A DNA stretch of 64,000 nt from Paenibacillus borealis (GTDB lineage: Bacteria; Bacillota; Bacilli; Paenibacillales; Paenibacillaceae). Where the stretch lies: NCBI RefSeq assembly GCF_000758665.1, contig NZ_CP009285.1, positions 3,844,001 through 3,908,000 on the forward strand. Reading direction: 5' to 3'. The notes below the pieces were generated by a model. It made no database searches and was not told the origin of the DNA. It was given only the letters and a program-made list of their open reading frames with translations. Shown in pieces: positions 1-64,000 of the stretch; position 1 is the first letter of the stretch; each line of letters starts with the position of its first letter. The position numbers and the translations under genes are program-made.

Positions 1-225
1 GCCGAGGCCATGCACGATGCCTGAAGCGGTCAGCATCTCCGACAGGATCAGGAATGGCAGCAGCGCCGGGAAGACGAGGGTCCACCAGAGCTTCAGCCCC
101 GCAAGGGAAGCCTTGAACGAGGATTCCGGTGCCAGGACGATCGCTATAGCGAGCAGGATCGCTGCCGCCCCTGAGATAAAAGGAGCCGAGCCCCGGAAGA
201 ACCGCCGTATTTTAAAGTTAATCAT
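1..225 (-). CDS. ylbJ: Sporulation integral membrane protein YlbJ, N-terminal part (runs off the left edge)
   Basis: The reverse strand from the ATG at 225 reads 75 codons to the window edge with no stop. A hydrophobic segment at about residues 18-33 is followed by a second one with the pattern W-x-x-x-F-P-A-L-L-P-F-L-I-L-S-E-M, then an A-S-G-I-V-H-G-L-G stretch. This pattern is typical of the start of YlbJ, a nucleoside-recognition (Gate-domain) membrane protein needed for sporulation. A GAGGTG site lies 9 nt before the ATG at 225; an in-frame ATG at 234 overlaps that site too closely. It diverges from the ylbL-type protease gene, as expected for the ylbJ-ylbL-ylbM neighbourhood. The rest of the protein is outside the window. 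Confidence 0.8.
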   Translation of the reverse strand, partial: MINFKIRRFFRGSAPFISGAAAILLAIAIVLAPESSFKASLAGLKLWWTLVFPALLPFLILSEMLTASGIVHGLG

Positions 226-385
226 TAGTAGCATCACCTCTTCATAGCTTAGGACATGGGCAGAGCTTGTTATCAATTTATGCAGGGGAGACAACCATCA
301 TGCCACAGCCGGAGAGATGCTCCCGGCTCCTGGCAGCACATTCTAATGCCGGGGCGTCATGCCGCGGGAAAGAAGGGGAAGAGAC

Positions 386-1426
386 TTGAGGCAACAGAAA
401 CGCCGTGTGGGTATCCGCGCCACAGCCTACTTATTTACGTTTGTGGTCATTCTCTATGTTGCTGTCTTTATGAATACTCCGTATATTGTGTATCAGCCGG
501 GAAGCGCCTCTGAGGTAGCCCCGATGATCAAGGTGGAGAATGCTGATCCTGAGGAGCAAGGCACGTTCATGATGACTACCGTATCTGCCAGTTACGCCAA
601 TGTGGCCCTCCTGGTGGCCTCCGTATTTAACTCGAATGCAGAGGTTGTCCTGAAAGAGACCCGGCTGCAGGATAAGACCGAGCAGGAATACGCGGCTGAG
701 CAGGTCTTTTATATGAACAGTTCACAATCTTATGCCGTACAGGCTGCTTATCATGCTGCAGATGTGCCGTATGAGGATGTTGTGGATTATTTGTACGTGT
801 TCTCGGTACCCGACGCAACCAATCAGGGACAGTTTAAGCCGGGCGACAAGATTATCAGTGTAAAAGGTCAGCATGCAGCCGATCCGGCAGCTCTGTCCGC
901 CTTGCTGTCGGCATACAAAATCGGCGATACCGTTGAAGTAGTCCTGCAGCGTGAAGGCAAGGAAATTACCGAGCAGGTGAAGCTGGTGGAGGTTAAGGAT
1001 AAAGAGACCTCGGCCGGCCGGCCGGGCTTCGGGGTTGTTATCGGCGCCGTTCAGAAGGTGGAGCCTAAGGAAAAGGGGAAAGGCGTCAGTTTTGTGGATA
1101 CCAATGTAGGAGGGCCTTCTGCAGGACTGATGTTCACCATGGAAATCTATAACCGGCTCACTCCGGGGGATTTGACCAAGGGCCACCGGGTAGCAGGTAC
1201 AGGTACGATAGATGCTGAGGGAAATGTGGGGGCGATCGGCGGAGTGAAGCATAAGATCGTGGCTGCCGACCGCAAAGGGGCGGAATTCTTCTTCGTTCCG
1301 GTCAAAAACTATGAAGAAGCCAAGGCGAAAGCAGATCAGATCGGCACAGACATGAAGCTGATTCCGGTATCCACTCTGTCGGACGCACTGAAATATATGG
1401 AAGAGCAGCCGGTAATCAAATCCTGA
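386..1426 (+). CDS. ylbL: SepM/YlbL-type PDZ and Lon-like serine protease
   Basis: Membrane-anchored protease of 346 residues. One N-terminal transmembrane segment (about residues 11-28) is followed by an extracytoplasmic region with a PDZ domain (around the F-K-P-G-D-K-I-I-S-V motif) and a C-terminal Lon-type protease domain. The catalytic serine is in G-G-P-S-A-G-L and the lysine in G-G-V-K-H-K-I. The family includes Bacillus YlbL and streptococcal SepM, which process secreted peptides or envelope substrates; the substrate here is unknown. I prefer the TTG at 386, because AAGGGG ends 7 nt upstream and the N-terminus then starts M-R-Q-Q-K-R-R. An in-frame ATG at 359 is possible but has a poor ribosome site. 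The gene converges with tmcAL and the two stop codons overlap by 11 bp, so no terminator separates them. Confidence 0.9.
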   Translation: MRQQKRRVGIRATAYLFTFVVILYVAVFMNTPYIVYQPGSASEVAPMIKVENADPEEQGTFMMTTVSASYANVALLVASVFNSNAEVVLKETRLQDKTEQEYAAEQVFYMNSSQSYAVQAAYHAADVPYEDVVDYLYVFSVPDATNQGQFKPGDKIISVKGQHAADPAALSALLSAYKIGDTVEVVLQREGKEITEQVKLVEVKDKETSAGRPGFGVVIGAVQKVEPKEKGKGVSFVDTNVGGPSAGLMFTMEIYNRLTPGDLTKGHRVAGTGTIDAEGNVGAIGGVKHKIVAADRKGAEFFFVPVKNYEEAKAKADQIGTDMKLIPVSTLSDALKYMEEQPVIKS

Positions 1427-2654
1427 CCGGCGGCTCCAGATAATCGCTGTACAAATCACTGCGCAGCGGATTGGTATAAGCTCCGGCGAATACAGCGCCT
1501 GCCTGCAGATCCCGCTCCAGCATAGGATGGGAGAAGCGGGCAGGACTTGTGACTACGGGCAGTGCTGCACGCTGCTTCATCTGCTTCAGCAGCGTGCGGC
1601 CGCTCTCGCGGAAGCCGAGAACCCGGATATAACCCGGACCCTGGGCCAGGGCGGCCGGGGTCATTTCTTCCTTGCTGTGGTTTAGCAGGATATGAAGGAG
1701 CAGACGCTGCAGCCGTGTATGGGTGTAGCGTCTGGTCTTCAGCTCCTGCAGAAGACCGGCGACGGTGAACTGCTCCAGCAGGGGAAGGATGCGGAGCATC
1801 CGGTTCTCCAGCCCTTCATTCATATCCTGCACACCGCGCAGCTCCGCAGCGGAGCGGGTGGAGAGCACGTGGCGCAGAGGTGCCCGGAAGTCCTCAAGCA
1901 TGACCGGGCCCCGGCCTGCTGCATGCTCTCTCTCCAGGATGGACACGCTATACTCCGGCATGTATGCCGCCGGTGAGCCGCCTTCCAGCAGCAGCCTGCG
2001 GATCGCTGTTGCACTGGCAATGGACGACCCGCCCTGCAGCGGGTCGTGGAAGCCCGCGCCGGTCCGCGGCACGGTGAAGGGCCTGATCGCGCTGCCGAGG
2101 CGCTGCAGCGCGATCAGGTAGTGCAGGCCGAGGCTGTTGTTCGGCTGCCGCAGCAGCGCCTCGGCATCAAGGGTACTTCCGCTTCCGCCGGGAGTACCCT
2201 TCCATGCCGCCGCCGCAGCTGCGCTGTATGCGGCGGGGAATCCCGCGCCCTGCGCCATGCGCGCGCGGATCTCTTCCTTAAGCGCGCTGCTCTCCTCGGC
2301 CAGGAAGGCGGCCAAGGGCAGCAGCGCGCCCAAAGTGCCGGCTTCGGAGCCGAAGCACAGGCTGTCCACGACACCGGTCGCCTCCAGCAGGGATACTGCT
2401 CCGAAGGCGAACCATTCTGCCGGCTGAACGGCATACGCCACCGGCAGCTCAATCACGAGGTCGGCGCCCATATGCAGCGCCATCTCGGTACGGGCACGCT
2501 TGCTGACCGCCGCCGGCTCGCCGCGCTGGGTGAACGGGCCGCTCATGATAACGATGGAGCTTTCGGCTCCGGAGATTCTTTTGGCCTCGTTGAAATGGTG
2601 GACATGCCCGTTATGTAAAGGGTTATATTCGGCTATAATGCCTACAGTTGTCAC
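1416..2654 (-). CDS. tmcAL: tRNA(Met) cytidine acetate ligase TmcAL (YlbM)
   Basis: A 412-residue cytoplasmic enzyme. The N-terminus V-G-I-I-A-E-Y-N-P-L-H-N-G-H carries the HxGH nucleotidyltransferase motif of the YlbM/TmcAL family, followed by S-G-P-F-T-Q-R-G-E-P-A. Known role: ATP-dependent acetylation of the wobble cytidine of elongator tRNA-Met using acetate. I chose the GTG at 2654, which gives the family's usual start next to the nucleotide-binding motif and the usual length of about 410; the reading frame stays open upstream to 2870, but that part does not resemble the family. The ribosome site is weak. The middle of the gene (about 2040-2320) is much more GC-rich than its surroundings. 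Confidence 0.92.
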   Translation of the reverse strand: MTTVGIIAEYNPLHNGHVHHFNEAKRISGAESSIVIMSGPFTQRGEPAAVSKRARTEMALHMGADLVIELPVAYAVQPAEWFAFGAVSLLEATGVVDSLCFGSEAGTLGALLPLAAFLAEESSALKEEIRARMAQGAGFPAAYSAAAAAAWKGTPGGSGSTLDAEALLRQPNNSLGLHYLIALQRLGSAIRPFTVPRTGAGFHDPLQGGSSIASATAIRRLLLEGGSPAAYMPEYSVSILEREHAAGRGPVMLEDFRAPLRHVLSTRSAAELRGVQDMNEGLENRMLRILPLLEQFTVAGLLQELKTRRYTHTRLQRLLLHILLNHSKEEMTPAALAQGPGYIRVLGFRESGRTLLKQMKQRAALPVVTSPARFSHPMLERDLQAGAVFAGAYTNPLRSDLYSDYLEPPVRI

Positions 2655-2801
2655 GTTTACTTCACGCCCTATTCTGGGATATCTGACGATTCGGGTTCGG
2701 GATTCACGCTCATGCCTTCCCGTTTTTTGCAGTTTTCTGGTGATTAACTTATGTATATCATAAATTGTCTCCGCCCTTGAAACAATATAAAGGAAAAATG
2801 G

Positions 2802-2831
2802 TTGACAAAGTCCGGTAATAATAGGTATAAT
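2802..2831 (+). promoter_or_regulatory. SigA promoter of the yceD-rpmF operon
   Basis: TTGACA at 2802-2807 and TATAAT at 2826-2831 are both perfect consensus hexamers with an 18 bp spacer, 28 nt upstream of the yceD start. This is the best-matching housekeeping promoter I saw in the window, which fits a ribosomal protein operon. Confidence 0.88.
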
Positions 2832-2858
2832 AAATTTTGTTTGTTTGGAGTGATAACT

Positions 2859-3380
2859 ATGAACATTCACTTTCGCAAATTAGCGAATGCCGACGAGCCC
2901 CTGGTTCTCCACGATGTTGTGGATGTCAGTGAGGTTGTCAAAGGGCGCAAGGATATTCTTGCTGTTGCACCACTCTCAGTAGACCTTAAAGCGCTGCCCG
3001 CGGGAACCGATAGTGTGAACGTGGTGGGAACACTGAGTGGAGAAGTGGACATGTTATGTTCACGTTGTCTCACGGAGGTTAACAGTAAGCTGAACATTCC
3101 TTTCGCTGAGACTTTCAAGTGGCTTAAACAGCCAATTCTTCCGGAAGATGAAGATGAGGAACTCATTTACATCAAGGATGAGATTGTGGATCTTATCCCC
3201 TATGTGGAAGAAAATTTCGTACTGCACTTACCGGATTCGGTATTGTGCAAGGCAGACTGTCTTGGTCTTTGTCAGAAATGCGGACAGAACTTGAACGAAG
3301 GCACCTGCAGTTGCGACAACACAGTGATCGATCCAAGACTCGCTGGGTTGAAAGGATTCTTTACCAAGCAAGATAACTAA
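2859..3380 (+). CDS. yceD: DUF177 (YceD-like) protein upstream of rpmF
   Basis: A 173-residue protein of the DUF177/YceD family, which nearly always precedes rpmF. The family is linked to 23S rRNA accumulation or ribosome assembly. It has the central C-S-R-C-L pair and a C-terminal cysteine cluster (C-K-A-D-C-x-G-L-C-x-x-C-G ... C-x-C) that looks metal-binding. The ATG at 2859 follows TTTGGAGTG. The frame is open upstream, but translation from farther up would overlap the promoter. Co-transcribed with rpmF, 53 bp downstream. Confidence 0.88.
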   Translation: MNIHFRKLANADEPLVLHDVVDVSEVVKGRKDILAVAPLSVDLKALPAGTDSVNVVGTLSGEVDMLCSRCLTEVNSKLNIPFAETFKWLKQPILPEDEDEELIYIKDEIVDLIPYVEENFVLHLPDSVLCKADCLGLCQKCGQNLNEGTCSCDNTVIDPRLAGLKGFFTKQDN

Positions 3381-3433
3381 GAACAAATCCCGGATTATAA
3401 CGGGTCAAAACCAAAATCAGGAGGTTGATTAAC

Positions 3434-3607
3434 ATGGCAGTACCACAACGCAGAACGTCCAAGACACGCCGTGACAAGCGTCGTACTCACTTTAAACTGG
3501 TAGTTCCAGGTATGGTGAAATGTGAACAATGCGGAGAGCTGAAACTGGCTCACCACGTATGCAAAGTTTGCGGAACATACAAAGCAAGAGAGATCATCAA
3601 ACAATAG
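3434..3607 (+). CDS. rpmF: 50S ribosomal protein L32
   Basis: A 57-residue ribosomal protein starting [11 protein letters not shown], the standard bacterial L32 N-terminus. It has a zinc ribbon, C-E-Q-C-G and C-K-V-C-G, so this is the zinc-binding (C+) form of L32. AGGAGGTTG at 3419-3427 precedes the ATG. A strong terminator follows. Confidence 0.97.
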
Positions 3608-3629
3608 TTTGCATATCTGCATATAAGAG

Positions 3630-3664
3630 TAGCACTTCATCTGCCGGTGAAGTGCTATTTTTTT
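3630..3664 (+). terminator. Rho-independent terminator after rpmF
   Basis: The arms TAGCACTTCA (3630-3639) and TGAAGTGCTA (3648-3657) are perfectly complementary, with an 8-nt loop, and are followed by a run of seven T. Confidence 0.92.
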
Positions 3665-3944
3665 GGGAATATAAGAATCTATATGCTTCGCATACTAGCT
3701 TATCCGTATATCTCTATCAGCAACAGCTGCTGTCAATGGAAGAGTGTGAAGCCGCCAGTGCTTGTCCGCCGCGGGTTTGCGGCAGATTTCAAGTCAAAGC
3801 TTTATTTTTGCGGCGGCATGCTTTATACTACATATTAGTACCTGGTTCTAATTGTTAATTATGAACAGGAAGTTAGGACTACAAGCGGCCACTCTTGCGG
3901 CCGGATGCTTTTCATTAGAGGCATGTGCCAGGAGGTGAGTCGCC
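3665..3944. other. rpmF-fapR intergenic region with the fapR promoter
   Basis: No convincing gene lies between the rpmF terminator and fapR. The region holds a likely -10 element (TATACT, 3824-3829) with only a poor -35, then the FapR operator and a leader of about 90 nt ending in AGGAGGTGA. Confidence 0.6.
3835..3851 (+). promoter_or_regulatory. FapR operator
   Basis: The 17-bp dyad TTAGTACC-T-GGTTCTAA (seven of eight arm positions paired) matches the FapR box known from Bacillus (TTAGTACC-n-GGTACTAA type). It begins 5 bp after the -10 element, so bound FapR would block transcription. FapR is released by malonyl-CoA or malonyl-ACP, so this site should autoregulate fapR and control the downstream plsX-fab genes. 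Confidence 0.9.
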
Positions 3945-4550
3945 ATCGAGCGGATGTCCAAGAAAGAACGCCAGCAGCAGCTGCTATCAATCATTGACAG
4001 CAATCCTTTTGTAACGGACCGGGAATTGACCCGCCAGCTGAAGGTAAGCATTCAGACGATCCGGCTGGACCGGATGGAGCTGGGAATTCCGGAGCTGCGT
4101 GAACGGATGAAGCAAATGGCAGAGCACTCCTATGACCAGGTCCGCTCGCTGCCCGCTGACGAAGTGGTCGGTGACATAGTGGATTTGCAGCTGGACCGGA
4201 GCGGGATTTCAATTTTTGAGATCCGTGAAGAGCATGTCTTCTCCCGGAACGGGATTGCCCGCGGCCACTATGTATTTGGCCAGGCGAATTCGCTGGCAGT
4301 TGCTATTATCAATGATGAAATTGCCCTGACCGCTTCAGCCGATATCCGGTTCGTGCGCATGGTCCGGCTGGGTGAGAAATGTATCGCCAAAGCGCAGGTA
4401 CGCTCGCTTGCGGGCCGGAACGGCAAAGCTGAGGTGGACGTGTTTACATATGTTGGAGAAGAACTGGTATTTCAAGGTCATTTTATAGTGTACCGTTCTG
4501 CAATTGAAGAGTACAGCGAAGGGGGAAACCGGAGTGCTGATCGCCATTGA
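3945..4550 (+). CDS. fapR: Transcriptional repressor FapR of fatty acid and phospholipid synthesis
   Basis: FapR has an N-terminal helix-turn-helix (about residues 20-47, with S-I-Q-T-I-R-L-D-R) and a C-terminal hotdog domain (E-E-H-V-F-S-R-N-x-I-A-R-G-H) that binds malonyl-CoA. The conventional start is the ATG at 3954 (198 residues), but the near-perfect Shine-Dalgarno AGGAGGTGA (3930-3938) is 15 nt from it. The codon 6 nt from that site is ATC (3945-3947), and the frame is closed by a TGA at 3936-3938. I therefore give 3945 as the likely start, a rare AUC initiation that would add three residues; 3954 is the safe alternative. The gene overlaps plsX by 17 bp, so the two are translationally coupled. 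Confidence 0.93.
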   Translation: MERMSKKERQQQLLSIIDSNPFVTDRELTRQLKVSIQTIRLDRMELGIPELRERMKQMAEHSYDQVRSLPADEVVGDIVDLQLDRSGISIFEIREEHVFSRNGIARGHYVFGQANSLAVAIINDEIALTASADIRFVRMVRLGEKCIAKAQVRSLAGRNGKAEVDVFTYVGEELVFQGHFIVYRSAIEEYSEGGNRSADRH

Positions 4551-5523
4551 TGCCATGGGCGGGGATAATGCTCCTGAGTGTAATGTAGAAGGGGCTTTGG
4601 CCGCAGCCGCGGAGTGGAGTGATACGCAGATCGTGCTGGTCGGGGATGAAGCCAGACTTGCGCCGCTGCTGAAGAACAAGCCGTCCAATGTGACGGTGCG
4701 TCATGCAGGGGACGTGATCGGTTCCGATGAGGAACCGGTGAAGGCAGTCCGCCGCAAGAAGGATTCGTCTATGGTAGTCGCCGGGCGGATGGTGCGCGAA
4801 GGTGAAGCTGATGCCATGATCTCGTCTGGCAACACCGGGGCGCTCATGACTACGGGGCTTCTGGTTGTGGGAAGAATGCAGGGTATAGAACGTCCTGCCC
4901 TGGCACCGATGATACCCACGCTGGATGATGTCGGCGTATTGGCCCTGGACCTTGGTGCCAATATGGACGCCAAGCCGCAGCATCTGGCGCAATATGCCCT
5001 GATGGGCAGCATATATCGTAATAAGGTGCATGGCATCGCGAAGCCCCGGGTTGGTCTGCTGAATGTTGGGACTGAGCCGGGCAAAGGGAATGAGCTGACC
5101 AAAGAAGCTTACCCGCTGCTGGAAGCTTTGACAGGGATTCACTTTGTCGGCAATGTGGAGGCCAGGGATGTGCTGACCGGAGCCTGCGATGTGCTGGTCT
5201 GTGACGGGTTTGCCGGCAATATACTTCTGAAGACGCTGGAAGGAACGGCAGGCGCCATGTTCTCTCTGCTGAAGGAGCAGTTCAGCAAGTCGCTGAAGAC
5301 GAAGCTGGGCGCAGCCATACTGATGCCTGAACTTAGAAGTCTTAAGGGTAAAATGGATTACAAGGAGCACGGCGGAGCGCCGCTGCTCGGTCTAAGCGGT
5401 CTCGTAGTGAAAGGGCATGGTTCCTCTGACGGCAACGCGGTGAAGAATGCGGTAAGACAGGCCCGGATTGCGCTGCAGGCGGATCTGGTGGCCAGCATAT
5501 CCAAGGAAATTAGCGGGAAGTGA
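4534..5523 (+). CDS. plsX: Phosphate acyltransferase PlsX
   Basis: A 329-residue enzyme that converts acyl-ACP to acyl-phosphate for PlsY, linking fatty acid synthesis to phospholipid synthesis. It starts V/M-L-I-A-I-D-A-M-G-G-D-N-A-P, the family signature, and carries S-S-G-N-T-G-A-L and V-C-D-G-F-A-G-N. The GTG at 4534 gives the usual length and is preceded by AAGGGGGAAA; a TTG at 4504 is a less likely alternative. It overlaps the fapR 3' end and its stop TGA overlaps a GTG of the fabH frame, so translation runs through the operon. Confidence 0.95.
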   Translation: MLIAIDAMGGDNAPECNVEGALAAAAEWSDTQIVLVGDEARLAPLLKNKPSNVTVRHAGDVIGSDEEPVKAVRRKKDSSMVVAGRMVREGEADAMISSGNTGALMTTGLLVVGRMQGIERPALAPMIPTLDDVGVLALDLGANMDAKPQHLAQYALMGSIYRNKVHGIAKPRVGLLNVGTEPGKGNELTKEAYPLLEALTGIHFVGNVEARDVLTGACDVLVCDGFAGNILLKTLEGTAGAMFSLLKEQFSKSLKTKLGAAILMPELRSLKGKMDYKEHGGAPLLGLSGLVVKGHGSSDGNAVKNAVRQARIALQADLVASISKEISGK

Positions 5524-5531
5524 GTGACGAC

Positions 5532-6521
5532 ATGAAACAATTACGTCCGGTAGGAATCATTGGTACAGGCAAATATGTACCCGAGAGAATATTGACCAAC
5601 AGCGATCTGGAGAAGATCGTCGAAACAAATGATGAATGGATCGTCAGCCGGACAGGAATCCGGGAACGGCATATTGCCGCGCCGGAACAAGCCACTTCGG
5701 ATCTTGCTTATGAAGCTGCGCTGAAGGCACTGGAATCTGCCGGTATGAAGGCGGAAGATCTTGATCTTATTATTGTTGCTACAGTTACACCGGATAGTAC
5801 CTTCCCATCCACAGCCTGCATTCTGCAGGACAGGCTGGGGGCAAAAGGTGCCGCGGCGTTTGACCTGTCGGCAGCCTGTTCCGGTTTCGTATATAGCTTA
5901 GCTACGGCAACCGGCTTTATCCAGAACGGAATGTACAACAATGCGCTTGTTATAGGGGCGGACACCCTGTCGCGCATCACGGATTATACGGACCGCAACA
6001 CCTGTGTACTGTTCGGCGACGGCGCTGGTGCAGTGATCGTGGGCGAAGTTCCGGAAGGACGGGGCTTCCAGTCCTTCGACCTGGGTGCTGAAGGCTCCGG
6101 AGGCAGTCTGCTCAAGATGGAAGCAGGCGGTTCACGTCTTCCGGCTTCCCTTCAGACGGTGGAAGACAAGAAGCATTTCATTTATATGAACGGCCGTGAA
6201 GTATTCAAGTTCGCGGTGCGTGTTATGGGAACGGCTACAGAACGTGTGCTTACCAAAGCAGGATTGACCAAGGAGAATATCGACTTGTTCGTGCCGCATC
6301 AGGCCAATATCCGGATTATCCAGTCCGCGATGCAGCGTCTGGATCTGCCGCCTGAGAAATGTGTTATCAATGTGGATAAATACGCGAATACTTCAGCGGC
6401 GTCCATTCCGCTGGCACTTGTGGAAGCAGCAGAGGAAGGCCGGATGAAGGAAGGCGACACCGTGCTTATGGTCGGCTTCGGCGGCGGCCTCACCTGGGGA
6501 GCTTCCGTACTGATCTGGTAA
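5532..6521 (+). CDS. fabH: 3-oxoacyl-ACP synthase III FabH
   Basis: A 329-residue condensing enzyme that starts fatty acid chains from acyl-CoA and malonyl-ACP. The Cys-His-Asn triad is visible: A-A-C-S-G-F, V-P-H-Q-A-N and Y-A-N-T-S-A-A-S. I start at the ATG at 5532 (M-K-Q-L-R-P-V-G-I-I-G-T-G); a GTG at 5520 overlapping the plsX stop would add four residues but has no room for a ribosome site. Part of the fapR operon; in Bacillus, FabH substrate choice sets branched-chain membrane lipids. Confidence 0.95.
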   Translation: MKQLRPVGIIGTGKYVPERILTNSDLEKIVETNDEWIVSRTGIRERHIAAPEQATSDLAYEAALKALESAGMKAEDLDLIIVATVTPDSTFPSTACILQDRLGAKGAAAFDLSAACSGFVYSLATATGFIQNGMYNNALVIGADTLSRITDYTDRNTCVLFGDGAGAVIVGEVPEGRGFQSFDLGAEGSGGSLLKMEAGGSRLPASLQTVEDKKHFIYMNGREVFKFAVRVMGTATERVLTKAGLTKENIDLFVPHQANIRIIQSAMQRLDLPPEKCVINVDKYANTSAASIPLALVEAAEEGRMKEGDTVLMVGFGGGLTWGASVLIW

Positions 6522-6611
6522 CCAGCAGGGCATTACTAACAGAACGATGCGGTTCTATCCGTCCTTAGGGCCGGAGGAGCTGCTGTTAACGGGAAAGGAG
6601 CTTTTAGCATC

Positions 6612-7535
6612 ATGGGTAAAATCGCATTTGTCTTTCCCGGTCAGGGTGCACAGGCGGTCGGTATGGGTAAGGATGTATATGAAGCCCTGCCGCAGAGCCG
6701 TGCAGTATTTGAAAAGGGTGACGAAGTACTTGGATTTCCGCTAAGCAAGCTTATATTTGAAGGACCGGACAGCGAGCTTAAGCAGACTGTCAATACACAG
6801 CCGGCACTGGTTACGGCCAGTGTGGCTTATCTGGAAGCGCTGCGCGGTTTAGGTCTAACGCCTGACTATGTAGCAGGCCACAGTCTTGGTGAATATAGCG
6901 CTCTTGTAGCCGCCGGGGTTCTCTCCTATGAGGATGCAGTGCGGCTGGTCCGTCTGCGCGGGCAATTCATGGAAGAAGCTGTGCCGGGCGGTCAAGGTGC
7001 CATGGCAGCTACGCTTGGTGCAGACCGCTCGGCCCTCACGGAGCTATGCCGCAGTATCTCGGAGGCGGGGAATTCCGTTGAGCTGGCGAACGTTAACTGC
7101 CCGGGACAGATCGTGGTTTCCGGTACCGTGGCTGGTGTGAATGAAGTGGTGCAGCGTGTCAAGGAAGCCGGCGGCAAACGGGCGATTCCGCTCGAAGTCA
7201 GCGGTCCGTTCCACTCTTCTCTGATGAAGGAAGCTGCGGAACGGCTGTCTGCAGAACTGCAGACGGTCACCTTTAATGCTCCTGCTGTGCCGGTTATCGT
7301 CAATGTCACAGCTACTCCGGTTACAGATCCGGAAGAGATCCGCAATCTGCTGGTGGCGCAGGTATTCTCTCCTGTGCTCTGGCAGGACAGTGTGGAATGG
7401 CTCATAGCAGCCGGAGTGGACACTTTTGTAGAGATCGGCTCCGGCAGCGTGCTGGCAGGCCTGATCCGCAAGATTGACAAGAATGTTAAGCTCGTGAATA
7501 TCAACAGTCTCGAGAGCGCTCAGACCGGCTGGTAA
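6612..7535 (+). CDS. fabD: Malonyl-CoA:ACP acyltransferase FabD
   Basis: A 307-residue transacylase that loads malonate onto ACP. Signatures: F-V-F-P-G-Q-G-A-Q at the N-terminus, the nucleophile in A-G-H-S-L-G-E, and the catalytic histidine in S-G-P-F-H-S-S. The ATG at 6612 follows GGAAAGGAGC. It lies 90 bp after fabH in the same operon, and I see no terminator in that gap, only a short weak hairpin near 6541-6556. Confidence 0.96.
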   Translation: MGKIAFVFPGQGAQAVGMGKDVYEALPQSRAVFEKGDEVLGFPLSKLIFEGPDSELKQTVNTQPALVTASVAYLEALRGLGLTPDYVAGHSLGEYSALVAAGVLSYEDAVRLVRLRGQFMEEAVPGGQGAMAATLGADRSALTELCRSISEAGNSVELANVNCPGQIVVSGTVAGVNEVVQRVKEAGGKRAIPLEVSGPFHSSLMKEAAERLSAELQTVTFNAPAVPVIVNVTATPVTDPEEIRNLLVAQVFSPVLWQDSVEWLIAAGVDTFVEIGSGSVLAGLIRKIDKNVKLVNINSLESAQTGW

Positions 7536-7587
7536 TCGGCTTGGCATGACAATAGCGGCATGATTATTGAAGGGGGACAACTCGAAA

Positions 7588-8337
7588 ATGTTTGCAGCAC
7601 TTAAAGGTCAGACCGCCCTAGTTACCGGTGGTTCCCGGGGAATTGGCCGCGCTATTGCACTGGCACTGGCGGAGCAGGGCGTGAAGGTGGCCGTGAACTA
7701 CTCCGGCAGCCTCCAGGCGGCCGAGGAAACCGTAGCCCGTATTCAGGAGCTGGGCTCGGAAGGGATTGCTCTCCAAGGGAATGTCGGCAACAGCGAGCAG
7801 GCGGAGAACCTTGTGAAAGAGGTTATCAGCACCTGGGGAAGAATAGATATTCTTGTGAATAATGCCGGCATTACCAGGGATAATCTGATTATGCGCATGA
7901 AAGAGGAAGAATTCGATCAGGTCATCGAAACCAATCTGAAGGGTGTGTTCAACTGCCTTAAGGCAGCAACACGTCCGATGATGAAGCAGCGTTATGGCCG
8001 GATCATCAATATTTCCTCTGTCGTGGGTGTGACGGGTAATCCTGGTCAGGTGAACTACACCGCTGCCAAAGCAGGGGTGATCGGAATGACGAAATCTGCG
8101 GCCCGCGAACTGGCCTCACGGGGAATCACCGTGAACTGCATCGCGCCCGGATTCATTGATACCGATATGACCCGTGAGCTGTCCGATGAAGTCCGCAGTG
8201 AGCTGGTTAAGGGGATTCCCCTTGCCAAGCTTGGGCGGGCGGAGGACATTGCTAATACGGCGGTATTCCTGGCCTCGGAAGGGGCAGCCTACATGACTGG
8301 CCAGACACTTCATGTGGATGGCGGAATGTATATGTAA
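7588..8337 (+). CDS. fabG: 3-oxoacyl-ACP reductase FabG
   Basis: A 249-residue NADPH-dependent reductase of the short-chain dehydrogenase superfamily, the first reduction of the elongation cycle. The cofactor motif is T-G-G-S-R-G-I-G; the catalytic residues are in N-N-A-G, I-S-S-V-V-G and Y-T-A-A-K. The ATG at 7588 follows AAGGGGGAC with good spacing; a TTG in frame at 7567 is unlikely. It follows fabD by 52 bp and precedes acpP by 121 bp. Confidence 0.95.
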
Positions 8338-8458
8338 GGTTACGCTAACGTTAGATCATTACGGGGGAAGAGAGCAGAGGCGGCCAGAAAGCGTTTTTTG
8401 TGCTCTATGGTATTTTGACTTCATATCTCGTATAATACCAAAAGAGGAGGTGAACCGG
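8338..8458 (+). promoter_or_regulatory. fabG-acpP gap with a possible internal acpP promoter
   Basis: The gap holds a perfect TATAAT at 8431-8436. The nearby TTGACT (8415-8420) is only 10 bp away, too close for a normal SigA promoter, and a hexamer at the right distance (8408-8413) is poor. A perfect 10-bp palindrome CTAACGTTAG lies at 8345-8354. ACP is needed in large amounts, so an extra promoter here is plausible but unproven. Confidence 0.35.
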
Positions 8459-8692
8459 ATGTCCGATGTATTGGAGCGTGTAAAACGCATTGTCATCGAC
8501 CGCTTAGGTGCCGATGAAGCTGAGGTAACATTAGAAGCGTCTTTCAAAGATGATTTAGGTGCTGATTCTCTTGATGTAGTAGAATTGGTTATGGAATTGG
8601 AAGATGAATTCGATATGGAAATCTCTGATGAAGATGCAGAGAGTATTACGACCGTGGGTGAAGTTGTGAAGTACATACAATCTCATACCTAG
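8459..8692 (+). CDS. acpP: Acyl carrier protein
   Basis: A 77-residue acidic protein with the phosphopantetheine attachment serine in [13 protein letters not shown], invariant in bacterial ACP. It carries acyl intermediates for the Fab enzymes encoded on both sides. An excellent ribosome site (GAGGAGGTGA) precedes the ATG. A weak imperfect hairpin with few T residues at 8708-8745 may partly terminate after it. Confidence 0.97.
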
Positions 8693-8915
8693 AGTCATAT
8701 GATTGAGGGTCCCGTTCCTGCTAGGGCGGGGCTTCTCCTCATTTTACGGTACTTTAAGGCAGCAGCACAGGGTGCATGAGCATCTTTATGGGGAAAATAA
8801 CAGAACCGCAGATTGGTTAATCTTGCGGCGACTGCAGTTTATATAGACTTCAGGCCAGAATACATTTACATGTTGTTGTGTAAGTATTTACAGCCTACAG
8901 ATGGGGTGAGCGCGT

Positions 8916-10154
8916 TTGAGTCAAAGAGTGGTTGTTACAGGTATGGGAGTGATGACATCGCTGGGCAAGGATCTGGAAACGTTCTGGGACAGCCTGATGA
9001 GCGGTAAATCCGGAGTTTCTCTTGTCGATACTTTTGATGTCAGTGAATATACTACACGAATCGCGGCTTCGGTCAAAGATTTCGATGCAGAGGAACGTTT
9101 CGGCCGTAAGGAAGCCCGCAAGATGGACCGTTTCGTGCAATTTGCGGTAGCTGCCGGCGAAGAAGCGCTGAAGGACAGCGGACTTAAGATTGGTGAAGAT
9201 ATCGATGCTGAGCGTATCGGTGTGTCTGTCGGCTCCGGTATCGGCGGTCTGGGTACTTGGGAAGACAATCACAATCTGCTGCTGGAAAAAGGTCCGAAAC
9301 GGGTCAGCCCGTTCTTCATTCCAATGATGATTGCCAACATGGGCTCCGGCCAGCTGTCGATCAATCTCGGAGCCAAAGGGCCGAATACAACGACAGTAAC
9401 CGCTTGTGCGACAGGCAGCCATTCCATTGGCGAATCCTTCCGCCTGATCCAGCGCGGTGATGCGGATGCGATGATCTGCGGCGGTGCAGAAGCGACAATC
9501 CGTCCTACAGGTATGGCAGGCTTCTGTGCGATGAGAGCCATGTCCACCCGCAATGATGAGCCGCAGAAGGCAAGCCGCCCGTTCGACGTTGACCGTGACG
9601 GTTTTGTTATGGGTGAAGGCGCAGGAATCCTGATTCTCGAATCTCTGGAACACGCAGAGAAACGCGGAGCTAAGATTTACGCTGAAGTTATTGGTTATGG
9701 CCTGAGTGCCGATGCCCATCATATGACGGAGCCTGATCCTGACGGTGCAGCACGCTGCATGAAGATGGCAATCCGCGATGCCGGAATTAATCCGGAGGAT
9801 ATCGACTACATCAATGCACATGGTACCTCTACACCGGTAGGCGACAAGTCGGAGACAGCCGCTGTTAAGAAAGCTCTGGGTGAGCATGCGTACAAGGTAG
9901 CAATCAGTTCCACCAAATCGATGACAGGCCACTTGCTTGGCGCTGCCGGCGGTGTGGAAGCGATTATCTGCGGACTTTCACTGCAGAATGGCATGATTGC
10001 TCCTACGATCAATCTGGACAACCCTGATCCGGAATGCGATCTGGATTATGTTCCGAATGTGCCCCGCAAGGCGGATCTTAATATCGCAATGTCGAATTCA
10101 TTCGGGTTCGGAGGACATAACGCGACTGTTATTCTCAAAAAATATAATAAGTAG
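8916..10154 (+). CDS. fabF: 3-oxoacyl-ACP synthase II FabF
   Basis: A 412-residue elongation condensing enzyme. The nucleophile is in T-A-C-A-T-G-S; the two histidines are in N-A-H-G-T-S-T-P and S-M-T-G-H-L-L-G-A-A-G. The start is the TTG at 8916, preceded by GGGGTGAG, giving the usual M-S-Q-R-V-V-V-T-G-M-G. A 223 bp gap separates it from acpP, so it may have its own promoter. The rnc gene follows 12 bp later. Confidence 0.95.
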   Translation: MSQRVVVTGMGVMTSLGKDLETFWDSLMSGKSGVSLVDTFDVSEYTTRIAASVKDFDAEERFGRKEARKMDRFVQFAVAAGEEALKDSGLKIGEDIDAERIGVSVGSGIGGLGTWEDNHNLLLEKGPKRVSPFFIPMMIANMGSGQLSINLGAKGPNTTTVTACATGSHSIGESFRLIQRGDADAMICGGAEATIRPTGMAGFCAMRAMSTRNDEPQKASRPFDVDRDGFVMGEGAGILILESLEHAEKRGAKIYAEVIGYGLSADAHHMTEPDPDGAARCMKMAIRDAGINPEDIDYINAHGTSTPVGDKSETAAVKKALGEHAYKVAISSTKSMTGHLLGAAGGVEAIICGLSLQNGMIAPTINLDNPDPECDLDYVPNVPRKADLNIAMSNSFGFGGHNATVILKKYNK

Positions 10155-10166
10155 GGGGACAGTGCA

Positions 10167-10871
10167 GTGAAAGGAGACCTGAAGCAGTTACAAAGCCAAC
10201 TTCAAATCCAATTTCACGATCCTGTACTTCTGAAGCAGGCTTTTACCCATGCATCATACGTGAACGAACACCGTTTCAATCAGCATCAGGACAACGAGCG
10301 CCTGGAGTTTCTGGGCGACGCTGTGCTGGAGCTTACGGTGTCCGAATACTTGTACAATCTGCTCCCGGACAGGCCTGAAGGTGAACTGACCAAGCTGCGT
10401 GCCGCTATTGTATGTGAGCCGTCGCTGGTCCGTTTTGCCGAGACGCTCGGTTTCGGACGGTTTGTGCTGCTGGGTAAAGGGGAAGAACTTACGGGCGGGC
10501 GTACCCGCCCGGCTCTGCTGGCCGATGTGTTTGAAGCCTTCGTGGGAGCGCTTTATCTCGATCAAGGACTGGAAACGGCCCGGAAGTTCCTGGATAATCA
10601 CGTGTTCCCGCTGGTCGAAACCGATGGTAAGCTGCAAATGCAGATGAGCGATTTCAAAACAGAGCTTCAGGAACTGATACAGCATCATGGCATGGGTACG
10701 CTGGAATATCGGATTATTGAAGAACGCGGACCGGCGCACGAGCGTGAATTCGTATCTGAAGTGTTCATGGCCAGCCGTTCGCTGGGCAGCGGCAGCGGCC
10801 GCTCCAAGAAGGAAGCGGAACAGCAGGCAGCCGCGGCGGCGCTATTGCGTCTGAAGGAAGACGGCGCCTGA
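10167..10871 (+). CDS. rnc: Ribonuclease III
   Basis: A 234-residue double-strand-specific endoribonuclease for rRNA processing. The catalytic signature [14 protein letters not shown] lies near residue 41 and the second acidic site in [10 protein letters not shown] double-stranded RNA-binding domain occupies the C-terminal third, ending in K-K-E-A-E-Q-Q-A-A. The start is a GTG at 10167 after AGGGGGA. It sits between fabF and smc, the standard firmicute order. Confidence 0.96.
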
Positions 10872-10907
10872 AGGTAGACTTGAACAGCGAAGCTGGGCAA
10901 GCGGAGT

Positions 10908-10968
10908 AGAGCAGCAATGGTCTGAATGCCGGCGTTTAGGCGGAAGTCAGACTTTTGCTGCTCTTTTT
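10908..10968 (+). terminator. Rho-independent terminator after rnc
   Basis: Long stem: AGAGCAGCAA plus GTCTGA (10908-10925) pairs with TCAGAC plus TTGCTGCTCT (10947-10964), followed by TTTTT. It ends the fab-rnc transcript before smc. Confidence 0.88.
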
Positions 10969-11030
10969 CGAAATGATGGATGTATCAGGCAGTCTGATTG
11001 TAGTTTGACGATTCTAGGCAAGGAAACGCT

Positions 11031-11040
11031 ATGGTATAAT
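11031..11040 (+). promoter_or_regulatory. Extended -10 promoter of smc
   Basis: The sequence ATGGTATAAT gives a perfect -10 (11035-11040) with a TG one base upstream, as in extended -10 promoters. A TTGACG at 11005-11010 is 24 bp away, too far to act as a standard -35. AGAGGTGAT and the smc ATG follow within 24 bp. Confidence 0.6.
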
Positions 11041-11063
11041 GGGTTAGAGGTGATAGGCGAGTT

Positions 11064-14000
11064 ATGTTTCTGAAACGGATTGAATTAGCGGGCTTCAAAT
11101 CATTTGCCGACAAAACGGAAATGGAATTTGTGCGCGGAATTACGGCTGTAGTCGGCCCGAACGGAAGCGGCAAAAGTAATATTTCCGACGGCATACGCTG
11201 GGTGCTCGGCGAGCAGAGTGCCAAATCACTGCGCGGCGGTAAAATGGAAGATATTATCTTTGCCGGAAGTGACGCCCGTAAAGCGGTTAATTACGGTGAG
11301 GTCTCCCTTACGCTGGATAATGAGGATCACGTACTGCCGCTGGATTTCAGCGAAGTTACGGTGACCCGGCGTGTGCACCGCAGCGGGGAAAGTGAGTATT
11401 TGATCAATAAGCAAGCCTGCCGGCTGAAGGATATCACTGAGCTGTTTATGGATACCGGGATCGGACGCGAGGCGTATTCGATTATTGGACAAGGCCGGAT
11501 AGAAGAGATACTCAGTACCCGTTCTGAAGACCGGAGGGGTATATTTGAAGAGGCTTCAGGGATTGTTAAATATAAATCACGCAAAAAAGATGCCGGACGC
11601 AAACTGGACGAGACCGAGCAGAATTTGCTGCGGATTCATGACCTGATCAGTGAGCTTGAGGATCAGGTGGGGCCGCTGAAGGATCAGTCCGAGAAGGCTA
11701 TCCGTTACAAGGAGCTGCGCGAGCAGCTGAAGCATCTCGAGATCTCGGTGTATGTGCATCAGATTGAAGGCATACATACGGCCTGGCAGGAAGGCAATAC
11801 ACGGCTTGAGCTGCTGAAGAATGAACAGCTTGAGCTGTCCACGGTAGTCTCTGCACATGACGCGAAGCTGGAGAGCGGCCGTGCTGAGCTGCGGAGTCTG
11901 GAGCAGGAAGTGGAGAAGCTGCAGGAGCAGCTGCTGCATTACAGTGAAGCGAACGAGAAGAGCGAAGGCTATGGAGAGCTGCTCAAAGAACGCCGCCGCA
12001 ACCTGGAGAACAACCGCGAACAGCTGATGCAGACCCTGGGTTCTGTAGGGGAGCGTTCGGAGGGACGGCAGCGTGAGCTGGCCGAGCTGGAGCATAAGCT
12101 GCAGCAGTCCCGGCTGGCGCTGGAAGAACTGCGGGTACAGCTGGCTGATGAAGAATCCAGACTGCAAGGGGTAGCCGGAGGCATCAGCCAGAGCAAGGAA
12201 GAGAAGCTGAAGAGCGCGCTGCTCGAGCTGATGAACCTGATGGCACAGGCGCGCAATGAGATCCGCTATGCGGACCAGCAGAAGGAGAGCCTGGAGAAGC
12301 GGATGAGCCGCAGCCAGGAAGAGAGCGGCAAATGGACTGCCCGGCTGGAGGAGCTGACCTCTGCCCAGGGTGGGCTTAAGGATAAAATTGCCGGACTCGG
12401 CAAGGAAATTGGCGCTTTGCGCGGCGCGTACATTACGGAGAGCGAGCAGACCGGTAAGCGGCAGAAGCTGCTGGAGGAAACGCAGAGCGGACTCCGCAAA
12501 TGGGAGCAGAAGCGCGAAGCCCAGGTCTCCCGGCATGAGACGATGAAGGAAATGCAGGATGATTTTGACGGATTCATGCTTGGGGTCAAAGAGGTGCTGA
12601 AAGGTGCCCGCAAAGGACAGTTAAGCGGTGTACACGGCGCCGTTGCTGAACTGATCTCCGTTCCGGAGAAGCTCGAAATGGCTATTGAGACGGCCATGGG
12701 CGCTTCACTGCAGCATGTTGTTATGGAGAACGAGGCAGTATCGCGGCAGGCGATTGCCTTCCTGAAGCAGCGCCAGCTGGGACGGGCGACCTTTCTGCCG
12801 CTGGATGTTATCCGGCCCCGGCAGATTACGGGCAGCGACCGCAGTATGGTGGAAGGTGCCGAGGGGTTTGTCGGAATCGGTTCTGAACTGGTCGGCTTCG
12901 AGGAGAAGTACTCCAGCATCGTAGGAAGTCTGCTGGGGAATGTGGTCATCGCGGAGAGTCTGGAGCAGGCGAACCGCATTGCTGCCAAATGCCAATACCG
13001 GTACAGAGTTGTTACGCTTGAAGGGGATGTAGTCAATGCCGGCGGTTCGATGACCGGGGGCAGCCAGCATAAGAAGAATAACAGCCTGCTCAGCCGTAAG
13101 CGGCAGCTGGACCAGTTGTCCGGCGAGATCGAAGAGAGCGAGCAGCAGATTGTGAAGCTGAAGCAGGGCATCAGCCGTTTGCGGGCCGAGCAGGACAAAG
13201 CGGCGCAGAAGCTGGAGGAGCTGCGGCATGACGGTGACGAGAAACGTCTGGAAGAGCAGCGGATATCCGGTGACCTGAAGCAGCTGGAGCAGGAGCTTCG
13301 CCATGTTAGAGAGCAGGTAGAGGGTGCAGGCGCTGAGCGCAGCGGCTTCGAGAACGAGGTTCGCGGACTCGAAGAGACCCGCAAGCAGGCAGAGGCTGAG
13401 CTTGCAAGGCTGGAGAAGGAAGAGCAGGAAGCCCACGAGGCGATCCGCAACGCCGAAACCGACCGCAAGGCGAATGAAACGGCCAAGGAAGAGCTGCAGG
13501 GCAAGCTGACCGGCATGAAGGTTACAGAAGGGAAGCTGGACCAGGAGATCTTCTCACTTGAGGAGCAGCTGCGGCGCATGAGACAGGATGCCGGTTCGCA
13601 GGAGAAAGAGCTGCGCCAGAGCCGCAGCCTGCTGATGACCATCGAGCAGGATCTGGAAGAGAATGCACGGGAGGCTGTGAAGCAGAAGGAAGATGTGAAC
13701 AGCTCACGCCTCAAGAAAGAAGACACCTCCGCCAGGCTGGACTTGGCCCGTGCCGACCGTGCTGCGATATCACGTAAGCTGGAGCTGGCCGAAGGCGAGA
13801 CCAAAGACCAGCGGCAGGCACTGCGGGCAGTAGATGATAAGCTCCGTTCTACAGAGGTTGCCGTCGGGCGTCTGGATGTGGAGCTGGACAATATTCTGCG
13901 CAAGCTGAGCGATGATTATGAACTTAGCTATGAGCTGGCGAAGCAGCGTTATCCGGTTCCTGAGGATGTGCCTGCAGCGCAGATGGAAGTACAGCGTCTA

Positions 14001-14633
14001 AAGCGCAGTATCTCCGGACTGGGCGAAGTCAACCTGGGGGCTATTGAAGAGTATCAGCGTGTTCACGAACGCTATACCTTCCTAAGCGGACAGAAAGACG
14101 ATCTGGTCGAAGCCAAAACTACGCTGTATCATGTCATCCATGAGATGGAAGAGGAAATGTCCAAACGTTTCAAGCAGACCTTTGACGCCATCCGCCGCGA
14201 GTTCGGCACGGTATTCTCGAAGCTGTTCGGGGGCGGACGGGCTGATCTGATGCTGCTCGATCCGGAGCATATGCTGGATACAGGGATTGATATTGTCGCC
14301 CAGCCTCCGGGCAAGAAGCTGCAGAATCTGCAGCTTCTGTCTGGCGGAGAACGGGCATTAACTGCTATGGCACTGTTGTTCGCAATCCTTCAGGTCAAGC
14401 CGGTACCGTTCTGCGTACTGGATGAAGTTGAAGCGGCGCTGGATGAAGCCAATGTCGTGCGCTTCGCCCAATATCTGCGCGAGTTCTCGGAGCAGACGCA
14501 GTTTATCGTAGTCACCCACCGCAAAGGAACGATGGAGGAAGCCGATGTTCTCTATGGCGTGACCATGGAGGAAGGCGGCGTATCCAAGCTAGTATCCGTG
14601 CGGCTGGAGGATGAAGAGGCTGAAATTGCCTGA
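11064..14633 (+). CDS. smc: Chromosome segregation ATPase SMC
   Basis: A 1189-residue SMC protein, full length for the family. Walker A is G-P-N-G-S-G-K-S near residue 32; the C-terminal ABC signature is L-S-G-G-E-R-A and Walker B is C-V-L-D-E-V-E-A-A-L-D. Two long Gln/Glu/Lys-rich coiled coils (about 170-500 and 670-1010) flank a hinge rich in glycine (F-V-G-I-G-S-E, G-G-S-M-T-G-G). With ScpA/ScpB it forms the condensin that organises and segregates the chromosome. It precedes ftsY by 81 bp. Confidence 0.97.
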   Translation: MFLKRIELAGFKSFADKTEMEFVRGITAVVGPNGSGKSNISDGIRWVLGEQSAKSLRGGKMEDIIFAGSDARKAVNYGEVSLTLDNEDHVLPLDFSEVTVTRRVHRSGESEYLINKQACRLKDITELFMDTGIGREAYSIIGQGRIEEILSTRSEDRRGIFEEASGIVKYKSRKKDAGRKLDETEQNLLRIHDLISELEDQVGPLKDQSEKAIRYKELREQLKHLEISVYVHQIEGIHTAWQEGNTRLELLKNEQLELSTVVSAHDAKLESGRAELRSLEQEVEKLQEQLLHYSEANEKSEGYGELLKERRRNLENNREQLMQTLGSVGERSEGRQRELAELEHKLQQSRLALEELRVQLADEESRLQGVAGGISQSKEEKLKSALLELMNLMAQARNEIRYADQQKESLEKRMSRSQEESGKWTARLEELTSAQGGLKDKIAGLGKEIGALRGAYITESEQTGKRQKLLEETQSGLRKWEQKREAQVSRHETMKEMQDDFDGFMLGVKEVLKGARKGQLSGVHGAVAELISVPEKLEMAIETAMGASLQHVVMENEAVSRQAIAFLKQRQLGRATFLPLDVIRPRQITGSDRSMVEGAEGFVGIGSELVGFEEKYSSIVGSLLGNVVIAESLEQANRIAAKCQYRYRVVTLEGDVVNAGGSMTGGSQHKKNNSLLSRKRQLDQLSGEIEESEQQIVKLKQGISRLRAEQDKAAQKLEELRHDGDEKRLEEQRISGDLKQLEQELRHVREQVEGAGAERSGFENEVRGLEETRKQAEAELARLEKEEQEAHEAIRNAETDRKANETAKEELQGKLTGMKVTEGKLDQEIFSLEEQLRRMRQDAGSQEKELRQSRSLLMTIEQDLEENAREAVKQKEDVNSSRLKKEDTSARLDLARADRAAISRKLELAEGETKDQRQALRAVDDKLRSTEVAVGRLDVELDNILRKLSDDYELSYELAKQRYPVPEDVPAAQMEVQRLKRSISGLGEVNLGAIEEYQRVHERYTFLSGQKDDLVEAKTTLYHVIHEMEEEMSKRFKQTFDAIRREFGTVFSKLFGGGRADLMLLDPEHMLDTGIDIVAQPPGKKLQNLQLLSGGERALTAMALLFAILQVKPVPFCVLDEVEAALDEANVVRFAQYLREFSEQTQFIVVTHRKGTMEEADVLYGVTMEEGGVSKLVSVRLEDEEAEIA

Positions 14634-14640
14634 GAGGCAG

Positions 14641-14714
14641 ATGCTTACGAAGCGAGTTTTATTAAGGAGTAATTCTAAGCAGTATCGCTTCATAAAACTT
14701 TTAGGAGGAACACT
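14641..14714 (+). promoter_or_regulatory. ftsY leader element (copy A of a repeated 5' leader)
   Basis: These 74 nt before the ftsY start closely resemble the 74 nt before the GTP cyclohydrolase II gene (44714-44787). The first 20 nt share 18 positions, and AAAACTTTTAGGA is shared just before the start codon. Two stems are possible and exclude each other: GAAGCGA (14649-14655) with TCGCTTC (14685-14691), or AGTTTTAT (14655-14662) with ATAAAACT (14692-14699). The second ends beside the TTAGGAGG ribosome site. The element could control translation; this is inferred. Confidence 0.6.
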
Positions 14715-15713
14715 ATGAGCTTTTTTAAGAAACTGAAAGAAAGCATCTCCGGCAAAACGGAAAGCGTAACGAAACAGTTCCGCGACGGCCTGGAGAAGAC
14801 CCGCAAGGGCTTCGTTGAGAAGGTCTCGGATCTGATTATCCGCCGCAAGAAGATAGATGAAGAATTCTATGAAGAGCTGGAAGAGATTCTGATCGGCGCC
14901 GATGTAGGCGTGAACACAGTAATGAACCTGGTAGAAGAGCTGCGCGTTGAAGTGAAGCAGAAGCGCATCGAGGATGCTGCTGAGCTTCAGCCGATTCTCT
15001 CCCGCAAGCTGATGGAGCTGCTGCGCGGCGATGACGACAACAGCCTGAAGGAAAATCCGGACGGGATTACAGTGATCCTCTTTGTCGGGGTAAACGGGGT
15101 CGGCAAGACGACGACAATCGGCAAGCTGGCGCACCGCTATAAGCAGGAAGGCAAAAAGGTTCTGCTGGCGGCAGGGGATACCTTCCGTGCCGGAGCGATT
15201 GAACAGCTCGAAGTCTGGGGCCAGCGGGCCGGGGTAGATGTGATCAAGCAGCAGGCGGGTTCTGACCCGGCAGCTGTTATGTTCGATGCCGTACAGGCTG
15301 CCAAGCAGCGTAACGTAGATGTACTGATCTGCGATACCGCAGGTAGACTGCAGAACAAGAGCAATCTGATGGAAGAGCTGAACAAAATCTTCCGGGTGAT
15401 TCAGCGCGAAATACCGAGTGCCCCGCATGAGGTACTGATGGTGCTGGATGCAACGACCGGCCAGAATGCACTGAGCCAGGCCAAGCTGTTTGGAGAGAAG
15501 AGCGGCGTGACCGGCTTGGTGCTGACGAAGCTGGATGGTACCGCGAAGGGCGGGATTGTAGTAGCTATCCGCCAGGAGATGAATTTGCCGGTGAAGCTTG
15601 TCGGCCTGGGTGAGAAGATGGAAGATCTCCAGCCGTTTGATTCCGACCAATTCGTGCATGCCCTGTTCGCAGGCATGATCTCCGATGAGGAAGAGACTGA
15701 AGGCCAAGCTTAA
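14715..15713 (+). CDS. ftsY: Signal recognition particle receptor FtsY
   Basis: A 332-residue SRP GTPase receptor that docks ribosome-SRP complexes at the membrane. It has an N-domain, then the G-domain: G-V-N-G-V-G-K-T-T-T (G1), D-T-F-R-A-G-A (G2), D-T-A-G-R-L (G3), T-K-L-D-G-T-A-K-G-G (G4). It lacks the long acidic N-terminal A-domain of the E. coli protein, as usual in firmicutes. In Bacillus ylxM and ffh follow ftsY; here a terminator and repeats follow instead. Confidence 0.97.
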   Translation: MSFFKKLKESISGKTESVTKQFRDGLEKTRKGFVEKVSDLIIRRKKIDEEFYEELEEILIGADVGVNTVMNLVEELRVEVKQKRIEDAAELQPILSRKLMELLRGDDDNSLKENPDGITVILFVGVNGVGKTTTIGKLAHRYKQEGKKVLLAAGDTFRAGAIEQLEVWGQRAGVDVIKQQAGSDPAAVMFDAVQAAKQRNVDVLICDTAGRLQNKSNLMEELNKIFRVIQREIPSAPHEVLMVLDATTGQNALSQAKLFGEKSGVTGLVLTKLDGTAKGGIVVAIRQEMNLPVKLVGLGEKMEDLQPFDSDQFVHALFAGMISDEEETEGQA

Positions 15714-15760
15714 TAGTCCGGGTCCCATTTTCCACTGCACAAGTATGAAAGTAATCTATC

Positions 15761-15799
15761 AAGCCTCCAGGGAACGAAAATGCCCTGGAGGCTTTTTTT
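15761..15799 (+). terminator. Rho-independent terminator after ftsY
   Basis: AAGCCTCCAGGG (15761-15772) pairs perfectly with CCCTGGAGGCTT (15783-15794) and runs into a stretch of seven T. Confidence 0.93.
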
Positions 15800-16018
15800 G
15801 GTTTGGGAAACTATAGACTGCATGAATTGTGAAAAAGGCGTTGTTGAATCCGGAAAACCGGCAAACCGGAAGTATAACATGTGAAGAACCAGGTTTCATA
15901 AGGGAAGTGAAAGTGGAAGTGGAAGTGGAAGGTAAGAGGAAGCTGCAGCTGCAGCCAGTATGGGGAGCGGACTGAGAAGAGCTTATTTCCTGAAAAAAAC
16001 CGCTTTTTGATAGTGAAG

Positions 16019-16145
16019 CGGACTGAGATTCCGTTATCCTGTTCATTTGAGCTGAAAATGAGGTGTCAGAAGTCATATAAGGGATTCTCAGTTCGAATGC
16101 TCCGCAAATCACCGGAATTTGCAAGAATAGCTGAATTTCAGTCCG
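16019..16145. repeat. Inverted-repeat-bounded element, 127 bp
   Basis: CGGACTGAGATTC (16019-16031) and GAATTTCAGTCCG (16133-16145) are inverted repeats with one mismatch in 13. A partial extra copy of the left end, GCGGACTGAGA, lies at 15966-15976. It encodes nothing obvious and resembles a small non-autonomous or interspersed element. Confidence 0.55.
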
Positions 16146-16161
16146 TATCATATGTGATCTG

Positions 16162-16251
16162 CATGAAGCAGCCCCACTCACTTCTTTAAGGCATGAAGCG
16201 ATCGAACCCACTTTATTAAGTCATGAAGCAGCCCGCCTGTATTTAAATAGA
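16162..16251. repeat. Three degenerate 30-bp direct repeats
   Basis: Units start at 16162, 16192 and 16222, an exact 30 bp period. Each begins CATGAAGC; the first and second share the pattern CCCACT-C/T-T-n-CTTTAAG / CCCACTTTATTAAG, and the third diverges after CATGAAGCAGCCC. Confidence 0.6.
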
Positions 16252-16290
16252 AGAAACGGCTGCCATTTTACCTGAATTACTATAAAAATA

Positions 16291-16314
16291 CAACATATGA
16301 AAAATTCCTAATAG
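16291..16314 (-). repeat. Ter-like repeat copy R1
   Basis: Contains CAACATATGAAAAATTC, identical over 17 bp to copy R4 at 31511-31527, followed by CTAATAG. On the reverse strand it reads CTATTAGGAATTTTTCATATG, similar to the core of the Bacillus Ter site. See the copies at 30992, 31188 and 31511. Confidence 0.5.
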
Positions 16315-16449
16315 TACTGCTTGTCAACACTCCTGCATACAATTTGATGTAAGATTCACATAAGCACGCCTCCAAAGCACCCTTAAGAGAAAGGAAGCGA
16401 TTCCAACCATGCGGGATGGTTCATAAACTCCATTTTGCTGTTATATATA

Positions 16450-16479
16450 TTGACATGAACATTATCATTTACGTATTAT
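16450..16479 (+). promoter_or_regulatory. SigA promoter of the ATP-grasp operon
   Basis: TTGACA (16450-16455) and TATTAT (16474-16479), spacer 18 bp, about 100 bp before the first gene. An ATTATCATT in the spacer recalls half of a Fur box, but no second half is present. Confidence 0.65.
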
Positions 16480-16577
16480 GAAGTTAGTATTTAATATTTT
16501 CATGATAAATTTCTAAAAAGTAAGCTTGTTTGTCAATAAACTTTACACATTACACTGATCCGAGAGGAGTCGGGCTC

Positions 16578-18041
16578 ATGTCCAAACTAGATCCTTTGCC
16601 CGGTTTAGCTCCGTATGCATTGCAGCATTTTTACGACGAAATGTATGCTGATGAACGGAGTATCCGGCCTCATTACAAGCATGTGAACCGCATGTTTTCC
16701 GGGATGAGCCCCGAAGAGCTGCAAGGCAAGCAGAAGCTGATGCAGCGTCGGATGATGGAAGAAGGCATTACCTTTACACTCTACAACCCGGCACAGGATC
16801 AACCGATGGAGCGGACAATTCCCTTCGATATGATTCCCCGGATCATCCCGAAGGCGGAATGGGAACGGCTTGAAGCTGGCATTGTGCAGCGGATAACGGC
16901 ACTTAATCTGTTCATTCATGATATTTACCATGAGCAATATATCGTAAAGGACGGAATTGTACCCCGGCGGATGATTATATCCAACTGCTATTTCCGGCCG
17001 GAAATGACAGGACTCCGTGTCCCGGGTGGTGCATACATCACTACCTCGGGGATAGATCTGATCCGTCATCATGACGGAGAGTATTATGTGCTCGAAGATA
17101 ATTTACGTACACCATCAGGATTCTCCTATCTATTCAAAGGCAGATCCCTCATGAACCAGCTCTTTCCTGAATTATCCTTCGCCAGCTCCATCCGCGATGT
17201 GGATCACAGCCTGAACCGCTTCCTGTCGGTACTGCGCAGCCTTTCCCCGTCGCGGACCAAGGATCCGGTGATCGCCCTCCTGACCCCGGGCGAATATAAC
17301 TCCGCGTATTATGAGCATGCTTTTCTCGCTCAGCAAATGGGGATCCACCTGGTTGAAGGACGGGATCTGGTAGCCCAGGACCACAAGATCTACCTGAAGG
17401 AAATGAACGGACTGCGCCGCGTGGATGTGCTGTACCGCCGGTTGGATGATGATTTCATCGATCCTTTGGCTTTTCAGCCAAGCTCACTGCTAGGGGTTGC
17501 CGGTTTGATGAATGCCTACCGTGCAGGGAACATCGCCATTGCCAATGCACCCGGAACAGGCGTAGCCGATGACAAAGCCATGTACGTATATGTGCCGGAT
17601 ATGATCCGGTATTATCTCAATGAAGAACCGATTCTGGGCAATGTTCCGACGTACCTGTTGTCCCGGCCGCAAGAGCGGCAGTACGTGCTGGATAATCTGT
17701 CTGAAATGGTTGTGAAGGAGACCTCGCTCTCGGGCGGATACGGCATGCTGATCGGAAGCGAAGCCACCAAGCAGGATCTGGTGGACTTCCGGCTCAAGAT
17801 TCTGGCTGAACCGGAGCGTTATATCGCGCAGCCCATAATGTCATTGTCCCGCGCACCGGTATTGTCGGGGGACGGCATGACACCGCGCCATATTGATCTC
17901 AGGGCCTTCGTGCTGATGGGGGCAGACCGTAAGCCGCATGTGATACCCGGAGGCCTGACCCGGGTGGCGATGCGTGAAGGCTCACTGGTCGTGAACTCTT
18001 CCCAGGGCGGCGGAGTGAAGGACACTTGGGTGATGGCTTGA
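16578..18041 (+). CDS. Circularly permuted ATP-grasp family protein
   Basis: A 487-residue protein of the circularly permuted ATP-grasp family (DUF404/DUF407 type). Recognisable blocks: R-M-I-I-S-N-C-Y-F-R-P-E, Y-V-L-E-D-N-L-R-T-P-S-G, V-D-V-L-Y-R-R-L-D-D-D and S-G-G-Y-G-M-L-I-G. Members are predicted ATP-dependent carboxylate-amine ligases that may add amino acids or tags to a peptide. The ATG at 16578 follows GAGAGGAG. It always travels with an alpha-E protein and a transglutaminase-like protein, as here. The substrate is unknown. Confidence 0.88.
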   Translation: MSKLDPLPGLAPYALQHFYDEMYADERSIRPHYKHVNRMFSGMSPEELQGKQKLMQRRMMEEGITFTLYNPAQDQPMERTIPFDMIPRIIPKAEWERLEAGIVQRITALNLFIHDIYHEQYIVKDGIVPRRMIISNCYFRPEMTGLRVPGGAYITTSGIDLIRHHDGEYYVLEDNLRTPSGFSYLFKGRSLMNQLFPELSFASSIRDVDHSLNRFLSVLRSLSPSRTKDPVIALLTPGEYNSAYYEHAFLAQQMGIHLVEGRDLVAQDHKIYLKEMNGLRRVDVLYRRLDDDFIDPLAFQPSSLLGVAGLMNAYRAGNIAIANAPGTGVADDKAMYVYVPDMIRYYLNEEPILGNVPTYLLSRPQERQYVLDNLSEMVVKETSLSGGYGMLIGSEATKQDLVDFRLKILAEPERYIAQPIMSLSRAPVLSGDGMTPRHIDLRAFVLMGADRKPHVIPGGLTRVAMREGSLVVNSSQGGGVKDTWVMA

Positions 18042-18097
18042 GCAATAGGATTCACCAATAATGCGGCATCAATATGTAAGGTGAAGGGGTGGCTACG

Positions 18098-19051
18098 ATG
18101 CTGAATCGCAATGCGGAGGCTTTATTCTGGATTGGCCGGTATATAGAACGGGCTGAGAATCATGCCCGGCTGATCGATGTACATTATCATATTCAGCAGG
18201 AAGAGGATTTCCAGGCGGAGGGCCATAAGTGGTCAAGGCTGATTGACGCGCTCGGTGTCCGGAATGAATATCTGCAGCAATTCGAGAGCTTCGCTGAGCA
18301 GGATGTGCTGTCCTTCATCACGCTGGATCTCGGCAATGCGAATTCATTGTTCTCCTGTGTGCATCAGGCGAGGAATAATCTGCGTACCCTGCGTCAGCAT
18401 TTGCCCAGTGAGCTGTGGGATATTGCCAACGGCTTCAATCTGTGGCTTGGTGAGCAGTCGGTAGCAGATATTATGAGCAGCCCCCACCAGTTCTATCAGC
18501 AGATCAAAGAGCGTGCTGCGATGTTCCTCGGAGCAGAACAGTCGGTGATGCTTCGCGGCAATGAATGGCATTTCATTGAGAGCGGCCGGTTCCTGGAACG
18601 GGCTGAGAATACAACGCGGATTCTTCAGGCAGTTACGGTATCCTGCAAATCGAAGGATATCAATTCTATTTATACGCAGCTTCAGGCAGTATTGAAATCG
18701 GTGAGCGGGTATCAGGCATTCCGCAGATATTATGCTGATGATATGTCGCCGGAGTGCATTCTGGAATTCCTGATTGTCAATCCGCATTTCCCGCGTTCCA
18801 TAAGATTCTCCTTCCACAAGCTGGAAGAGCATCTGGCCAAGCTGGAGCTGGATACTTCAGAAAAGGGCTCGGGGCATGAGAAGGTCATCCGCCAGGCGGG
18901 GAAGATCAAAGCCGAGCTGGATTATATGGAGAAAGAAGAAATGTCCGGAGATTTAGTCGAGGATGTGCTGCAGGCACTGATGTTATCCTGCCAGAAGCTC
19001 GGCAAAACGATGGAGGGTGCATTTTTTCGCCGTGAAGGAGTCTCGGTATGA
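18098..19051 (+). CDS. Alpha-E domain protein (DUF403)
   Basis: A 317-residue all-helical protein starting M-L-N-R-N-A-E-A-L-F-W-I-G-R-Y-I-E-R-A-E, the hallmark of the alpha-E/DUF403 family. A second E-S-G-R-F-L-E-R-A-E motif lies near residue 165. The biochemical role is not established; the family is tied by conserved gene order to ATP-grasp and transglutaminase partners. The ATG at 18098 has AAGGGGT at good distance; a GTG at 18089 lies too close to it. Its end overlaps the next gene by 4 bp (ATGA). Confidence 0.88.
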   Translation: MLNRNAEALFWIGRYIERAENHARLIDVHYHIQQEEDFQAEGHKWSRLIDALGVRNEYLQQFESFAEQDVLSFITLDLGNANSLFSCVHQARNNLRTLRQHLPSELWDIANGFNLWLGEQSVADIMSSPHQFYQQIKERAAMFLGAEQSVMLRGNEWHFIESGRFLERAENTTRILQAVTVSCKSKDINSIYTQLQAVLKSVSGYQAFRRYYADDMSPECILEFLIVNPHFPRSIRFSFHKLEEHLAKLELDTSEKGSGHEKVIRQAGKIKAELDYMEKEEMSGDLVEDVLQALMLSCQKLGKTMEGAFFRREGVSV

Positions 19052-19914
19052 AAATTCAAATCAATCACACGACAACCTACAGTTACTCCGAGCCGGTGAC
19101 GGACAGTGTCAATGAGATCAGACTGACGCCGCGAACGAATTACCGCCAGTCCTGTTACCATCATGAGGTGGAGGTTCATCCGCCGGCGAATCTGTTAACC
19201 TATGAAGATTTCTTCGGCAACCGCGTCCATGCTTATTCCGTGAACAAGCCGCATACGGAGATGGTCATCCATACCAAAGCGACGGTAGTGACGCTCGATA
19301 AAGCGCAAGGTGCAGATCTGCCGCATATTGCACTGGAGGAGCAGGTGAAGCTGCTTAATGATGAGAAATTCCAGAACCGTTATATTGAGTTTATTCTGCC
19401 GACTAGGTATACCGAGGTGACGCCGGAGCTGGTGGAGTTTGCTTCGCAGCATCCTTTTGATGAAGCTGAGGATATGTACGAGTGGACCAAAAAGCTCTCC
19501 TCTACGATCTATGAACAGTTCACCTATGACCCCGAAGCGACCAGCGTGAATACAACAGTCAAAAAAGCGCTGAAGCTCAAACGCGGCGTCTGCCAGGATT
19601 ATGCGCATCTGATGATCGCCGTCTGCCGCAGTGTAGGGCTGCCCTCGCGTTATGTGAGCGGGTACCATTTCGTCGGCGACCTGCAGGGAGGTAATGCGAA
19701 TTTCGAGCAGGCCTCGCATGCCTGGGTAGAGACACATATTCCGGGTACGGGCTGGCTGGGGTTCGATCCTACCAATAATGTTGAAGTCAGCTGGCGGTAT
19801 ATCAAGCTTGGGCACGGACGGGACTATAAGGATATAGTGCCGGTCAAAGGCGTCTACCGCGGGGTAGCGGGGACTCTTTCGGTTAAAGTGGATGTACGGC
19901 AGCTGGATAATTAA
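19048..19914 (+). CDS. Transglutaminase-like cysteine protease-fold protein
   Basis: A 288-residue protein with an N-terminal beta-rich transglutaminase-associated domain (T-T-Y-S-Y-S-E-P-V) and a transglutaminase core: the nucleophile in R-G-V-C-Q-D-Y-A-H, the histidine in S-H-A-W-V-E and the aspartate in G-F-D-P-T-N. No signal peptide, so probably cytoplasmic. Coupled to the alpha-E gene by a 4-bp overlap. Likely a protease or amide-forming enzyme acting on the product of the ATP-grasp protein; this is inferred from context. Confidence 0.88.
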   Translation: MKIQINHTTTYSYSEPVTDSVNEIRLTPRTNYRQSCYHHEVEVHPPANLLTYEDFFGNRVHAYSVNKPHTEMVIHTKATVVTLDKAQGADLPHIALEEQVKLLNDEKFQNRYIEFILPTRYTEVTPELVEFASQHPFDEAEDMYEWTKKLSSTIYEQFTYDPEATSVNTTVKKALKLKRGVCQDYAHLMIAVCRSVGLPSRYVSGYHFVGDLQGGNANFEQASHAWVETHIPGTGWLGFDPTNNVEVSWRYIKLGHGRDYKDIVPVKGVYRGVAGTLSVKVDVRQLDN

Positions 19915-19923
19915 GAAGACAGG

Positions 19924-19956
19924 CGGACCTCACAACTGTGGGGTCTTTTCTTTTTC
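19924..19956 (+). terminator. Terminator after the transglutaminase operon
   Basis: GACCTCAC and GTGGGGTC form an 8-bp stem with one G-U pair and a 4-nt loop, followed by TTTTCTTTTTC. Confidence 0.8.
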
Positions 19957-19973
19957 TGTTCGTGTGATTAAAC

Positions 19974-20000
19974 TGTGCAAGTTGCACAAGGTTTGTGCAA
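19974..20000 (+). promoter_or_regulatory. TGTGCAA dyad upstream of a dehydrogenase gene
   Basis: TGTGCAA-G-TTGCACA (19974-19988) is a perfect dyad, followed by a third half site TTTGTGCAA (19992-20000). A TATAAT lies at 20018-20023. This looks like an operator over the promoter of the next gene; the regulator is unknown. Confidence 0.5.
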
Positions 20001-20096
20001 TTTTTGCATAAAATGATTATAATCCAGGCCCAATTGGGTAATCTTGAAACAGAGCCATTCTCATGAAGCTGGACAATACGGAAGGAGAGAGTACAT

Positions 20097-20906
20097 ATGA
20101 GCCCAAATATAGCTAAAAAGCAGCGTTTTCTCGGAAAAACAGCCATAATTACAGGTGCGGGCTCGGGGATCGGCAGAGCGGCAGCGATTCAGCTGGCGCG
20201 CGAAGGCGCTAATGTTGCGTTATTCGATCTGGTGAACGAACGTACCTCGATTCTGGAGCAGAAGCTGAACAAGCTGCGCAAGGACTGTGCATTAGCCATT
20301 GATGTGGATACTTCGGATGCAGGGCGGATGGAGGAAGCAGTGCGCAAGACGGTGGAGCATTTCGGGGGGCTGGATATTGTCTTTGCGAATGCTGGAATTA
20401 ACGGCGCTGTCGGCCCGATTGAGGAGCTGAGTGTCAGCGATTGGGAGAAGACCATCTCTGTTAACCTGACCGGGACTTTCCTTACCCTTAAATACAGTAT
20501 TCCCCACCTGAAGGAGAAGGGCAAAGGCAGCATCATTATCACCAGCTCGATTAACGGCAACAGCAGATTCGCCAGCTTCGGCTGGTCACCATACAGCACA
20601 ACCAAGGCAGGCCAAGTGGCGTTTGCGAAGATGGCCGCACTGGAGCTGGCCAAGTTCAAAATCCGCGTGAATGTCATTTGCCCGGGAGCAATATCCACGA
20701 ATATCGATGAAAGCACAGAGTTCAATGAGGATGTGGAATCGATCGTGATTCCGATTGAATTCCCCGAAGGTGCACAGCCGCTTGCTGACGGACCTGGTAA
20801 GCCGGAGAATGTGGCTGATCTGGTTGCATTCCTGGCTTCGGATGAGTCGATCCATATTACCGGTGCGCAGATTGTTATTGATGGTGCGGAGTCATTGTTA
20901 TCTTAA
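20097..20906 (+). CDS. Short-chain dehydrogenase/reductase
   Basis: A 269-residue classical SDR. Cofactor motif T-G-A-G-S-G-I-G near residue 20; N-A-G motif; catalytic S-S-I-N-G and Y-S-T-T-K. The C-terminus F-L-A-S-D-E-S-I-H-I-T-G-A-Q-I-V-I-D-G is typical of FabG-like oxidoreductases. The substrate cannot be assigned. GGAAGGAGAG precedes the ATG. It is monocistronic, ending at a strong terminator before the TetR gene. Confidence 0.88.
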   Translation: MSPNIAKKQRFLGKTAIITGAGSGIGRAAAIQLAREGANVALFDLVNERTSILEQKLNKLRKDCALAIDVDTSDAGRMEEAVRKTVEHFGGLDIVFANAGINGAVGPIEELSVSDWEKTISVNLTGTFLTLKYSIPHLKEKGKGSIIITSSINGNSRFASFGWSPYSTTKAGQVAFAKMAALELAKFKIRVNVICPGAISTNIDESTEFNEDVESIVIPIEFPEGAQPLADGPGKPENVADLVAFLASDESIHITGAQIVIDGAESLLS

Positions 20907-20956
20907 CTAACAGAAGTAGCAGTCCTCCAAGAGACAGGTAGATAAAATAGACTATG

Positions 20957-21005
20957 TAAAATAACCTTGTCCAAAGATCTGTACGGTCTGGACAGGGTTA
21001 TTTTG
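20957..21005. terminator. Bidirectional-looking terminator after the SDR gene
   Basis: AAAATAACCTTGTCCA (20958-20973) pairs with TGGACAGGGTTATTTT (20988-21003) with one G-U pair. A T tract ends the stem on one strand and an A tract opens it, so it could work in either direction. Confidence 0.85.
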
Positions 21006-21012
21006 TGACGGC

Positions 21013-21041
21013 TTGACGATAATCGAATGATCGTTTATTAT
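21013..21041 (+). promoter_or_regulatory. Promoter and operator of the TetR gene
   Basis: TTGACG (21013-21018), 17 bp spacer and TATTAT (21036-21041). The spacer holds ATCGAATGATCGTTTAT, related to AACGAACGATCGTTTAAT at 21652-21669 before the next SDR gene, so both probably bind the TetR protein. The -10 ends only 6 bp before the likely start ATG at 21048. Confidence 0.6.
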
Positions 21042-21047
21042 AGCCTC

Positions 21048-21623
21048 ATGAGACATAAAGATGAGAACAAAAGTGAAGCTATTTTTCAGGCAACCCTTGA
21101 ACTGTTGAATGAGATCGGGTTCTCCGACACTTCAATGTCCAAGATTGCGAAGCGTGCCCGGGTGTCACCGTCAACGATTTATGTTTATTTTGCGAATAAG
21201 GAGGATATGCTCGGCAAGCTGTATATCCGTGTCAAGGAGAAGATGAGTCTGAATATGGTTCACGGGCTTGAAGAGGGCCAGCCGGTTCAGCAGGGAATGG
21301 CAGTTATGATGAGGAATCTACGCGATTTCTTACTGGAGAACCGGGATTATTTCCTGTTCCTGGAGCAGTTCAGCAATTCTCCGCTGCTTACGAAATTATG
21401 CCTCGAAGAGAGTATGGCAATGATGTTCAAACCGCTGCATGATTATATCGGGCGCGGGAAGCAGCAGGGCGTGCTGAAGAAGCTTGACGCCAGTCTGCTG
21501 CTGACCTATTGTTATTTCCCTGTCACAGCCCTGGCCAAGGAGCATTTCAAAGGAAACGGCGAGTTCAACGATGACAGGCTTTCGGAGATTATCAAGCTCA
21601 GCTGGGATGCGATTAAGGCTTGA
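21048..21623 (+). CDS. TetR/AcrR family transcriptional regulator
   Basis: A 191-residue regulator. N-terminal HTH (about residues 26-45: S-M-S-K-I-A-K-R-A-R-V-S-P-S-T-I-Y-V-Y-F) with the classic T-I-Y-V-Y-F-A-N-K-E-D-M-L end. The ATG at 21048 lacks a Shine-Dalgarno site, and the promoter position suggests a leaderless message; an upstream in-frame ATG at 21027 lies inside the promoter. It probably represses itself and the SDR gene just downstream, since a related palindrome precedes both. Confidence 0.88.
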   Translation: MRHKDENKSEAIFQATLELLNEIGFSDTSMSKIAKRARVSPSTIYVYFANKEDMLGKLYIRVKEKMSLNMVHGLEEGQPVQQGMAVMMRNLRDFLLENRDYFLFLEQFSNSPLLTKLCLEESMAMMFKPLHDYIGRGKQQGVLKKLDASLLLTYCYFPVTALAKEHFKGNGEFNDDRLSEIIKLSWDAIKA

Positions 21624-21651
21624 TGATTTCTTTTTTTAATTATAAAAGAAC

Positions 21652-21669
21652 GAACGATCGTTTAATAAA
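21652..21669 (+). promoter_or_regulatory. TetR-type operator before the second SDR gene
   Basis: AACGAACGATCGTTTAAT contains the perfect palindrome AAACGATCGTTT apart from one base, and shares ATGATCGTTTA/ACGATCGTTTA with the tetR promoter region. Confidence 0.55.
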
Positions 21670-21691
21670 ACAAGAAAAGAGGTTAAGGGAT

Positions 21692-22525
21692 ATGTCAAAA
21701 GTGTGGTTCATTACCGGAAGTTCGCGCGGTTTAGGCCGTGCCCTTGCTGAGGCTGTATTGGCTAAAGGGGATAAGCTTGTGGCCACGGCCCGCAATCTGC
21801 AGCAGCTTGCTGATCTGGAAGAACATTACGGCGGGCAAATATCCTCAGTTGCACTGGATGTGACTGATCCCGGGCAGGCAAAGGCGGCTATTACAGCTGC
21901 AGTAGAGAGATTCGGGCGTCTGGATGTTGTGGTAAATAATGCGGGATATGGTAATATGTCTGCAATCGAAGAAACTTCGCTAGATGATTTCCGGGCGCAA
22001 ATTGAGACGAATTTATGGGGAGTCATCCATGTCACTAAGGCAGCACTGCCTGTTCTGCGTGAGCAGGGAAGCGGACATTTCCTGCAGATATCTTCTATCG
22101 GCGGACGTGCCGGTGCTCCGGGACTCGCAGCATATCAGACGGCAAAATGGGGGGTGGAGGGCTTCTCTGAAGTACTCGCCAAAGAGGTTGCTCCACTCGG
22201 AATCAAGGTAACTATCGTTGAACCTGGGGGATTCCGTACAGACTGGGCGGGTCCATCCATGAGTCATATTGAACCTGGAGAACCGTATAAGGATACAGTG
22301 GGTCAACTGCTGAAGCATGTGCGGAGCCGTACGGGGCAAGAACCTGGAGATCCGGCCAGAGCGGCGCTGGCGATGCTGGCGATTGTGGAAGAGGCCAATC
22401 CGCCTCTCCGTCTGCTGCTGGGCAGCGATGCTGTGGGTATGGCCAAGGAGATTGATCAGGCCAAGCTGGCCGAAACCTTACGATGGGAGGCGCTTAGCAC
22501 CTCTGCAGATTTTGCAGCGAATTGA
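21692..22525 (+). CDS. Short-chain dehydrogenase/reductase under TetR control
   Basis: A 277-residue SDR with T-G-S-S-R-G-L-G, N-N-A-G-Y-G, S-S-I-G-G and Y-Q-T-A-K. The extended C-terminus and the W-F-I-T-G-S-S-R-G-L-G-R-A-L start resemble the retinol dehydrogenase-like oxidoreductases common in soil bacteria. The substrate is unknown. The ATG at 21692 has AGAGGTTAAGGGA upstream. It follows the TetR gene with a shared type of operator, so it is the likely target. Confidence 0.85.
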   Translation: MSKVWFITGSSRGLGRALAEAVLAKGDKLVATARNLQQLADLEEHYGGQISSVALDVTDPGQAKAAITAAVERFGRLDVVVNNAGYGNMSAIEETSLDDFRAQIETNLWGVIHVTKAALPVLREQGSGHFLQISSIGGRAGAPGLAAYQTAKWGVEGFSEVLAKEVAPLGIKVTIVEPGGFRTDWAGPSMSHIEPGEPYKDTVGQLLKHVRSRTGQEPGDPARAALAMLAIVEEANPPLRLLLGSDAVGMAKEIDQAKLAETLRWEALSTSADFAAN

Positions 22526-22581
22526 TTCGAGAAGTCACAGAGCAGTTAGTGCCAATAGTTACGCAGAAAGCAGGCGAATAT

Positions 22582-23274
22582 ATGAAAGCATCCCAACCGG
22601 CAACTGCCGGAGGCAAAATCCGTGCAATCATTACCGGCTCTACCGGTATGGTGGGTGAAGGCGTGCTGCATGAATGTCTTACTCATCCTGAGGTGGAACA
22701 AATTCTGCTGATCAACCGCCGCCCCTGCGGCATTTCGCATCCCAAAGTAACCGAAATAATCCATGAGAATTTCTATGATCTCAGCAGCATCAACGGGAAA
22801 CTTGCGGGCTATAATGCCTGTTACTTTTGCCTCGGGGTATCGTCGGTCGGGTTGAAGGAAGAGGAATACCGCAGGCTGACCTATGATCTTACGATGCATG
22901 TGGCCCGGCAGCTGTCTGCCGTGAATCCGGACATGGTCTTCTGCTATGTGACCGGATCGGGAACGGATAGTACAGAACAAGGGCGCAGTATGTGGGCAAG
23001 AGTGAAGGGCAAGACGGAGAATGATCTGCGCAAGCTGCCGTTCCGGGGAACCTATTTCTTCCGTCCGGGCTTTATCCGGCCTACTCCGGGCTTGACCCGT
23101 ACACATAAATATTATTATGCTATTGGATGGATGTACCCTGTGCTTCGTGCATTATTTCCAGGGTATACCGTGACTCTGCAGGAGATTGGACTGGCCATGA
23201 TTCATATTGTGCGCCGGGGCCATGATCGAGATATTGTGGAGAACCGGGATATTGCCGCCATAGCCAAACCGTAA
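22582..23274 (+). CDS. NAD(P)-binding Rossmann-fold protein (epimerase-like)
   Basis: A 230-residue protein with I-I-T-G-S-T-G-M-V-G-E-G-V-L near its start, an extended-SDR/NmrA-like nucleotide-binding motif, then C-L-G-V-S-S-V-G and the Y-V-T-G-S-G-T-D-S-T-E-Q-G block seen in small nucleoside-diphosphate-sugar epimerase-like proteins. No substrate can be given. The ATG at 22582 has a weak site (AGCAGGCG); a TTG at 22522, overlapping the previous stop codon, would add 20 residues that look non-homologous. Probably co-transcribed with the SDR gene. Confidence 0.78.
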   Translation: MKASQPATAGGKIRAIITGSTGMVGEGVLHECLTHPEVEQILLINRRPCGISHPKVTEIIHENFYDLSSINGKLAGYNACYFCLGVSSVGLKEEEYRRLTYDLTMHVARQLSAVNPDMVFCYVTGSGTDSTEQGRSMWARVKGKTENDLRKLPFRGTYFFRPGFIRPTPGLTRTHKYYYAIGWMYPVLRALFPGYTVTLQEIGLAMIHIVRRGHDRDIVENRDIAAIAKP

Positions 23275-23310
23275 GAATCTGCATCACATCCTTCAGGAAA
23301 AGGTGATTCC

Positions 23311-23655
23311 ATGAACGAAGAGGTAACCAATTTCATCGCTCAAATCAAAGTGCCCTGGCAAGCGGAAATATGCTCCAGGCTGCGTGAAGTCATCCACGAA
23401 TCTATCCCTGAAGTGACGGAACGGATCCAGTACGGCAAACCGCATTTTCTCAAAAACGGGAAATATGCAGCTGTAATCTCCACCGCCAAAGGCTGGGTCA
23501 GCTTCTCCATATTCAATGCAGCAGCGCTGGAAGTGCCCGAAGGCCAATTCGAAACAGGCAGTGGCGACCGTCTGACAACCAAGCTGCTGGAGGGTAAGAC
23601 TGTTGATTATGAACTTCTGTCCTCTTTGCTGAAACAAGCCTCGGCTTCTTTATAA
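23311..23655 (+). CDS. DUF1801 domain protein
   Basis: A 114-residue protein with the DUF1801 (YdhG-like) pattern: L-R-E-V-I-H-E-S-I-P-E-V-T-E-R-I-Q-Y-G-K-P-H-F. The family fold resembles small substrate-binding proteins, but the function is unknown. AGGAAAAGGTGAT precedes the ATG. A terminator follows, so it may be the last gene of the SDR transcript. Confidence 0.82.
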   Translation: MNEEVTNFIAQIKVPWQAEICSRLREVIHESIPEVTERIQYGKPHFLKNGKYAAVISTAKGWVSFSIFNAAALEVPEGQFETGSGDRLTTKLLEGKTVDYELLSSLLKQASASL

Positions 23656-23689
23656 AACGACAAATTAAATACTGCCGCCGGGTTACAGA

Positions 23690-23717
23690 GACACTGCCAT
23701 GATTGGCGGTGTTTTTG
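23690..23717 (+). terminator. Terminator after the DUF1801 gene
   Basis: ACACTGCCA (23691-23699) pairs with TGGCGGTGT (23704-23712), one mismatch or G-U pair, then TTTTTG. Confidence 0.75.
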
Positions 23718-23728
23718 TGTTTTCATCA

Positions 23729-23748
23729 AACAATCTAATTAGATAGTT
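23729..23748 (+). promoter_or_regulatory. 20-bp palindrome before the DUF2087 gene
   Basis: AACAATCTAATTAGATAGTT is an inverted repeat with a single mismatched pair, 64 bp before the start. It is a candidate operator, possibly autoregulatory because the next gene encodes an HTH protein. Confidence 0.5.
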
Positions 23749-23811
23749 GTAAAATAACAAACAAAATGATATTATGTCTATATAAAACAAACAAAGAATG
23801 TGGTGATCCGG

Positions 23812-24600
23812 TTGTCGGAAGGAAATGAAGCGATCCGGATTTCAGAGAAATTCTGGAATGCCAGCGTTGCAGAACTGAAGCAGGGTTATACCTGGGAAGC
23901 TGACGGGCACCTGGCTGTGTTCCATTGTCTGGTCTGCGGTGAGCAATTCGAGAAGGGCATTATTTATAGTGACGAGGACAGATTCTATGAAGCTGAGAGG
24001 TTTGCAGCTCTGCATGTAGAGAGCATGCATGGTGGTATGTTCTCTTGGTTGCTTACGCTGGATAAGAAGCTGACCGGATTAACGGAGCTGCAGAAGGGTC
24101 TGCTGCAGGCTTTCCGTCAGAGTCTCAGTGACGCTGAGGCCGCCAAAGAGCTGGGAATCGGCAGCACGTCCACGGTCCGCAATCACCGGTTCACCCTCCG
24201 GGAGAAGGTGAAGCAGGCGAAGCTGTTCCTGGCGGTAATGGAGCTGGCCGAAGAGAAGCCGGGGGCTTCATCCCCTTTTGTCAGTATTCCGCGTACGGTT
24301 GTGATGGTTGATGAACGTTTCGCCATTACTGAACAGGAGAATACGGAGATCTTGGGTGCCTATTTCAAACAGGGCCTGGATGGCCCCTTGTCAGAGTTCC
24401 CGAAGAAACAGAAACGCAAAGCGGCAATTCTGCGGCATTTGATCCAGCGTTTTGAGACGGGACGCAAATATAGCGAGAAAGAAATTAACGCCGTGCTGGA
24501 ATCGGCTTATCCCGATTATGTGACGCTGCGGCGCTACCTGATCGATTACGGATTGCTGGACCGCGAAGATGACGGTAGCAGCTACTGGGTGAAATTATAG
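23812..24600 (+). CDS. Zinc-finger/HTH/DUF2087 transcriptional regulator
   Basis: A 262-residue protein in three parts. The N-terminus has a C-x-x-C ... H-x4-H set (F-H-C-L-V-C-G, A-L-H-V-E-S-M-H) that may bind zinc. The middle has a LuxR/sigma-like HTH (S-D-A-E-A-A-K-E-L-G-I-G-S-T-S-T-V-R-N-H). The C-terminus is DUF2087 (F-P-K-K-Q-K-R-K-A-A-I-L-R-H-L ... Y-P-D-Y-V-T-L-R-R-Y-L-I-D-Y-G). I prefer the TTG at 23812, with GGTGATC upstream; GTG codons at 23800 and 23803 are alternatives. Confidence 0.78.
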   Translation: MSEGNEAIRISEKFWNASVAELKQGYTWEADGHLAVFHCLVCGEQFEKGIIYSDEDRFYEAERFAALHVESMHGGMFSWLLTLDKKLTGLTELQKGLLQAFRQSLSDAEAAKELGIGSTSTVRNHRFTLREKVKQAKLFLAVMELAEEKPGASSPFVSIPRTVVMVDERFAITEQENTEILGAYFKQGLDGPLSEFPKKQKRKAAILRHLIQRFETGRKYSEKEINAVLESAYPDYVTLRRYLIDYGLLDREDDGSSYWVKL

Positions 24601-24654
24601 CGTAAGCTTATAGGAGAACATAGGCTAGCGCAGATATGAAGGAGAGACAAGAGA

Positions 24655-25044
24655 ATGGACAAATCAAGACGCAAAGAGCTGGGATATAATTATGCACACT
24701 CGCACAGGCCGATGGGGGTATACAGAATTGTAAATACCGGCAACGACAAAGTGTATGTAGGAAGCAGCCTGAATCTCGACGGAGTCTGGAACAAGCATAA
24801 ATTCATGCTGGATATCAACAACCACGACAATAAGGAGCTTCAGGCCGACTGGAGAAAATACGGTGAAGAAGGCTTCCGGTTCGAAGTACTGGAGCAGATC
24901 AAGCCTGAAGAGGATTTCGTGGCAGATGTGCAGGAGCTGAAGAAATACCGCAAGCTGTTGCCGGAGCTGGAGGGCAAATGGCTGGAGCAGCTGTCTCCAT
25001 ACGGGGAGCGGGGTTATCATAAGCAGAAAGTAAACCGGGAATGA
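24655..25044 (+). CDS. GIY-YIG nuclease family protein
   Basis: A 129-residue protein whose core reads G-V-Y-R-I-V-N then K-V-Y-V-G-S-S-L-N, the GIY-YIG nuclease pattern (G-V-Y / Y-V-G). A single-domain member with no visible DNA-binding partner. It might be a repair-type or a domesticated endonuclease; no mobile element surrounds it. GGAGAGACAAGAG precedes the ATG. Confidence 0.82.
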   Translation: MDKSRRKELGYNYAHSHRPMGVYRIVNTGNDKVYVGSSLNLDGVWNKHKFMLDINNHDNKELQADWRKYGEEGFRFEVLEQIKPEEDFVADVQELKKYRKLLPELEGKWLEQLSPYGERGYHKQKVNRE

Positions 25045-25108
25045 ATTTCATCAGTGCCTGTGCTAAAATAAGGGCAAACAGCAGGTGCTGGCGGAAGGAG
25101 CGGTGTGT

Positions 25109-25507
25109 ATGGCTATATTATCTTGGCTTGCAGAACAGAGAATTCAGGAGGCCATGCGCAGCGGAGAGTTTGCCAATCTGCCGGGGCATGGCAAGCCGCT
25201 GGAACTGGAGGATCTCTCGGGAGTGCCTGAGGATCTGCGGATGTCCTATAAGATTATGAAGAATGCAGGGCTTCTGCCCGAAGAAGTATCGCTGCGTTCA
25301 GAGTGTGTAACCCTGGAAGAATTGCTGGCCGCCTGCCATCGCAGCGGGAACAGCGATAGTGGCGAGCGCAAGGAGCTGGAATCCAAGCTGTCCCTCAAGC
25401 GCCTGCGTCTGCAGGTCCTGCTGCAGGAACGCGGATTGGACGGCAGCGCTGCTTATATGGATTATGGGGACAGAATCCGGCACCGGCTTGCGGGCATGGA
25501 CGAGTAA
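25109..25507 (+). CDS. DUF1992 (DnaJ-like subfamily C member 28 domain) protein
   Basis: A 132-residue protein with the DUF1992 motif I-Q-E-A-M-R-S-G-E-F-A-N-L-P-G-H-G-K-P-L and L-R-M-S-Y-K-I-M-K-N-A-G-L-L-P-E-E. The family also forms the C-terminal part of DNAJC28 in eukaryotes; its role in bacteria is unknown. The ATG at 25109 follows GGAAGGAGCGG. Confidence 0.85.
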   Translation: MAILSWLAEQRIQEAMRSGEFANLPGHGKPLELEDLSGVPEDLRMSYKIMKNAGLLPEEVSLRSECVTLEELLAACHRSGNSDSGERKELESKLSLKRLRLQVLLQERGLDGSAAYMDYGDRIRHRLAGMDE

Positions 25508-25518
25508 GGAATATGTAG

Positions 25519-25560
25519 GAGCAGCCTCCAGTTCGAAGAACTGGGGGCTGCTTCCCTATT
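25519..25560. terminator. Terminator between convergent genes
   Basis: GCAGCCTCCAGTTC (25521-25534) pairs with GAACTGGGGGCTGC (25538-25551) with a 3-nt loop. The T tract is weak, but the position between the DUF1992 and lipoprotein genes supports it. Confidence 0.7.
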
Positions 25561-25576
25561 AGATTGAAGAATTCTT

Positions 25577-26599
25577 TTACGGTATAGGAGAATAGATATA
25601 GAATCCGCGATCTTCGTGTAAGATGCCTTGCTCGGCGAGTGCCAGGACTGCCTCGACCAACTGATTTGTATCAAGATTAGAAGCTTGGGCTAAAGCAGAA
25701 CGGAGTTCTGCGGAGTCTGACGGAAGCTGGAGCTTGTCTATCAGTATGCGATCAAGAACCACCCCTTCTGCCAGATTGGCATAACTGGAGAGGAATGCCC
25801 GGTTCACTCTGGCAGACCCGCTCTTCAGCTCAAACTCAGTATATAGATTCCCGACTATAAAAGGTGGGGATTCGAGATTGATCAGTCTCTTAACAATCCA
25901 TGATGAGGAAGGATCTGGTCCGGTCTCTTGCAGGCCGTATGCAGTAGGTGTACCTATATCTATCAGATCAGACTGGCTGAGCGGATTCGGCAGAGAAGAA
26001 TTGCTCTTCAAGCGGAGGATATCTTCATCCAGCAATCGTAGATTCTGCGTCAGGCCGTATTTTGCCAGCTTGACTTGCAGGGTGTAACCGTCCATCTGTG
26101 TGGCCGACGCAGCGGGCTGCTCTTCTGCCAATGACCACAGCAGGGTGAAGCCTCTCCCGGGTTCATAACTATACAGCCATTGCTCCAAAGTACTGCCGAT
26201 ACTGTTGGTGGGCCAAAGGATGCTTGCGAGAAGGAAAGACTGCGTGCCTGTATCCGCGGCAGAAGCGTAGAGCCTCTCAAGCTTCAATTCCGTATGAGGG
26301 GACAGTTCAGTATCCGCGGAGCTATAATTAGAAGGAACCTGTGTCTCTAAGCTGCCGTCGCGCAGAAGAAAACCATGATTAAAGACGAATTGCAGCTGCT
26401 GCTGAACTTTGTCCCCTGAAGAGACGGGCATTGCGTCAGATTGGGCTTCCGGCGAAAAGACGGGATGCACGGCAGGAATAGAGGTCTGGCTGCTAGCGTA
26501 AGGGGGGGAGTTGGCGGTATCTTTGGGCGTACACCCACTTAGTGCATTTAACGCCAAAACTGACATAGAAATGAGTCTGATCACTTGTATAATCTTCAT
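25577..26599 (-). CDS. Putative lipoprotein of unknown function
   Basis: A 340-residue protein with a lipoprotein signal: short basic start, hydrophobic I-S-M-S-V-L-A-L-N, and lipobox A-L-S-G-C (cysteine at about residue 23). The rest is a soluble extracytoplasmic domain without motifs I recognise. It contains repeated hydrophobic strand-like segments. The ATG at 26599 follows GAGGAG. It diverges from hrpB with 118 bp between them. Confidence 0.7.
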   Translation of the reverse strand: MKIIQVIRLISMSVLALNALSGCTPKDTANSPPYASSQTSIPAVHPVFSPEAQSDAMPVSSGDKVQQQLQFVFNHGFLLRDGSLETQVPSNYSSADTELSPHTELKLERLYASAADTGTQSFLLASILWPTNSIGSTLEQWLYSYEPGRGFTLLWSLAEEQPAASATQMDGYTLQVKLAKYGLTQNLRLLDEDILRLKSNSSLPNPLSQSDLIDIGTPTAYGLQETGPDPSSSWIVKRLINLESPPFIVGNLYTEFELKSGSARVNRAFLSSYANLAEGVVLDRILIDKLQLPSDSAELRSALAQASNLDTNQLVEAVLALAEQGILHEDRGFYIYSPIP

Positions 26600-26717
26600 A
26601 TGGCTGAACTCCTCGATATCCGGGCCGGTTTCGCCCATGATAATGAAATGGATATACCTGATTAAAGGATGTTAATTCCAATTATACCTAACTTTTAGCG
26701 GATGATGGAGAGATGAA

Positions 26718-29210
26718 ATGAAGCAGCTACCGATTATGCAGGTGCTCCCTGACCTGAAAAGAATACTTACAGATACTACTGCAGCAATACTGATCGCAGA
26801 GCCTGGAGCAGGGAAGACAACAGGCACCCCTCCGGCTTTTTTGGACGAGCCTTGGCTGGCCGGAAAAACCATTCTTATGCTGGAGCCCAGACGACTCGCA
26901 GCCCGTTCAGCTGCTGCTTATATGGCTTCCCGCCTGGGGGAAAGTGTCGGGCAGACGGTCGGGTACCGTATGCGGATGGATACCAAGGTGGGCAGGAATA
27001 CGCGTATTGTTGTGGTTACAGAAGGTGTATTAACGAGAATGCTGCAAAGCGATCCTTCACTAGGTGATGTTGGACTCGTTATCTTCGATGAATTTCATGA
27101 GCGTAGCCTGCATGCTGATCTGGGGCTTGCGCTGGCGCTCGAAGCACAGAGTGTGCTGCGTGAGGATCTGCGCATTCTGGTGATGTCGGCGACACTGGAT
27201 GGCGAGCGGGTATCCGCCCTGCTTGGCGGGGCACAGGTAGTGAATTGTCCGGGACGGACCTATCCGGTAGAAACGGTGTATGTGCCGGGCCCGGACAAGG
27301 TATATCCCGAGATAGCGGCGGCGGCTGCCGTGCGCCGGGCACTTGCCGAGCAGCCGGGGGATGTGCTCGTCTTCCTGCCGGGCGAGCGGGAGATCCGCCG
27401 GACGGAGCAGGAGCTGGCCTCAGGCGGTCTTCCGCAGGGAACCGTGCTGCGTCCGCTCTATGGCCAGCTGCCGCAGCAGATGCAGGATGCGGCAGTCGCG
27501 GCGGCTGTACCTGGCGAACGCAAGGTCGTACTGGCGACATCCATCGCCGAGACCAGTCTGACGATTGAAGGTGTGCGCACGGTGATTGACACGGGTCTAA
27601 GACGGACACAGGTGTTCTCTCCGCGCACCGGTATGCCGCGGCTGACGACGGTGCCGGTCTCGAAGGCCTCGGCGGATCAGCGGCGCGGCCGGGCAGGCCG
27701 CACGGCGCCGGGTGTGTGCTACCGGCTGTGGAGCCGGGAGGAGCAAGACCGCCTTCCGGACGATAACGTACCGGAGATTATGGAGACCGACCTGGCGCAG
27801 CTCGCCCTGGAGCTGGCGCTGTGGGGCGTGCCGGAGCCCGGAGCGCTCGCCTGGCTCGACGCGCCGCCTGCCGCGCCTTACGCGCAGGCCACGGCGCTGC
27901 TGCGCCAGCTCGGCGCGCTGGACGCCGGCGGCGCCATCACGCCGCACGGCCGCAACATGGCCGCGCTCGGCGCGCACCCGCGCATCGCGCACATGCTGCT
28001 GCGCGCGGCAGACCTGGCAGCGGCGCCGCTCGCAGCACAGCTCGCGGCGCTGCTGCAGGAGCGGGACCTCTTCAAGGGTCCCGCGGCACTAAGCAGCGAC
28101 CTCACGCTGCGCGTGGAGGCGCTGCTCGGGTCTGGAAGCTCCGCTGCTGGCGGCGGAGCGGACCCGCAGGCTCTTCGCGCGGTGCAGCGTGAGAGCCGCA
28201 ATTTCCTGGCGCAGCTGCAGGCAGCGCCGGGAGAAGCCATAGACAACATCAGCCTCAGCGGGCTGCTGTTGTCGTTCGCCTATCCCGACCGCATCGGGCA
28301 GAAACGCGGCGATGGCGCGTTTCTGCTCTCCGGCGGCCGGGGGGCGGCGATGCGCGAAGGGCAGCCGCTTGCGCGTTCGCCCTATATTGTGGCGCCCGGC
28401 GTGGATGACCGTGCCGGGCAGAGCCGGATTATGCTTGCCGCAGAGCTCTCCGAGCAGGATCTGCTGAAGCATCATGCGGATAGCCTTCTTGAAGAACGCG
28501 AAGTCTATTGGGACAATGAGAGCGGAAGCGTGAAGGCACGCAGAGTAACCCGGCTGGGTGCACTCATCCTGAAGGAGACTACCCATGAACGCGCAACCCC
28601 AGAGGAGACGGAACACGTACTGCTCAAGGTGATTGCTGCAGAAGGGCTGGAGCGGCTGCCGTGGGACAAGGGAACAATCCAGCTGCGGCAGCGGATGGGG
28701 TTCCTGCATGCCTTGCGGGCGGACTTTCCCGATATGTCCGATGCTGCGTTATGTGATACCCTGGACGATTGGCTGGCACCGTATATCCACGGAATGCGCA
28801 ATCTGCGTGACCTGCAGCGTGTGAATCTGACACAGGCTTTGGAGAATATGCTGGACTGGAACAGCAGGCAGACCCTGAATAGAGAAGCGCCCACACATAT
28901 TACCGTGCCTAGCGGGTCGCGCGTTCCACTGGATTACAGCAATCCGGGATCGCCGGTTTTGGCGGTGAGACTGCAGGAAATGTTCGGGCAGATTGATACA
29001 CCGAGGATTGGCGGGGGGAAGGTTCCGGTGCTGCTGCATCTGCTGTCTCCGGCCAGAAGGCCGATGCAGGTCACTTCAGACCTGGCAAGCTTCTGGGGCG
29101 GAACTTACTTTGAGGTCAAGAAAGACTTGAAGGGCCGCTATCCCAAGCACTACTGGCCGGATGATCCGCTGCAGGCCATTCCAACCAACCGCACCCGTCC
29201 GTCCAAATAA
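26718..29210 (+). CDS. hrpB: ATP-dependent helicase HrpB
   Basis: An 830-residue DEAH/RHA-type helicase. Motif I is A-E-P-G-A-G-K-T-T, motif II F-D-E-F-H-E-R (DEFH), motif III M-S-A-T-L, and motif VI Q-R-R-G-R-A-G-R-T-A-P-G. HrpB-specific C-terminal regions follow (L-L-S-F-A-Y-P-D-R-I-G, and P-R-I-G-G-G-K-V-P-V-L-L-H-L-L-S-P-A-R-R-P). The cellular role of HrpB is poorly defined. Codons at about 27700-28110 are far more GC-rich than the rest of the gene. Confidence 0.93.
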   Translation: MKQLPIMQVLPDLKRILTDTTAAILIAEPGAGKTTGTPPAFLDEPWLAGKTILMLEPRRLAARSAAAYMASRLGESVGQTVGYRMRMDTKVGRNTRIVVVTEGVLTRMLQSDPSLGDVGLVIFDEFHERSLHADLGLALALEAQSVLREDLRILVMSATLDGERVSALLGGAQVVNCPGRTYPVETVYVPGPDKVYPEIAAAAAVRRALAEQPGDVLVFLPGEREIRRTEQELASGGLPQGTVLRPLYGQLPQQMQDAAVAAAVPGERKVVLATSIAETSLTIEGVRTVIDTGLRRTQVFSPRTGMPRLTTVPVSKASADQRRGRAGRTAPGVCYRLWSREEQDRLPDDNVPEIMETDLAQLALELALWGVPEPGALAWLDAPPAAPYAQATALLRQLGALDAGGAITPHGRNMAALGAHPRIAHMLLRAADLAAAPLAAQLAALLQERDLFKGPAALSSDLTLRVEALLGSGSSAAGGGADPQALRAVQRESRNFLAQLQAAPGEAIDNISLSGLLLSFAYPDRIGQKRGDGAFLLSGGRGAAMREGQPLARSPYIVAPGVDDRAGQSRIMLAAELSEQDLLKHHADSLLEEREVYWDNESGSVKARRVTRLGALILKETTHERATPEETEHVLLKVIAAEGLERLPWDKGTIQLRQRMGFLHALRADFPDMSDAALCDTLDDWLAPYIHGMRNLRDLQRVNLTQALENMLDWNSRQTLNREAPTHITVPSGSRVPLDYSNPGSPVLAVRLQEMFGQIDTPRIGGGKVPVLLHLLSPARRPMQVTSDLASFWGGTYFEVKKDLKGRYPKHYWPDDPLQAIPTNRTRPSK

Positions 29211-29259
29211 ACATTTTTGCATAATAACGCAAATTAGCCCGCAAAGAGTTGGAATCGCT

Positions 29260-29284
29260 GTTTGGCGCACCTGTGAACGGGTAA
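29260..29284 (+). promoter_or_regulatory. SigB-like promoter
   Basis: GTTTGG (29260-29265), 13 bp spacer and GGGTAA (29279-29284), close to the SigB consensus GTTTAA-N12-15-GGGTAT of Bacillus. It lies 38 bp before a gene for a general stress-type protein. Confidence 0.5.
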
Positions 29285-29321
29285 TACAATAGCGAACGAC
29301 AATTTCGAAGGAGGGCTTCAA

Positions 29322-29978
29322 GTGGCAGATAAAATCGTAGGTGTATTTGATACAGAACAAGAAGCGACCAGAGCGATTGAAAGTTTACAGAGCCAAGGAT
29401 TTACTAACGACGATATTTCAGTCATTACACGTGATCGTGATGATTTAAAAAGCATTTCCGAGGATACAGGAACGATGGCACCGGAAGGCGTAGCAACAGG
29501 AGCGGCGACCGGAGGCGTAGTCGGCGGGATCACCGGATTACTCGCAGGAATCGGCGCACTGGCCATCCCGGGGATAGGACCGATTCTCGCAGCCGGTCCC
29601 ATTGTAGCAACATTAACAGGTGCTGCAATTGGCGCAGGAGCAGGCGGACTGGTGGGCGGATTAATCGGACTTGGAATTCCGGAGGATGAAGCCAGGGATT
29701 ACGAAGGATACGTGGACAGCGGCAAAATCCTCGTGCTAGTTGATGACAACGGCCGCGGCAGGGATATCCATAATGTCTTCCGGGGCAACCGTTCGCTCAA
29801 CGCCAGCCGTTACGACAGCCGCTATACGGATGATACCGTAAATGGGACGCTAGCAGACCGCGGACCTACGAATCCGGATATTATTCCGGAGGATACGAGA
29901 GTTGGCAACACGCTGGGCAACAGAGGCGCGATGAACGTCGACAGCGATCCTGATCTGTACAATCGCGACAAATTCTAA
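29322..29978 (+). CDS. General stress protein (GSP17M/YflT-like domain with glycine-zipper segment)
   Basis: A 218-residue protein. The N-terminal 50 residues (V-G-V-F-D-T-E-Q-E-A-T-R-A-I-E-S-L ... D-I-S-V-I-T) match the general stress protein 17M-like domain. A Gly/Ala-rich hydrophobic stretch follows (about 55-115), resembling a membrane-inserting glycine zipper, and then a polar, Asn/Asp/Arg-rich tail. The start is GTG at 29322 with AAGGAGGG. The SigB-like promoter upstream agrees with a stress role; the molecular function is unknown. Confidence 0.8.
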   Translation: MADKIVGVFDTEQEATRAIESLQSQGFTNDDISVITRDRDDLKSISEDTGTMAPEGVATGAATGGVVGGITGLLAGIGALAIPGIGPILAAGPIVATLTGAAIGAGAGGLVGGLIGLGIPEDEARDYEGYVDSGKILVLVDDNGRGRDIHNVFRGNRSLNASRYDSRYTDDTVNGTLADRGPTNPDIIPEDTRVGNTLGNRGAMNVDSDPDLYNRDKF

Positions 29979-30020
29979 ATGGGTAAATTGGCCTAAGCAT
30001 GATCATAGATGATATATGAA

Positions 30021-30071
30021 AGCAAGGACTGCCTATCAGGGATTTTGGCCTGGGGCAGTCCTTGTTTCTTT
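30021..30071. terminator. Terminator shared by convergent genes
   Basis: CAAGGACTGCC (30023-30033) pairs with GGCAGTCCTTG (30054-30064), then TTTCTTT. It sits between the stress protein and the reverse-strand acetyltransferase. Confidence 0.85.
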
Positions 30072-30096
30072 AGTTAACTACCCACTCAGCGGAAGG

Positions 30097-30627
<531 letters not shown>

Positions 30628-30632
30628 TTAAA

Positions 30633-30812
30633 TCCTGCACGAAATACAACATTTCCCGCAAAATATCGAGTGTATTCGAAAATTGTTGTACAAATTGCAG
30701 CATTTTTCAATATTCAAGCGTCTAAGCGGGGCGATTGTTGTATTTCATACAACAATTTTTAAGAATCACCTAGTATCAATACATACAAGTTGTAAAATTT
30801 ACAACATTTAGG
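30633..30812. repeat. TACAACATTT modular repeat, locus 1 (four units)
   Basis: Four units spaced about 50 bp: TCCTGCACGAAATACAACATTT, TTGTTGTACAAATTGCAGCATT, then TTGTTGTA-TTTCA-TACAACAA (30735-30755, perfect 8-bp arms), and GTTGTAAA-A-TTTACAAC (30789-30805, perfect). The same four-unit order recurs at 55666-55843, and a two-unit version lies at 61935-62011. Confidence 0.75.
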
Positions 30813-30991
30813 TTTTCGCTGACACAGAACCATTTTTGCGATCTTGCCATGCTGCTACTAGCTCCTAAGAGTTGATCTGCGCCACGCCATTGATCTGCTA
30901 ATAATATTTTTTACAACCTATAAAAAATAGTACATAATTTATGTTGCATTTACAATAAAAAAATTCCTGGTAAAAAAGTGTATTTTCAATA

Positions 30992-31013
30992 CATGAAAAA
31001 ATTCATAATAGAA
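30992..31013 (-). repeat. Ter-like repeat copy R2
   Basis: Reverse strand reads TTCTATTATGAATTTTTTCATG, related to R3 and R4 with one extra T and one base change. Confidence 0.5.
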
Positions 31014-31187
31014 GCTCTAGCTTATAAACAAATCTAAGATACAAAGAAAAACCAAAAAAAACAAACTAAAAATTAATTAAAAAAATGAAAAAATATAGAA
31101 GCACTTGGATAAAATCAAATGAACCCATTAAACAAAATCAAGTGAAGAGTAGGGGAAAATCAGTATACTATTGTTGCGATAGCATTA

Positions 31188-31208
31188 CATGAAAAATTCA
31201 CAATAGAA
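31188..31208 (-). repeat. Ter-like repeat copy R3
   Basis: Forward strand CATGAAAAATTCACAATAGAA; reverse strand TTCTATTGTGAATTTTTCATG. Shares ATGAAAAATTCACAATAGAA exactly with R4. A CTATTG at 31169-31174 and the CAATAG inside the repeat also face each other. Confidence 0.55.
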
Positions 31209-31332
31209 ACAAGAAATAAGATACAAGAACCTAGGAGCAAGGAACAAGGAGCAAGGAAAAAGTGAATATAGAACAATTTCACCTCAACGGGTGATCGAGA
31301 GGGAAAAGACCAATTGCACATTATAATACAAC

Positions 31333-31520
31333 CTTGAACTTGAAGGGCTTTTCCTAACAGATCGGCGTATGAAGTAGACAGAGGGTTCAGGGATCGTCCT
31401 GAAATGCCTAGGTTTAAGCTCATTGACAAGGTGACAGATTTCTCAGCGCCAGCAATTTTAAACTCAAGCTACAGCCGCACAGTTATCGATGCAATCAAAT
31501 TCTGTAATTTCAACATATGA
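31333..31520 (+). pseudogene. Possible decayed coding remnant
   Basis: One forward frame is open from about 31339 to a TGA at 31518-31520 without a start codon, reading R-A-F-P-N-R-S-A-Y-E-V-D-R-G then E-M-P-R-F-K-L-I-D-K-V-T-D-F-S. Composition here is closer to coding DNA than the surrounding A-rich sequence. The F-K-L-I-D-K-V-T-D-F-S part recalls the N-terminal region of some transposases, but this is weak. Confidence 0.2.
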
Positions 31521-31536
31521 AAAATTCACAATAGAA
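31511..31536 (-). repeat. Ter-like repeat copy R4
   Basis: Forward strand CAACATATGAAAAATTCACAATAGAA. Identical to R1 over CAACATATGAAAAATTC and to R3 over ATGAAAAATTCACAATAGAA. It lies 240 bp upstream of the RTP homologue start. Confidence 0.55.
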
Positions 31537-31679
31537 ATAGAAACACAAAAAACTCCTGCCTGTCCAGCTTCATTCTATAAAATTCAACTCCCCACGTACC
31601 TAACTAACTTTTCAAAATGGAAAAAGGAACTTTACTTCAAACCTCCCGGTGTCCTTGATTTTCACTTCAGGATAACTTG

Positions 31680-31709
31680 TTGTGAAAGATGGGAAATAGG
31701 GTTTATACT
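31680..31709 (+). promoter_or_regulatory. Likely promoter of the RTP homologue
   Basis: TTGTGA (31680-31685), spacer 18 bp, TATACT (31704-31709), 66 bp before the start codon. Confidence 0.5.
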
Positions 31710-31775
31710 AAGGTTATAAGGAAATCAAAACCAAATGAAAAGAATCCAAAACAAAAAACACCCAGGAGGTGTCCT

Positions 31776-32135
31776 ATGGCGTTTATGATTGCCCAGCGGG
31801 CGTTTATAAAGGTATATCTGATTACAATGGTGGAGCAGCATAAAGGTTACGGGTATCAGATGCTGGAGGATCTGCGGAGAGATTTCAAAGCGTATGGGTA
31901 TTCTCCTCCCCAGAGTGAAATTTACCGTGCGCTGCATGAGTTAGTACAGCAGGGGATACTGTACCGCACGAAGCAGTTAAAGGGCAGTGATCCCAAAGTC
32001 GATTTCCAGGAAATTGTTCTATACCATTTCACTGCCGACGGGGAGGAGAAAGCCAGACTATATAAGAAGCAGGTGAAGACTGATCTGGACCGCTGTCTTG
32101 GGATACTCAATAAGGCGGTAGCAGATAACTTTTGA
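31776..32135 (+). CDS. rtp: Replication terminator protein (RTP) family protein
   Basis: A 119-residue winged-helix protein that aligns along its whole length with Bacillus subtilis RTP as I remember it: Q-R-A-F-I-K-V-Y-L-I-T-M-V-E-Q near the start, E-I-Y-R-A-L-H-E-L-x-x-x-G-I-L in the recognition region, Q-E-I-V-L-Y-H-F in the wing, and a C-terminal dimerisation helix L-Y-K-K-Q-V-K-T-D-L-D-R-C ending A-D-N-F, matching the RTP end S-D-N-F. RTP dimers bind Ter sites and block the replicative helicase in one direction. A PadR-like regulator is the alternative, but the tail is RTP-specific. The ATG at 31776 follows AGGAGGTG. Confidence 0.85.
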   Translation: MAFMIAQRAFIKVYLITMVEQHKGYGYQMLEDLRRDFKAYGYSPPQSEIYRALHELVQQGILYRTKQLKGSDPKVDFQEIVLYHFTADGEEKARLYKKQVKTDLDRCLGILNKAVADNF

Positions 32136-32169
32136 AGCTAATCTGTTACTCCCTGGTCCTGTCCGTATC

Positions 32170-32733
32170 TCAGGAATCCTCTTCCTCCGTATCCTGACCG
32201 GGAGGAGTTACAGGTGAGCTTGCGCTGCCGTAATCTTCAACAGCTTCCCAGGCACCGGCGTCATCGAATCTTCCGCTATGCTCCTGCCGTCCTTGGCCTG
32301 CGCCGGAAGGCGGAGGCGTCATTACTTCTTCTTCCACGGGACGTACGCCGGAGTTCTGGCTGGCAGGGGCATATTCAATGGCGTAACGGGTATAGGGGAT
32401 GGCTTCAAGACGTTCATAAGGAATCTCTTGTTTGCTGATTTCACAGATGCCATAAGTACCGTCTTCGATCCGCTGCAGTGCAGCTTCAATATCGGTTAAT
32501 TCTTCGGATAGCGAAGTGTTGATGGACAGGTCGCGGCTGCGTTCAAAGGTTTCGGTTCCTGTATCTGCAGGGTGGTTATCTACAGAAGAGAGTTCACCCG
32601 TAGAGAGTGTGAGTGAATCGCCAAGCAGGCTGTCTTCAGCCCCATTGCTGGAGAAATGCTGTTCAAGCTCTGTTCTGCGCTCCTCAAGTAATTGCTGGAG
32701 CTTAGTCAACTCTGATTTTGATAAGTGGCTCAT
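32170..32733 (-). CDS. YteA-family TraR/DksA-like protein with degenerate zinc finger
   Basis: A 187-residue protein. The N-terminal coiled-coil region (L-L-E-E-R-R-T-E-L-E-Q) and D-I-E-A-A-L-Q-R-I-E-D-G-T-Y-G-I-C are typical of DksA/TraR and of the firmicute YteA subfamily. Only one cysteine of the usual C4 zinc finger remains (G-I-C-E-I-S-K-Q-E-I), so zinc binding is unlikely. A long acidic, Pro-rich tail follows. AGGAAGATGATC precedes the ATG. It converges with the RTP homologue. Confidence 0.82.
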   Translation of the reverse strand: MSHLSKSELTKLQQLLEERRTELEQHFSSNGAEDSLLGDSLTLSTGELSSVDNHPADTGTETFERSRDLSINTSLSEELTDIEAALQRIEDGTYGICEISKQEIPYERLEAIPYTRYAIEYAPASQNSGVRPVEEEVMTPPPSGAGQGRQEHSGRFDDAGAWEAVEDYGSASSPVTPPGQDTEEEDS

Positions 32734-32923
32734 CTGATCATCTTCCTTTCGGGTGTGCGTAGTGGTTATACTGTTGTAATCTTTCCTTACCCTATTGTCT
32801 CAGGGAGCAATCAGCAGGCTTAGCTATGTTGAAATGCAACTTTAGTGATGTTTTCAGGTTGCTTTCACCCTGTTATAATGATTACTGCCGGATGAATGCA
32901 GCATATACTTGGAGGTTACTTAA

Positions 32924-33307
32924 ATGGACGAACATATGAAACGCCGGTTGGACAAGCAAAGAAAGCTGTTCAGCCAGCTCGGTATTACCCTGGATGCACT
33001 TACGATTCATGAGAAGGAATTCAGCATGAAGCTTCGCGGCTACGATGCCGAGGAAGTTGATACATTTCTGGATAGCGTAATTAAGGATTATGAGCGGTTC
33101 TATGCCACCATTGCGGATCTGATGGATAAGTGGCAGGAACAGCAGATTGAAATGAAGGAGCTGAAGGCCGAGGCCAAGTCAGCAGCAGCGCCTGTTCCTG
33201 TTATCAAGGGGATCGATCCGTTAGATCTGGAAGAGATTATTATTAAACTGGAAGCTAATGTACGGCAGCTCAAGGACAGATTGCCGCGTACAGAAGGATA
33301 TTTGTAG
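32924..33307 (+). CDS. DivIVA/GpsB-like domain protein
   Basis: A 127-residue protein with the DivIVA N-terminal motif: I-H-E-K-E-F-S-M-K-L-R-G-Y-D-A-E-E-V-D-T-F-L-D-x-V-I-x-D-Y-E (about residues 28-57), which binds membranes or partner proteins in cell division and wall synthesis. A coiled-coil segment and short C-terminal helix follow. The size fits a GpsB-like adaptor; whether it is GpsB itself is uncertain. GGAGGTTACTTAA precedes the ATG. Confidence 0.82.
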   Translation: MDEHMKRRLDKQRKLFSQLGITLDALTIHEKEFSMKLRGYDAEEVDTFLDSVIKDYERFYATIADLMDKWQEQQIEMKELKAEAKSAAAPVPVIKGIDPLDLEEIIIKLEANVRQLKDRLPRTEGYL

Positions 33308-33393
33308 ACACGCATTCCAGGTAATAAGACTACTTGTTAACTTTCGCCCCAGCAATTACAATTATAGGGAAATGCAGTATATTATAACGCAAG

Positions 33394-36150
33394 ATGGGGG
33401 TTGGACCATTGCCGGAGAAGCATGCGTGGAGCTTGAAGATCCGTGGCAAAATCGCACTTGGATATGTCATCATCTTATTAATGCTGGGTCTGTTTCTGGT
33501 TATCGTCTCCAACAGGATTACCAGCCTGGAGAAAGAAACAGTGTTCCTGAGCGACCATGATATCGAGGTTCATGAACTTACATATCAAATTGAGAAAAAT
33601 GTATTGGATATGGAGACCGGCCAAAGAGGATATGCCCTTACCGGGGACGAGTCCTACCTGGAGCCGTATAACAACGGACTTGTGGAGTGGCGGATCAATT
33701 TTGCGAAGCTAAACAGTCTGATTTCAGATAATCCGGAGCAAGTCGGGAACCTGAATAATATTTCAGATAATATTGAGAAGTGGATTGATGTTGCGGGCCA
33801 ATATGTGGTAGATCTGAAGAAGAATGGTCAGAATGAGGCAGTTAGTGCTTTTTTTCGCAATGATTCCGGGAAAAGTGTTGTTGATTCAATTCGATCACAG
33901 TCTGATTACTTCCGTGATATTGAGCGTAGTCTTACCAACGAGCGTATAAACAATCTTAAAGACAGCAACCAAAAGCTGCTCATTACAATGTACATTCTCT
34001 GGGGATTAGTTGCCGTGTTAGCGTCACTGATTACGTATCTGCTCTCTGCCAGCATTGTGAATCCTTTGCACAGTGTAATCCAGGCAATAAACGGTATTGC
34101 CAGTGGAGGAAATAGGTCGGATCGGATTAAAGTGAAGACGTTTGACGAGGTCTTTGAATTAGGTGAAGCGACCAACGGCCTGCTGGACACAGTGCAGAGG
34201 GATCAATGGACCAGCGAACAGCTTACTTCAATGTCCATTGCGCTTCAGGAAACGACAGATATGCCTTCATTATGCAGAATTTTTGTCAACCGGTTGTCGG
34301 TGATGTTGGAGATGCAGTATGCCACTATTTTCGTGCTAAGTCGTGAAGAATTGTTCGAACGGACATACTCCTATGCAGGAGCGGAGAATAAGGAAGCCCG
34401 TCTAGGTGCGGATATTATCCAGCCGGGAGTGGGTCTTGTTGGGCAGTGCGCGCTGGATCAGCGGGTTAACATTATAGAGCATCTGCCAGAGGATTATATA
34501 TATATCTCTTCCGGTTTGGGCAGGACCCCTCCGCGGTTTGCGGTTATAGCTCCAATTGTTTTTGAAAACAAGACGTTAGCTGTACTGGAGATTGCTGCGC
34601 TTACACGCTGGGCGCCTTATCATTTCGAGCTGCTGGATGAATTGCTGCAGATGATGGGAGTTACCGTTAATTCCGTAATGACGCGTATGGAGATTCAGAA
34701 GCTCCTGCGTGATTCACAGGTTATGAATGAAGAGCTGCAGGTGCAATCCGAAGAGCTTCAGGTGCAGTCTGAGGAGCTTCAGGTACAGACGGAGGAGCTG
34801 CAGAACCAGACCAGTGAATTGCTGAACGTAAACAAGGAGCTTGAGGATCAGAAGTCTGTGGCAGAGAACGCAGCCATAGAGCTGGAGAGGTACAATGAAC
34901 AGCTTGAGCTTAGTTCCCGCTATAAATCGGAGTTTCTGGCCAATATGTCTCATGAACTGCGCACACCGCTTAATAGCATGCTGATTCTCTCACAGTTGCT
35001 TACAGAGAACCGCAATCATACATTAACTGAAGAAGAACAGGGGTATGCCTCTGTAATTTACAATTCCGGCAGTGATCTGCTGAGTATGATTAATGATATT
35101 CTTGACCTCTCCAAGGTGGAAGCCGGCAAAATGCTGGTGGAAATGGATGCTGTTAATCTTACAGAGCTGCCGTCGCTGCTGCAGGGTTATTTCGGTAAGC
35201 TGGCTGAGGGAAGGAATTTAGAGTTTGAGGTGACTCTTGGAGCAGAGGTCCCGGATTTGTTCTTCACCGATGAAATGAGGATGCACCAGATCCTGCGCAA
35301 TCTGCTGTCCAATGCGTTCAAATTCACAGAGCAGGGTTCTGTCATTGTTGAGATCCGTAAACTGGATTCTTACTCGGATATGAATTATGCAGCGAACGAC
35401 TCATTACTGTCCTTTGCAGTCAAAGATACCGGTATCGGCATTTCTGCTGAGAACCGCGAGCTGATCTTTGAGGCCTTCCGCCAGGCAGACGGGACGACGG
35501 CCCGCAGATTCGGAGGAACCGGATTAGGACTATCCATCTCGCTTCAATTAGCCAAGCTTCTGGGAGGACATATCAGCCTGGAGAGTGAAGAGGGGGAAGG
35601 CAGCACGTTCACGCTCTACCTTCCATGCCGTGAGCTGGACAGCGGGGAAGAGTCTGATAATCTCCCGGGGCAGACTCAGGCTGCCGCAGCGTCTGAACAG
35701 ACAGCATCTGCTCAGCGGGGGACGCTGGACAACAGCAAAGATTTGCTGTTTGAGAAAGAATATGAGAAGCTTCACGGCAGAACTGTTCTGATTGTAGACG
35801 ATGACTCGCGCAATATTTTTGCACTGCAGAAGGGTCTGGAGCCGTATGGAATGAACGTTCTGACTGCCCAGACTGGTTATGAATGTCTGCAGATTGTCAG
35901 AGAACAGGCCGATGTGGATATCGTATTGCTGGACATCATGATGCCGAATCTGGACGGCTACGATACCTTGTCTATTATCCGGGAAGAGCTATTACTCACA
36001 GAGCTTCCGATCATTGCAATTTCCGCCAAGACCATGAAAGAGGACCGCGAACGGTGCCTGACGGCCGGGGCTACTGATTTCATGAGCAAACCGGTAGTAA
36101 TGAAAGAGGTCGTCACCCGGATGTGCCGCTGGATACAGGATCGCGTTTAA
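33394..36150 (+). CDS. Hybrid sensor histidine kinase (CHASE3-HAMP-GAF-HisKA-HATPase-REC)
   Basis: A 918-residue membrane kinase. Transmembrane helices at about 20-42 and 195-217 bracket a CHASE3-type extracytoplasmic domain (M-E-T-G-Q-R-G-Y-A-L-T-G-D). HAMP and GAF follow, then a coiled coil of near-perfect heptads (E-E-L-Q-V-Q-S repeated). HisKA has M-S-H-E-L-R-T-P-L-N-S, HATPase has N-A-F-K-F-T, D-T-G-I-G-I and G-G-T-G-L-G-L, and a C-terminal receiver has V-D-D-D and L-L-D-I-M-M-P. No separate regulator lies beside it. Start is uncertain: ATG 33394 has a poor site, TTG 33409 has GGGGG upstream. Confidence 0.92.
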   Translation: MGVGPLPEKHAWSLKIRGKIALGYVIILLMLGLFLVIVSNRITSLEKETVFLSDHDIEVHELTYQIEKNVLDMETGQRGYALTGDESYLEPYNNGLVEWRINFAKLNSLISDNPEQVGNLNNISDNIEKWIDVAGQYVVDLKKNGQNEAVSAFFRNDSGKSVVDSIRSQSDYFRDIERSLTNERINNLKDSNQKLLITMYILWGLVAVLASLITYLLSASIVNPLHSVIQAINGIASGGNRSDRIKVKTFDEVFELGEATNGLLDTVQRDQWTSEQLTSMSIALQETTDMPSLCRIFVNRLSVMLEMQYATIFVLSREELFERTYSYAGAENKEARLGADIIQPGVGLVGQCALDQRVNIIEHLPEDYIYISSGLGRTPPRFAVIAPIVFENKTLAVLEIAALTRWAPYHFELLDELLQMMGVTVNSVMTRMEIQKLLRDSQVMNEELQVQSEELQVQSEELQVQTEELQNQTSELLNVNKELEDQKSVAENAAIELERYNEQLELSSRYKSEFLANMSHELRTPLNSMLILSQLLTENRNHTLTEEEQGYASVIYNSGSDLLSMINDILDLSKVEAGKMLVEMDAVNLTELPSLLQGYFGKLAEGRNLEFEVTLGAEVPDLFFTDEMRMHQILRNLLSNAFKFTEQGSVIVEIRKLDSYSDMNYAANDSLLSFAVKDTGIGISAENRELIFEAFRQADGTTARRFGGTGLGLSISLQLAKLLGGHISLESEEGEGSTFTLYLPCRELDSGEESDNLPGQTQAAAASEQTASAQRGTLDNSKDLLFEKEYEKLHGRTVLIVDDDSRNIFALQKGLEPYGMNVLTAQTGYECLQIVREQADVDIVLLDIMMPNLDGYDTLSIIREELLLTELPIIAISAKTMKEDRERCLTAGATDFMSKPVVMKEVVTRMCRWIQDRV

Positions 36151-36164
36151 CAAACATTCAACTG

Positions 36165-36213
36165 AAGAGTCAGGACAGAACTCTTTCTACAGAGTTCTGA
36201 CTGACTCTTTTTA
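36165..36213 (+). terminator. Terminator after the hybrid kinase
   Basis: An imperfect long hairpin with the core CAGAACTCT / AGAGTTCTG and outer AAGAGTCA / TGACTCTT, followed by TTTTTAA. Confidence 0.85.
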
Positions 36214-36317
36214 ATACGATAACAAGTAGTGATTATGCATAAATACTGAATAGTGGTGCAGACTACATTGATCCGGTCAGGCTGGTCGGGGCAAAACTTG
36301 ACTTTTTGAAATAGCCA

Positions 36318-36346
36318 TTGACGGAATACAAGGTATGATTTATTAT
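36318..36346 (+). promoter_or_regulatory. Promoter of the glcT-PTS operon
   Basis: TTGACG (36318-36323), 17 bp spacer, TATTAT (36341-36346). The transcript would start near 36353 and contain the antiterminator that follows. Confidence 0.7.
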
Positions 36347-36377
36347 GAGATCATAAATGATCATTTATATGCAAACG

Positions 36378-36447
36378 GCGTGTTACCTTAACAGGGCATG
36401 AGCCAAGATCTGATCTCATTCATTTGAGTCAGTCTTGGCTCTTTTTT
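36378..36447 (+). promoter_or_regulatory. RNA antiterminator (RAT) overlapping a terminator in the glcT leader
   Basis: GCGTGTTACCTTAACAGGGC followed by ATGAGCC (36379-36405) matches the GlcT-type RAT of the ptsG leader (GTGTTACT ... AGGCATGAG). Its 3' end overlaps the left arm of a terminator: GAGCCAAGA (36400-36408) with TCTTGGCTC (36433-36441) and six T. Binding of the GlcT product to the RAT should stop the terminator from forming and allow read-through into glcT and both PTS genes. Confidence 0.85.
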
Positions 36448-36486
36448 GTGCGAAAAATCAGGCAATGGACGGAAAGGAGGGAGAAC

Positions 36487-37353
36487 TTGGCGAGGGAAAA
36501 TGAACAATTTCAGGTTCTGCGGGTGATTGGAAATAATGTCGTAATGGTTCAAGGAGGCAAAAAAAGCAAGGAATACGTAATTATCGGCAAGGGCATCGGC
36601 TTCGCGCTTAAAGACGCAGGTGTGATTGATGCGGATGATCCCCGGATTGAGAAGCTGTTTCGGCTGGAGGACCGGGAGGAATGGAGCCAGTATCAGATTC
36701 TGCTGGAAGATATAGATCCCAAAGTCATGAGGATAACGGATGAGATTATTTCGGATATCGCCCGTGAGTTTCCCGGCAAGTTAAACGACAAGATCTATTT
36801 GGCGCTCCCGAGCCATATCCAGTTCACCATTTTCCGCTTGCGGAGCGGGATGGACATTGTCAATCCATTTCTTGAGGAAACCCGGATGACCTTCCCCAAA
36901 GAATTTGAGATCGCTTACAAGGCGGCGGAGAAGATCAGTGCGGAATTCGAGGTGCGGATCCCGGAAGATGAAGTCGGATTCCTAACCTATCATGTCTATT
37001 CCGCGGTCAGCAATGTGCCGGTTGGCCAGCTGGTTAAAGCCTCCAATATCGTAAGCGATCTGATGGATATGATCCGCAATGAACGCAATATCATTTTTGA
37101 ACAGGGCAGTATGAACCATGTCCGGCTGATGGTTCACCTGAGATTCTCTATTGAACGGATTCTGCAGGGTTCGCTCATTGATAATCCATTCGTGAAGCAC
37201 ATCAAGAAAGAATACAAAGATGAATACAAGCTGGCCCTCAAAATGGGAAAGATCATGCAAGGCAAGCTCGGTGTAGACGTGCCGGAAGAAGAGATATGCT
37301 TCCTCGCCATGCATCTGCACCGGTTATTCCAGACCTTAGAGAAAAACAAATAG
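36487..37353 (+). CDS. glcT: PRD-domain transcriptional antiterminator, GlcT type
   Basis: A 288-residue BglG/LicT-family protein: an N-terminal RNA-binding domain (V-L-R-V-I-G-N-N-V-V-M-V, K-E-Y-V-I-I-G-K-G-I-G-F), then two PTS regulation domains with conserved histidines (L-P-S-H-I-Q-F; L-T-Y-H-V-Y; M-V-H-L-R-F; M-H-L-H-R). Phosphorylation of these domains by the PTS controls RNA binding. Start is TTG at 36487 after AAAGGAGGGAGAA. The RAT lies in its own leader, so it should autoregulate the whole operon. Confidence 0.92.
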   Translation: MARENEQFQVLRVIGNNVVMVQGGKKSKEYVIIGKGIGFALKDAGVIDADDPRIEKLFRLEDREEWSQYQILLEDIDPKVMRITDEIISDIAREFPGKLNDKIYLALPSHIQFTIFRLRSGMDIVNPFLEETRMTFPKEFEIAYKAAEKISAEFEVRIPEDEVGFLTYHVYSAVSNVPVGQLVKASNIVSDLMDMIRNERNIIFEQGSMNHVRLMVHLRFSIERILQGSLIDNPFVKHIKKEYKDEYKLALKMGKIMQGKLGVDVPEEEICFLAMHLHRLFQTLEKNK

Positions 37354-37374
37354 CAGCGGCAAGGAGTGACATTT

Positions 37375-37884
37375 ATGTTTTCCAGATGGAAATCAAAAAA
37401 AGAAGAGAAACATGCTGAAGCAAGTATTGAGATACCCGCTCCGGTCAGCGGGCAGGCTGTTCCGCTAACTGACGTACCGGATGAGACGTTTGCCGGCGGG
37501 CATATGGGCAAGGGAATTGCCATAGAACCGACCGAGGGCAGATTAATCGCTCCCTTTGACGGAATAATTGCCCATGTTGTCAAAACTAATCACGCACTTA
37601 TCCTGGAGCATTCCTCCGGTCTGCAGCTGCTGATGCATATTGGGATCGATACGGTCAGCCTGAAGGGAAACGGCTTCATCAGCAATATTGCCACCGGAGA
37701 TGAAGTGAAAGCAGGCCAAACGCTGATTGAGTTCGATCTCGAGGCGATACGGACTGCGGGTTACCGGACCATTACACCGGTCATTGTGACCAGTAACGCG
37801 GAGTATACGCCGGTTGTGGACTTCCATTACGGCTCCGTTACTGCAGGGAAGAACAGTATTCTTACAGTGGCTTCAAAGCTATAA
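37375..37884 (+). CDS. PTS glucose-type EIIA component
   Basis: A 169-residue IIA-Glc family phosphocarrier. The active-site histidine is in L-L-M-H-I-G-I-D-T-V, with the preceding H-A-L-I-L-E-H that carries the partner histidine. It passes phosphate from HPr to the EIIB domain of the next gene. The ATG at 37375 follows AAGGAGTGA; a GTG three codons earlier is unlikely. It lies 21 bp after glcT. Confidence 0.9.
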   Translation: MFSRWKSKKEEKHAEASIEIPAPVSGQAVPLTDVPDETFAGGHMGKGIAIEPTEGRLIAPFDGIIAHVVKTNHALILEHSSGLQLLMHIGIDTVSLKGNGFISNIATGDEVKAGQTLIEFDLEAIRTAGYRTITPVIVTSNAEYTPVVDFHYGSVTAGKNSILTVASKL

Positions 37885-37926
37885 AAACATAGACATACTA
37901 ATATGAAACCGGGAGATGATTTCATT

Positions 37927-39378
37927 ATGTTAGCTTTTTTACAGAAGTTGGGTAAATCATTGATGCTTCCAGTCGCAACATTGCCGGCGGCAGCGATTCT
38001 GCAAGGGTTCGCACTCATTAACTATGAGAAGGATTTCCATATGGGGGCAGCAGGCAGATTCCTGAATCAATATGTTGCACCGTTCCTTAATGCAGGCGCA
38101 GGTGCAATCTTCGGCAACCTTGCTCTTATCTTTGCCATTGGGGTGGCTATCGGATTCGCAGGGGATGCAGTAGCCGCGCTGTCGGCACTCATAGCTTATC
38201 AGATTCTTGACAGTATTCTCAAAGTAATTCCGGCCCAAATGCCATTCATCGGTGACGATGTTAAACTAAATATGGGTGTACTCGGCGGTATCTTTGCCGG
38301 AGCCTGGGCAGCATTCCTGTACAAGAAATATCACAATATCAAGATGCCGGATTGGCTTGGCTTCTTCGCAGGCAAACGTTTCGTTCCTATCATTACTGCA
38401 GTGACTACAATGGTCCTTGCTGTTCTGCTCGGTATGATCTGGAGTCCAATCCAGGATGTAATCAGTGACTTCGGTACCTGGGTCGTCGGTCTGGGAGCTG
38501 TAGGTGCATTTATCTTCGGCACCGCCAACCGTCTGTTGATTCCTTTTGGTCTGCATCATGTCATTAACGCAATTGCCTGGTTCCAGCTTGGTGATTTCAC
38601 GAACGTTGCCGGAGATATTGTACACGGTGACCTGACACGCTTCTTCGCCGGAGATAAATCTGCAGGGATATTCATGACAGGCTTTTTCCCGATTATGATG
38701 TTCGCGCTGCCTGGTGCGGCACTGGCATTTATTCATACAGCCAAGCCTGAGAAACGCAAAATGGTTGCTTCCATCTTTATCGGTTCGGCGATTGCCTCCT
38801 TCCTGACGGGTATTACTGAGCCTTTGGAATTCTCTTTCATGTTCCTTGCGCCGGCTCTGTATGTTGTACACGCTTTGCTTACCGGTTTTGCCGGATTCCT
38901 CATGTATGTGCTGGATGTGAAGCTCGGGTTCGGTTTCTCTGCCGGGTTAATTGACTACCTGCTTAACATGAAGCTCTCCACCAATGCGTGGGTACTCATT
39001 CCTGTGGGGCTTGCATTCTTCGTTCTGTACTATGTGCTGTTCCGGTTCATTATCGTCAAGTTCAATCTCAAAACACCAGGCCGTGAAGATGACACGGATG
39101 ATGAAATTATTGACCTGACCAAAGGCGGGGGAACAGTATCGGCTTCTTCCAGAGCTGCTAAAATTCTGGAGAACATCGGCGGCCCTGCGAACATCCGCAG
39201 CATCGATGCCTGCATTACCCGTCTGCGTCTTAACGTCAATGATGATAAGGCGGTTAAAGACTCCGCACTCAAGCAGCTCGGCGCTTCCGGTGTAATGAGA
39301 CTGGGTCAAGGGGCCGTACAGATTGTATTCGGACCACAGTCCGAACAGATTAAGGATGATATCAAAAAGCTGATGTAA
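37927..39378 (+). CDS. PTS EIIBC permease, N-acetylglucosamine/glucose type
   Basis: A 483-residue membrane permease: EIIC (about 1-375, ten hydrophobic segments; F-P-I-M-M-F-A-L-P-G-A-A-L-A, F-L-T-G-I-T-E-P-L-E-F) and a C-terminal EIIB domain with the phosphocysteine in I-D-A-C-I-T-R-L-R-L. The EIIC blocks G-K-R-F-V-P-I, N-R-L-L-I-P-F-G-L-H-H and N-L-K-T-P-G-R-E-D resemble NagE/NagP, so N-acetylglucosamine is the first guess, glucose the second. The ATG at 37927 follows GGGAGATGAT. Confidence 0.88.
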   Translation: MLAFLQKLGKSLMLPVATLPAAAILQGFALINYEKDFHMGAAGRFLNQYVAPFLNAGAGAIFGNLALIFAIGVAIGFAGDAVAALSALIAYQILDSILKVIPAQMPFIGDDVKLNMGVLGGIFAGAWAAFLYKKYHNIKMPDWLGFFAGKRFVPIITAVTTMVLAVLLGMIWSPIQDVISDFGTWVVGLGAVGAFIFGTANRLLIPFGLHHVINAIAWFQLGDFTNVAGDIVHGDLTRFFAGDKSAGIFMTGFFPIMMFALPGAALAFIHTAKPEKRKMVASIFIGSAIASFLTGITEPLEFSFMFLAPALYVVHALLTGFAGFLMYVLDVKLGFGFSAGLIDYLLNMKLSTNAWVLIPVGLAFFVLYYVLFRFIIVKFNLKTPGREDDTDDEIIDLTKGGGTVSASSRAAKILENIGGPANIRSIDACITRLRLNVNDDKAVKDSALKQLGASGVMRLGQGAVQIVFGPQSEQIKDDIKKLM

Positions 39379-39401
39379 CACTGCAGCATACTGGCTATTC
39401 C

Positions 39402-39433
39402 AAAGCGGACATCTTAGATGTCTGCTTTTTTTT
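39402..39433 (+). terminator. Terminator after the PTS operon
   Basis: AAGCGGACATC (39403-39413) pairs with GATGTCTGCTT (39417-39427) with one mismatch or wobble and a 3-nt loop, then T8. Confidence 0.9.
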
Positions 39434-39443
39434 ACGCAAACTA

Positions 39444-39471
39444 TTGCAATATACATAATACCGAGTATAAT
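39444..39471 (+). promoter_or_regulatory. Promoter of a small hypothetical gene
   Basis: TTGCAA (39444-39449), 16 bp spacer, TATAAT (39466-39471), 33 bp before the start. Confidence 0.65.
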
Positions 39472-39504
39472 ACTTGGTATAAAGAAATTAAGGAGTCGGT
39501 ACAC

Positions 39505-39819
39505 ATGTCAATCGATGATTATCTGGATCTTCTAAATTACGCCATAGCAATTAACGATGAACAGTGGCAGGCTGATCTCCTGGATCGCTTGAAGAACTAT
39601 AAAGATCTTGCGGAAGAACAGAAACAAGTGGATAGCGTACGGGAGCTGTGGTCACGGTTCGATCATATTAACTTCATGCTGCTGCAGTTGTTCGATAAGC
39701 TGAGAGATCATGAGGACGCTGAGGATAGCGATCAGTGGAAAACGCAGATTTGGGAGCTGAAGATGGAGCGGATCACCGTAGCCAAACAGATTCAAGAGCG
39801 GTATATCAAGATCAGATAA
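39505..39819 (+). CDS. Small helical protein of unknown function
   Basis: A 104-residue acidic, probably all-helical cytoplasmic protein (M-S-I-D-D-Y-L-D-L-L-N-Y-A-I-A-I-N-D). It has many Glu, Gln and Trp and no cysteine or transmembrane segment. I do not recognise the family. The ATG at 39505 follows AAGGAG, and a clear promoter is present, so it is a real gene. It lies between the PTS operon and the methionine-rich gene. Confidence 0.75.
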   Translation: MSIDDYLDLLNYAIAINDEQWQADLLDRLKNYKDLAEEQKQVDSVRELWSRFDHINFMLLQLFDKLRDHEDAEDSDQWKTQIWELKMERITVAKQIQERYIKIR

Positions 39820-39990
39820 TTAAGAAGTAAGCGGAGATATGAAAAGGTAAATATAGAGGAATAATAAATAGATATAAAATAGTAATAAAAAAAGACATAA
39901 AAAATGGCATGCAGTTAGTCTGCTCTGCCATGATATGCGAATATACTGTTAGAGTGAATTTAGCGGATTCACTTCAACGAATTGCGGTAC

Positions 39991-40203
39991 TTATTTGGAC
40001 ATTTGCATTCCTTCACGCATCATGGTCATACACATGGTCATCATTTCATCGCACTCTTGCATTTTCTTCATCATCATGTCCATATCCATGTCCATCATGC
40101 CCATTTCGGTCATTTTTTCCATGCACATTTTCATGTTCTTCATCTTACACATCATGTCTTCCATACACATGTTCATCATCATTTCCATACACATCTTTTC
40201 CAT
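39991..40203 (-). CDS. Extremely Met-rich and Cys-containing small protein
   Basis: A 70-residue protein with 32 methionines (46 percent) and 6 cysteines, plus many Glu, Lys and Asp, arranged as M-x-M, M-x-x-M and M-C-M clusters such as M-E-K-M-C-M-E-M-M-M. No signal peptide or hydrophobic core. AGGTGGAG lies 6 nt before the ATG at 40203 (a GTG at 40215 is in frame but overlaps that site). Copper or silver binding is a natural guess. The opposite strand reads as a His-rich frame, but that frame has no ribosome site. Confidence 0.7.
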   Translation of the reverse strand: MEKMCMEMMMNMCMEDMMCKMKNMKMCMEKMTEMGMMDMDMDMMMKKMQECDEMMTMCMTMMREGMQMSK

Positions 40204-40562
40204 CGTTAGCTCCACCTCTCAATTTATAATAGCTTACACTTTTAAAATTACTATATTTTACCGCCCAGAGCAACCTGTCTATACTAAATATGTGCGATAT
40301 TTCTTTAAATTTTGTCACATTTATGGATATTCTGACCTTGCAGATGGTAATTATATGAATACTTAACATGGTCATGTTGGGTATGGGAAGTGCCTGTGTA
40401 ACTGAATAATCATCGAACTTAAGGCCCCACTTGGTGGGGCTATTTTGCGTATCGGCAGGTCTTATGGTAAGAATGTGAATGAGCTTTTTGAACGGCGATG
40501 ATACAAATCGGCTCCAGTCTTCGTCTTACTTATAGCTGCAGCGGATAAGGAGGATTACCCTG
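40204..40562. other. Gap between the Met-rich gene and the ECF sigma gene
   Basis: AT-rich near the Met-rich gene, where a possible reverse-strand promoter (TTGCTC, 17 bp, TAATTT at about 40240-40275) is weak. A terminator-like hairpin lies at 40424-40445. No other gene is visible. Confidence 0.5.
40424..40445 (+). terminator. Terminator-like hairpin with no gene assigned upstream
   Basis: GCCCCAC (40424-40430) and GTGGGGC (40434-40440), 3-nt loop, then TATTTT. No forward-strand gene ends nearby, so it may end a small RNA or be a remnant. Confidence 0.55.
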
Positions 40563-41078
40563 ATGGAAATTCCGGAATCAGACAACTTTAAATCTATTTT
40601 TTATACACATTATCCAATCGTGCGCCGAAAGCTGGCGGCACTTGTAAGGGATGAGAGTGCCGCCGATGATCTGGCGCAGGAGGTCTTTCTCAGACTGTAC
40701 AGAAATCCGCCGGATGATCCCGAAGCCCTGGGCGCCTGGCTGCATAGAGTGCTTACACGGATTGGATACGATTACCTGAACAAACAAGTTCGGGAGCGAA
40801 GGCTGATTAATAAGCAGGAGTTAATGTACGACACAGATGCCTCTGCCCCTACGGGGGAAGATGTAGTACTGGGCAAGCTGGACCAGGAAGATGTACGGAA
40901 TTGGCTGGACGGGCTTCCCGAGCGGGACCGGCAGGCTCTGCTGCTTAAGTATTCAGGTTACAGCTATGCGGAAATCGCAGGGGAGCTCGGTGTGAATCCG
41001 CCGGTGGTTGGCACGCTGTTAAGCCGGGCTACCGCCAAATTGAAACAGCATGCGGTGAAGTCGCTTCCGCAAGAATAA
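40563..41078 (+). CDS. ECF-type RNA polymerase sigma factor
   Basis: A 171-residue group IV sigma factor. Region 2 (D-D-L-A-Q-E-V-F-L-R-L-Y) and region 4 (L-P-E-R-D-R-Q-A-L-L-L-K-Y-S-G-Y-S-Y-A-E-I-A-G-E-L-G-V) are clear. It heads an operon with a membrane anti-sigma factor and an ABC transporter and probably controls them in response to an envelope signal. AAGGAGG precedes the ATG. Confidence 0.92.
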   Translation: MEIPESDNFKSIFYTHYPIVRRKLAALVRDESAADDLAQEVFLRLYRNPPDDPEALGAWLHRVLTRIGYDYLNKQVRERRLINKQELMYDTDASAPTGEDVVLGKLDQEDVRNWLDGLPERDRQALLLKYSGYSYAEIAGELGVNPPVVGTLLSRATAKLKQHAVKSLPQE

Positions 41079-41101
41079 TATCATCAGGGAGGAATGAAGC
41101 A

Positions 41102-42223
41102 ATGAACAATAGAGCACACGGGAATTCTCAGCCTGCGGGAACAGACGAGGCTTGGGCGAAATTGCAGGAGAAGCTCGGACAAGAACCTGTGAATCCGGTT
41201 TGGGCGGATTGGGGTAAGCAGGAGGCGGTTGTAGCGGGACAAATAGAGGAAGCAGTTAATACAGATTCTGCAGCAAGCGGAATAGACTCTATAGCAGCAA
41301 GAGCAGGAGAAAATACAGGTTCAGAGCTTCCGCAGAAAACCGTCCGGAAATCACGCGGGCCTGTGCTGAACCGGAGACGAAAGTGGGCTGCAGGGGCTGC
41401 AGGGGTTGCTATCTTCGCCGCTATTCTGGCAACTCCTGTAGGCAATACCGCCATGGCAGCTATCCTGAACCAGTTCCGGATGCAGGATGTAGCTGTAGTG
41501 GAAGAGAGCGATCTGCGTGATATGTTCTATCAGGTGAGCGGAGAAGGGAATTTCCAGAAGACGATGAATTCCTTTGGCACCTTCTCTGTAGCTAACGGAT
41601 CTATCGAGGGTAAGCTCCCGGTAGAGGAAATGCAGGGAGTGCTGGGATATGAACCCCTGAAGGGGCAGGATTTGGCTGCCATTAAGACTGTAGGAGTAAA
41701 CGCATCCCGTGATATTACCCTGACGCTGAATGTGGATGAAGTGAATCAGGCGTTGAAGCGTGTAGGTTCGAACGATCTGCTGCCTGAGTCTGTGGACGGC
41801 AAACCGCTCACCCTGCATTTGCCGGAAATTGTGAATTATGACTTGTCTCCAGATGAGGAGCATTGGGCTACTCTGTCGCAGATGAATACACCTGTAGTTA
41901 CCGTTGATCCTTCTATAGATATGGATGAAGCGTTGGATGCGGTAGTTAACTTTCCGCTAATTCCCGATTATCTGAGAAGCGACCTGCAGAAGAGCCGGAT
42001 TCTGTCCGGTGATATTCCAATGCCGCTGATAAAGGGCAGCAATGATGAACAGATTACGGTAGCCGACACCCCTGTTATTCTTACCGAAATGAAGTTCAGC
42101 AGAGGCTACAGCTATTCTGCAGTCTGGGTCCAGGATGGTCAGATGCTCCAGCTTACGGGTGGAGATGTCTATCCGGATAGAGATCAATTCATTCAGAAAG
42201 TACAGGAGTTGATCACGCAATGA
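41102..42223 (+). CDS. Membrane anti-sigma factor with extracytoplasmic sensing domain
   Basis: A 373-residue protein: a cytoplasmic N-terminal region of about 95 residues, one transmembrane helix (about 98-120, W-A-A-G-A-A-G-V-A-I-F-A-A-I), and a large extracytoplasmic domain with no family I can name with certainty (DUF4367-like at best). The position just after the sigma gene makes it the probable anti-sigma factor. It overlaps the next gene by 4 bp (ATGA). Confidence 0.8.
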   Translation: MNNRAHGNSQPAGTDEAWAKLQEKLGQEPVNPVWADWGKQEAVVAGQIEEAVNTDSAASGIDSIAARAGENTGSELPQKTVRKSRGPVLNRRRKWAAGAAGVAIFAAILATPVGNTAMAAILNQFRMQDVAVVEESDLRDMFYQVSGEGNFQKTMNSFGTFSVANGSIEGKLPVEEMQGVLGYEPLKGQDLAAIKTVGVNASRDITLTLNVDEVNQALKRVGSNDLLPESVDGKPLTLHLPEIVNYDLSPDEEHWATLSQMNTPVVTVDPSIDMDEALDAVVNFPLIPDYLRSDLQKSRILSGDIPMPLIKGSNDEQITVADTPVILTEMKFSRGYSYSAVWVQDGQMLQLTGGDVYPDRDQFIQKVQELITQ

Positions 42224-43215
42224 GCAGCGCACCTGCAATTGATGCTAACGCCCTGACCAAGGAATATAATAACGGACGCGGTTGCCGGGATGTTACCATC
42301 ACTGTGGGGAAAGGGGAAGCCTTTGGCTTCCTCGGCCCCAACGGCGCCGGCAAGAGTACCTTCGTCAAAATGCTGGTGGGACTCATCTCACCAACTGGCG
42401 GGAATGCTTCCATACTGGGTCATCCGCTGGGTTCTCTTGAAGCGAAAGCCAAGATTGGTTACTTGCCGGAGCTATACCGTTATCAGGAGTGGCTGACAGG
42501 AGAAGAGGTAGTCAGACTGCATGCCAGGCTATGCCGGATCGAGAGGACATTGGCGGATAAAAGGATTCCGCAGCTCTTGCAGGAGGTTGGCATCGGGCAG
42601 CGCGGGAAGGACCGGGTGAAGCATTATTCCAAGGGAATGCAGCAGCGGCTGGGACTGGCCTGTGCGCTGGTCAATGAGCCGGAGCTTATTTTTCTCGATG
42701 AGCCTTCATCAGCCCTTGATCCAATCGGGAGAATGGAAGTGCGGATGATTCTGGAGCGGCTGAAGGAGCGCGGGATCACGATTTTTCTCAACTCACATTT
42801 GCTTGAGGATGTTGAAGTGCTGTGCGACCGGATGGCTCTGCTTAATAACGGGGCGGTCCTGCGGCACGGCAAAGTATCAGAGATGCTGAGCCAGCGGACC
42901 CGCTGGCAGTTCAAAGTGGGCGGCTACACGCCTTTTTTGCTGTCCTGGCTGAATGAGCACACGGGGCTAAACATCAGACACTCGGATGCTGGAGCTGAAA
43001 GAACGGAGCAGGGAAACGGACAAGAACCGGAAGCTGGCAGCAGTGTCGTGTGGCTGGAAGCAGAATTGGATAACGAAGAGCAGGCGGGCTGGCTGAACGG
43101 ACTTATTGTGGAGCAGGGGATGACTTTATATGAAGTAACCCGCAAAAAAGAGCGGCTGGAGGAGTGGTTCATGGATGCTGTGTCCGGACTCAGCCATAGG
43201 GGGGAACGCGAATGA
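42220..43215 (+). CDS. ABC transporter ATP-binding protein
   Basis: A 331-residue ATPase of the ABC-2/drug exporter class. Walker A is G-P-N-G-A-G-K-S-T, the signature is Y-S-K-G-M-Q-Q-R (SGGQ-like variant) and Walker B L-I-F-L-D-E-P-S-S-A-L-D-P, as in the NosF/CcmA subgroup. It overlaps the anti-sigma gene and the permease by 4 bp each, so all are translated as one unit. The substrate is not known; export of an antimicrobial or envelope repair is possible. Confidence 0.9.
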   Translation: MSSAPAIDANALTKEYNNGRGCRDVTITVGKGEAFGFLGPNGAGKSTFVKMLVGLISPTGGNASILGHPLGSLEAKAKIGYLPELYRYQEWLTGEEVVRLHARLCRIERTLADKRIPQLLQEVGIGQRGKDRVKHYSKGMQQRLGLACALVNEPELIFLDEPSSALDPIGRMEVRMILERLKERGITIFLNSHLLEDVEVLCDRMALLNNGAVLRHGKVSEMLSQRTRWQFKVGGYTPFLLSWLNEHTGLNIRHSDAGAERTEQGNGQEPEAGSSVVWLEAELDNEEQAGWLNGLIVEQGMTLYEVTRKKERLEEWFMDAVSGLSHRGERE

Positions 43216-44093
43216 GCACCATCCTTGCGATGACCTGGAAGGAAATGCTGCGCAAAAAGGTGATGCTGCTGACCCTGCTGCTTACATTTGTATTTCTGAT
43301 CGCCTTCTGGTTTGTGGCCGATACGGTTGGAAAGAATAACCCGGGAGCAGGTTCAGTACATAACGGGAGCGAGCTGATCACACGATTTACTAACGGTGCC
43401 TTTATCCTTAGTCTGGGTTTCTTCTTCGGCGCATTTGTCATCGCCTTTCTGGCAATCTTCAGCTCGTTCTCGGTGATTGCCGGAGAAGCCGAGCAGGGTG
43501 TCATGCAGGCATTACTGCCCCGGCCGCTGCCGCGCTGGAAATGGTATCTCGGACGCTGGCTCGGCTTCGTAACGCTGGGCGTAGCTTATGCTTTCATTCT
43601 ATTTCTGGCTATCCTGCTGATCACAAGCTTCCATGCGAGTGTTCCCAAAGATCCGGCAGCACTAGTGAAGTCATTTCTTCTGTTTGCTTCTGTGGTTCCA
43701 TTGTTAATCTGCGTGTCCATGCTGGGTTCAGGGATCTTCTCGGCGCTGGGGAACGGCGTATTCATGACGATGCTCTATGGGGCTGGGTTTCTGGGAGGAA
43801 TGCTTGATAAGCTTAGCGGATCACTGCGGCTGGAGAATGATGCGCTGAATGTGCTGCATAATTTGACCGGAATCATTTCAATGCTGATGCCGGCGGATGC
43901 TTTGCAGCGGAGAATGACCGCCGAGCTGTTCAGTCTGAATGAGATTGGCGGTCTTGTTTCGCTTAGTAACGGCGGACTCAGCATCATTAATATCAGTGCG
44001 TACCCGTCAGTGTCATTCATCGTTTATGCTGTGTGTTATACCATAATTGCATTTGCGGTAGGAATTCTGCATTTTCAGCGCAAAGATTTATAA
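43212..44093 (+). CDS. ABC-2 type permease
   Basis: A 293-residue membrane protein with six hydrophobic segments and the NosY-like block S-V-I-A-G-E-A-E-Q-G-V-M-Q-A-L-L-P-R-P. It pairs with the ATPase gene it overlaps (ATGA). Last gene of the sigma operon, ended by a strong terminator. Confidence 0.88.
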   Translation: MSTILAMTWKEMLRKKVMLLTLLLTFVFLIAFWFVADTVGKNNPGAGSVHNGSELITRFTNGAFILSLGFFFGAFVIAFLAIFSSFSVIAGEAEQGVMQALLPRPLPRWKWYLGRWLGFVTLGVAYAFILFLAILLITSFHASVPKDPAALVKSFLLFASVVPLLICVSMLGSGIFSALGNGVFMTMLYGAGFLGGMLDKLSGSLRLENDALNVLHNLTGIISMLMPADALQRRMTAELFSLNEIGGLVSLSNGGLSIINISAYPSVSFIVYAVCYTIIAFAVGILHFQRKDL

Positions 44094-44104
44094 GACAAAC
44101 AAAC

Positions 44105-44150
44105 AGCGCCCTCAAAGTTTCCTGGTTAAGGAACTTCAGGGGCGCTATTT
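44105..44150. terminator. Bidirectional terminator between convergent genes
   Basis: AGCGCCCTCAAAGTTTCC (44105-44122) pairs with GGAACTTCAGGGGCGCT (44130-44146) with few mismatches. A and T tracts lie on either side. Confidence 0.88.
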
Positions 44151-44167
44151 GGCATGCAAGCCGGCAA

Positions 44168-44494
44168 TCATTTGGTCACGCCAATCTCGATCCAATCCGT
44201 GGACCAGGTGCCGATTTCACCAAGAATGGGAGCCAGTGCCGTGCCTTTGTCGGTTAACGAATACTCAATACGCACAGGCATTTCAGGATATACCGTGCGC
44301 TGAATAATGCCTTCGTTCTCCATTTCCTTCAGCCGGTCAGACAGTACTTTGCCGCTTAGATTGGATAAGCAATGCTCGATTTCCCCGAATCGCCGCGGAC
44401 CATCCATCAGTACGAACACGATAAGAGCAACCCAACGTTTACTAAGCACATCGACCGCTTTCTCGAAGCGTGGACACATTTCGAAGTTGTTCAT
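44168..44494 (-). CDS. HxlR/YodB-type transcriptional regulator
   Basis: A 108-residue winged-helix protein: C-P-R-F-E-K-A-V-D-V-L-S-K-R-W near the start, R-R-F-G-E-I-E, and L-S-D-R-L-K-E-M-E-N-E-G-I-I-Q-R. The N-terminal cysteine (residue 7) is in the place of the redox-sensing Cys6 of Bacillus YodB/CatR, which respond to quinones and diamide. The ATG at 44494 follows GAGGTGATG. It diverges from the GTP cyclohydrolase II gene, which it may control. Confidence 0.88.
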   Translation of the reverse strand: MNNFEMCPRFEKAVDVLSKRWVALIVFVLMDGPRRFGEIEHCLSNLSGKVLSDRLKEMENEGIIQRTVYPEMPVRIEYSLTDKGTALAPILGEIGTWSTDWIEIGVTK

Positions 44495-44523
44495 TAGCAT
44501 CACCTCAACATTCATTATATCAT

Positions 44524-44613
44524 AAACTTACAATAAGTAATCATAAATATTTATATATATATTATAACTTGACGAACTTATATTACAATGATAAACTAAC
44601 TTACAAATAGTTA
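44524..44613. promoter_or_regulatory. Two HxlR-type operator candidates and a promoter
   Basis: AACTTACAATAAGTAA begins at about 44525 and AACTTACAAATAGTTA at about 44598; each has a TTAC / GTAA-like dyad and they are near-direct repeats. TTGACG lies at 44569-44574, with a weak GATAAA -10 at 44590-44595, so the second site would cover the start of transcription. Confidence 0.5.
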
Positions 44614-44651
44614 CTAGTGCAAAACGTGAATATTTAAATTTAATGAACCAG

Positions 44652-44717
44652 GCATAGGCTATTACGCATTATTTAGGGAAAAGTTGCATGGCCTGCGCAT
44701 ACCAACTAAGCCTATGC
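44652..44717 (+). other. Inverted repeat in the GTP cyclohydrolase II leader
   Basis: GCATAGGCT (44652-44660) and AGCCTATGC (44709-44717) are a perfect 9-bp inverted repeat with a 48-nt loop. The right arm overlaps the beginning of the shared leader element. Confidence 0.5.
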
Positions 44718-44787
44718 TTCCGAAGCGAGCTTTGCGACAGCAGTTCGGAGAAGCTTATGCTATCAAAACTTTTAGGACGGTGCACTC
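44714..44787 (+). promoter_or_regulatory. Leader element of the GTP cyclohydrolase II gene (copy B)
   Basis: The 74 nt from ATGCTTCCG to the start codon have the same length and order of motifs as the ftsY leader: ATGCTT-n-CGAAGCGAG at the 5' end and AAAACTTTTAGGA at the ribosome site. TCCGAA (44719-44724) can pair with TTCGGA (44744-44749). Confidence 0.6.
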
Positions 44788-45570
44788 ATGATCAAACCCG
44801 ATATTCTTTCCATACTACAGAACAAAATCAAACGGATCTCAATGGATGATTCCACGAATATACTGGTTGGTCCCATTACCTTACCTGTGAACCTCGACGG
44901 GGAGACCGTTACCTTCAAATGGTACAGCTGGCTGAAAGTGACGGATGAAGAGCTTCAGCAAGCGGAGGGTAAAGAAGCAACAGAACTGCTCATCAGCCGC
45001 CTGTCTTCAATGAACCTTGCGGATGGGCAACAGTCAAGCGTTCTTGTCTATGGGGATTTCGAGAACTCCGACGAAGCGCTGATCCGGATGCACAGCATTT
45101 GCCATACCGGCGATATTTTTGGCAGCAAACGCTGTGATTGCGGCTTCCAGCTGCACACATCGATGAAGATGATTGCCCAGCATGGTTCCGGAGCACTCTT
45201 TTACCTGGCTAATCATGAGGGACGAGGCATCGGCTTGTTCAGCAAAGCGATGGCTTATATTTTGCAGGAAGAAGGATATGATACTGTTGAAGCTAATCTG
45301 GAGCTGGGCTTTGCCGACGATTCCAGAGATTACACAGACGCGATCAGCGTGCTTCAGCACCTGCGCAGCAAACCGGTAACCTTGATCACCAACAATCCGA
45401 AGAAGATGGAAGCTTTGAGAGCTGCCGGAATGAACACGGTCAAAAGAGTGCCGCTGTGGGGCGACGTTTCGGTCTTCAACGAAAAGTATCTGCGGACCAA
45501 AGTGACCCGCTCCGGCCATTTAGAGGCAGTGCAGAGCGCGGATTTTTTTGAAGGCAGAGTAGCCAAATAA
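44788..45570 (+). CDS. ribA: GTP cyclohydrolase II
   Basis: A 260-residue enzyme of the RibA family: zinc site C-H-T-G-D-I-F-G-S-K-R-C-D-C-G, then N-H-E-G-R-G-I-G-L and L-I-T-N-N-P-K-K-M-E-A-L. It converts GTP to the first pyrimidine intermediate of riboflavin synthesis. It has no DHBP synthase domain, so it is a stand-alone copy rather than the ribBA fusion of the main rib operon. This suggests a conditional or specialised role, perhaps under the divergent HxlR protein. No FMN riboswitch is seen upstream. Confidence 0.9.
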   Translation: MIKPDILSILQNKIKRISMDDSTNILVGPITLPVNLDGETVTFKWYSWLKVTDEELQQAEGKEATELLISRLSSMNLADGQQSSVLVYGDFENSDEALIRMHSICHTGDIFGSKRCDCGFQLHTSMKMIAQHGSGALFYLANHEGRGIGLFSKAMAYILQEEGYDTVEANLELGFADDSRDYTDAISVLQHLRSKPVTLITNNPKKMEALRAAGMNTVKRVPLWGDVSVFNEKYLRTKVTRSGHLEAVQSADFFEGRVAK

Positions 45571-45680
45571 ATCAGCCGGAACACGGCGAAGTGAAATGGC
45601 AAGGGAAATAGGTAGTACTTTTGCATTCATTACATTATAATGGGGTACTGAACCCAATACTTAGCTTAGTGAGGTAACCT

Positions 45681-46736
45681 ATGAATGCTATTCAAGTGCA
45701 GGACTTGCGCAAGACATTTAAAGTCCAAAAAAACCGCGAGGGCCTCAAAGGGGCCTTCGCTGATTTGTTTAAACGGCAATATTCCGAAGTGACCGCAGTG
45801 AAGGACATTTCGTTCAGTATTCCCGAAGGCGAAATATGCGGATACATCGGGGAGAACGGGGCCGGCAAATCGACCACGATCAAAATGCTCACCGGGATAC
45901 TCGTACCCACCGCCGGCAGTCTTTCTGTAGGCGGCTTCGTGCCGTATGCGGAACGGGAGAAGTTCGTGCAGAACATCGGAGTCGTATTCGGCCAGCGCAG
46001 CCAGCTCTGGTGGGATATCGGTGTCATCGAATCCTTCCAGCTGCTGCGCAAGGTGTACCGGGTCTCCGAGCAGGATTTCAAAAAACGGCTGGATGAGCTA
46101 GTCGAGCGGCTGGAGCTGCAGGATCTGCTGAACCGTCCGGTACGCAAGCTCAGTCTCGGTCAGCGGATGCGCTGCGAGCTTGTGGCTGCGCTGCTGCACA
46201 ATCCGTCCATTCTGTTTCTGGATGAGCCGACGATCGGCCTTGATATTGTAGTGAAGTCAGAGATTCGTGAATTCCTCAAGGATATGAACCGTGAGCATGG
46301 CACAACCATTCTGCTGACTACACATGACCTCCAGGATATCGAAGCGCTGTGTTCGCGGGTTATCATGCTTGATGACGGGCGGATTATCTATGACGGGGGT
46401 CTGGAGGATCTCAAGCAGCGGTGGGGAACAGGACGTGAAGTGCAGTTCCAGTTCGGTACTGCTACGAAGCTGCAGCAGCTGGTGCAGTGGACACAGGGGA
46501 TGCCGGTTACCTGGACAGCTGAGAATGAGCTTGGTGCCAAGGTATGGATTCCGCTGGAGCTGAATGTATCGGATGTACTGGGCCGGGTGGTTGGACAGGC
46601 AGATATTACCGATATCAAAATCATTGAAACAAATACGGACGATATTGTCCGCAGTATTTATCAGTCAGGTTCCGCAGACAAGCCGGAAGAGAAGATCGCA
46701 GCACTCAGTGATGAGAAAGAGGTTGTCCATGTCTGA
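45681..46736 (+). CDS. ABC exporter ATP-binding protein (ABC-2 family)
   Basis: A 351-residue ATPase: Walker A G-E-N-G-A-G-K-S-T, signature L-S-L-G-Q-R-M-R, Walker B L-F-L-D-E-P-T-I-G-L-D, and the N-terminal block D-L-F-K-R-Q-Y-S-E-V-T-A-V-K-D-I typical of ATPases paired with DUF990-like permeases. First gene of a three-gene exporter operon; its end overlaps the first permease by 8 bp. The substrate is unknown. Confidence 0.9.
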   Translation: MNAIQVQDLRKTFKVQKNREGLKGAFADLFKRQYSEVTAVKDISFSIPEGEICGYIGENGAGKSTTIKMLTGILVPTAGSLSVGGFVPYAEREKFVQNIGVVFGQRSQLWWDIGVIESFQLLRKVYRVSEQDFKKRLDELVERLELQDLLNRPVRKLSLGQRMRCELVAALLHNPSILFLDEPTIGLDIVVKSEIREFLKDMNREHGTTILLTTHDLQDIEALCSRVIMLDDGRIIYDGGLEDLKQRWGTGREVQFQFGTATKLQQLVQWTQGMPVTWTAENELGAKVWIPLELNVSDVLGRVVGQADITDIKIIETNTDDIVRSIYQSGSADKPEEKIAALSDEKEVVHV

Positions 46737-47601
46737 GCAGCTTAATGGTGCAGTTGCCTCCTCCGGAGGCTCTTCAGGCGGTTCTGGAGAGAACGGCCGC
46801 AGGCTGCTGCTCGGCGCTTATTTCGATTTCATCCGCATCCGCTTCCTGACCATGCTGGCATACCGCATTAATTACTACTCAGGAATCCTGATCTACACGC
46901 TGAATATCGGGGTTAACTATTTCACCTGGAAAGCTATTTATGGCAACGGGGAGTCCCTCGGCGGCTTTACCGGAGCACAGATGACTACCTATGTGGCCGT
47001 CTCGTGGATGGCACGGGCCTTCTATTTCAATAACCTGGACAGGGAGATTTCTACCGATATCCGCGACGGGAGCATAGCGATTCAGTTCATCCGCCCTTAT
47101 AACTATGTACTGGTCAAAATGATGCAGGGGCTTGGGGAAGGACTGTTCCGCTTCATGATGCTGATGATCCCGGGTATGGTGATTGCCATTCTGCTGTTTC
47201 CGGTGCAGCTGCCGACAGAACCTTCGGCCTGGATCGGCTTCCTGGTGATGCTCTTCTTCAGCTTCCTGATCAGTTCGCAGATCAATATCATAACAGGGCT
47301 GTCTGCATTCTTCGTCGAGAATAATGAGGGGATGATGCGCATGAAGCGTGTTATCGTCGACCTGTTCTCCGGCCTCATCGTACCGATTACGCTGTTCCCG
47401 GGCTGGTTATCGTCCATTCTTAAGGTTCTGCCCTTTCAAGCCATCACATATCTGCCGGGGTCTGTATTCACAGGCCGTGTGCAGGGAGTGGGCATTTGGA
47501 ATGTGCTGGGCATCCAGGTGATCTGGTTCCTGGTCCTGCTGGTTCCGATTGTCTGGCTATATCACGCAGCGCGCCAGCGGCTGTTCGTGCAGGGAGGTTG
47601 A
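46729..47601 (+). CDS. ABC-2 permease subunit A (DUF990-like)
   Basis: A 290-residue membrane protein with about six transmembrane segments and the family features Y-R-I-N-Y-Y-S-G, S-T-D-I-R-D-G-S-I-A and P-Y-N-Y. A Gly/Ser-rich stretch of about 15 residues precedes the first helix. The ATG at 46729 follows AAGAGGTTG and overlaps the ATPase gene. Confidence 0.87.
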   Translation: MSEQLNGAVASSGGSSGGSGENGRRLLLGAYFDFIRIRFLTMLAYRINYYSGILIYTLNIGVNYFTWKAIYGNGESLGGFTGAQMTTYVAVSWMARAFYFNNLDREISTDIRDGSIAIQFIRPYNYVLVKMMQGLGEGLFRFMMLMIPGMVIAILLFPVQLPTEPSAWIGFLVMLFFSFLISSQINIITGLSAFFVENNEGMMRMKRVIVDLFSGLIVPITLFPGWLSSILKVLPFQAITYLPGSVFTGRVQGVGIWNVLGIQVIWFLVLLVPIVWLYHAARQRLFVQGG

Positions 47602-47607
47602 GCCGGA

Positions 47608-48393
47608 ATGTACTATTTGGGCTTGTTAATTGAATATCTGAAAAATTATATGAAGACACGGTTAACCTACCGCGCTGATTTCTGGGTGGAGGTGGTTTCC
47701 GATCTGCTCTTCCAGGCAACGAACTTTATCTTCATTCTTGTCATTTTCATGCATACTGACAGCCTGGGCGGCTGGAATCAGAACGAAGTGGTATTCGTCT
47801 ACGGCTTCTTCATGGTGCCGTTCGGCGTGTTCAGCTGCTTCGTGAATATGTGGGGCTTCAGTGAGCGTTATATCGTCAAAGGCGAGATGGACCGCATTCT
47901 GACCCGTCCGGCGCATAACCTGTTCCAGATCTTCCTGGAGAATGTAGATCCGCCGTCCCTTGTGGGTTCCTTCATCGGACTGATTGTTATGGCCATCAGC
48001 GGCAGCAATCTGGGTCTGCCGTTCGAATGGTGGACCATTCCGATGCTGATTATCCTGACACTCAGTGCGGTAGCGATCTATACCGGCATCTATACGACAC
48101 TGACTTCGTTGTCGTTCTACTCCGATGCGCCGACCGGTATTCTGCCGCTGATGTATAACATCCAGACCTACGGCCGTTATCCGGTTACGATCTACAACCG
48201 GGCGATTCAGGTGCTGCTCACCTGGATCATCCCGTTTGCTTTTGTCGGGATCTATCCGGCAGCCCTGTTCCTTCACCGTGATGAGATGAAGGGGATGGCG
48301 CTGCTGACCCCGGTGGTGGGTGCGGTGTTCCTCGGCATCGGCCTGATGGCCTGGAGCTATGGGGTTAAGCGGTATAAAGGTGCGGGATCCTAA
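47608..48393 (+). CDS. ABC-2 permease subunit B
   Basis: A 261-residue membrane protein homologous to the preceding permease (Y-R-A-D-F-W-V-E; K-G-E-M-D-R-I-L-T-R-P), so the transporter probably has a heterodimeric membrane part. It follows by 6 bp. A terminator comes 26 bp after its stop. Confidence 0.87.
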   Translation: MYYLGLLIEYLKNYMKTRLTYRADFWVEVVSDLLFQATNFIFILVIFMHTDSLGGWNQNEVVFVYGFFMVPFGVFSCFVNMWGFSERYIVKGEMDRILTRPAHNLFQIFLENVDPPSLVGSFIGLIVMAISGSNLGLPFEWWTIPMLIILTLSAVAIYTGIYTTLTSLSFYSDAPTGILPLMYNIQTYGRYPVTIYNRAIQVLLTWIIPFAFVGIYPAALFLHRDEMKGMALLTPVVGAVFLGIGLMAWSYGVKRYKGAGS

Positions 48394-48418
48394 GGGAATC
48401 CGCAAAGAAAATCATACT

Positions 48419-48466
48419 GGGTCGTCCAAGCAGCTATCTATAGGCTGGCAAGGACGGCCTTTTTTG
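48419..48466 (+). terminator. Terminator after the ABC exporter operon
   Basis: GGTCGTCC (48420-48427) and GGACGGCC (48452-48459) pair with one G-U; T6 follows. Confidence 0.8.
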
Positions 48467-48577
48467 TATAGAAAATACTATAATGATGCTCAAAAAATCC
48501 TACCTGCCCCATGAATGAAAGCGCATAATAAGGCTTGAGAGTGAAGCCAGGACAATTACTGTAAAGGGGCAGAAGTG

Positions 48578-49564
48578 ATGAACAATTATACGATAGGCAT
48601 CGATCTGGGCGGAACCAATATTAAAGCGGGACTGTTCAATGAGAATTTCATGGCGGTAGATGAACTGTCCATGCCAACAGAAGCGGCTGCAGGACCGGCT
48701 CATGTGCTGGGGCGGATCAGGTTGGCAGTTACACAGCTTACAGAAGGAAGTGGGATTGATCAGCAGCAGATTGCATGTATGGGCATGGGAATTCCCGGTC
48801 TGCTGGACCCGGAGGAAGGCCTGTCCATTTTTTCGCCTAACTTTCCCGGATGGGAACAAATACATATAGTAAACGAAATGAAACCCTTTTACGATTACCC
48901 GGTCTTCATAGATAATGATGTGCGGGTTAATTTATACGGGGAATGGCAGCAGGGTGCCGGAAAAGGGTGCCGGAATCTCGTGCTGCTCACACTCGGCACC
49001 GGATTAGGCTCGGGCATCGTCCATGACGGCAAGGTGTTGTATGGAACAACCTTCAGCGCTGGTGAAATCGGACATATGAATATGTACCGGCATGGCCGGC
49101 CATGCCGGTGCGGGAGCTCCGGATGCCTTGGAAGGTATGTATCTGCTGTGGGCATGGTCAACACGTTCAAAGAGAAGCTGCTGGAAGGGAAGAGCAGTCT
49201 GATTCAGACTTGGACCAATCAGGATGACGGGCAAATTACCGCAAAGATGATTTCAGAAGCTTATGATCTCGGGGACCGGCTGGCGATCGAAGTCATGCAT
49301 GAAACCGGAGAACTGCTGGGATTCGGCCTGGCTAATGTGATTAATCTGCTAAACCCTGAGCTGATCATTATCGGGGGCGGCATGGCTGCGGCAGGAGACC
49401 GGCTGCTGGGCAGCGTCCGCGACACAGTAAAGGCTCATGCGCTGAAGCTCTCAGGAGGCAAATGCAGGATCGTTCAGGCCGAACTGGGCAGCAGTGCGGG
49501 CACACTTGGAGCAGCGGTATATGCGAATCAGAGACTGAATCCTGAAGTTGTTCAGCGATCATAA
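48578..49564 (+). CDS. ROK family sugar kinase (glucokinase-like)
   Basis: A 328-residue ROK protein: ATP motif I-G-I-D-L-G-G-T-N-I-K-A-G, catalytic I-D-N-D-V-R, and the zinc motif C-R-C-G-S-S-G-C-L-G-R. Without an N-terminal HTH it is a kinase, not a repressor. Glucose or N-acetylglucosamine/mannosamine are possible substrates. The ATG at 48578 follows AAAGGGG; a GTG directly before it is also possible. Confidence 0.88.
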   Translation: MNNYTIGIDLGGTNIKAGLFNENFMAVDELSMPTEAAAGPAHVLGRIRLAVTQLTEGSGIDQQQIACMGMGIPGLLDPEEGLSIFSPNFPGWEQIHIVNEMKPFYDYPVFIDNDVRVNLYGEWQQGAGKGCRNLVLLTLGTGLGSGIVHDGKVLYGTTFSAGEIGHMNMYRHGRPCRCGSSGCLGRYVSAVGMVNTFKEKLLEGKSSLIQTWTNQDDGQITAKMISEAYDLGDRLAIEVMHETGELLGFGLANVINLLNPELIIIGGGMAAAGDRLLGSVRDTVKAHALKLSGGKCRIVQAELGSSAGTLGAAVYANQRLNPEVVQRS

Positions 49565-49690
49565 AGTTAGAGTGCTGCAAAACTATTGAATCGCAATAAT
49601 TCACCATATATACATATTAAAGACCGTAAACGACAATAATCGTCAAATTATCCCAATGAAGACAGTATATTCATCAATGTATACTAATAG

Positions 49691-49855
49691 TATCTTAAGA
49701 ATATTGCAGCAGTTCGATATCATGCAGTTGTTGAGGAAGCGCCCTGCATCCGGTTCTTCAACACTGCCAATCATAATCGCGAGCAGATTGAATGGACCGT
49801 TAAGCTGGTGGCCGAAGGTATTCATACGCTCGATAAGGAGCCGGTAATGTTATGA
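49691..49855 (+). pseudogene. 3' remnant of a lost gene, once coupled to the next gene
   Basis: After a TAG at 49688, an open frame of 54 codons without a start ends at TGA 49853-49855, which overlaps the ATG of the next gene (ATGA). It reads A-P-C-I-R-F-F-N-T-A-N-H-N-R-E-Q-I-E-W-T-V-K-L-V, with the look of a real C-terminal domain, vaguely like the end of fold-type I PLP enzymes. The upstream sequence is A/T-rich and non-coding, so the 5' part has been deleted. Confidence 0.5.
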
Positions 49856-50784
49856 ATCTCGTAATCGGGGGCAATGGCGGTTTGGGCTATTCCATCACCC
49901 AAGAATTACTGTCACGGGGCAAGCTGGTAACTGCTACCTATCATCGTTCTAATGAGGCACTTAGCAGACTGCGGGGACCGCTGCTGACTATTGCTTCACT
50001 GGATATACAGGATGACAAGGGTCTTGCCTCTCTGCTGACAGGAGTAACAACAGTCTACTTCTGTCTTAATGTTCCTTACCAGGAGTGGTACACTATCATG
50101 CCTAAAGCATTGGAACGGTTAACCGGAAGGCTCCATTCCGGGCAGACACTGGTCTTTCCGGGCAATGTCTATGGATACGGCAGATTTCAGTACCTTCCCG
50201 CTGATGAAAATCATCCTAAAGCGGCACTTACCCGCAAGGGCAAGCTTCGCAACCAGCTGGAGGAGCTGCTGATGAAGCAGGCAGCAGAGCACGGCTTCCG
50301 CTATGTCATCCCGCGTTATCCTGACTACTATGGACCCAACGTTACGAACAGGGTATTCGGTCCGATATTCAGCGGAGCGCTGCGGGCCAGAACTATTGCC
50401 TGGCCGGTTAAGCTGGATGTTCCCCATGACCTGGTCTATATCCGCGATGCGGCCAAAGCGGCCGTGCTGCTTGCGGACAGCGGTGAAGAAGGGGAATGGC
50501 ATGTATCCGGCTCCGGGGCGATTGAAGGCCGGCAATTCCTGAATATGATCCAGGATGAAGCAGACAGTCCAAGGAAATGCCGGACACTGCCGGGCTGGGC
50601 AGTCGGTTTGGCCGGTATATTCGACAAAGAAGCTAAGGAATTCCATGAGTTGCTCTATGAATTCGAGTATCCACTGCTGCTGAATGAGAACAAGTTCATG
50701 AAGCGGTTCCCGGAATATTCTCCTACCGCGTATAAGGTAGCGGTGAAAGAAACGTTAGGCTGGTTCCGGGAGCAACAGGAATAG
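49852..50784 (+). CDS. NAD-dependent epimerase/dehydratase family protein
   Basis: A 310-residue extended SDR: I-G-G-N-G-G-L-G-Y-S (G-x-x-G-x-x-G) at the N-terminus, F-P-G-N-V-Y-G-Y-G near residue 103 and Y-I-R-D-A-A-K-A later. The usual Y-x-x-x-K is not obvious, and the substrate is unknown. The ATG overlaps the stop of the upstream gene remnant; the phosphopantetheinyl transferase gene follows after 27 bp. Confidence 0.82.
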   Translation: MNLVIGGNGGLGYSITQELLSRGKLVTATYHRSNEALSRLRGPLLTIASLDIQDDKGLASLLTGVTTVYFCLNVPYQEWYTIMPKALERLTGRLHSGQTLVFPGNVYGYGRFQYLPADENHPKAALTRKGKLRNQLEELLMKQAAEHGFRYVIPRYPDYYGPNVTNRVFGPIFSGALRARTIAWPVKLDVPHDLVYIRDAAKAAVLLADSGEEGEWHVSGSGAIEGRQFLNMIQDEADSPRKCRTLPGWAVGLAGIFDKEAKEFHELLYEFEYPLLLNENKFMKRFPEYSPTAYKVAVKETLGWFREQQE

Positions 50785-50811
50785 GAGAAACGATAGGAGG
50801 CGCTGCCGTTC

Positions 50812-51558
50812 ATGCATATTATTGCCGTATCACTGGGAACCGCTTTTTCAGTTCACGAGCTGCTGGCCCATGTGTCACCGGAGCGCCGGATGAGCAGCAG
50901 CCGGCTGAAGCGTGAGGATGATGTCCGCAGAGCTCTTATCGGAGACATCCTCGCCCGGATGTTCGCGATGGATATTGAGGGAATGCGGAATGATGAGATC
51001 CGCTTTGACAAAGGAGTGTTTGGCAAACCCCGGCTGTCAACTATGCGCGAACCCTGGGATTATAACATCTCACATTCGGGAAAGTGGGTGGCAGGTATCG
51101 TCAGCCGCAAGGGCCAGCGGGTTGGAATCGATATCCAGAAGATGGCCGCCGTAAATCCGGCGTTCGCCCGGTATAGCCTGTCCGCTGAAGAAATGGAGCA
51201 ATACCAGAACTTGAAACCCGAAGCTCAAACACGCTATTACTATGACCTATGGACACGAAAAGAGAGTTATCTGAAGATGGAGGGAATCGGGCTGACGAAT
51301 CCGATCCGTTCGGTATTCTCCAAGCAGTACGTATTGAAATATGAGCAGTCTATGCTCAGTGACCGGCTGCCCGATCATGCATTCAGGCAATATCCGGTAG
51401 ATCCCGGTTATGTGTTGACAGCTTGTTCAACTGACTTTCGTTTTCCTGATCAATATTTAGTTGTCCGGGCTAAGGATCTCGCCGAAGTGTTTCTTCGCCG
51501 CTGCCGGGCGCAGGCAGAGCAATCTGCTCCAGAGCTTAACGGGCTCCCCGTCTTGTAG
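50812..51558 (+). CDS. 4'-phosphopantetheinyl transferase (Sfp-like)
   Basis: A 248-residue Sfp-family enzyme with the paired motifs G-I-D-I-Q and W-T-R-K-E-S-Y-L-K-M-E-G-I-G-L, plus N-I-S-H-S-G-K-W. It transfers phosphopantetheine from CoA to carrier domains of peptide or polyketide synthases. The usual length is 220-240. No synthase cluster lies in the window, so it probably serves clusters elsewhere. Confidence 0.88.
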   Translation: MHIIAVSLGTAFSVHELLAHVSPERRMSSSRLKREDDVRRALIGDILARMFAMDIEGMRNDEIRFDKGVFGKPRLSTMREPWDYNISHSGKWVAGIVSRKGQRVGIDIQKMAAVNPAFARYSLSAEEMEQYQNLKPEAQTRYYYDLWTRKESYLKMEGIGLTNPIRSVFSKQYVLKYEQSMLSDRLPDHAFRQYPVDPGYVLTACSTDFRFPDQYLVVRAKDLAEVFLRRCRAQAEQSAPELNGLPVL

Positions 51559-51638
51559 GGCAAGAGAGGCTCCCGCCAGCCGCATTAGACCCGCCAGATA
51601 CATATGATCCTTGCACAGCCCGACAATTACAGGTATTG

Positions 51639-51676
51639 TAGCAGCGATTGCCTATCATGGCAGCGCTGCTTTTTTG
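51639..51676 (+). terminator. Terminator after the Sfp-like gene
   Basis: AGCAGCG (51640-51646) pairs with CGCTGCT (51664-51670), with an inner GCC/GGC pair, then T6. The rest of the gap to 51809 shows nothing clear. Confidence 0.8.
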
Positions 51677-51809
51677 CGGTTATCCTCACTCCAGAGTTAT
51701 CTTGGCATGCTTCAGGTGAGCTGTCATTGCAGAAATATGGGGTCCGCAGAATTGTACGTCATCCAGAGTAGCATGATATGCTGTAGGGAATGAAGCACAC
51801 AGGAGGGTT

Positions 51810-52343
51810 ATGATGAAACGAGACATTCAGCATGTGCCTTATGGTTATGAACCGCCAGCCGCTGAACGCAAAGGGACCCTGATCTTCTACGATTCATTCG
51901 AGCGTATCTCGGATATGGATCTGCTGAAGGCCGCTGAGACCGCAATAGAGCGCAAATTCACCAAGCTGGTGCTGTATCCGCTGCACGAAGAAACCGTGAG
52001 ACGGATGACGAAGGAGCCGGTGCAGGCCTATTATAAGCGGGAGGACCGGCTGCATGAGTGGAAAAGAGATCAGGGACGGTCGTTCATTACAGTGGAAAGT
52101 CTTGAAGGAAAACGCAAGAAATACACACCGCTGGATTCAGCGCTGCGCCATATCAGCGATGTCTATCCCGCACCTTATTTTCTCTATCTGACCCCGGAGA
52201 TGGCAAATCAGTTCGCCTCTTATTCTTCATTCGAAGAATGGATCGTCAAGCTGCGCCTGCTGTTGTCCGAAGCGCCGGCTCATGTACATCCGCGGCTGGA
52301 GAAATTCCGTCATCGCTGGGATGTGGCGGGCGAGGTTCAATAA
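51810..52343 (+). CDS. Hypothetical protein
   Basis: A 177-residue soluble protein of unknown family, with Y-D-S-F-E-R-I-S-D-M-D-L-L-K-A-A-E, L-V-L-Y-P-L-H-E-E-T-V and Y-F-L-Y-L-T-P-E-M. The alternating strand-helix pattern and the P-L-H-E motif suggest an alpha/beta fold, but no enzyme class can be assigned. ACAGGAGGGT precedes two adjacent ATG codons; the second, at 51813, is equally likely. Confidence 0.7.
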   Translation: MMKRDIQHVPYGYEPPAAERKGTLIFYDSFERISDMDLLKAAETAIERKFTKLVLYPLHEETVRRMTKEPVQAYYKREDRLHEWKRDQGRSFITVESLEGKRKKYTPLDSALRHISDVYPAPYFLYLTPEMANQFASYSSFEEWIVKLRLLLSEAPAHVHPRLEKFRHRWDVAGEVQ

Positions 52344-52384
52344 GCAGCCAAATTATGCTACAAACCTGTGGGAGGGTGAGGAGA

Positions 52385-52723
52385 ATGAGTGAGGCTTATC
52401 ATTTCGATGTCAGATTGCAGCCAAATGAAACGCTTGCGCTGATCAAAGAGGGGATGCCGCAGGAGTCGGAGCTGTTATATGAGGAACTGAATGATCTCGG
52501 AGGAGGAATGATGATCGGGACGCTGGTGTATGAACGTTACTACTTCCGTTCCGGTAATCAGGCTGCACTGGTGATCATTGTGGATAATCTGAAGGGACGG
52601 AGTAATGTCCGGATCATTCCGGCAGGAGGCTCAAGGGGAATGATCATTAAGATTGATTGGGGAGCCGGCAAAAGCTTTGCTTCTGCTGTGGAGCAGATTC
52701 TCTCGGACTTCATTGTGGATTAA
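52385..52723 (+). CDS. DUF6054-type small protein
   Basis: A 112-residue protein similar to DUF6054 as I remember it: F-D-V-R-L-Q-P-N-E-T-L-A-L-I-K at the start, Y-E-R-Y-Y-F-R-S-G-N-Q-A-A-L in the middle and I-D-W-G-A-G near the end. The function is unknown. The ATG at 52385 follows GGGAGGGTGAGGAG. Confidence 0.75.
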   Translation: MSEAYHFDVRLQPNETLALIKEGMPQESELLYEELNDLGGGMMIGTLVYERYYFRSGNQAALVIIVDNLKGRSNVRIIPAGGSRGMIIKIDWGAGKSFASAVEQILSDFIVD

Positions 52724-52837
52724 GCAGAGAAATGACGGATGAGGGAGCCTGGAGGCCAGCATATGTCTTGGCAGCATGCAGCTGCTGTGTCTTACTGGCC
52801 CTGTAATATTCATCGCCCGGGCAGCACAGACTCCGGC

Positions 52838-53281
52838 TTATTTGTGGAGAGCTGCCTGTTTGCGTCTATAGGTATACATTCTCCACTGATAATGGATGAA
52901 GCAGCCAATGCAGAAGCCGAGGATTGCTACTGTGGCTGCTAGTGCAACCATGATAGTGAAGATATAAGCCGCTACTGTCCAGCCGACAAGAAAGCTGACC
53001 AGTCCTCCAGTCAGGCAGAAGACAGCAATGCTCTGATTGAACTGCTGCTGTTCCCAATCTTCCAGTACATAGGCGGAACGTTCCTTAGTAAGGAATTTCG
53101 CTGCCAGCTTGATCACGGGGTTGTAACCGAACAGCAGACCCGACAGTCCTGCGGCAAGCGGCAAGGCAAGAATCCAGTAGGCTTCCGTAAATAGTGCCGT
53201 TAATACCGAAATTACGATAAAAGCCTGATTGGTCTTGACTAACGGCCGGGGAATTCCCTTTATAACAGATGGCTCACTCAT
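52838..53281 (-). CDS. DUF4395 membrane protein
   Basis: A 147-residue protein with I-P-R-P-L-V-K-T-N-Q at the start and four hydrophobic segments, the DUF4395 pattern. In many bacteria DUF4395 sits with thioredoxin-like genes; none lies here. The ATG at 53281 follows AAAGGTGTGAT. It diverges from the TetR gene. Confidence 0.8.
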   Translation of the reverse strand: MSEPSVIKGIPRPLVKTNQAFIVISVLTALFTEAYWILALPLAAGLSGLLFGYNPVIKLAAKFLTKERSAYVLEDWEQQQFNQSIAVFCLTGGLVSFLVGWTVAAYIFTIMVALAATVAILGFCIGCFIHYQWRMYTYRRKQAALHK

Positions 53282-53466
53282 CGAAATCACACCTTTCGCA
53301 TTGGATTAATTAAATTATACTCAATGATCGGGAATGTGGCAATCAGTAAGCGGAAACATTAAAATTTGAAATTATTATCCATTGACAGCCGGAGTTCATT
53401 CATGGTTTTATTATGTAGACCAATTGTTATAAAAGTGTAGAAACACCTATAAAGGAAGTGTCCAGC

Positions 53467-54036
53467 TTGTCAAACAAGCATAATGCACGCGAAGCTATTC
53501 TGGATACGGCTTCGAGATTGTTTTTCACACAGGGCTATCATGCAACCGGACTAAATCAGATCATCAAGGACAGTGATTCGCCCAAAGGATCTTTGTATTA
53601 TTATTTTCCCCACGGCAAAGAAGAGCTGGTGTTGACCTGTATTAACCGGACGAGTGAAATGGTCTCCCAAAACCTGCGGCTTCATGTAGAGAGTGAAGAC
53701 TCGCCTGCCCGGGCGGTGCAGAATTTCATACTGTCCATGGCCAAGGAGGCGGAGGAATCCTCATTCGAGGGATTAGTACCGTTCAGCTTCTGGGTAGCTG
53801 TGGAGACTTCGTGTGTCAGCAATGAGCTGCGGAGCGCTTGTCAATGTGTGTTCAAGGATTGGCAGGATGTGATTGCACAGCGTCTAATTAAGGAAGGAAT
53901 GCAGGAAGAATGCGCTGACAGCAAGGCATCTGTTGTTGTATCTCTGTTTGAAGGTGCGCTGCTTCTGGCGTTGACCTGCAGAAATGTCCAGCCGCTGGTT
54001 GCGGCAGCAGAGAGCATTCCGGCAATACTGGCTTAA
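53467..54036 (+). CDS. TetR regulator of the LmrA/YxaF type
   Basis: A 189-residue TetR protein: A-S-R-L-F-F-T-Q-G-Y-H-A-T-G-L-N-Q-I followed by S-P-K-G-S-L-Y-Y-Y-F-P-H-G-K-E-E-L, the form found in LmrA, YxaF and QacR-like repressors of drug efflux. It precedes a DHA2 exporter by 71 bp, the likely target. TTG at 53467 is preferred (AAAGGAAG upstream); a GTG at 53458 is in frame. TGTAGACCAATTGTTATA at 53414-53431 resembles the LmrA operator. Confidence 0.88.
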   Translation: MSNKHNAREAILDTASRLFFTQGYHATGLNQIIKDSDSPKGSLYYYFPHGKEELVLTCINRTSEMVSQNLRLHVESEDSPARAVQNFILSMAKEAEESSFEGLVPFSFWVAVETSCVSNELRSACQCVFKDWQDVIAQRLIKEGMQEECADSKASVVVSLFEGALLLALTCRNVQPLVAAAESIPAILA

Positions 54037-54107
54037 GGTTTCACAGCACCATCTGCAACAATGTAACACATAGAGAGAGAACAAACAGAAATCAGGAGGA
54101 TATGAGA

Positions 54108-55574
54108 GTGAACGCAACTATGACTGGTAAGGGGCAGACAGAGCCCCGCAAATTTAAGACACTTCCCATTCTCGTCTCCTTGTTGCTTGCCGGATTTATC
54201 GGCATGTTCAGTGAGACCGCACTAAACGTAGCTCTAAGTGATCTTATGAATGTATTGCAAATTACACCGACTACAGCACAATGGCTGACTACAGCCTACC
54301 TGCTCACATTAGGTATTCTGGTTCCGATCTCCGGGCTGCTCCTGCAGTGGTTCTCGACAAGACAGCTGTTCATTGCAGCATTGTGCTTCTCGATTGCGGG
54401 AACATTCCTGGCTGCAATGGCGCCGAATTTCGAATTCCTGCTTACAGCGCGGGTCGTTCAGGCGATGGGGACTGCACTTCTTCTGCCGCTGATGTTCAAC
54501 ACGATCCTGGTTATTATTCCTCCTGAGAAAAGAGGCGCGGCGATGGGTCTCATCGGACTCGTCATCATGGTAGCTCCGGCGATCGGCCCTACTATTGCCG
54601 GCCTGCTTATCGAGAGCCTCAGCTGGCACTGGATCTTCTGGCTGTCCTTGCCGTTCCTCGTGATCGCGCTGTTCAGCGGAATCTTCTTCATGCAGAACGT
54701 CACAGAAGTGACCAAGCCGAAGATTGATATCCTGTCGATTATATTATCCTCACTCGGTTTCGGCGGTATTGTATATGGATTCAGCAGCGCCGGTGAAGCG
54801 GAAGGCTGGGGAAGCCCGAAGGTGATCATCGCCATTGCCATCGGTGTGATTGCGCTCGTTCTGTTCTGCATCCGCCAGATGACGATGAAGCAGCCGATGA
54901 TTAATCTGCGTGCTTTCAAGTTCCCGATGTTCGTGGTCGGTGTACTGATGGTCTTCATCTGTATGATGGTGATTCTGTCCTCGATGCTGATTCTTCCGAT
55001 GTATCTGCAGCAGGGACAAGGCTATACTGCCTTCAAAGCAGGGCTGCTGCTCCTGCCGGGCGGAATTATTAACGGACTAATGTCACCGCTAATGGGGCGT
55101 CTGTTCGATAAATACGGCCCGAAATGGCTTGTTATTCCGGGGCTCGTACTCGTAGCTGTCTCGCTGTGGTTCTTCTCCAGTATTACAGCAACTTCTACCG
55201 TTATCTTCGTAATAGTTCTTCACAGCGTGCTCATGATCGGAATCTCGATGATTATGATGCCTGCCCAGACGAACGGGATTAACCAGCTTCCGCTGGAATA
55301 TTATCCTGACGGTACAGCAATCATGAATACTCTGCAGCAGGTTGCAGGGGCGATTGGTACGGCTCTGGCGGTAAGCATTATGACTTCCGGTACCAAGAGC
55401 TATATGAAGACTGTAACGGATCCTGCCGATCCGCTGAATGTTGGTGCCGCATTTACCCACGGGGTACAGAACGCATTCATCTTCGGCATGGTGATGGCCA
55501 TTATCGGTCTGGTGGTTGCTTTCTTCCTGAAACGTGTTATTGTCTCGCACAAGACACAGGCTTCCATGCACTAA
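54108..55574 (+). CDS. MFS drug exporter, DHA2 (EmrB/QacA) family
   Basis: A 488-residue transporter with 14 predicted helices; the motif S-W-H-W-I-F-W-L-S-L-P and the antiporter-type motif G-L-I-G-L-V-I-M-V-A-P-A-I-G-P-T identify the EmrB/QacA family. Likely exports toxic compounds by proton exchange under control of the TetR gene just upstream. GTG at 54108 has AGGAGG at 8 nt; ATG 54102 is too close to it and ATG 54120 is possible. Confidence 0.92.
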   Translation: MNATMTGKGQTEPRKFKTLPILVSLLLAGFIGMFSETALNVALSDLMNVLQITPTTAQWLTTAYLLTLGILVPISGLLLQWFSTRQLFIAALCFSIAGTFLAAMAPNFEFLLTARVVQAMGTALLLPLMFNTILVIIPPEKRGAAMGLIGLVIMVAPAIGPTIAGLLIESLSWHWIFWLSLPFLVIALFSGIFFMQNVTEVTKPKIDILSIILSSLGFGGIVYGFSSAGEAEGWGSPKVIIAIAIGVIALVLFCIRQMTMKQPMINLRAFKFPMFVVGVLMVFICMMVILSSMLILPMYLQQGQGYTAFKAGLLLLPGGIINGLMSPLMGRLFDKYGPKWLVIPGLVLVAVSLWFFSSITATSTVIFVIVLHSVLMIGISMIMMPAQTNGINQLPLEYYPDGTAIMNTLQQVAGAIGTALAVSIMTSGTKSYMKTVTDPADPLNVGAAFTHGVQNAFIFGMVMAIIGLVVAFFLKRVIVSHKTQASMH

Positions 55575-55590
55575 TCTCATTAATTGACTG

Positions 55591-55623
55591 CAAGCACATC
55601 CGTAATTCGGGTGTGCTTTTTTG
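55591..55623 (+). terminator. Terminator after the exporter gene
   Basis: AAGCACATCCG (55592-55602) and CGGGTGTGCTT (55608-55618) pair with one G-U pair, 5-nt loop, then T tract. Confidence 0.88.
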
Positions 55624-55665
55624 CTATGTGCAATATGGAGCTCACAGAGCATTCATTGTATAAAA

Positions 55666-55843
55666 TCCTGCCCAAAATACAACATTTCCCTCATGATATC
55701 GCTCCTAATTCATAATTGTTGTAAAAAAGGCAACATTTCTCCTCTTCCAGGCGGCTTAGCGGAGAAAATCTTGTATTTCGTACAACAATCCTCTATAGCG
55801 CCCATGTATCCGGGGATCAAAGTTGTAGAACGTACAACATTAA
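55666..55843. repeat. TACAACATTT modular repeat, locus 2 (four units)
   Basis: Same four-unit order as locus 1: TCCTGCCCAAAATACAACATTT, TTGTTGTAAAAAAGGCAACATT, TTGTATTTCGTACAA (55771-55785) and GTTGTAGAACGTACAAC (55822-55838). The 421 bp gap between the exporter and the PadR gene holds little else. Confidence 0.75.
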
Positions 55844-55995
55844 TGCCCCTAGAGGCTGCTTATCCGCAAGTTTTAACGGGTTACTTGTATGGCTGAGGTA
55901 GAGACAATGTCTGGACTTCAACTGGGAATTAAAGTATATTAAGCATAGATTAACGATGTATTAGCGGATAACCATTTGAACGGGAGGGAATGCCG

Positions 55996-56328
55996 ATGAA
56001 AGTCAGTAAGGAAATGCTGAAGGGCAGCACGGGAACCCTGATACTCACGCTGCTGCTCGACAAGCCGTTATACGGCTACGAACTGATCAAAGAGCTGGAG
56101 CAGCGCTCACAAGGGGTATTTTCCCTGAAGGAAGGCACGCTTTACCCGATTCTCCATGCGATGGAGAGCGAACGCTGGGTGGAGGCGTATTGGCTTGAGG
56201 TTGAAGGACGCAAACGCAAATATTACCGGCTGCTGGATGAAGGCAAGGAGAAGCTGCAGGAGAAGAGAGCGGAATGGAAGCTGTTCAAAGGCGCGGTGGA
56301 TTCGGTACTGGGGGAGAGCGGTGCATGA
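55996..56328 (+). CDS. PadR family transcriptional regulator
   Basis: A 110-residue winged-helix protein: L-L-D-K-P-L-Y-G-Y-E-L-I-K-E-L-E and L-K-E-G-T-L-Y-P-I-L-H-A-M-E are the PadR signature. The ATG at 55996 has GGGAGG at 8 nt; the ATG at 55990 is too close. Its TGA overlaps the ATG of the next gene, the usual pairing of a PadR regulator with a membrane protein it controls. Confidence 0.9.
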   Translation: MKVSKEMLKGSTGTLILTLLLDKPLYGYELIKELEQRSQGVFSLKEGTLYPILHAMESERWVEAYWLEVEGRKRKYYRLLDEGKEKLQEKRAEWKLFKGAVDSVLGESGA

Positions 56329-57647
56329 TGGAGCAGAGCAAGATGAATCTGGACAAATATTTGGACAAGGTGTGTGCCGAGGTCAGAGCCAAAGGAATGC
56401 ATAGCGAAATCCGGGAGGAGCTTAGCGGGCATTTCCAGGACTTGATGCTGGAGCGGCAGCAGCTTGGTGCAACAGAAGACGAAGCGCAGCAATATGCTGT
56501 CGCACAAATGGGAGACCCGCAGGTGATCGGCAGAGATCTGCATAAAATCCATAAACCGCGGATTCCCTGGGGGTTGCTTACAGGTGTAATGTTGTTGTCA
56601 GGCGTCAGTCTGCTGGGGATGGGGTCTATAGAAGCCGGAACCTCCTTCAACCCGGCCCTATCTGATCTGATGATGCGCCAGACGGTGTATATCATCCTTG
56701 GGATCGCAGTTATGACAGGAATGTACTTCGTCAATTTTAAGCTGCTGCAGAGAGCATCAGGATTCATCTATGCTGCAGCATTGATGGCGATCGTTGCCAG
56801 CCTATTGCTGGGTCCTGAATTAATTAATGGGAATAGACGCTATGTAGGTTTTATGGGCTTTTATATTGATCTGGTTGGATACAGTCCTTATATATTTGTT
56901 GTCGCTCTGGCAGGAATATGGACCAGCCGCAGCTTTGTGCTGAAATGGAGCGGACGGACCAGAGAATTAGCGGAGTTAGCATTACTGCTGCTGCCTGCGG
57001 TGATCTATGCGGCGATCCGGTCTTTACCGGAGCTGGTGGTTTATTTGGCAGTATCACTGACACTATATGTATGGATAACACGCCGCTGGGTCACAGCCGG
57101 ATTAATGGTGATAACCTCCTTATCGGGCGGAGCCATCTATGTTTGGAATAATATGAACTTGCGTGACAGGATCATTGGAGCGCTGGATCATAATTATATG
57201 GCTAATGGCCCGGGTTACCTCAATGGTGTCATTTACGAGGCCATTACATCCGCAGGCTGGAGAGGATTTGGGTTCGGTGGAGCGGGGGATGGAATGCCGT
57301 ATGCGTATTCAGATCTTTTCCCTGTATTTCTGGTTCAATGCTTCGGCTGGGCCGGGGGCTTGCTGTTCATCGCGGCAGTGGGCTGGTTCGTTCTCAAAAT
57401 GATTTCTTATACCCGCGCTGTACGCGATACCTACGGGCGGATGCTTATCCTTGCTCTGGCCCTTATGCTAGCCATCCGCTTGGCTTATGGTCTATCGATC
57501 CTCAGCGGAAGAATGCTAATCACTGCTATCCCGTTCCCTTTCCTCAGCTACGGACAGCATGTCTTCATTGAATTCGCCGCTGTCGGGCTGCTGATGGGGG
57601 TCTACCGGCGGAAGGATATGCTCCCTGCGGCACAAGTCTCTTCTTAA
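56325..57647 (+). CDS. SEDS-family protein (FtsW/RodA-like) with N-terminal prefix domain
   Basis: A 440-residue protein in two parts. Residues 1-75 form a soluble helical domain (L-D-K-Y-L-D-K-V ... E-I-R-E-E-L-S-G-H-F-Q-D-L ... A-V-A-Q-M-G-D-P) of the kind fused to, or next to, PadR-regulated permeases. The rest is a ten-segment SEDS membrane domain: the region G-F-G-G-A-G-D-G-M-P-Y-A-Y-S-D-L-F-P includes the aspartate expected in the catalytic loop, and G-R-M-L follows. SEDS proteins polymerise peptidoglycan glycans. No class B PBP is adjacent. Confidence 0.85.
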   Translation: MMEQSKMNLDKYLDKVCAEVRAKGMHSEIREELSGHFQDLMLERQQLGATEDEAQQYAVAQMGDPQVIGRDLHKIHKPRIPWGLLTGVMLLSGVSLLGMGSIEAGTSFNPALSDLMMRQTVYIILGIAVMTGMYFVNFKLLQRASGFIYAAALMAIVASLLLGPELINGNRRYVGFMGFYIDLVGYSPYIFVVALAGIWTSRSFVLKWSGRTRELAELALLLLPAVIYAAIRSLPELVVYLAVSLTLYVWITRRWVTAGLMVITSLSGGAIYVWNNMNLRDRIIGALDHNYMANGPGYLNGVIYEAITSAGWRGFGFGGAGDGMPYAYSDLFPVFLVQCFGWAGGLLFIAAVGWFVLKMISYTRAVRDTYGRMLILALALMLAIRLAYGLSILSGRMLITAIPFPFLSYGQHVFIEFAAVGLLMGVYRRKDMLPAAQVSS

Positions 57648-57723
57648 CTATGGACGCCCTCTGCTGCTGCACGTATACTGGTAGGGTGAAAATACGGGAT
57701 GAGCAGGAGAGGGGTTAGCTTTG

Positions 57724-58500
57724 ATGAAGCTGCGAATTACAGGCAGAAGGTTGGGATTGGTCTTATGTGCGCTTATTGTAGGCGGTGCTGCGCTTCTAAC
57801 GGCAACGGCAACAACAGCCATAGCGGCGGCTCCTAAGATACAGAATACAGCCGCAGCCCCGGCGCAGAGCAAGGTGGAGAAGAAAAACAACCTCCCCGGC
57901 GGGTTTGTGTATCTGGATGAAGTGATTCCAACGGCGCAATTTGAGATACGCTACTACAGCGAGAATAATTTTACCGGAACACGAGTTGACGGGTACAAAG
58001 CGCCGCTGGCGATTTTCTCGCGGACAGCAGCGAGTGCGCTGAAGAAAGTCAGTGACGATCTAAACAGCAAAGGGTATATCCTGAGAATCTATGATGCCTA
58101 CCGCCCGCAAAAAGCGGTGAATCACTTCGTACGCTGGTCGTTGGACGCCGCGGATATTAAGATGAAGCAGCAGTATTATCCCAAGCTGGACAAGCGCAAT
58201 CTGTTCAAGCTGGGCTTCATCTCCAAGAAATCGGGGCATTCACGGGGCAGCACCATCGATCTGACACTGGCTGATAAAAAAACAGGGGCGCTGGTTGATA
58301 TGGGCAGCCCGTATGATTTCTTCGGCGAGATTTCTTACTATAATACTACTCTGGTCAACAGTACCCAGCATGCCAACCGTAAGATTCTTAAGGATGCCAT
58401 GTCGAAGCAGGGCTTCAAGCCCTACACCAAGGAATGGTGGCACTTCACACTGATCAAGGAGCCTTATCCGCAGCAGTATTTTAACTTTAATGTGGAGTAA
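57724..58500 (+). CDS. Secreted VanX/DdpX-like D-Ala-D-Ala dipeptidase
   Basis: A 258-residue M15-family peptidase. A signal peptide (about 1-37, ending A-I-A-A-A) and linker precede the domain. Zinc ligands: S-G-H-S-R-G-S-T-I-D (S-x-H-x-x-G-x-x-x-D) and E-W-W-H-F. The R-I-Y-D-A-Y-R-P motif is typical. The family cleaves D-Ala-D-Ala; a secreted form more likely recycles wall peptides than gives vancomycin resistance. ATG 57724 or TTG 57721. Confidence 0.9.
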   Translation: MKLRITGRRLGLVLCALIVGGAALLTATATTAIAAAPKIQNTAAAPAQSKVEKKNNLPGGFVYLDEVIPTAQFEIRYYSENNFTGTRVDGYKAPLAIFSRTAASALKKVSDDLNSKGYILRIYDAYRPQKAVNHFVRWSLDAADIKMKQQYYPKLDKRNLFKLGFISKKSGHSRGSTIDLTLADKKTGALVDMGSPYDFFGEISYYNTTLVNSTQHANRKILKDAMSKQGFKPYTKEWWHFTLIKEPYPQQYFNFNVE

Positions 58501-58600
58501 GACTGTTCCAAAGCTGCGCAGAACGGTTAATGATTCATGTAAGTTTATTGCCTGAAGCTTGCGTGCATAATAATTATATTACAGGAGAGGTGGGATCGAT

Positions 58601-59371
58601 TTGAAGAACAGAATCGTAGCCGTATTCCTAAGTGTACTGTTATTGGCAGCAGGATCGGGGGGATTAACCGGAAATAGCGTCCACGCAGCCCCAGGCGTAA
58701 ATATTATAGTGAACGGACAAGCATTGCAGCCGGATGGGCCGCAAGCCTATACCAGCGGATCAACCCTCATGCTCCCGCTCCGGGAGACTACGGAAGTCCT
58801 CAAGTATAAGACAACCTTTATAGGTGCCACAGGACAGTTCAAGCTGAACCGCTTCCAGGAAACCATTGAGTTCAGACTGAGCGGGAGAGAGATCATTTTA
58901 AACGGCAAGGATCGGGTGCCTTTTACAGATAGCATTGAACTGAAGCAGCAGCGCGCGTATGCACCATTGTCGTTTTTTGCAGCTATCGGACTGGTTACCT
59001 CCTATACTCCGGCAAAAGGGCAGGTTGAGATCTACTCACCAGAGGTAACTGCAGGAGCTGTAGCCGGATTGCTTGCCGCAGGCAACTACACGGCCCTGCG
59101 TGAGCGGTACTTCAGTACAGAAGCTGAGCAGCCCTCGCTGCCCGTCATACAGCAAACTTGGGAAGGTGTAACCGTTCCGGCAGGCCAGTACTTCGGAGTG
59201 AAGTCCACAGAAAGCCGTCAGCATGACGGGAATATGACGATCACAAGCGTGTTGTCGTTCTCTAAATCGGAAGCTTTGCTGACGCTGGAGCTGAATACCT
59301 TGGGCAAGCTTGTCGAGCTGAAGCTAAGCCCGCTTCAGGCGGTGGAAGTGTTGGCCAGCCCGCTGAAATAA
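58601..59371 (+). CDS. Secreted protein with copper amine oxidase N-terminal-like domain
   Basis: A 256-residue exported protein: signal peptide ending S-V-H-A-A, then a domain N-I-I-V-N-G-Q-A-L-Q-P-D-G ... L-M-L-P-L-R-E-T-T-E-V-L typical of the copper amine oxidase N-terminal-like (stalk) fold common in Paenibacillus surface proteins, then a C-terminal domain resembling DUF3887. No catalytic motif. TTG at 58601 with CAGGAGAGGTGGG. It follows the dipeptidase by 100 bp. Confidence 0.78.
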   Translation: MKNRIVAVFLSVLLLAAGSGGLTGNSVHAAPGVNIIVNGQALQPDGPQAYTSGSTLMLPLRETTEVLKYKTTFIGATGQFKLNRFQETIEFRLSGREIILNGKDRVPFTDSIELKQQRAYAPLSFFAAIGLVTSYTPAKGQVEIYSPEVTAGAVAGLLAAGNYTALRERYFSTEAEQPSLPVIQQTWEGVTVPAGQYFGVKSTESRQHDGNMTITSVLSFSKSEALLTLELNTLGKLVELKLSPLQAVEVLASPLK

Positions 59372-59394
59372 CGGATAACTGATCCATAATAGCG

Positions 59395-59442
59395 GGAGCA
59401 TCTTACAGCTGTAACAGCAGCAGTATAGATGCTTCTTTTTTT
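59395..59442 (+). terminator. Terminator after the secreted protein gene
   Basis: GAGCATCT (59396-59403) with AGATGCTTC (59427-59435), an inner CAGCTG-rich loop and a T7 tract. Confidence 0.8.
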
Positions 59443-59463
59443 GTCCAACGGCCGGGCAATTAG

Positions 59464-59571
59464 TTCATTGCTGCGGCATCGGATGCCCAGCTCAAGGCAA
59501 TGAATGAAGTCAGCCGGTCGGCGGCAGAGATGAAAGACATGTCTTGCGAGCTGCAGAGTCTGATTGGCTGA
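59464..59571 (+). pseudogene. 3' remnant of a methyl-accepting chemotaxis protein gene
   Basis: After TAG 59461-59463, a 35-codon frame without start reads I-A-A-A-S-D-A-Q-L-K-A-M-N-E-V then S-A-A-E-M-K-D-M-S-C-E-L-Q-S-L-I-G and stops. This is the conserved C-terminal helix end of MCP proteins (A-x-x-Q-x-x-x-M-x-E-V ... L-x-x-L-I/V-G). The rest of the gene is absent, so it was deleted here. Confidence 0.6.
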
Positions 59572-59579
59572 AACTTCTA

Positions 59580-59633
59580 TTGACAGATCACTCTAAAGAG
59601 AGTAATTTTAAATTCTGATTAAACGCTGTTTAA
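59580..59633 (+). promoter_or_regulatory. Promoter and operator of the second TetR-exporter pair
   Basis: TTGACA (59580-59585), 17 bp, TAATTT (59603-59608), then the dyad TTAAAC-GCT-GTTTAA (59619-59633) just after the start of transcription. Confidence 0.55.
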
Positions 59634-59691
59634 ATCATTGATTAGATCACTGATTAGATTATTGCGGCAAAGGAGGGCGACAAGCTGCATT

Positions 59692-60315
59692 ATGGTTAAA
59701 CCTGACAACAAAGCTGATTCTTCAGATAAGGATACGAAGCAGATTATACTCGATGCAACCGTGGATTTAATCCGCGAAGAGGGATTCAGCTGTATTACCC
59801 TTCGGAGTATTGCTGCAAGGGCAGAGACGAATCTCGCACTGGTGAATTATTATTACGGCTCCAAGGAAAAGCTGTTTGGCGACGCTGTGAAGAAACTGGT
59901 GGCTACCTTTGATGATGCCTTCAAAGCACTGGAAGATAACACCTTGCCGCCGAAGGAGCGGATGAAGCTATTTTTCATGCGGTATATTATGAATCTCAGC
60001 CGTTACCCGGGAATGGCCCGGCAGATGCTTGATCAAAGACATCATATTATGGGTTCACAGGATGAGTATGCGAAGTACTCCAAGCTGATGAGGCTGGAGC
60101 GTATTAAGGAAGCGCTAAGCGAGATTACCGGAGAGCAGGACCGTGATAAGCTCATGATGATGATGATGCAGGTCTACGGGGCAATTGTTTTCCCGGTGAT
60201 TATGATCTCCAGCCTGCCGAAGGAACGGGAGGATTTGAAGGAGATCTTTAAGCTTTCGCCGCTGGAGGAGCAGATCGACGGGTTGTTTGAGCTTTATTTT
60301 CATAAGTATAACTAA
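59692..60315 (+). CDS. TetR/AcrR family regulator
   Basis: A 207-residue TetR protein: L-I-R-E-E-G-F-S-C-I-T-L-R-S-I-A-A-R-A followed by L-A-L-V-N-Y-Y-Y-G-S-K-E-K-L-F, the usual N-terminal HTH. The ATG at 59692 is 15 nt from AAAGGAGG, longer than normal; no better codon is in frame except ATT at 59689. It is 30 bp upstream of a DHA2 exporter and probably controls it. Confidence 0.85.
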   Translation: MVKPDNKADSSDKDTKQIILDATVDLIREEGFSCITLRSIAARAETNLALVNYYYGSKEKLFGDAVKKLVATFDDAFKALEDNTLPPKERMKLFFMRYIMNLSRYPGMARQMLDQRHHIMGSQDEYAKYSKLMRLERIKEALSEITGEQDRDKLMMMMMQVYGAIVFPVIMISSLPKEREDLKEIFKLSPLEEQIDGLFELYFHKYN

Positions 60316-60345
60316 TTATAAACAGAGAAAAGAGTGGAGAAGAGA

Positions 60346-61845
60346 ATGACAAACACTACAAATCAAGGAAACAGTGCCGCAATAGAAGCACCGTTCTCGC
60401 TGAAAGCCATTATTCCGCCATTGTTGGCCATTATCGTCGGTATGATTATGGTAATTCTGGACAGTACAGCCGTTAACGTTGCGGTTCCGAATCTTGTGCA
60501 ATATTTCGCAACAGACCTTAAGACCGTCCAATGGGCTATTACCGGCTATACGCTGGCGCTGGCTGCCGTTATTCCGCTGGCCGGCTACATGACTGACCGT
60601 TTCGGTTCCAAGCAAGTCTTTTTAACAACGATTGTCATGTTTGTACTGGGGTCCGTTCTTTGTTCGGTGGCCCAGACCTCGACACAACTGGTCATCTTCC
60701 GGGTCATTCAAGGTCTTGGCGGCGGGATGGTAGCTCCAATCGGTATGGCTATGGTCTTCAGACTGGCTCCTGCAGAACGCAGAGGCTCAATTATGGGGAT
60801 GCTTGGAATTCCCATGCTGCTGGCTCCGGCACTTGGACCCATTCTCTCCGGCTGGCTGGTAGAGTACGTAAGCTGGCACTGGATCTTCCTGATCAACCTG
60901 CCTATCGGCATCGTGGGTATCATTCTTGGAGTTAAATATCTGCCGGTTACCGAAAAGAAGGGTAAAGCGCATCTGGATATCTTCGGTATCATTCTGGCTC
61001 CGCTTGCGTTCTCCATGCTTGCTTACGGCGTCAATCAAGGCGGAGGTGAAAGCTGGACTTCGACGGGGGCTCTTGTGGGTTTATCTGTCGGTGGTGTAGC
61101 ACTGGTGCTGTTCGTTATCGCCGAGCTGATGCAGAAGCATCCTCTGCTGGAGCTGCGCGTCTTCCGTTCATCGGACTTCACGCGGGGGATTATCCTGTCT
61201 TGGGTAACTCAGGCAGCCTTGTTCGGTTCCATGCTGTTCGTTCCGCTGTATCTTCAGCAGATCCGGAATTACACGCCGCTTGAGACAGGGCTGATCCTGC
61301 TTCCGCAGGCGCTGGCCTCCGGCCTTGGTATGCCGGTGGGCGGCCGCTTATTTGATAAGATTGGTGCACGACCGCTGCTGTTTGTCGGACTCAGTGTCAT
61401 TTCCACTGCGCTGTTCCTGTTGTCCGGTGTAACGGTTGACACAAGTCTTCCGGTTATCATGGCCTGTCTGGCTATGATGGGTCTGGGAATGGGCTTGTCG
61501 ATGATGCCGGTCAACACGCATGTTCTGAACTCTGCACCGCGTGAATGGGTTGGCCGGGTGACTCCGCTTACCGCCGCAGCGCAGCAGGTCGTAGTATCGT
61601 TTGCTGTTGCCGGAATGACCGGGTATTTGACCAGCCAGATTACTGTTCATATGGGTGAGATGGCTGCCGGAAGCAATCCGCTTGTCGCCGCTGTACAGGG
61701 CTTCAATGATGTATTCTTCCTCTCCGCCTGCATCGCGCTGGCCGGAGTTGTACTCAGTCTGATTCTGCGCAAACCGAAAACAGCCGGTTCCGCCGGAGCC
61801 CCGGAAGGGCAGAAAGCCGACGCTGCTGTTATGATGGGACATTAA
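60346..61845 (+). CDS. MFS drug exporter, DHA2 (EmrB/QacA) family, second copy
   Basis: A 499-residue transporter with 14 predicted helices; V-I-L-D-S-T-A-V-N-V-A-V-P near the start and S-W-H-W-I-F-L-I-N-L-P-I-G are family signatures (motif D1 and later). Related to, but clearly distinct from, the exporter at 54108. The ATG at 60346 follows GGAGAAGAG. Co-transcribed with the TetR gene. Confidence 0.92.
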   Translation: MTNTTNQGNSAAIEAPFSLKAIIPPLLAIIVGMIMVILDSTAVNVAVPNLVQYFATDLKTVQWAITGYTLALAAVIPLAGYMTDRFGSKQVFLTTIVMFVLGSVLCSVAQTSTQLVIFRVIQGLGGGMVAPIGMAMVFRLAPAERRGSIMGMLGIPMLLAPALGPILSGWLVEYVSWHWIFLINLPIGIVGIILGVKYLPVTEKKGKAHLDIFGIILAPLAFSMLAYGVNQGGGESWTSTGALVGLSVGGVALVLFVIAELMQKHPLLELRVFRSSDFTRGIILSWVTQAALFGSMLFVPLYLQQIRNYTPLETGLILLPQALASGLGMPVGGRLFDKIGARPLLFVGLSVISTALFLLSGVTVDTSLPVIMACLAMMGLGMGLSMMPVNTHVLNSAPREWVGRVTPLTAAAQQVVVSFAVAGMTGYLTSQITVHMGEMAAGSNPLVAAVQGFNDVFFLSACIALAGVVLSLILRKPKTAGSAGAPEGQKADAAVMMGH

Positions 61846-61866
61846 TTCATATCTTGGGTTTACGGC

Positions 61867-61895
61867 CGCCACAGCTTAACGCTGTGGCGTTTTTT
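61867..61895 (+). terminator. Terminator after the second exporter
   Basis: CGCCACAGC (61867-61875) pairs perfectly with GCTGTGGCG (61881-61889), then T6. Confidence 0.92.
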
Positions 61896-61934
61896 CTCGT
61901 TTTATAACACCGCTGTTTCGATTACGTTGCGAAA

Positions 61935-62011
61935 TCCTGCACGAAATACAACATTTGCCTCTTCCACACGGGTATCTCTGTATCAGAGTTGTACTACGTG
62001 CAACATTTATG
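61935..62011. repeat. TACAACATTT modular repeat, locus 3 (two units)
   Basis: TCCTGCACGAAATACAACAT (first 20 bp identical to the first unit of locus 1) followed about 53 bp later by GTTGTACTACGTGCAAC (61988-62004) and ATTTATG. Confidence 0.7.
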
Positions 62012-62058
62012 TCTTTACAGCAGCTGGCTAGGAGCAGATCAGAGCCATTATAGAATCT

Positions 62059-62961
62059 TTATAGGTTGGCCCGCCGTTTCTTGAGCATTCTTGCCGGAAG
62101 CGGAGCGAAATGCATTCTGCCCAGCAGCTCGGAAGCTATAATGCCCAGCAGGACAAGGGCAGCACCGGTGTAGCCTTGCAGCGAAAGCTGCTCATGTGCG
62201 AACCAGTAGCCGAAGAAGGCGGCAAAGACCGGTTCCAGGGCGAAAATTAATCCGGTGCGGGTCGGCGTTGTGTATTTCTGGGCAACGGGCTGCAGGATGA
62301 AGCCGCAGGCGCTGCAGAAAATTCCGAGCGCGAGGATGGCGATCCAGCCGGGAAGAGTCGAAGGCAGTGCAGGAGTCTCAAAGACTGCTGACAGAATCAG
62401 GGCATATCCCCCGGCGAAGCCCAGCTGCAGAATGCCGATATTCAGCGAATCGCTGCTCTTGACAGCGCGGCTGGTAACCAGAATCTGTACGGCGTAGAAT
62501 ACGGCGGCCAGAATGCAGAGCAGATCACCGGTCTGGACATGCAGCGACCCGTTCAGAGTGAGCAGACCGATGCCGGCAATCGCCAGAATTGCACCGAAGA
62601 TTTGCGGAGGGGCGACTCTTTTTTTGAAGATCAGAACATCCAGCAGCGGTACAAAAACAACGGTCAGAGCGACCAGAAATCCGGCATTGGAGGTCGTGGT
62701 GGTCTTCAATCCGAAGGTAATGCAGGTGAACACACCGAGCAGAAGAAAGCCGAGCAGGGCTCCATATTTCAATGTTCTGGCATCCACACTGCGCAGCCGT
62801 TTGCGGAACAGCAGAGCGGCCAGAATGAAGGCCAGCCCGAAACGCAATGCAATCAGATTGAACTCTCCGAGTGTGCCCAGCCCCATCTTCATGAAGAGGT
62901 AGGAGGACCCCCAGAACATTGTAACTACCATGAGCATCAGCTCGGCCTTTAGCGGCTTCAT
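62059..62961 (-). CDS. EamA/DMT family transporter
   Basis: A 300-residue membrane protein with ten hydrophobic helices in two EamA repeats (W-G-S-S-Y-L-F-M-K in the first, F-A-L-E-P-V-F-A-A-F-F in the second). Probably a metabolite exporter; the substrate is unknown. The ATG at 62961 follows AAGGATGATGATGGA. It diverges from a LysR gene that may control it. Confidence 0.88.
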   Translation of the reverse strand: MKPLKAELMLMVVTMFWGSSYLFMKMGLGTLGEFNLIALRFGLAFILAALLFRKRLRSVDARTLKYGALLGFLLLGVFTCITFGLKTTTTSNAGFLVALTVVFVPLLDVLIFKKRVAPPQIFGAILAIAGIGLLTLNGSLHVQTGDLLCILAAVFYAVQILVTSRAVKSSDSLNIGILQLGFAGGYALILSAVFETPALPSTLPGWIAILALGIFCSACGFILQPVAQKYTTPTRTGLIFALEPVFAAFFGYWFAHEQLSLQGYTGAALVLLGIIASELLGRMHFAPLPARMLKKRRANL

Positions 62962-63035
62962 TCCATCATCATCCTTCTTTATTTCAAGTGAATATAGTAT
63001 AATACGCTCGAATACATAAGGTAACTGAATGTTTA

Positions 63036-63063
63036 TCATGTGAAACATGAGTAATTCTCATGT
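63036..63063. promoter_or_regulatory. LysR-type operator between EamA and LysR genes
   Basis: TCATGT-GAA-ACATGA (63036-63050) is a perfect dyad, followed by a half site TCATGT (63058-63063), in the 120 bp divergent region. LysR regulators usually bind such T-N11-A dyads and repress their own gene. Confidence 0.6.
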
Positions 63064-63081
63064 AATGCAAAGGGGTTAGCG

Positions 63082-63957
63082 ATGAGTATTATCAAATACG
63101 AGGTGTTCCTCAAAGTGGTTGAACTCGGCAGTCTGACCAAAGCAGCTGATGTCCTGGGCTTCACCCAATCCGGCATCAGCCATACGATAAGCAGCCTGGA
63201 GAGTGAATTCGGGTTCCCGCTGCTTGTGAGGAGCCGTTCCGGTGTCAAGCTGACGGTTAACGGAGAGCAGGTCATTCAACCGATCCGTGAAATCCTCAAA
63301 TGGAATGAACAGCTGAAGCAGCAGGTGGCGGATATCCATGGGCTGGAGACAGGAACGATTACGATAGGCACATTTACGAGTGTCTCCGTGCACTGGCTGC
63401 CGGGGATGATCAAACAGTTCCGCGAAGAATATCCGTATATTGAATTCAAGCTGATGGAGGGCGGATATCTGGAGATTGAGCAGTGGATTGAGGCTGGCGT
63501 GGTCGACTGCGGCTTCCTGTCGCTGCCTACCCGGGAGAAGTTCGAGGTCTTTCCGCTGAAGCAGGACCGGATGCTGGCCGTTCTTTCTAAGGACCATCCC
63601 TTGAGTCGGGCGCCTTATATGCCTCTGGCACAAATTGCCTATGAGGATTTCATTATCCCCAAAGCCGGTTCGGACTACGATGTGCGTCGGGTGCTGGAGA
63701 AGGCGGGGATTAAGCCGAACATCAAATTCTCGGCAGGTGATGATTATGCGATTATTGCCATGGTGGAAAAAGGTCTGGGCATCAGCATTCTTCCGGAGCT
63801 CGTTACCCGGCGCCAGAATCATAACGTCGCCATGCTTGAGCTGGAGGAACGGAGTTTCCGCTCATTGGGAATTGCCGTCAGCTCGATGAAATATGCATCA
63901 CCGGCAACAAAACGGTTCTTAAAGTATGTGGAGACCTGGATGGACAATAACCAATAA
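63082..63957 (+). CDS. LysR family transcriptional regulator
   Basis: A 291-residue regulator: N-terminal HTH (F-L-K-V-V-E-L-G-S-L-T-K-A-A-D-V-L-G-F-T-Q-S-G-I-S-H) and a periplasmic-binding-type effector domain (G-T-I-T-I-G-T-F-T-S-V, E-K-G-L-G-I-S-I-L-P-E-L-V). Divergent from the EamA transporter, the classic layout for a regulator and its target. AAAGGGGTTAG precedes the ATG. The last 43 bp of the window hold a weak hairpin only. Confidence 0.9.
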   Translation: MSIIKYEVFLKVVELGSLTKAADVLGFTQSGISHTISSLESEFGFPLLVRSRSGVKLTVNGEQVIQPIREILKWNEQLKQQVADIHGLETGTITIGTFTSVSVHWLPGMIKQFREEYPYIEFKLMEGGYLEIEQWIEAGVVDCGFLSLPTREKFEVFPLKQDRMLAVLSKDHPLSRAPYMPLAQIAYEDFIIPKAGSDYDVRRVLEKAGIKPNIKFSAGDDYAIIAMVEKGLGISILPELVTRRQNHNVAMLELEERSFRSLGIAVSSMKYASPATKRFLKYVETWMDNNQ

Positions 63958-64000
63958 TTACGGGCAGAATGAAAGCCGGCTGCGGCTGCTTATTTTGCTG

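Follow-up and report, generated by a model that had tools for sequence, protein, structure and literature searches.

The chromosome of Paenibacillus borealis carries, within the 64,000-nucleotide stretch analysed here (the window, positions 3,844,001–3,908,000 of a single contig of 8,156,808 bp), a short gene whose product a first-pass annotation had taken for a homologue of the replication terminator protein (RTP) of Bacillus subtilis. Fork traps have been described as confined to a few bacteria and, where RTP is concerned, as even more restricted within Bacillus (PMC10331603, PMC6549158). Our search of the open-access literature found no description of Paenibacillus Ter sites or of a Paenibacillus fork trap. 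The locus raises the question that the annotation had posed, namely whether the gene belongs to an independent fork trap or is a regulator derived from one.

The rtp gene, its product and its control region

The gene and its control region comprise the following features.

Window 31679..31699, + strand: degenerate Ter-like sequence overlapping the promoter, 13/21 matches, from comparison with relatives
Window 31680..31709, + strand: probable rtp promoter TTGTGA-18-TATACT, a promoter-like pair that recurs in relatives
Window 31764..31770, + strand: AGGAGGT, probable ribosome-binding site of rtp, read from the sequence
Window 31776..32135, + strand: rtp, replication terminator protein, 119 aa, from the PF02334 match and B. 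subtilis RTP structures

The open reading frame consists of 119 codons and a stop, and its ATG follows the end of AGGAGGT after 5 bp. The product matches PF02334 over its full length (residues 3–119; 168.3 bits, E 9.1e-50, cut-off 26.7), and the three best PDB sequences, 1bm9 (E 4.9e-31), 2dqr and 1f4k, are all B. subtilis-type RTPs aligned over residues 2–119; a search of NCBIfam with the product matched no family. The C-terminal RTP motif quoted in the first-pass annotation is present in the translated frame (LYKKQVKTDLDRC ... ADNF). The PadR profile PF03551 is also reached, at 30.1 bits against a cut-off of 27, but the RTP profile is far ahead, the reverse of what an ordinary PadR regulator would give, with PadR best and the RTP match insignificant. 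Judged by these matches, the product is a true RTP, as the annotation had proposed together with a Paenibacillus host, which is likewise supported.

In a tree of 62 rows, which rests on few columns and has long branches for plasmid and phage rows, an RTP clade of 58 rows separates from four PadR-like outgroup rows at 100/100, and the P. borealis protein groups with B. subtilis-type RTP, not with the PadR-like rows. Within RTP, those of the Paenibacillaceae group together as a single clade of 34 rows (100/99), in which three plasmid copies from Paenibacillus and a contig bearing the name Neobacillus mesonae are also placed. Neither this placement nor the shared protein family supports calling a fork trap here "independent". 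Four proteins of a family outside the Bacilli (f45, L097–L100) match PF02334 weakly from end to end (33–36 bits), fall outside RTP in the tree and are probably PadR relatives.

RTP scores above the cut-off in 99 of 100 Paenibacillus genomes (best scores 92.9–172.6 bits), the lone miss being a genome that is 71% complete (G484), and it is present in all 96 high-quality ones. Across 398 Bacilli genomes, 63 exceed the cut-off, 62 of them with at least 133 bits, in eight families. The rtp match comes in two pieces or frames, possibly through a frameshift or sequencing error, at G469:C1:3,988,351-3,988,700 and G456:C35:136,975-137,326, where Ter sites persist.

A promoter scan of the window did not rise above chance (four found, 3.1 expected). 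The best promoter-like pair lies 21–80 bp upstream of rtp in 66 of the 78 relatives examined. Of 58 relatives examined, 36 have a Ter-like stretch with at least 12/21 matches, at varying offsets, vs 7.3% of control stretches, which were not matched to promoter composition. The Ter-like sequence overlapping the promoter may tentatively be regarded as an autoregulatory site of rtp; autoregulation is known for B. subtilis RTP (PMC10331603). Further upstream, an AT-rich stretch (window 30679–30816) contains inverted repeats built on TTGTA/TACAA.

Ter sites in P. borealis and its relatives

Among the best 80 of 156 rtp loci of relatives, a core, TGAAAAATTCAYAATAG, occurs with at most 3 mismatches within 1 kb upstream of rtp in 76, which places Ter in the rtp control region; the four others are L022 (with only 35 bp of upstream DNA), L034, L061 and L067. 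Of 98 core matches within 1 kb upstream, 96 are on the rtp strand, and 10 matches fall elsewhere in the 80 loci. Taking the best site of each locus gives a 32-bp profile, ATTTCAWYATATGAAAAATTCAYAATAGWAAA, and the site stands in constant orientation some 200 bp upstream of the gene.

With the pattern CATATGAAAAATTCAYAATAG at up to 3 mismatches, six sites were found in the P. borealis genome, three on each strand, and the reversed-control pattern gave zero matches. All three + sites fall in the window, left of the terminus, and the three − sites lie to its right; each was found by both the matrix scan and the pattern search. The list also includes an imperfect candidate copy from a repeat search.

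Window 16286..16319 (genome 3,860,286), + strand: Ter site downstream of ftsY, 33.2 bits
Window 30994..31014, + strand: imperfect Ter-like candidate copy carrying an additional A (TGAAAAAATTCATAATAG), 76% to the reference copy
Window 31178..31211 (genome 3,875,178), + strand: Ter site, 41.9 bits
Window 31506..31539 (genome 3,875,506), + strand: Ter site nearest rtp, 54.2 bits
Genome starts 4,596,226, 4,605,511 and 4,605,895, − strand: three right-hand Ter sites

The matrix scan took in 856 kb around the terminus, with 13.5 bits as the next-best score after the Ter sites, and 400 kb of sampled sequence, where nothing reached 12 bits; the ungapped matrix did not pick up the imperfect copy at 12 bits. 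The candidate sites that had been noted beside rtp proved to be real repeats: TGAAAAATTCACAATAGAAA occurs there twice, at window 31190 and 31518, was matched in none of 100 shuffles, and is joined by the third site at 16286–16319. A cruder first pattern found five of the six sites and two reversed-control matches at 3 mismatches, a result that weighs against the fork-trap reading. The right-hand three sites sit between converging gene ends, and the site at 16286 is outside open reading frames of at least 80 aa. The two next to rtp overlap short frames (31160–31429, 89 aa with a TTG start, and 31489–31719, 76 aa), which are taken to be chance frames.

Ter sites were present in all 100 Paenibacillus genomes searched (1–7 per genome at up to 2 mismatches), in which the reversed-control pattern matched once altogether. 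The pattern misses some sites: when applied to selected stretches, the matrix picked up a further one in G401 and a further two in G466, all on the − side and beyond the skew switch. In 197 Paenibacillaceae genomes, assumed to be the same for the rtp and site searches, 73 have rtp and site, four rtp only, none the site only and 120 neither (Fisher p 9e-50 with relatedness ignored), four PF02334 matches below the cut-off being scored as no rtp. Within genus g267 (21 genomes), 12 have both, eight neither, and G864 has rtp with a site missed by the pattern that scores 49.3 bits by matrix upstream of the gene. The four genomes with rtp and no site by pattern (G864, G914, G931 and G951) weigh against a fork trap, as do the two with a split rtp and persisting sites.

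The Ter sequence of the proposed Paenibacillus trap is best read as unlike that of B. subtilis. The B. subtilis consensus is matched with 0 mismatches at L185, about 163 bp upstream of rtp and in the same sense as the gene, whose product looks almost the same by eye as B. subtilis RTP. No B. subtilis-type site was found at 5 mismatches upstream of L199, the Paenibacillaceae rtp put to the same comparison. Family f4 has a site in the same sense upstream of rtp that scores 15.9–31.3 bits by the Paenibacillus matrix.

Placement of the sites around the terminus

In P. borealis, rpmH, taken as a neighbour of oriC, is at 8,156,025, and oriC is accordingly placed where the two ends of the contig meet. 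All 10 samples taken from the left half show positive GC skew and all 10 from the right half negative; the sign changes near 4.40 Mb (within 3.90–4.70 Mb), with a cumulative peak at 4,407,474. The rtp gene, at 0.475 of the chromosome, lies at the inner edge of the left Ter cluster. The first-pass annotation had assigned it to an accessory part of the chromosome, away from known terminus genes, which neither this position nor its presence throughout the high-quality genomes of the genus bears out. In all five genomes read (including G466), the skew switch lies between the + and − clusters. The trap of G443 is asymmetric, its skew peak being about 96 kb from the left inner site and 263 kb from the right one.

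The order of sites was compared in all 35 single-contig genomes among the 100. Clockwise from oriC (rpmH), every + site precedes every − site in 35/35 (164 sites), an order with a chance of about 10^-32.6 if order is random and genomes are independent; kinship lowers its true weight, and site counts across genomes are not independent because the genomes are related. The + sites lie at 0.317–0.523 and the − sites at 0.507–0.752 of the chromosome, and the inner interval between the clusters measures 270–1923 kb (median 641), values that are approximate since most genome lengths are rounded to 0.1 Mb.

Among the multi-contig genomes listed, G415, matched by coordinates to P. faecalis (L055), breaks this order with one site. 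Its rtp is at about 210 kb on the − strand and rpmH at 4,601,445; were the 4.83-Mb contig circular, rtp would stand about 9% of the way clockwise from oriC, and the site upstream of rtp has the orientation predicted to block the fork coming from oriC. Alone among 76, this site, TATATAAAAAATTC (L055:4833-4849), has an otherwise invariant G changed to A; its three remaining sites follow the order expected of a trap. Only one such case is on record, and the displaced rtp may be a misassembly. The broken order counts against the fork trap, and the mutation of an invariant base in the site of a relocated rtp counts for it.

A whole-genome search for the canonical Firmicutes dif found no match at up to 3 mismatches. 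When the ±45 kb flanking the skew peaks were compared between four genomes, all shared 13-mers came from a single dif-like element, 35–233 bp from the peaks, which in P. borealis is as follows.

Genome 4,407,422–4,407,449 (L142:7422-7449): dif-like element TACATATGTACAAAATACGGGTTTTGTG, at the GC-skew peak

With 6-bp arms around a 6-bp centre, the element resembles dif in general and is unlike the canonical Firmicutes form. G466, a fifth genome that played no part in its discovery, has it with one mismatch at 26 bp from the skew peak, and all five genomes read have it within the trap. Placed against the skew switch and the dif-like element in this way, rtp and the + sites stand on one side of the terminus and the − sites on the other. 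A second copy of the element occurs in G443 at a distance of 9.7 kb, and XerS-like fragments (124 residues in two pieces, 50–61% identity) adjoin the dif-like element at G443:C1:2,740,780-2,741,132.

Near the right Ter cluster, three similar 28-bp palindromes of the type GTTAACATAAT...ATTATGTTAAC occur within 13 kb (4,586,343, 4,594,075 and 4,598,863; L151). These looser dif-like sequences were rejected as dif, being three copies about 180–190 kb off the skew switch. A gene for an XerS-type single recombinase (NF003462, 380.7 bits) lies at genome 4,603,071–4,604,174 (L152:3071-4174), 1.3 kb from the right cluster. In each of the five genomes read, xerS or its counterpart is found 0.2–1.8 kb from a Ter site (in G401 from one on the left), even though the dif-like element occupies a different part of the trap.

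A probable replication fork trap and its alternatives

Taken together, these observations very probably reflect an RTP/Ter replication fork trap in which two forks meet between opposed Ter clusters. RTP would bind the 32-bp Ter sites, probably as dimers as in B. subtilis. The + sites stand about 0.53–0.55 Mb before the terminus and the − sites about 0.19–0.20 Mb after it; each Ter would let the fork of its own replichore pass and stop the one overrunning from the other side, and the forks would meet between the clusters, around dif. In B. subtilis, a fork is blocked if the B side of Ter is the first that it reaches (PMC10331603, PMC13220808). In the Paenibacillus site, the AATAG end may be the B side, the side from which the trap must block, because the sites in L185 and family f4 share the sense of rtp, an argument that is weak alone. 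Similarity to B. subtilis Ter being low, the predicted polarity derives mainly from geometry. The site can also be aligned by eye, in reverse orientation, with the B site of B. subtilis, which would make both clusters block forks before the terminus and leaves the sequence comparison ambiguous by itself; this alignment was dropped in view of the 35/35 geometry and the same-sense sites of f4.

Between the two options of the first-pass annotation, the geometry of the sites and their co-occurrence with rtp strongly favour the fork trap. That the protein is an RTP-derived, PadR-like transcriptional regulator and the sites its operators is very unlikely: the PadR match does exceed its cut-off, a weak Ter-like sequence overlaps the rtp promoter with another site upstream of the gene, and databases often label the protein a helix-turn-helix or PadR regulator, yet PF02334 leads PadR by 138 bits, half of the six sites fall between genes that converge, a setting in which a promoter is not expected, and strict orientation by replichore would be useless to a plain regulator. 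The sites might instead be a terminus element of another protein, for example one of segregation or dimer resolution, with rtp a mere neighbour, a thought prompted by the nearness of xerS in 5/5 genomes and of other terminus functions. It appears highly improbable, given that the sites track rtp in 197 genomes with no site-only case, are absent together with it inside genus g267, and keep a fixed sense about 200 bp upstream of it.

A recent mobile or accessory origin of rtp from plasmids or phages can be set aside almost with certainty. Homologues do occur on 16 plasmid and three Brevibacillus phage records, but the gene is nearly universal in Paenibacillus, its family forms one clade, and the plasmid copies closest in sequence (L267 and L268) have no Ter site in the stretch examined. 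The mobile stretches examined (L267–L274) represent eight of the 19 matches. The seven from plasmids, scanned for both Paenibacillus and B. subtilis types, contain no Ter site, and plasmid-borne rtp was rejected as the source of the trap; the stretch of phage Jenst has two opposed B. subtilis-like sites upstream of rtp. Vertical inheritance is the best reading for the trap.

The proposed Paenibacillus trap shares with the B. subtilis system the protein family over its full length, opposed clusters around the terminus, an rtp-sense site upstream of rtp, and sites of 32 bp, a length given for B. subtilis in PMC13220808. It differs in the Ter core (CATATGAAAAATTCAYAATAG here, CTATGTACYAAATNTTCA in B. 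subtilis), in the recognition-helix region (PPQSE in place of PNHTE or PNHSE) and in width, the median inner interval of 641 kb comparing with about 0.1 kb between terI and terII (PMC13220808). In Escherichia coli Tus/ter, opposed polar sites likewise flank a wide terminus with dif inside, an arrangement whose polarity is predicted here, and both protein and site are unrelated (PMC13220808, PMC10331603). PadR regulators (PF03551) have in common with the protein a detectable winged-helix region, with a far weaker match, and the PF02334 outgroup rows from outside the Bacilli split off at 100/100.

A more far-reaching proposal, which we regard as possible though rather doubtful, is that the Paenibacillaceae have evolved a separate Ter code, read by an altered RTP recognition helix (PPQ for PNH), within one terminus module that joins rtp and Ter with the single recombinase xerS and a dif of non-canonical sequence, and that an active, misplaced Ter is so harmful that rtp can move away from the terminus only if the site beside it is mutated, as in P. 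faecalis. RTP systems were reportedly described in various Bacillus species by Griffiths et al. in 1998. A trap that stops copying and has been thought rare looks standard for Paenibacillus. RTP with mapped Ter sites across the genus provides tens of complete chromosomes that vary in trap width, position and site number, and this natural variation allows the purpose of the fork trap to be tested comparatively. Because Ter has changed, a second RTP/DNA specificity pair is available to compare with that of B. subtilis.
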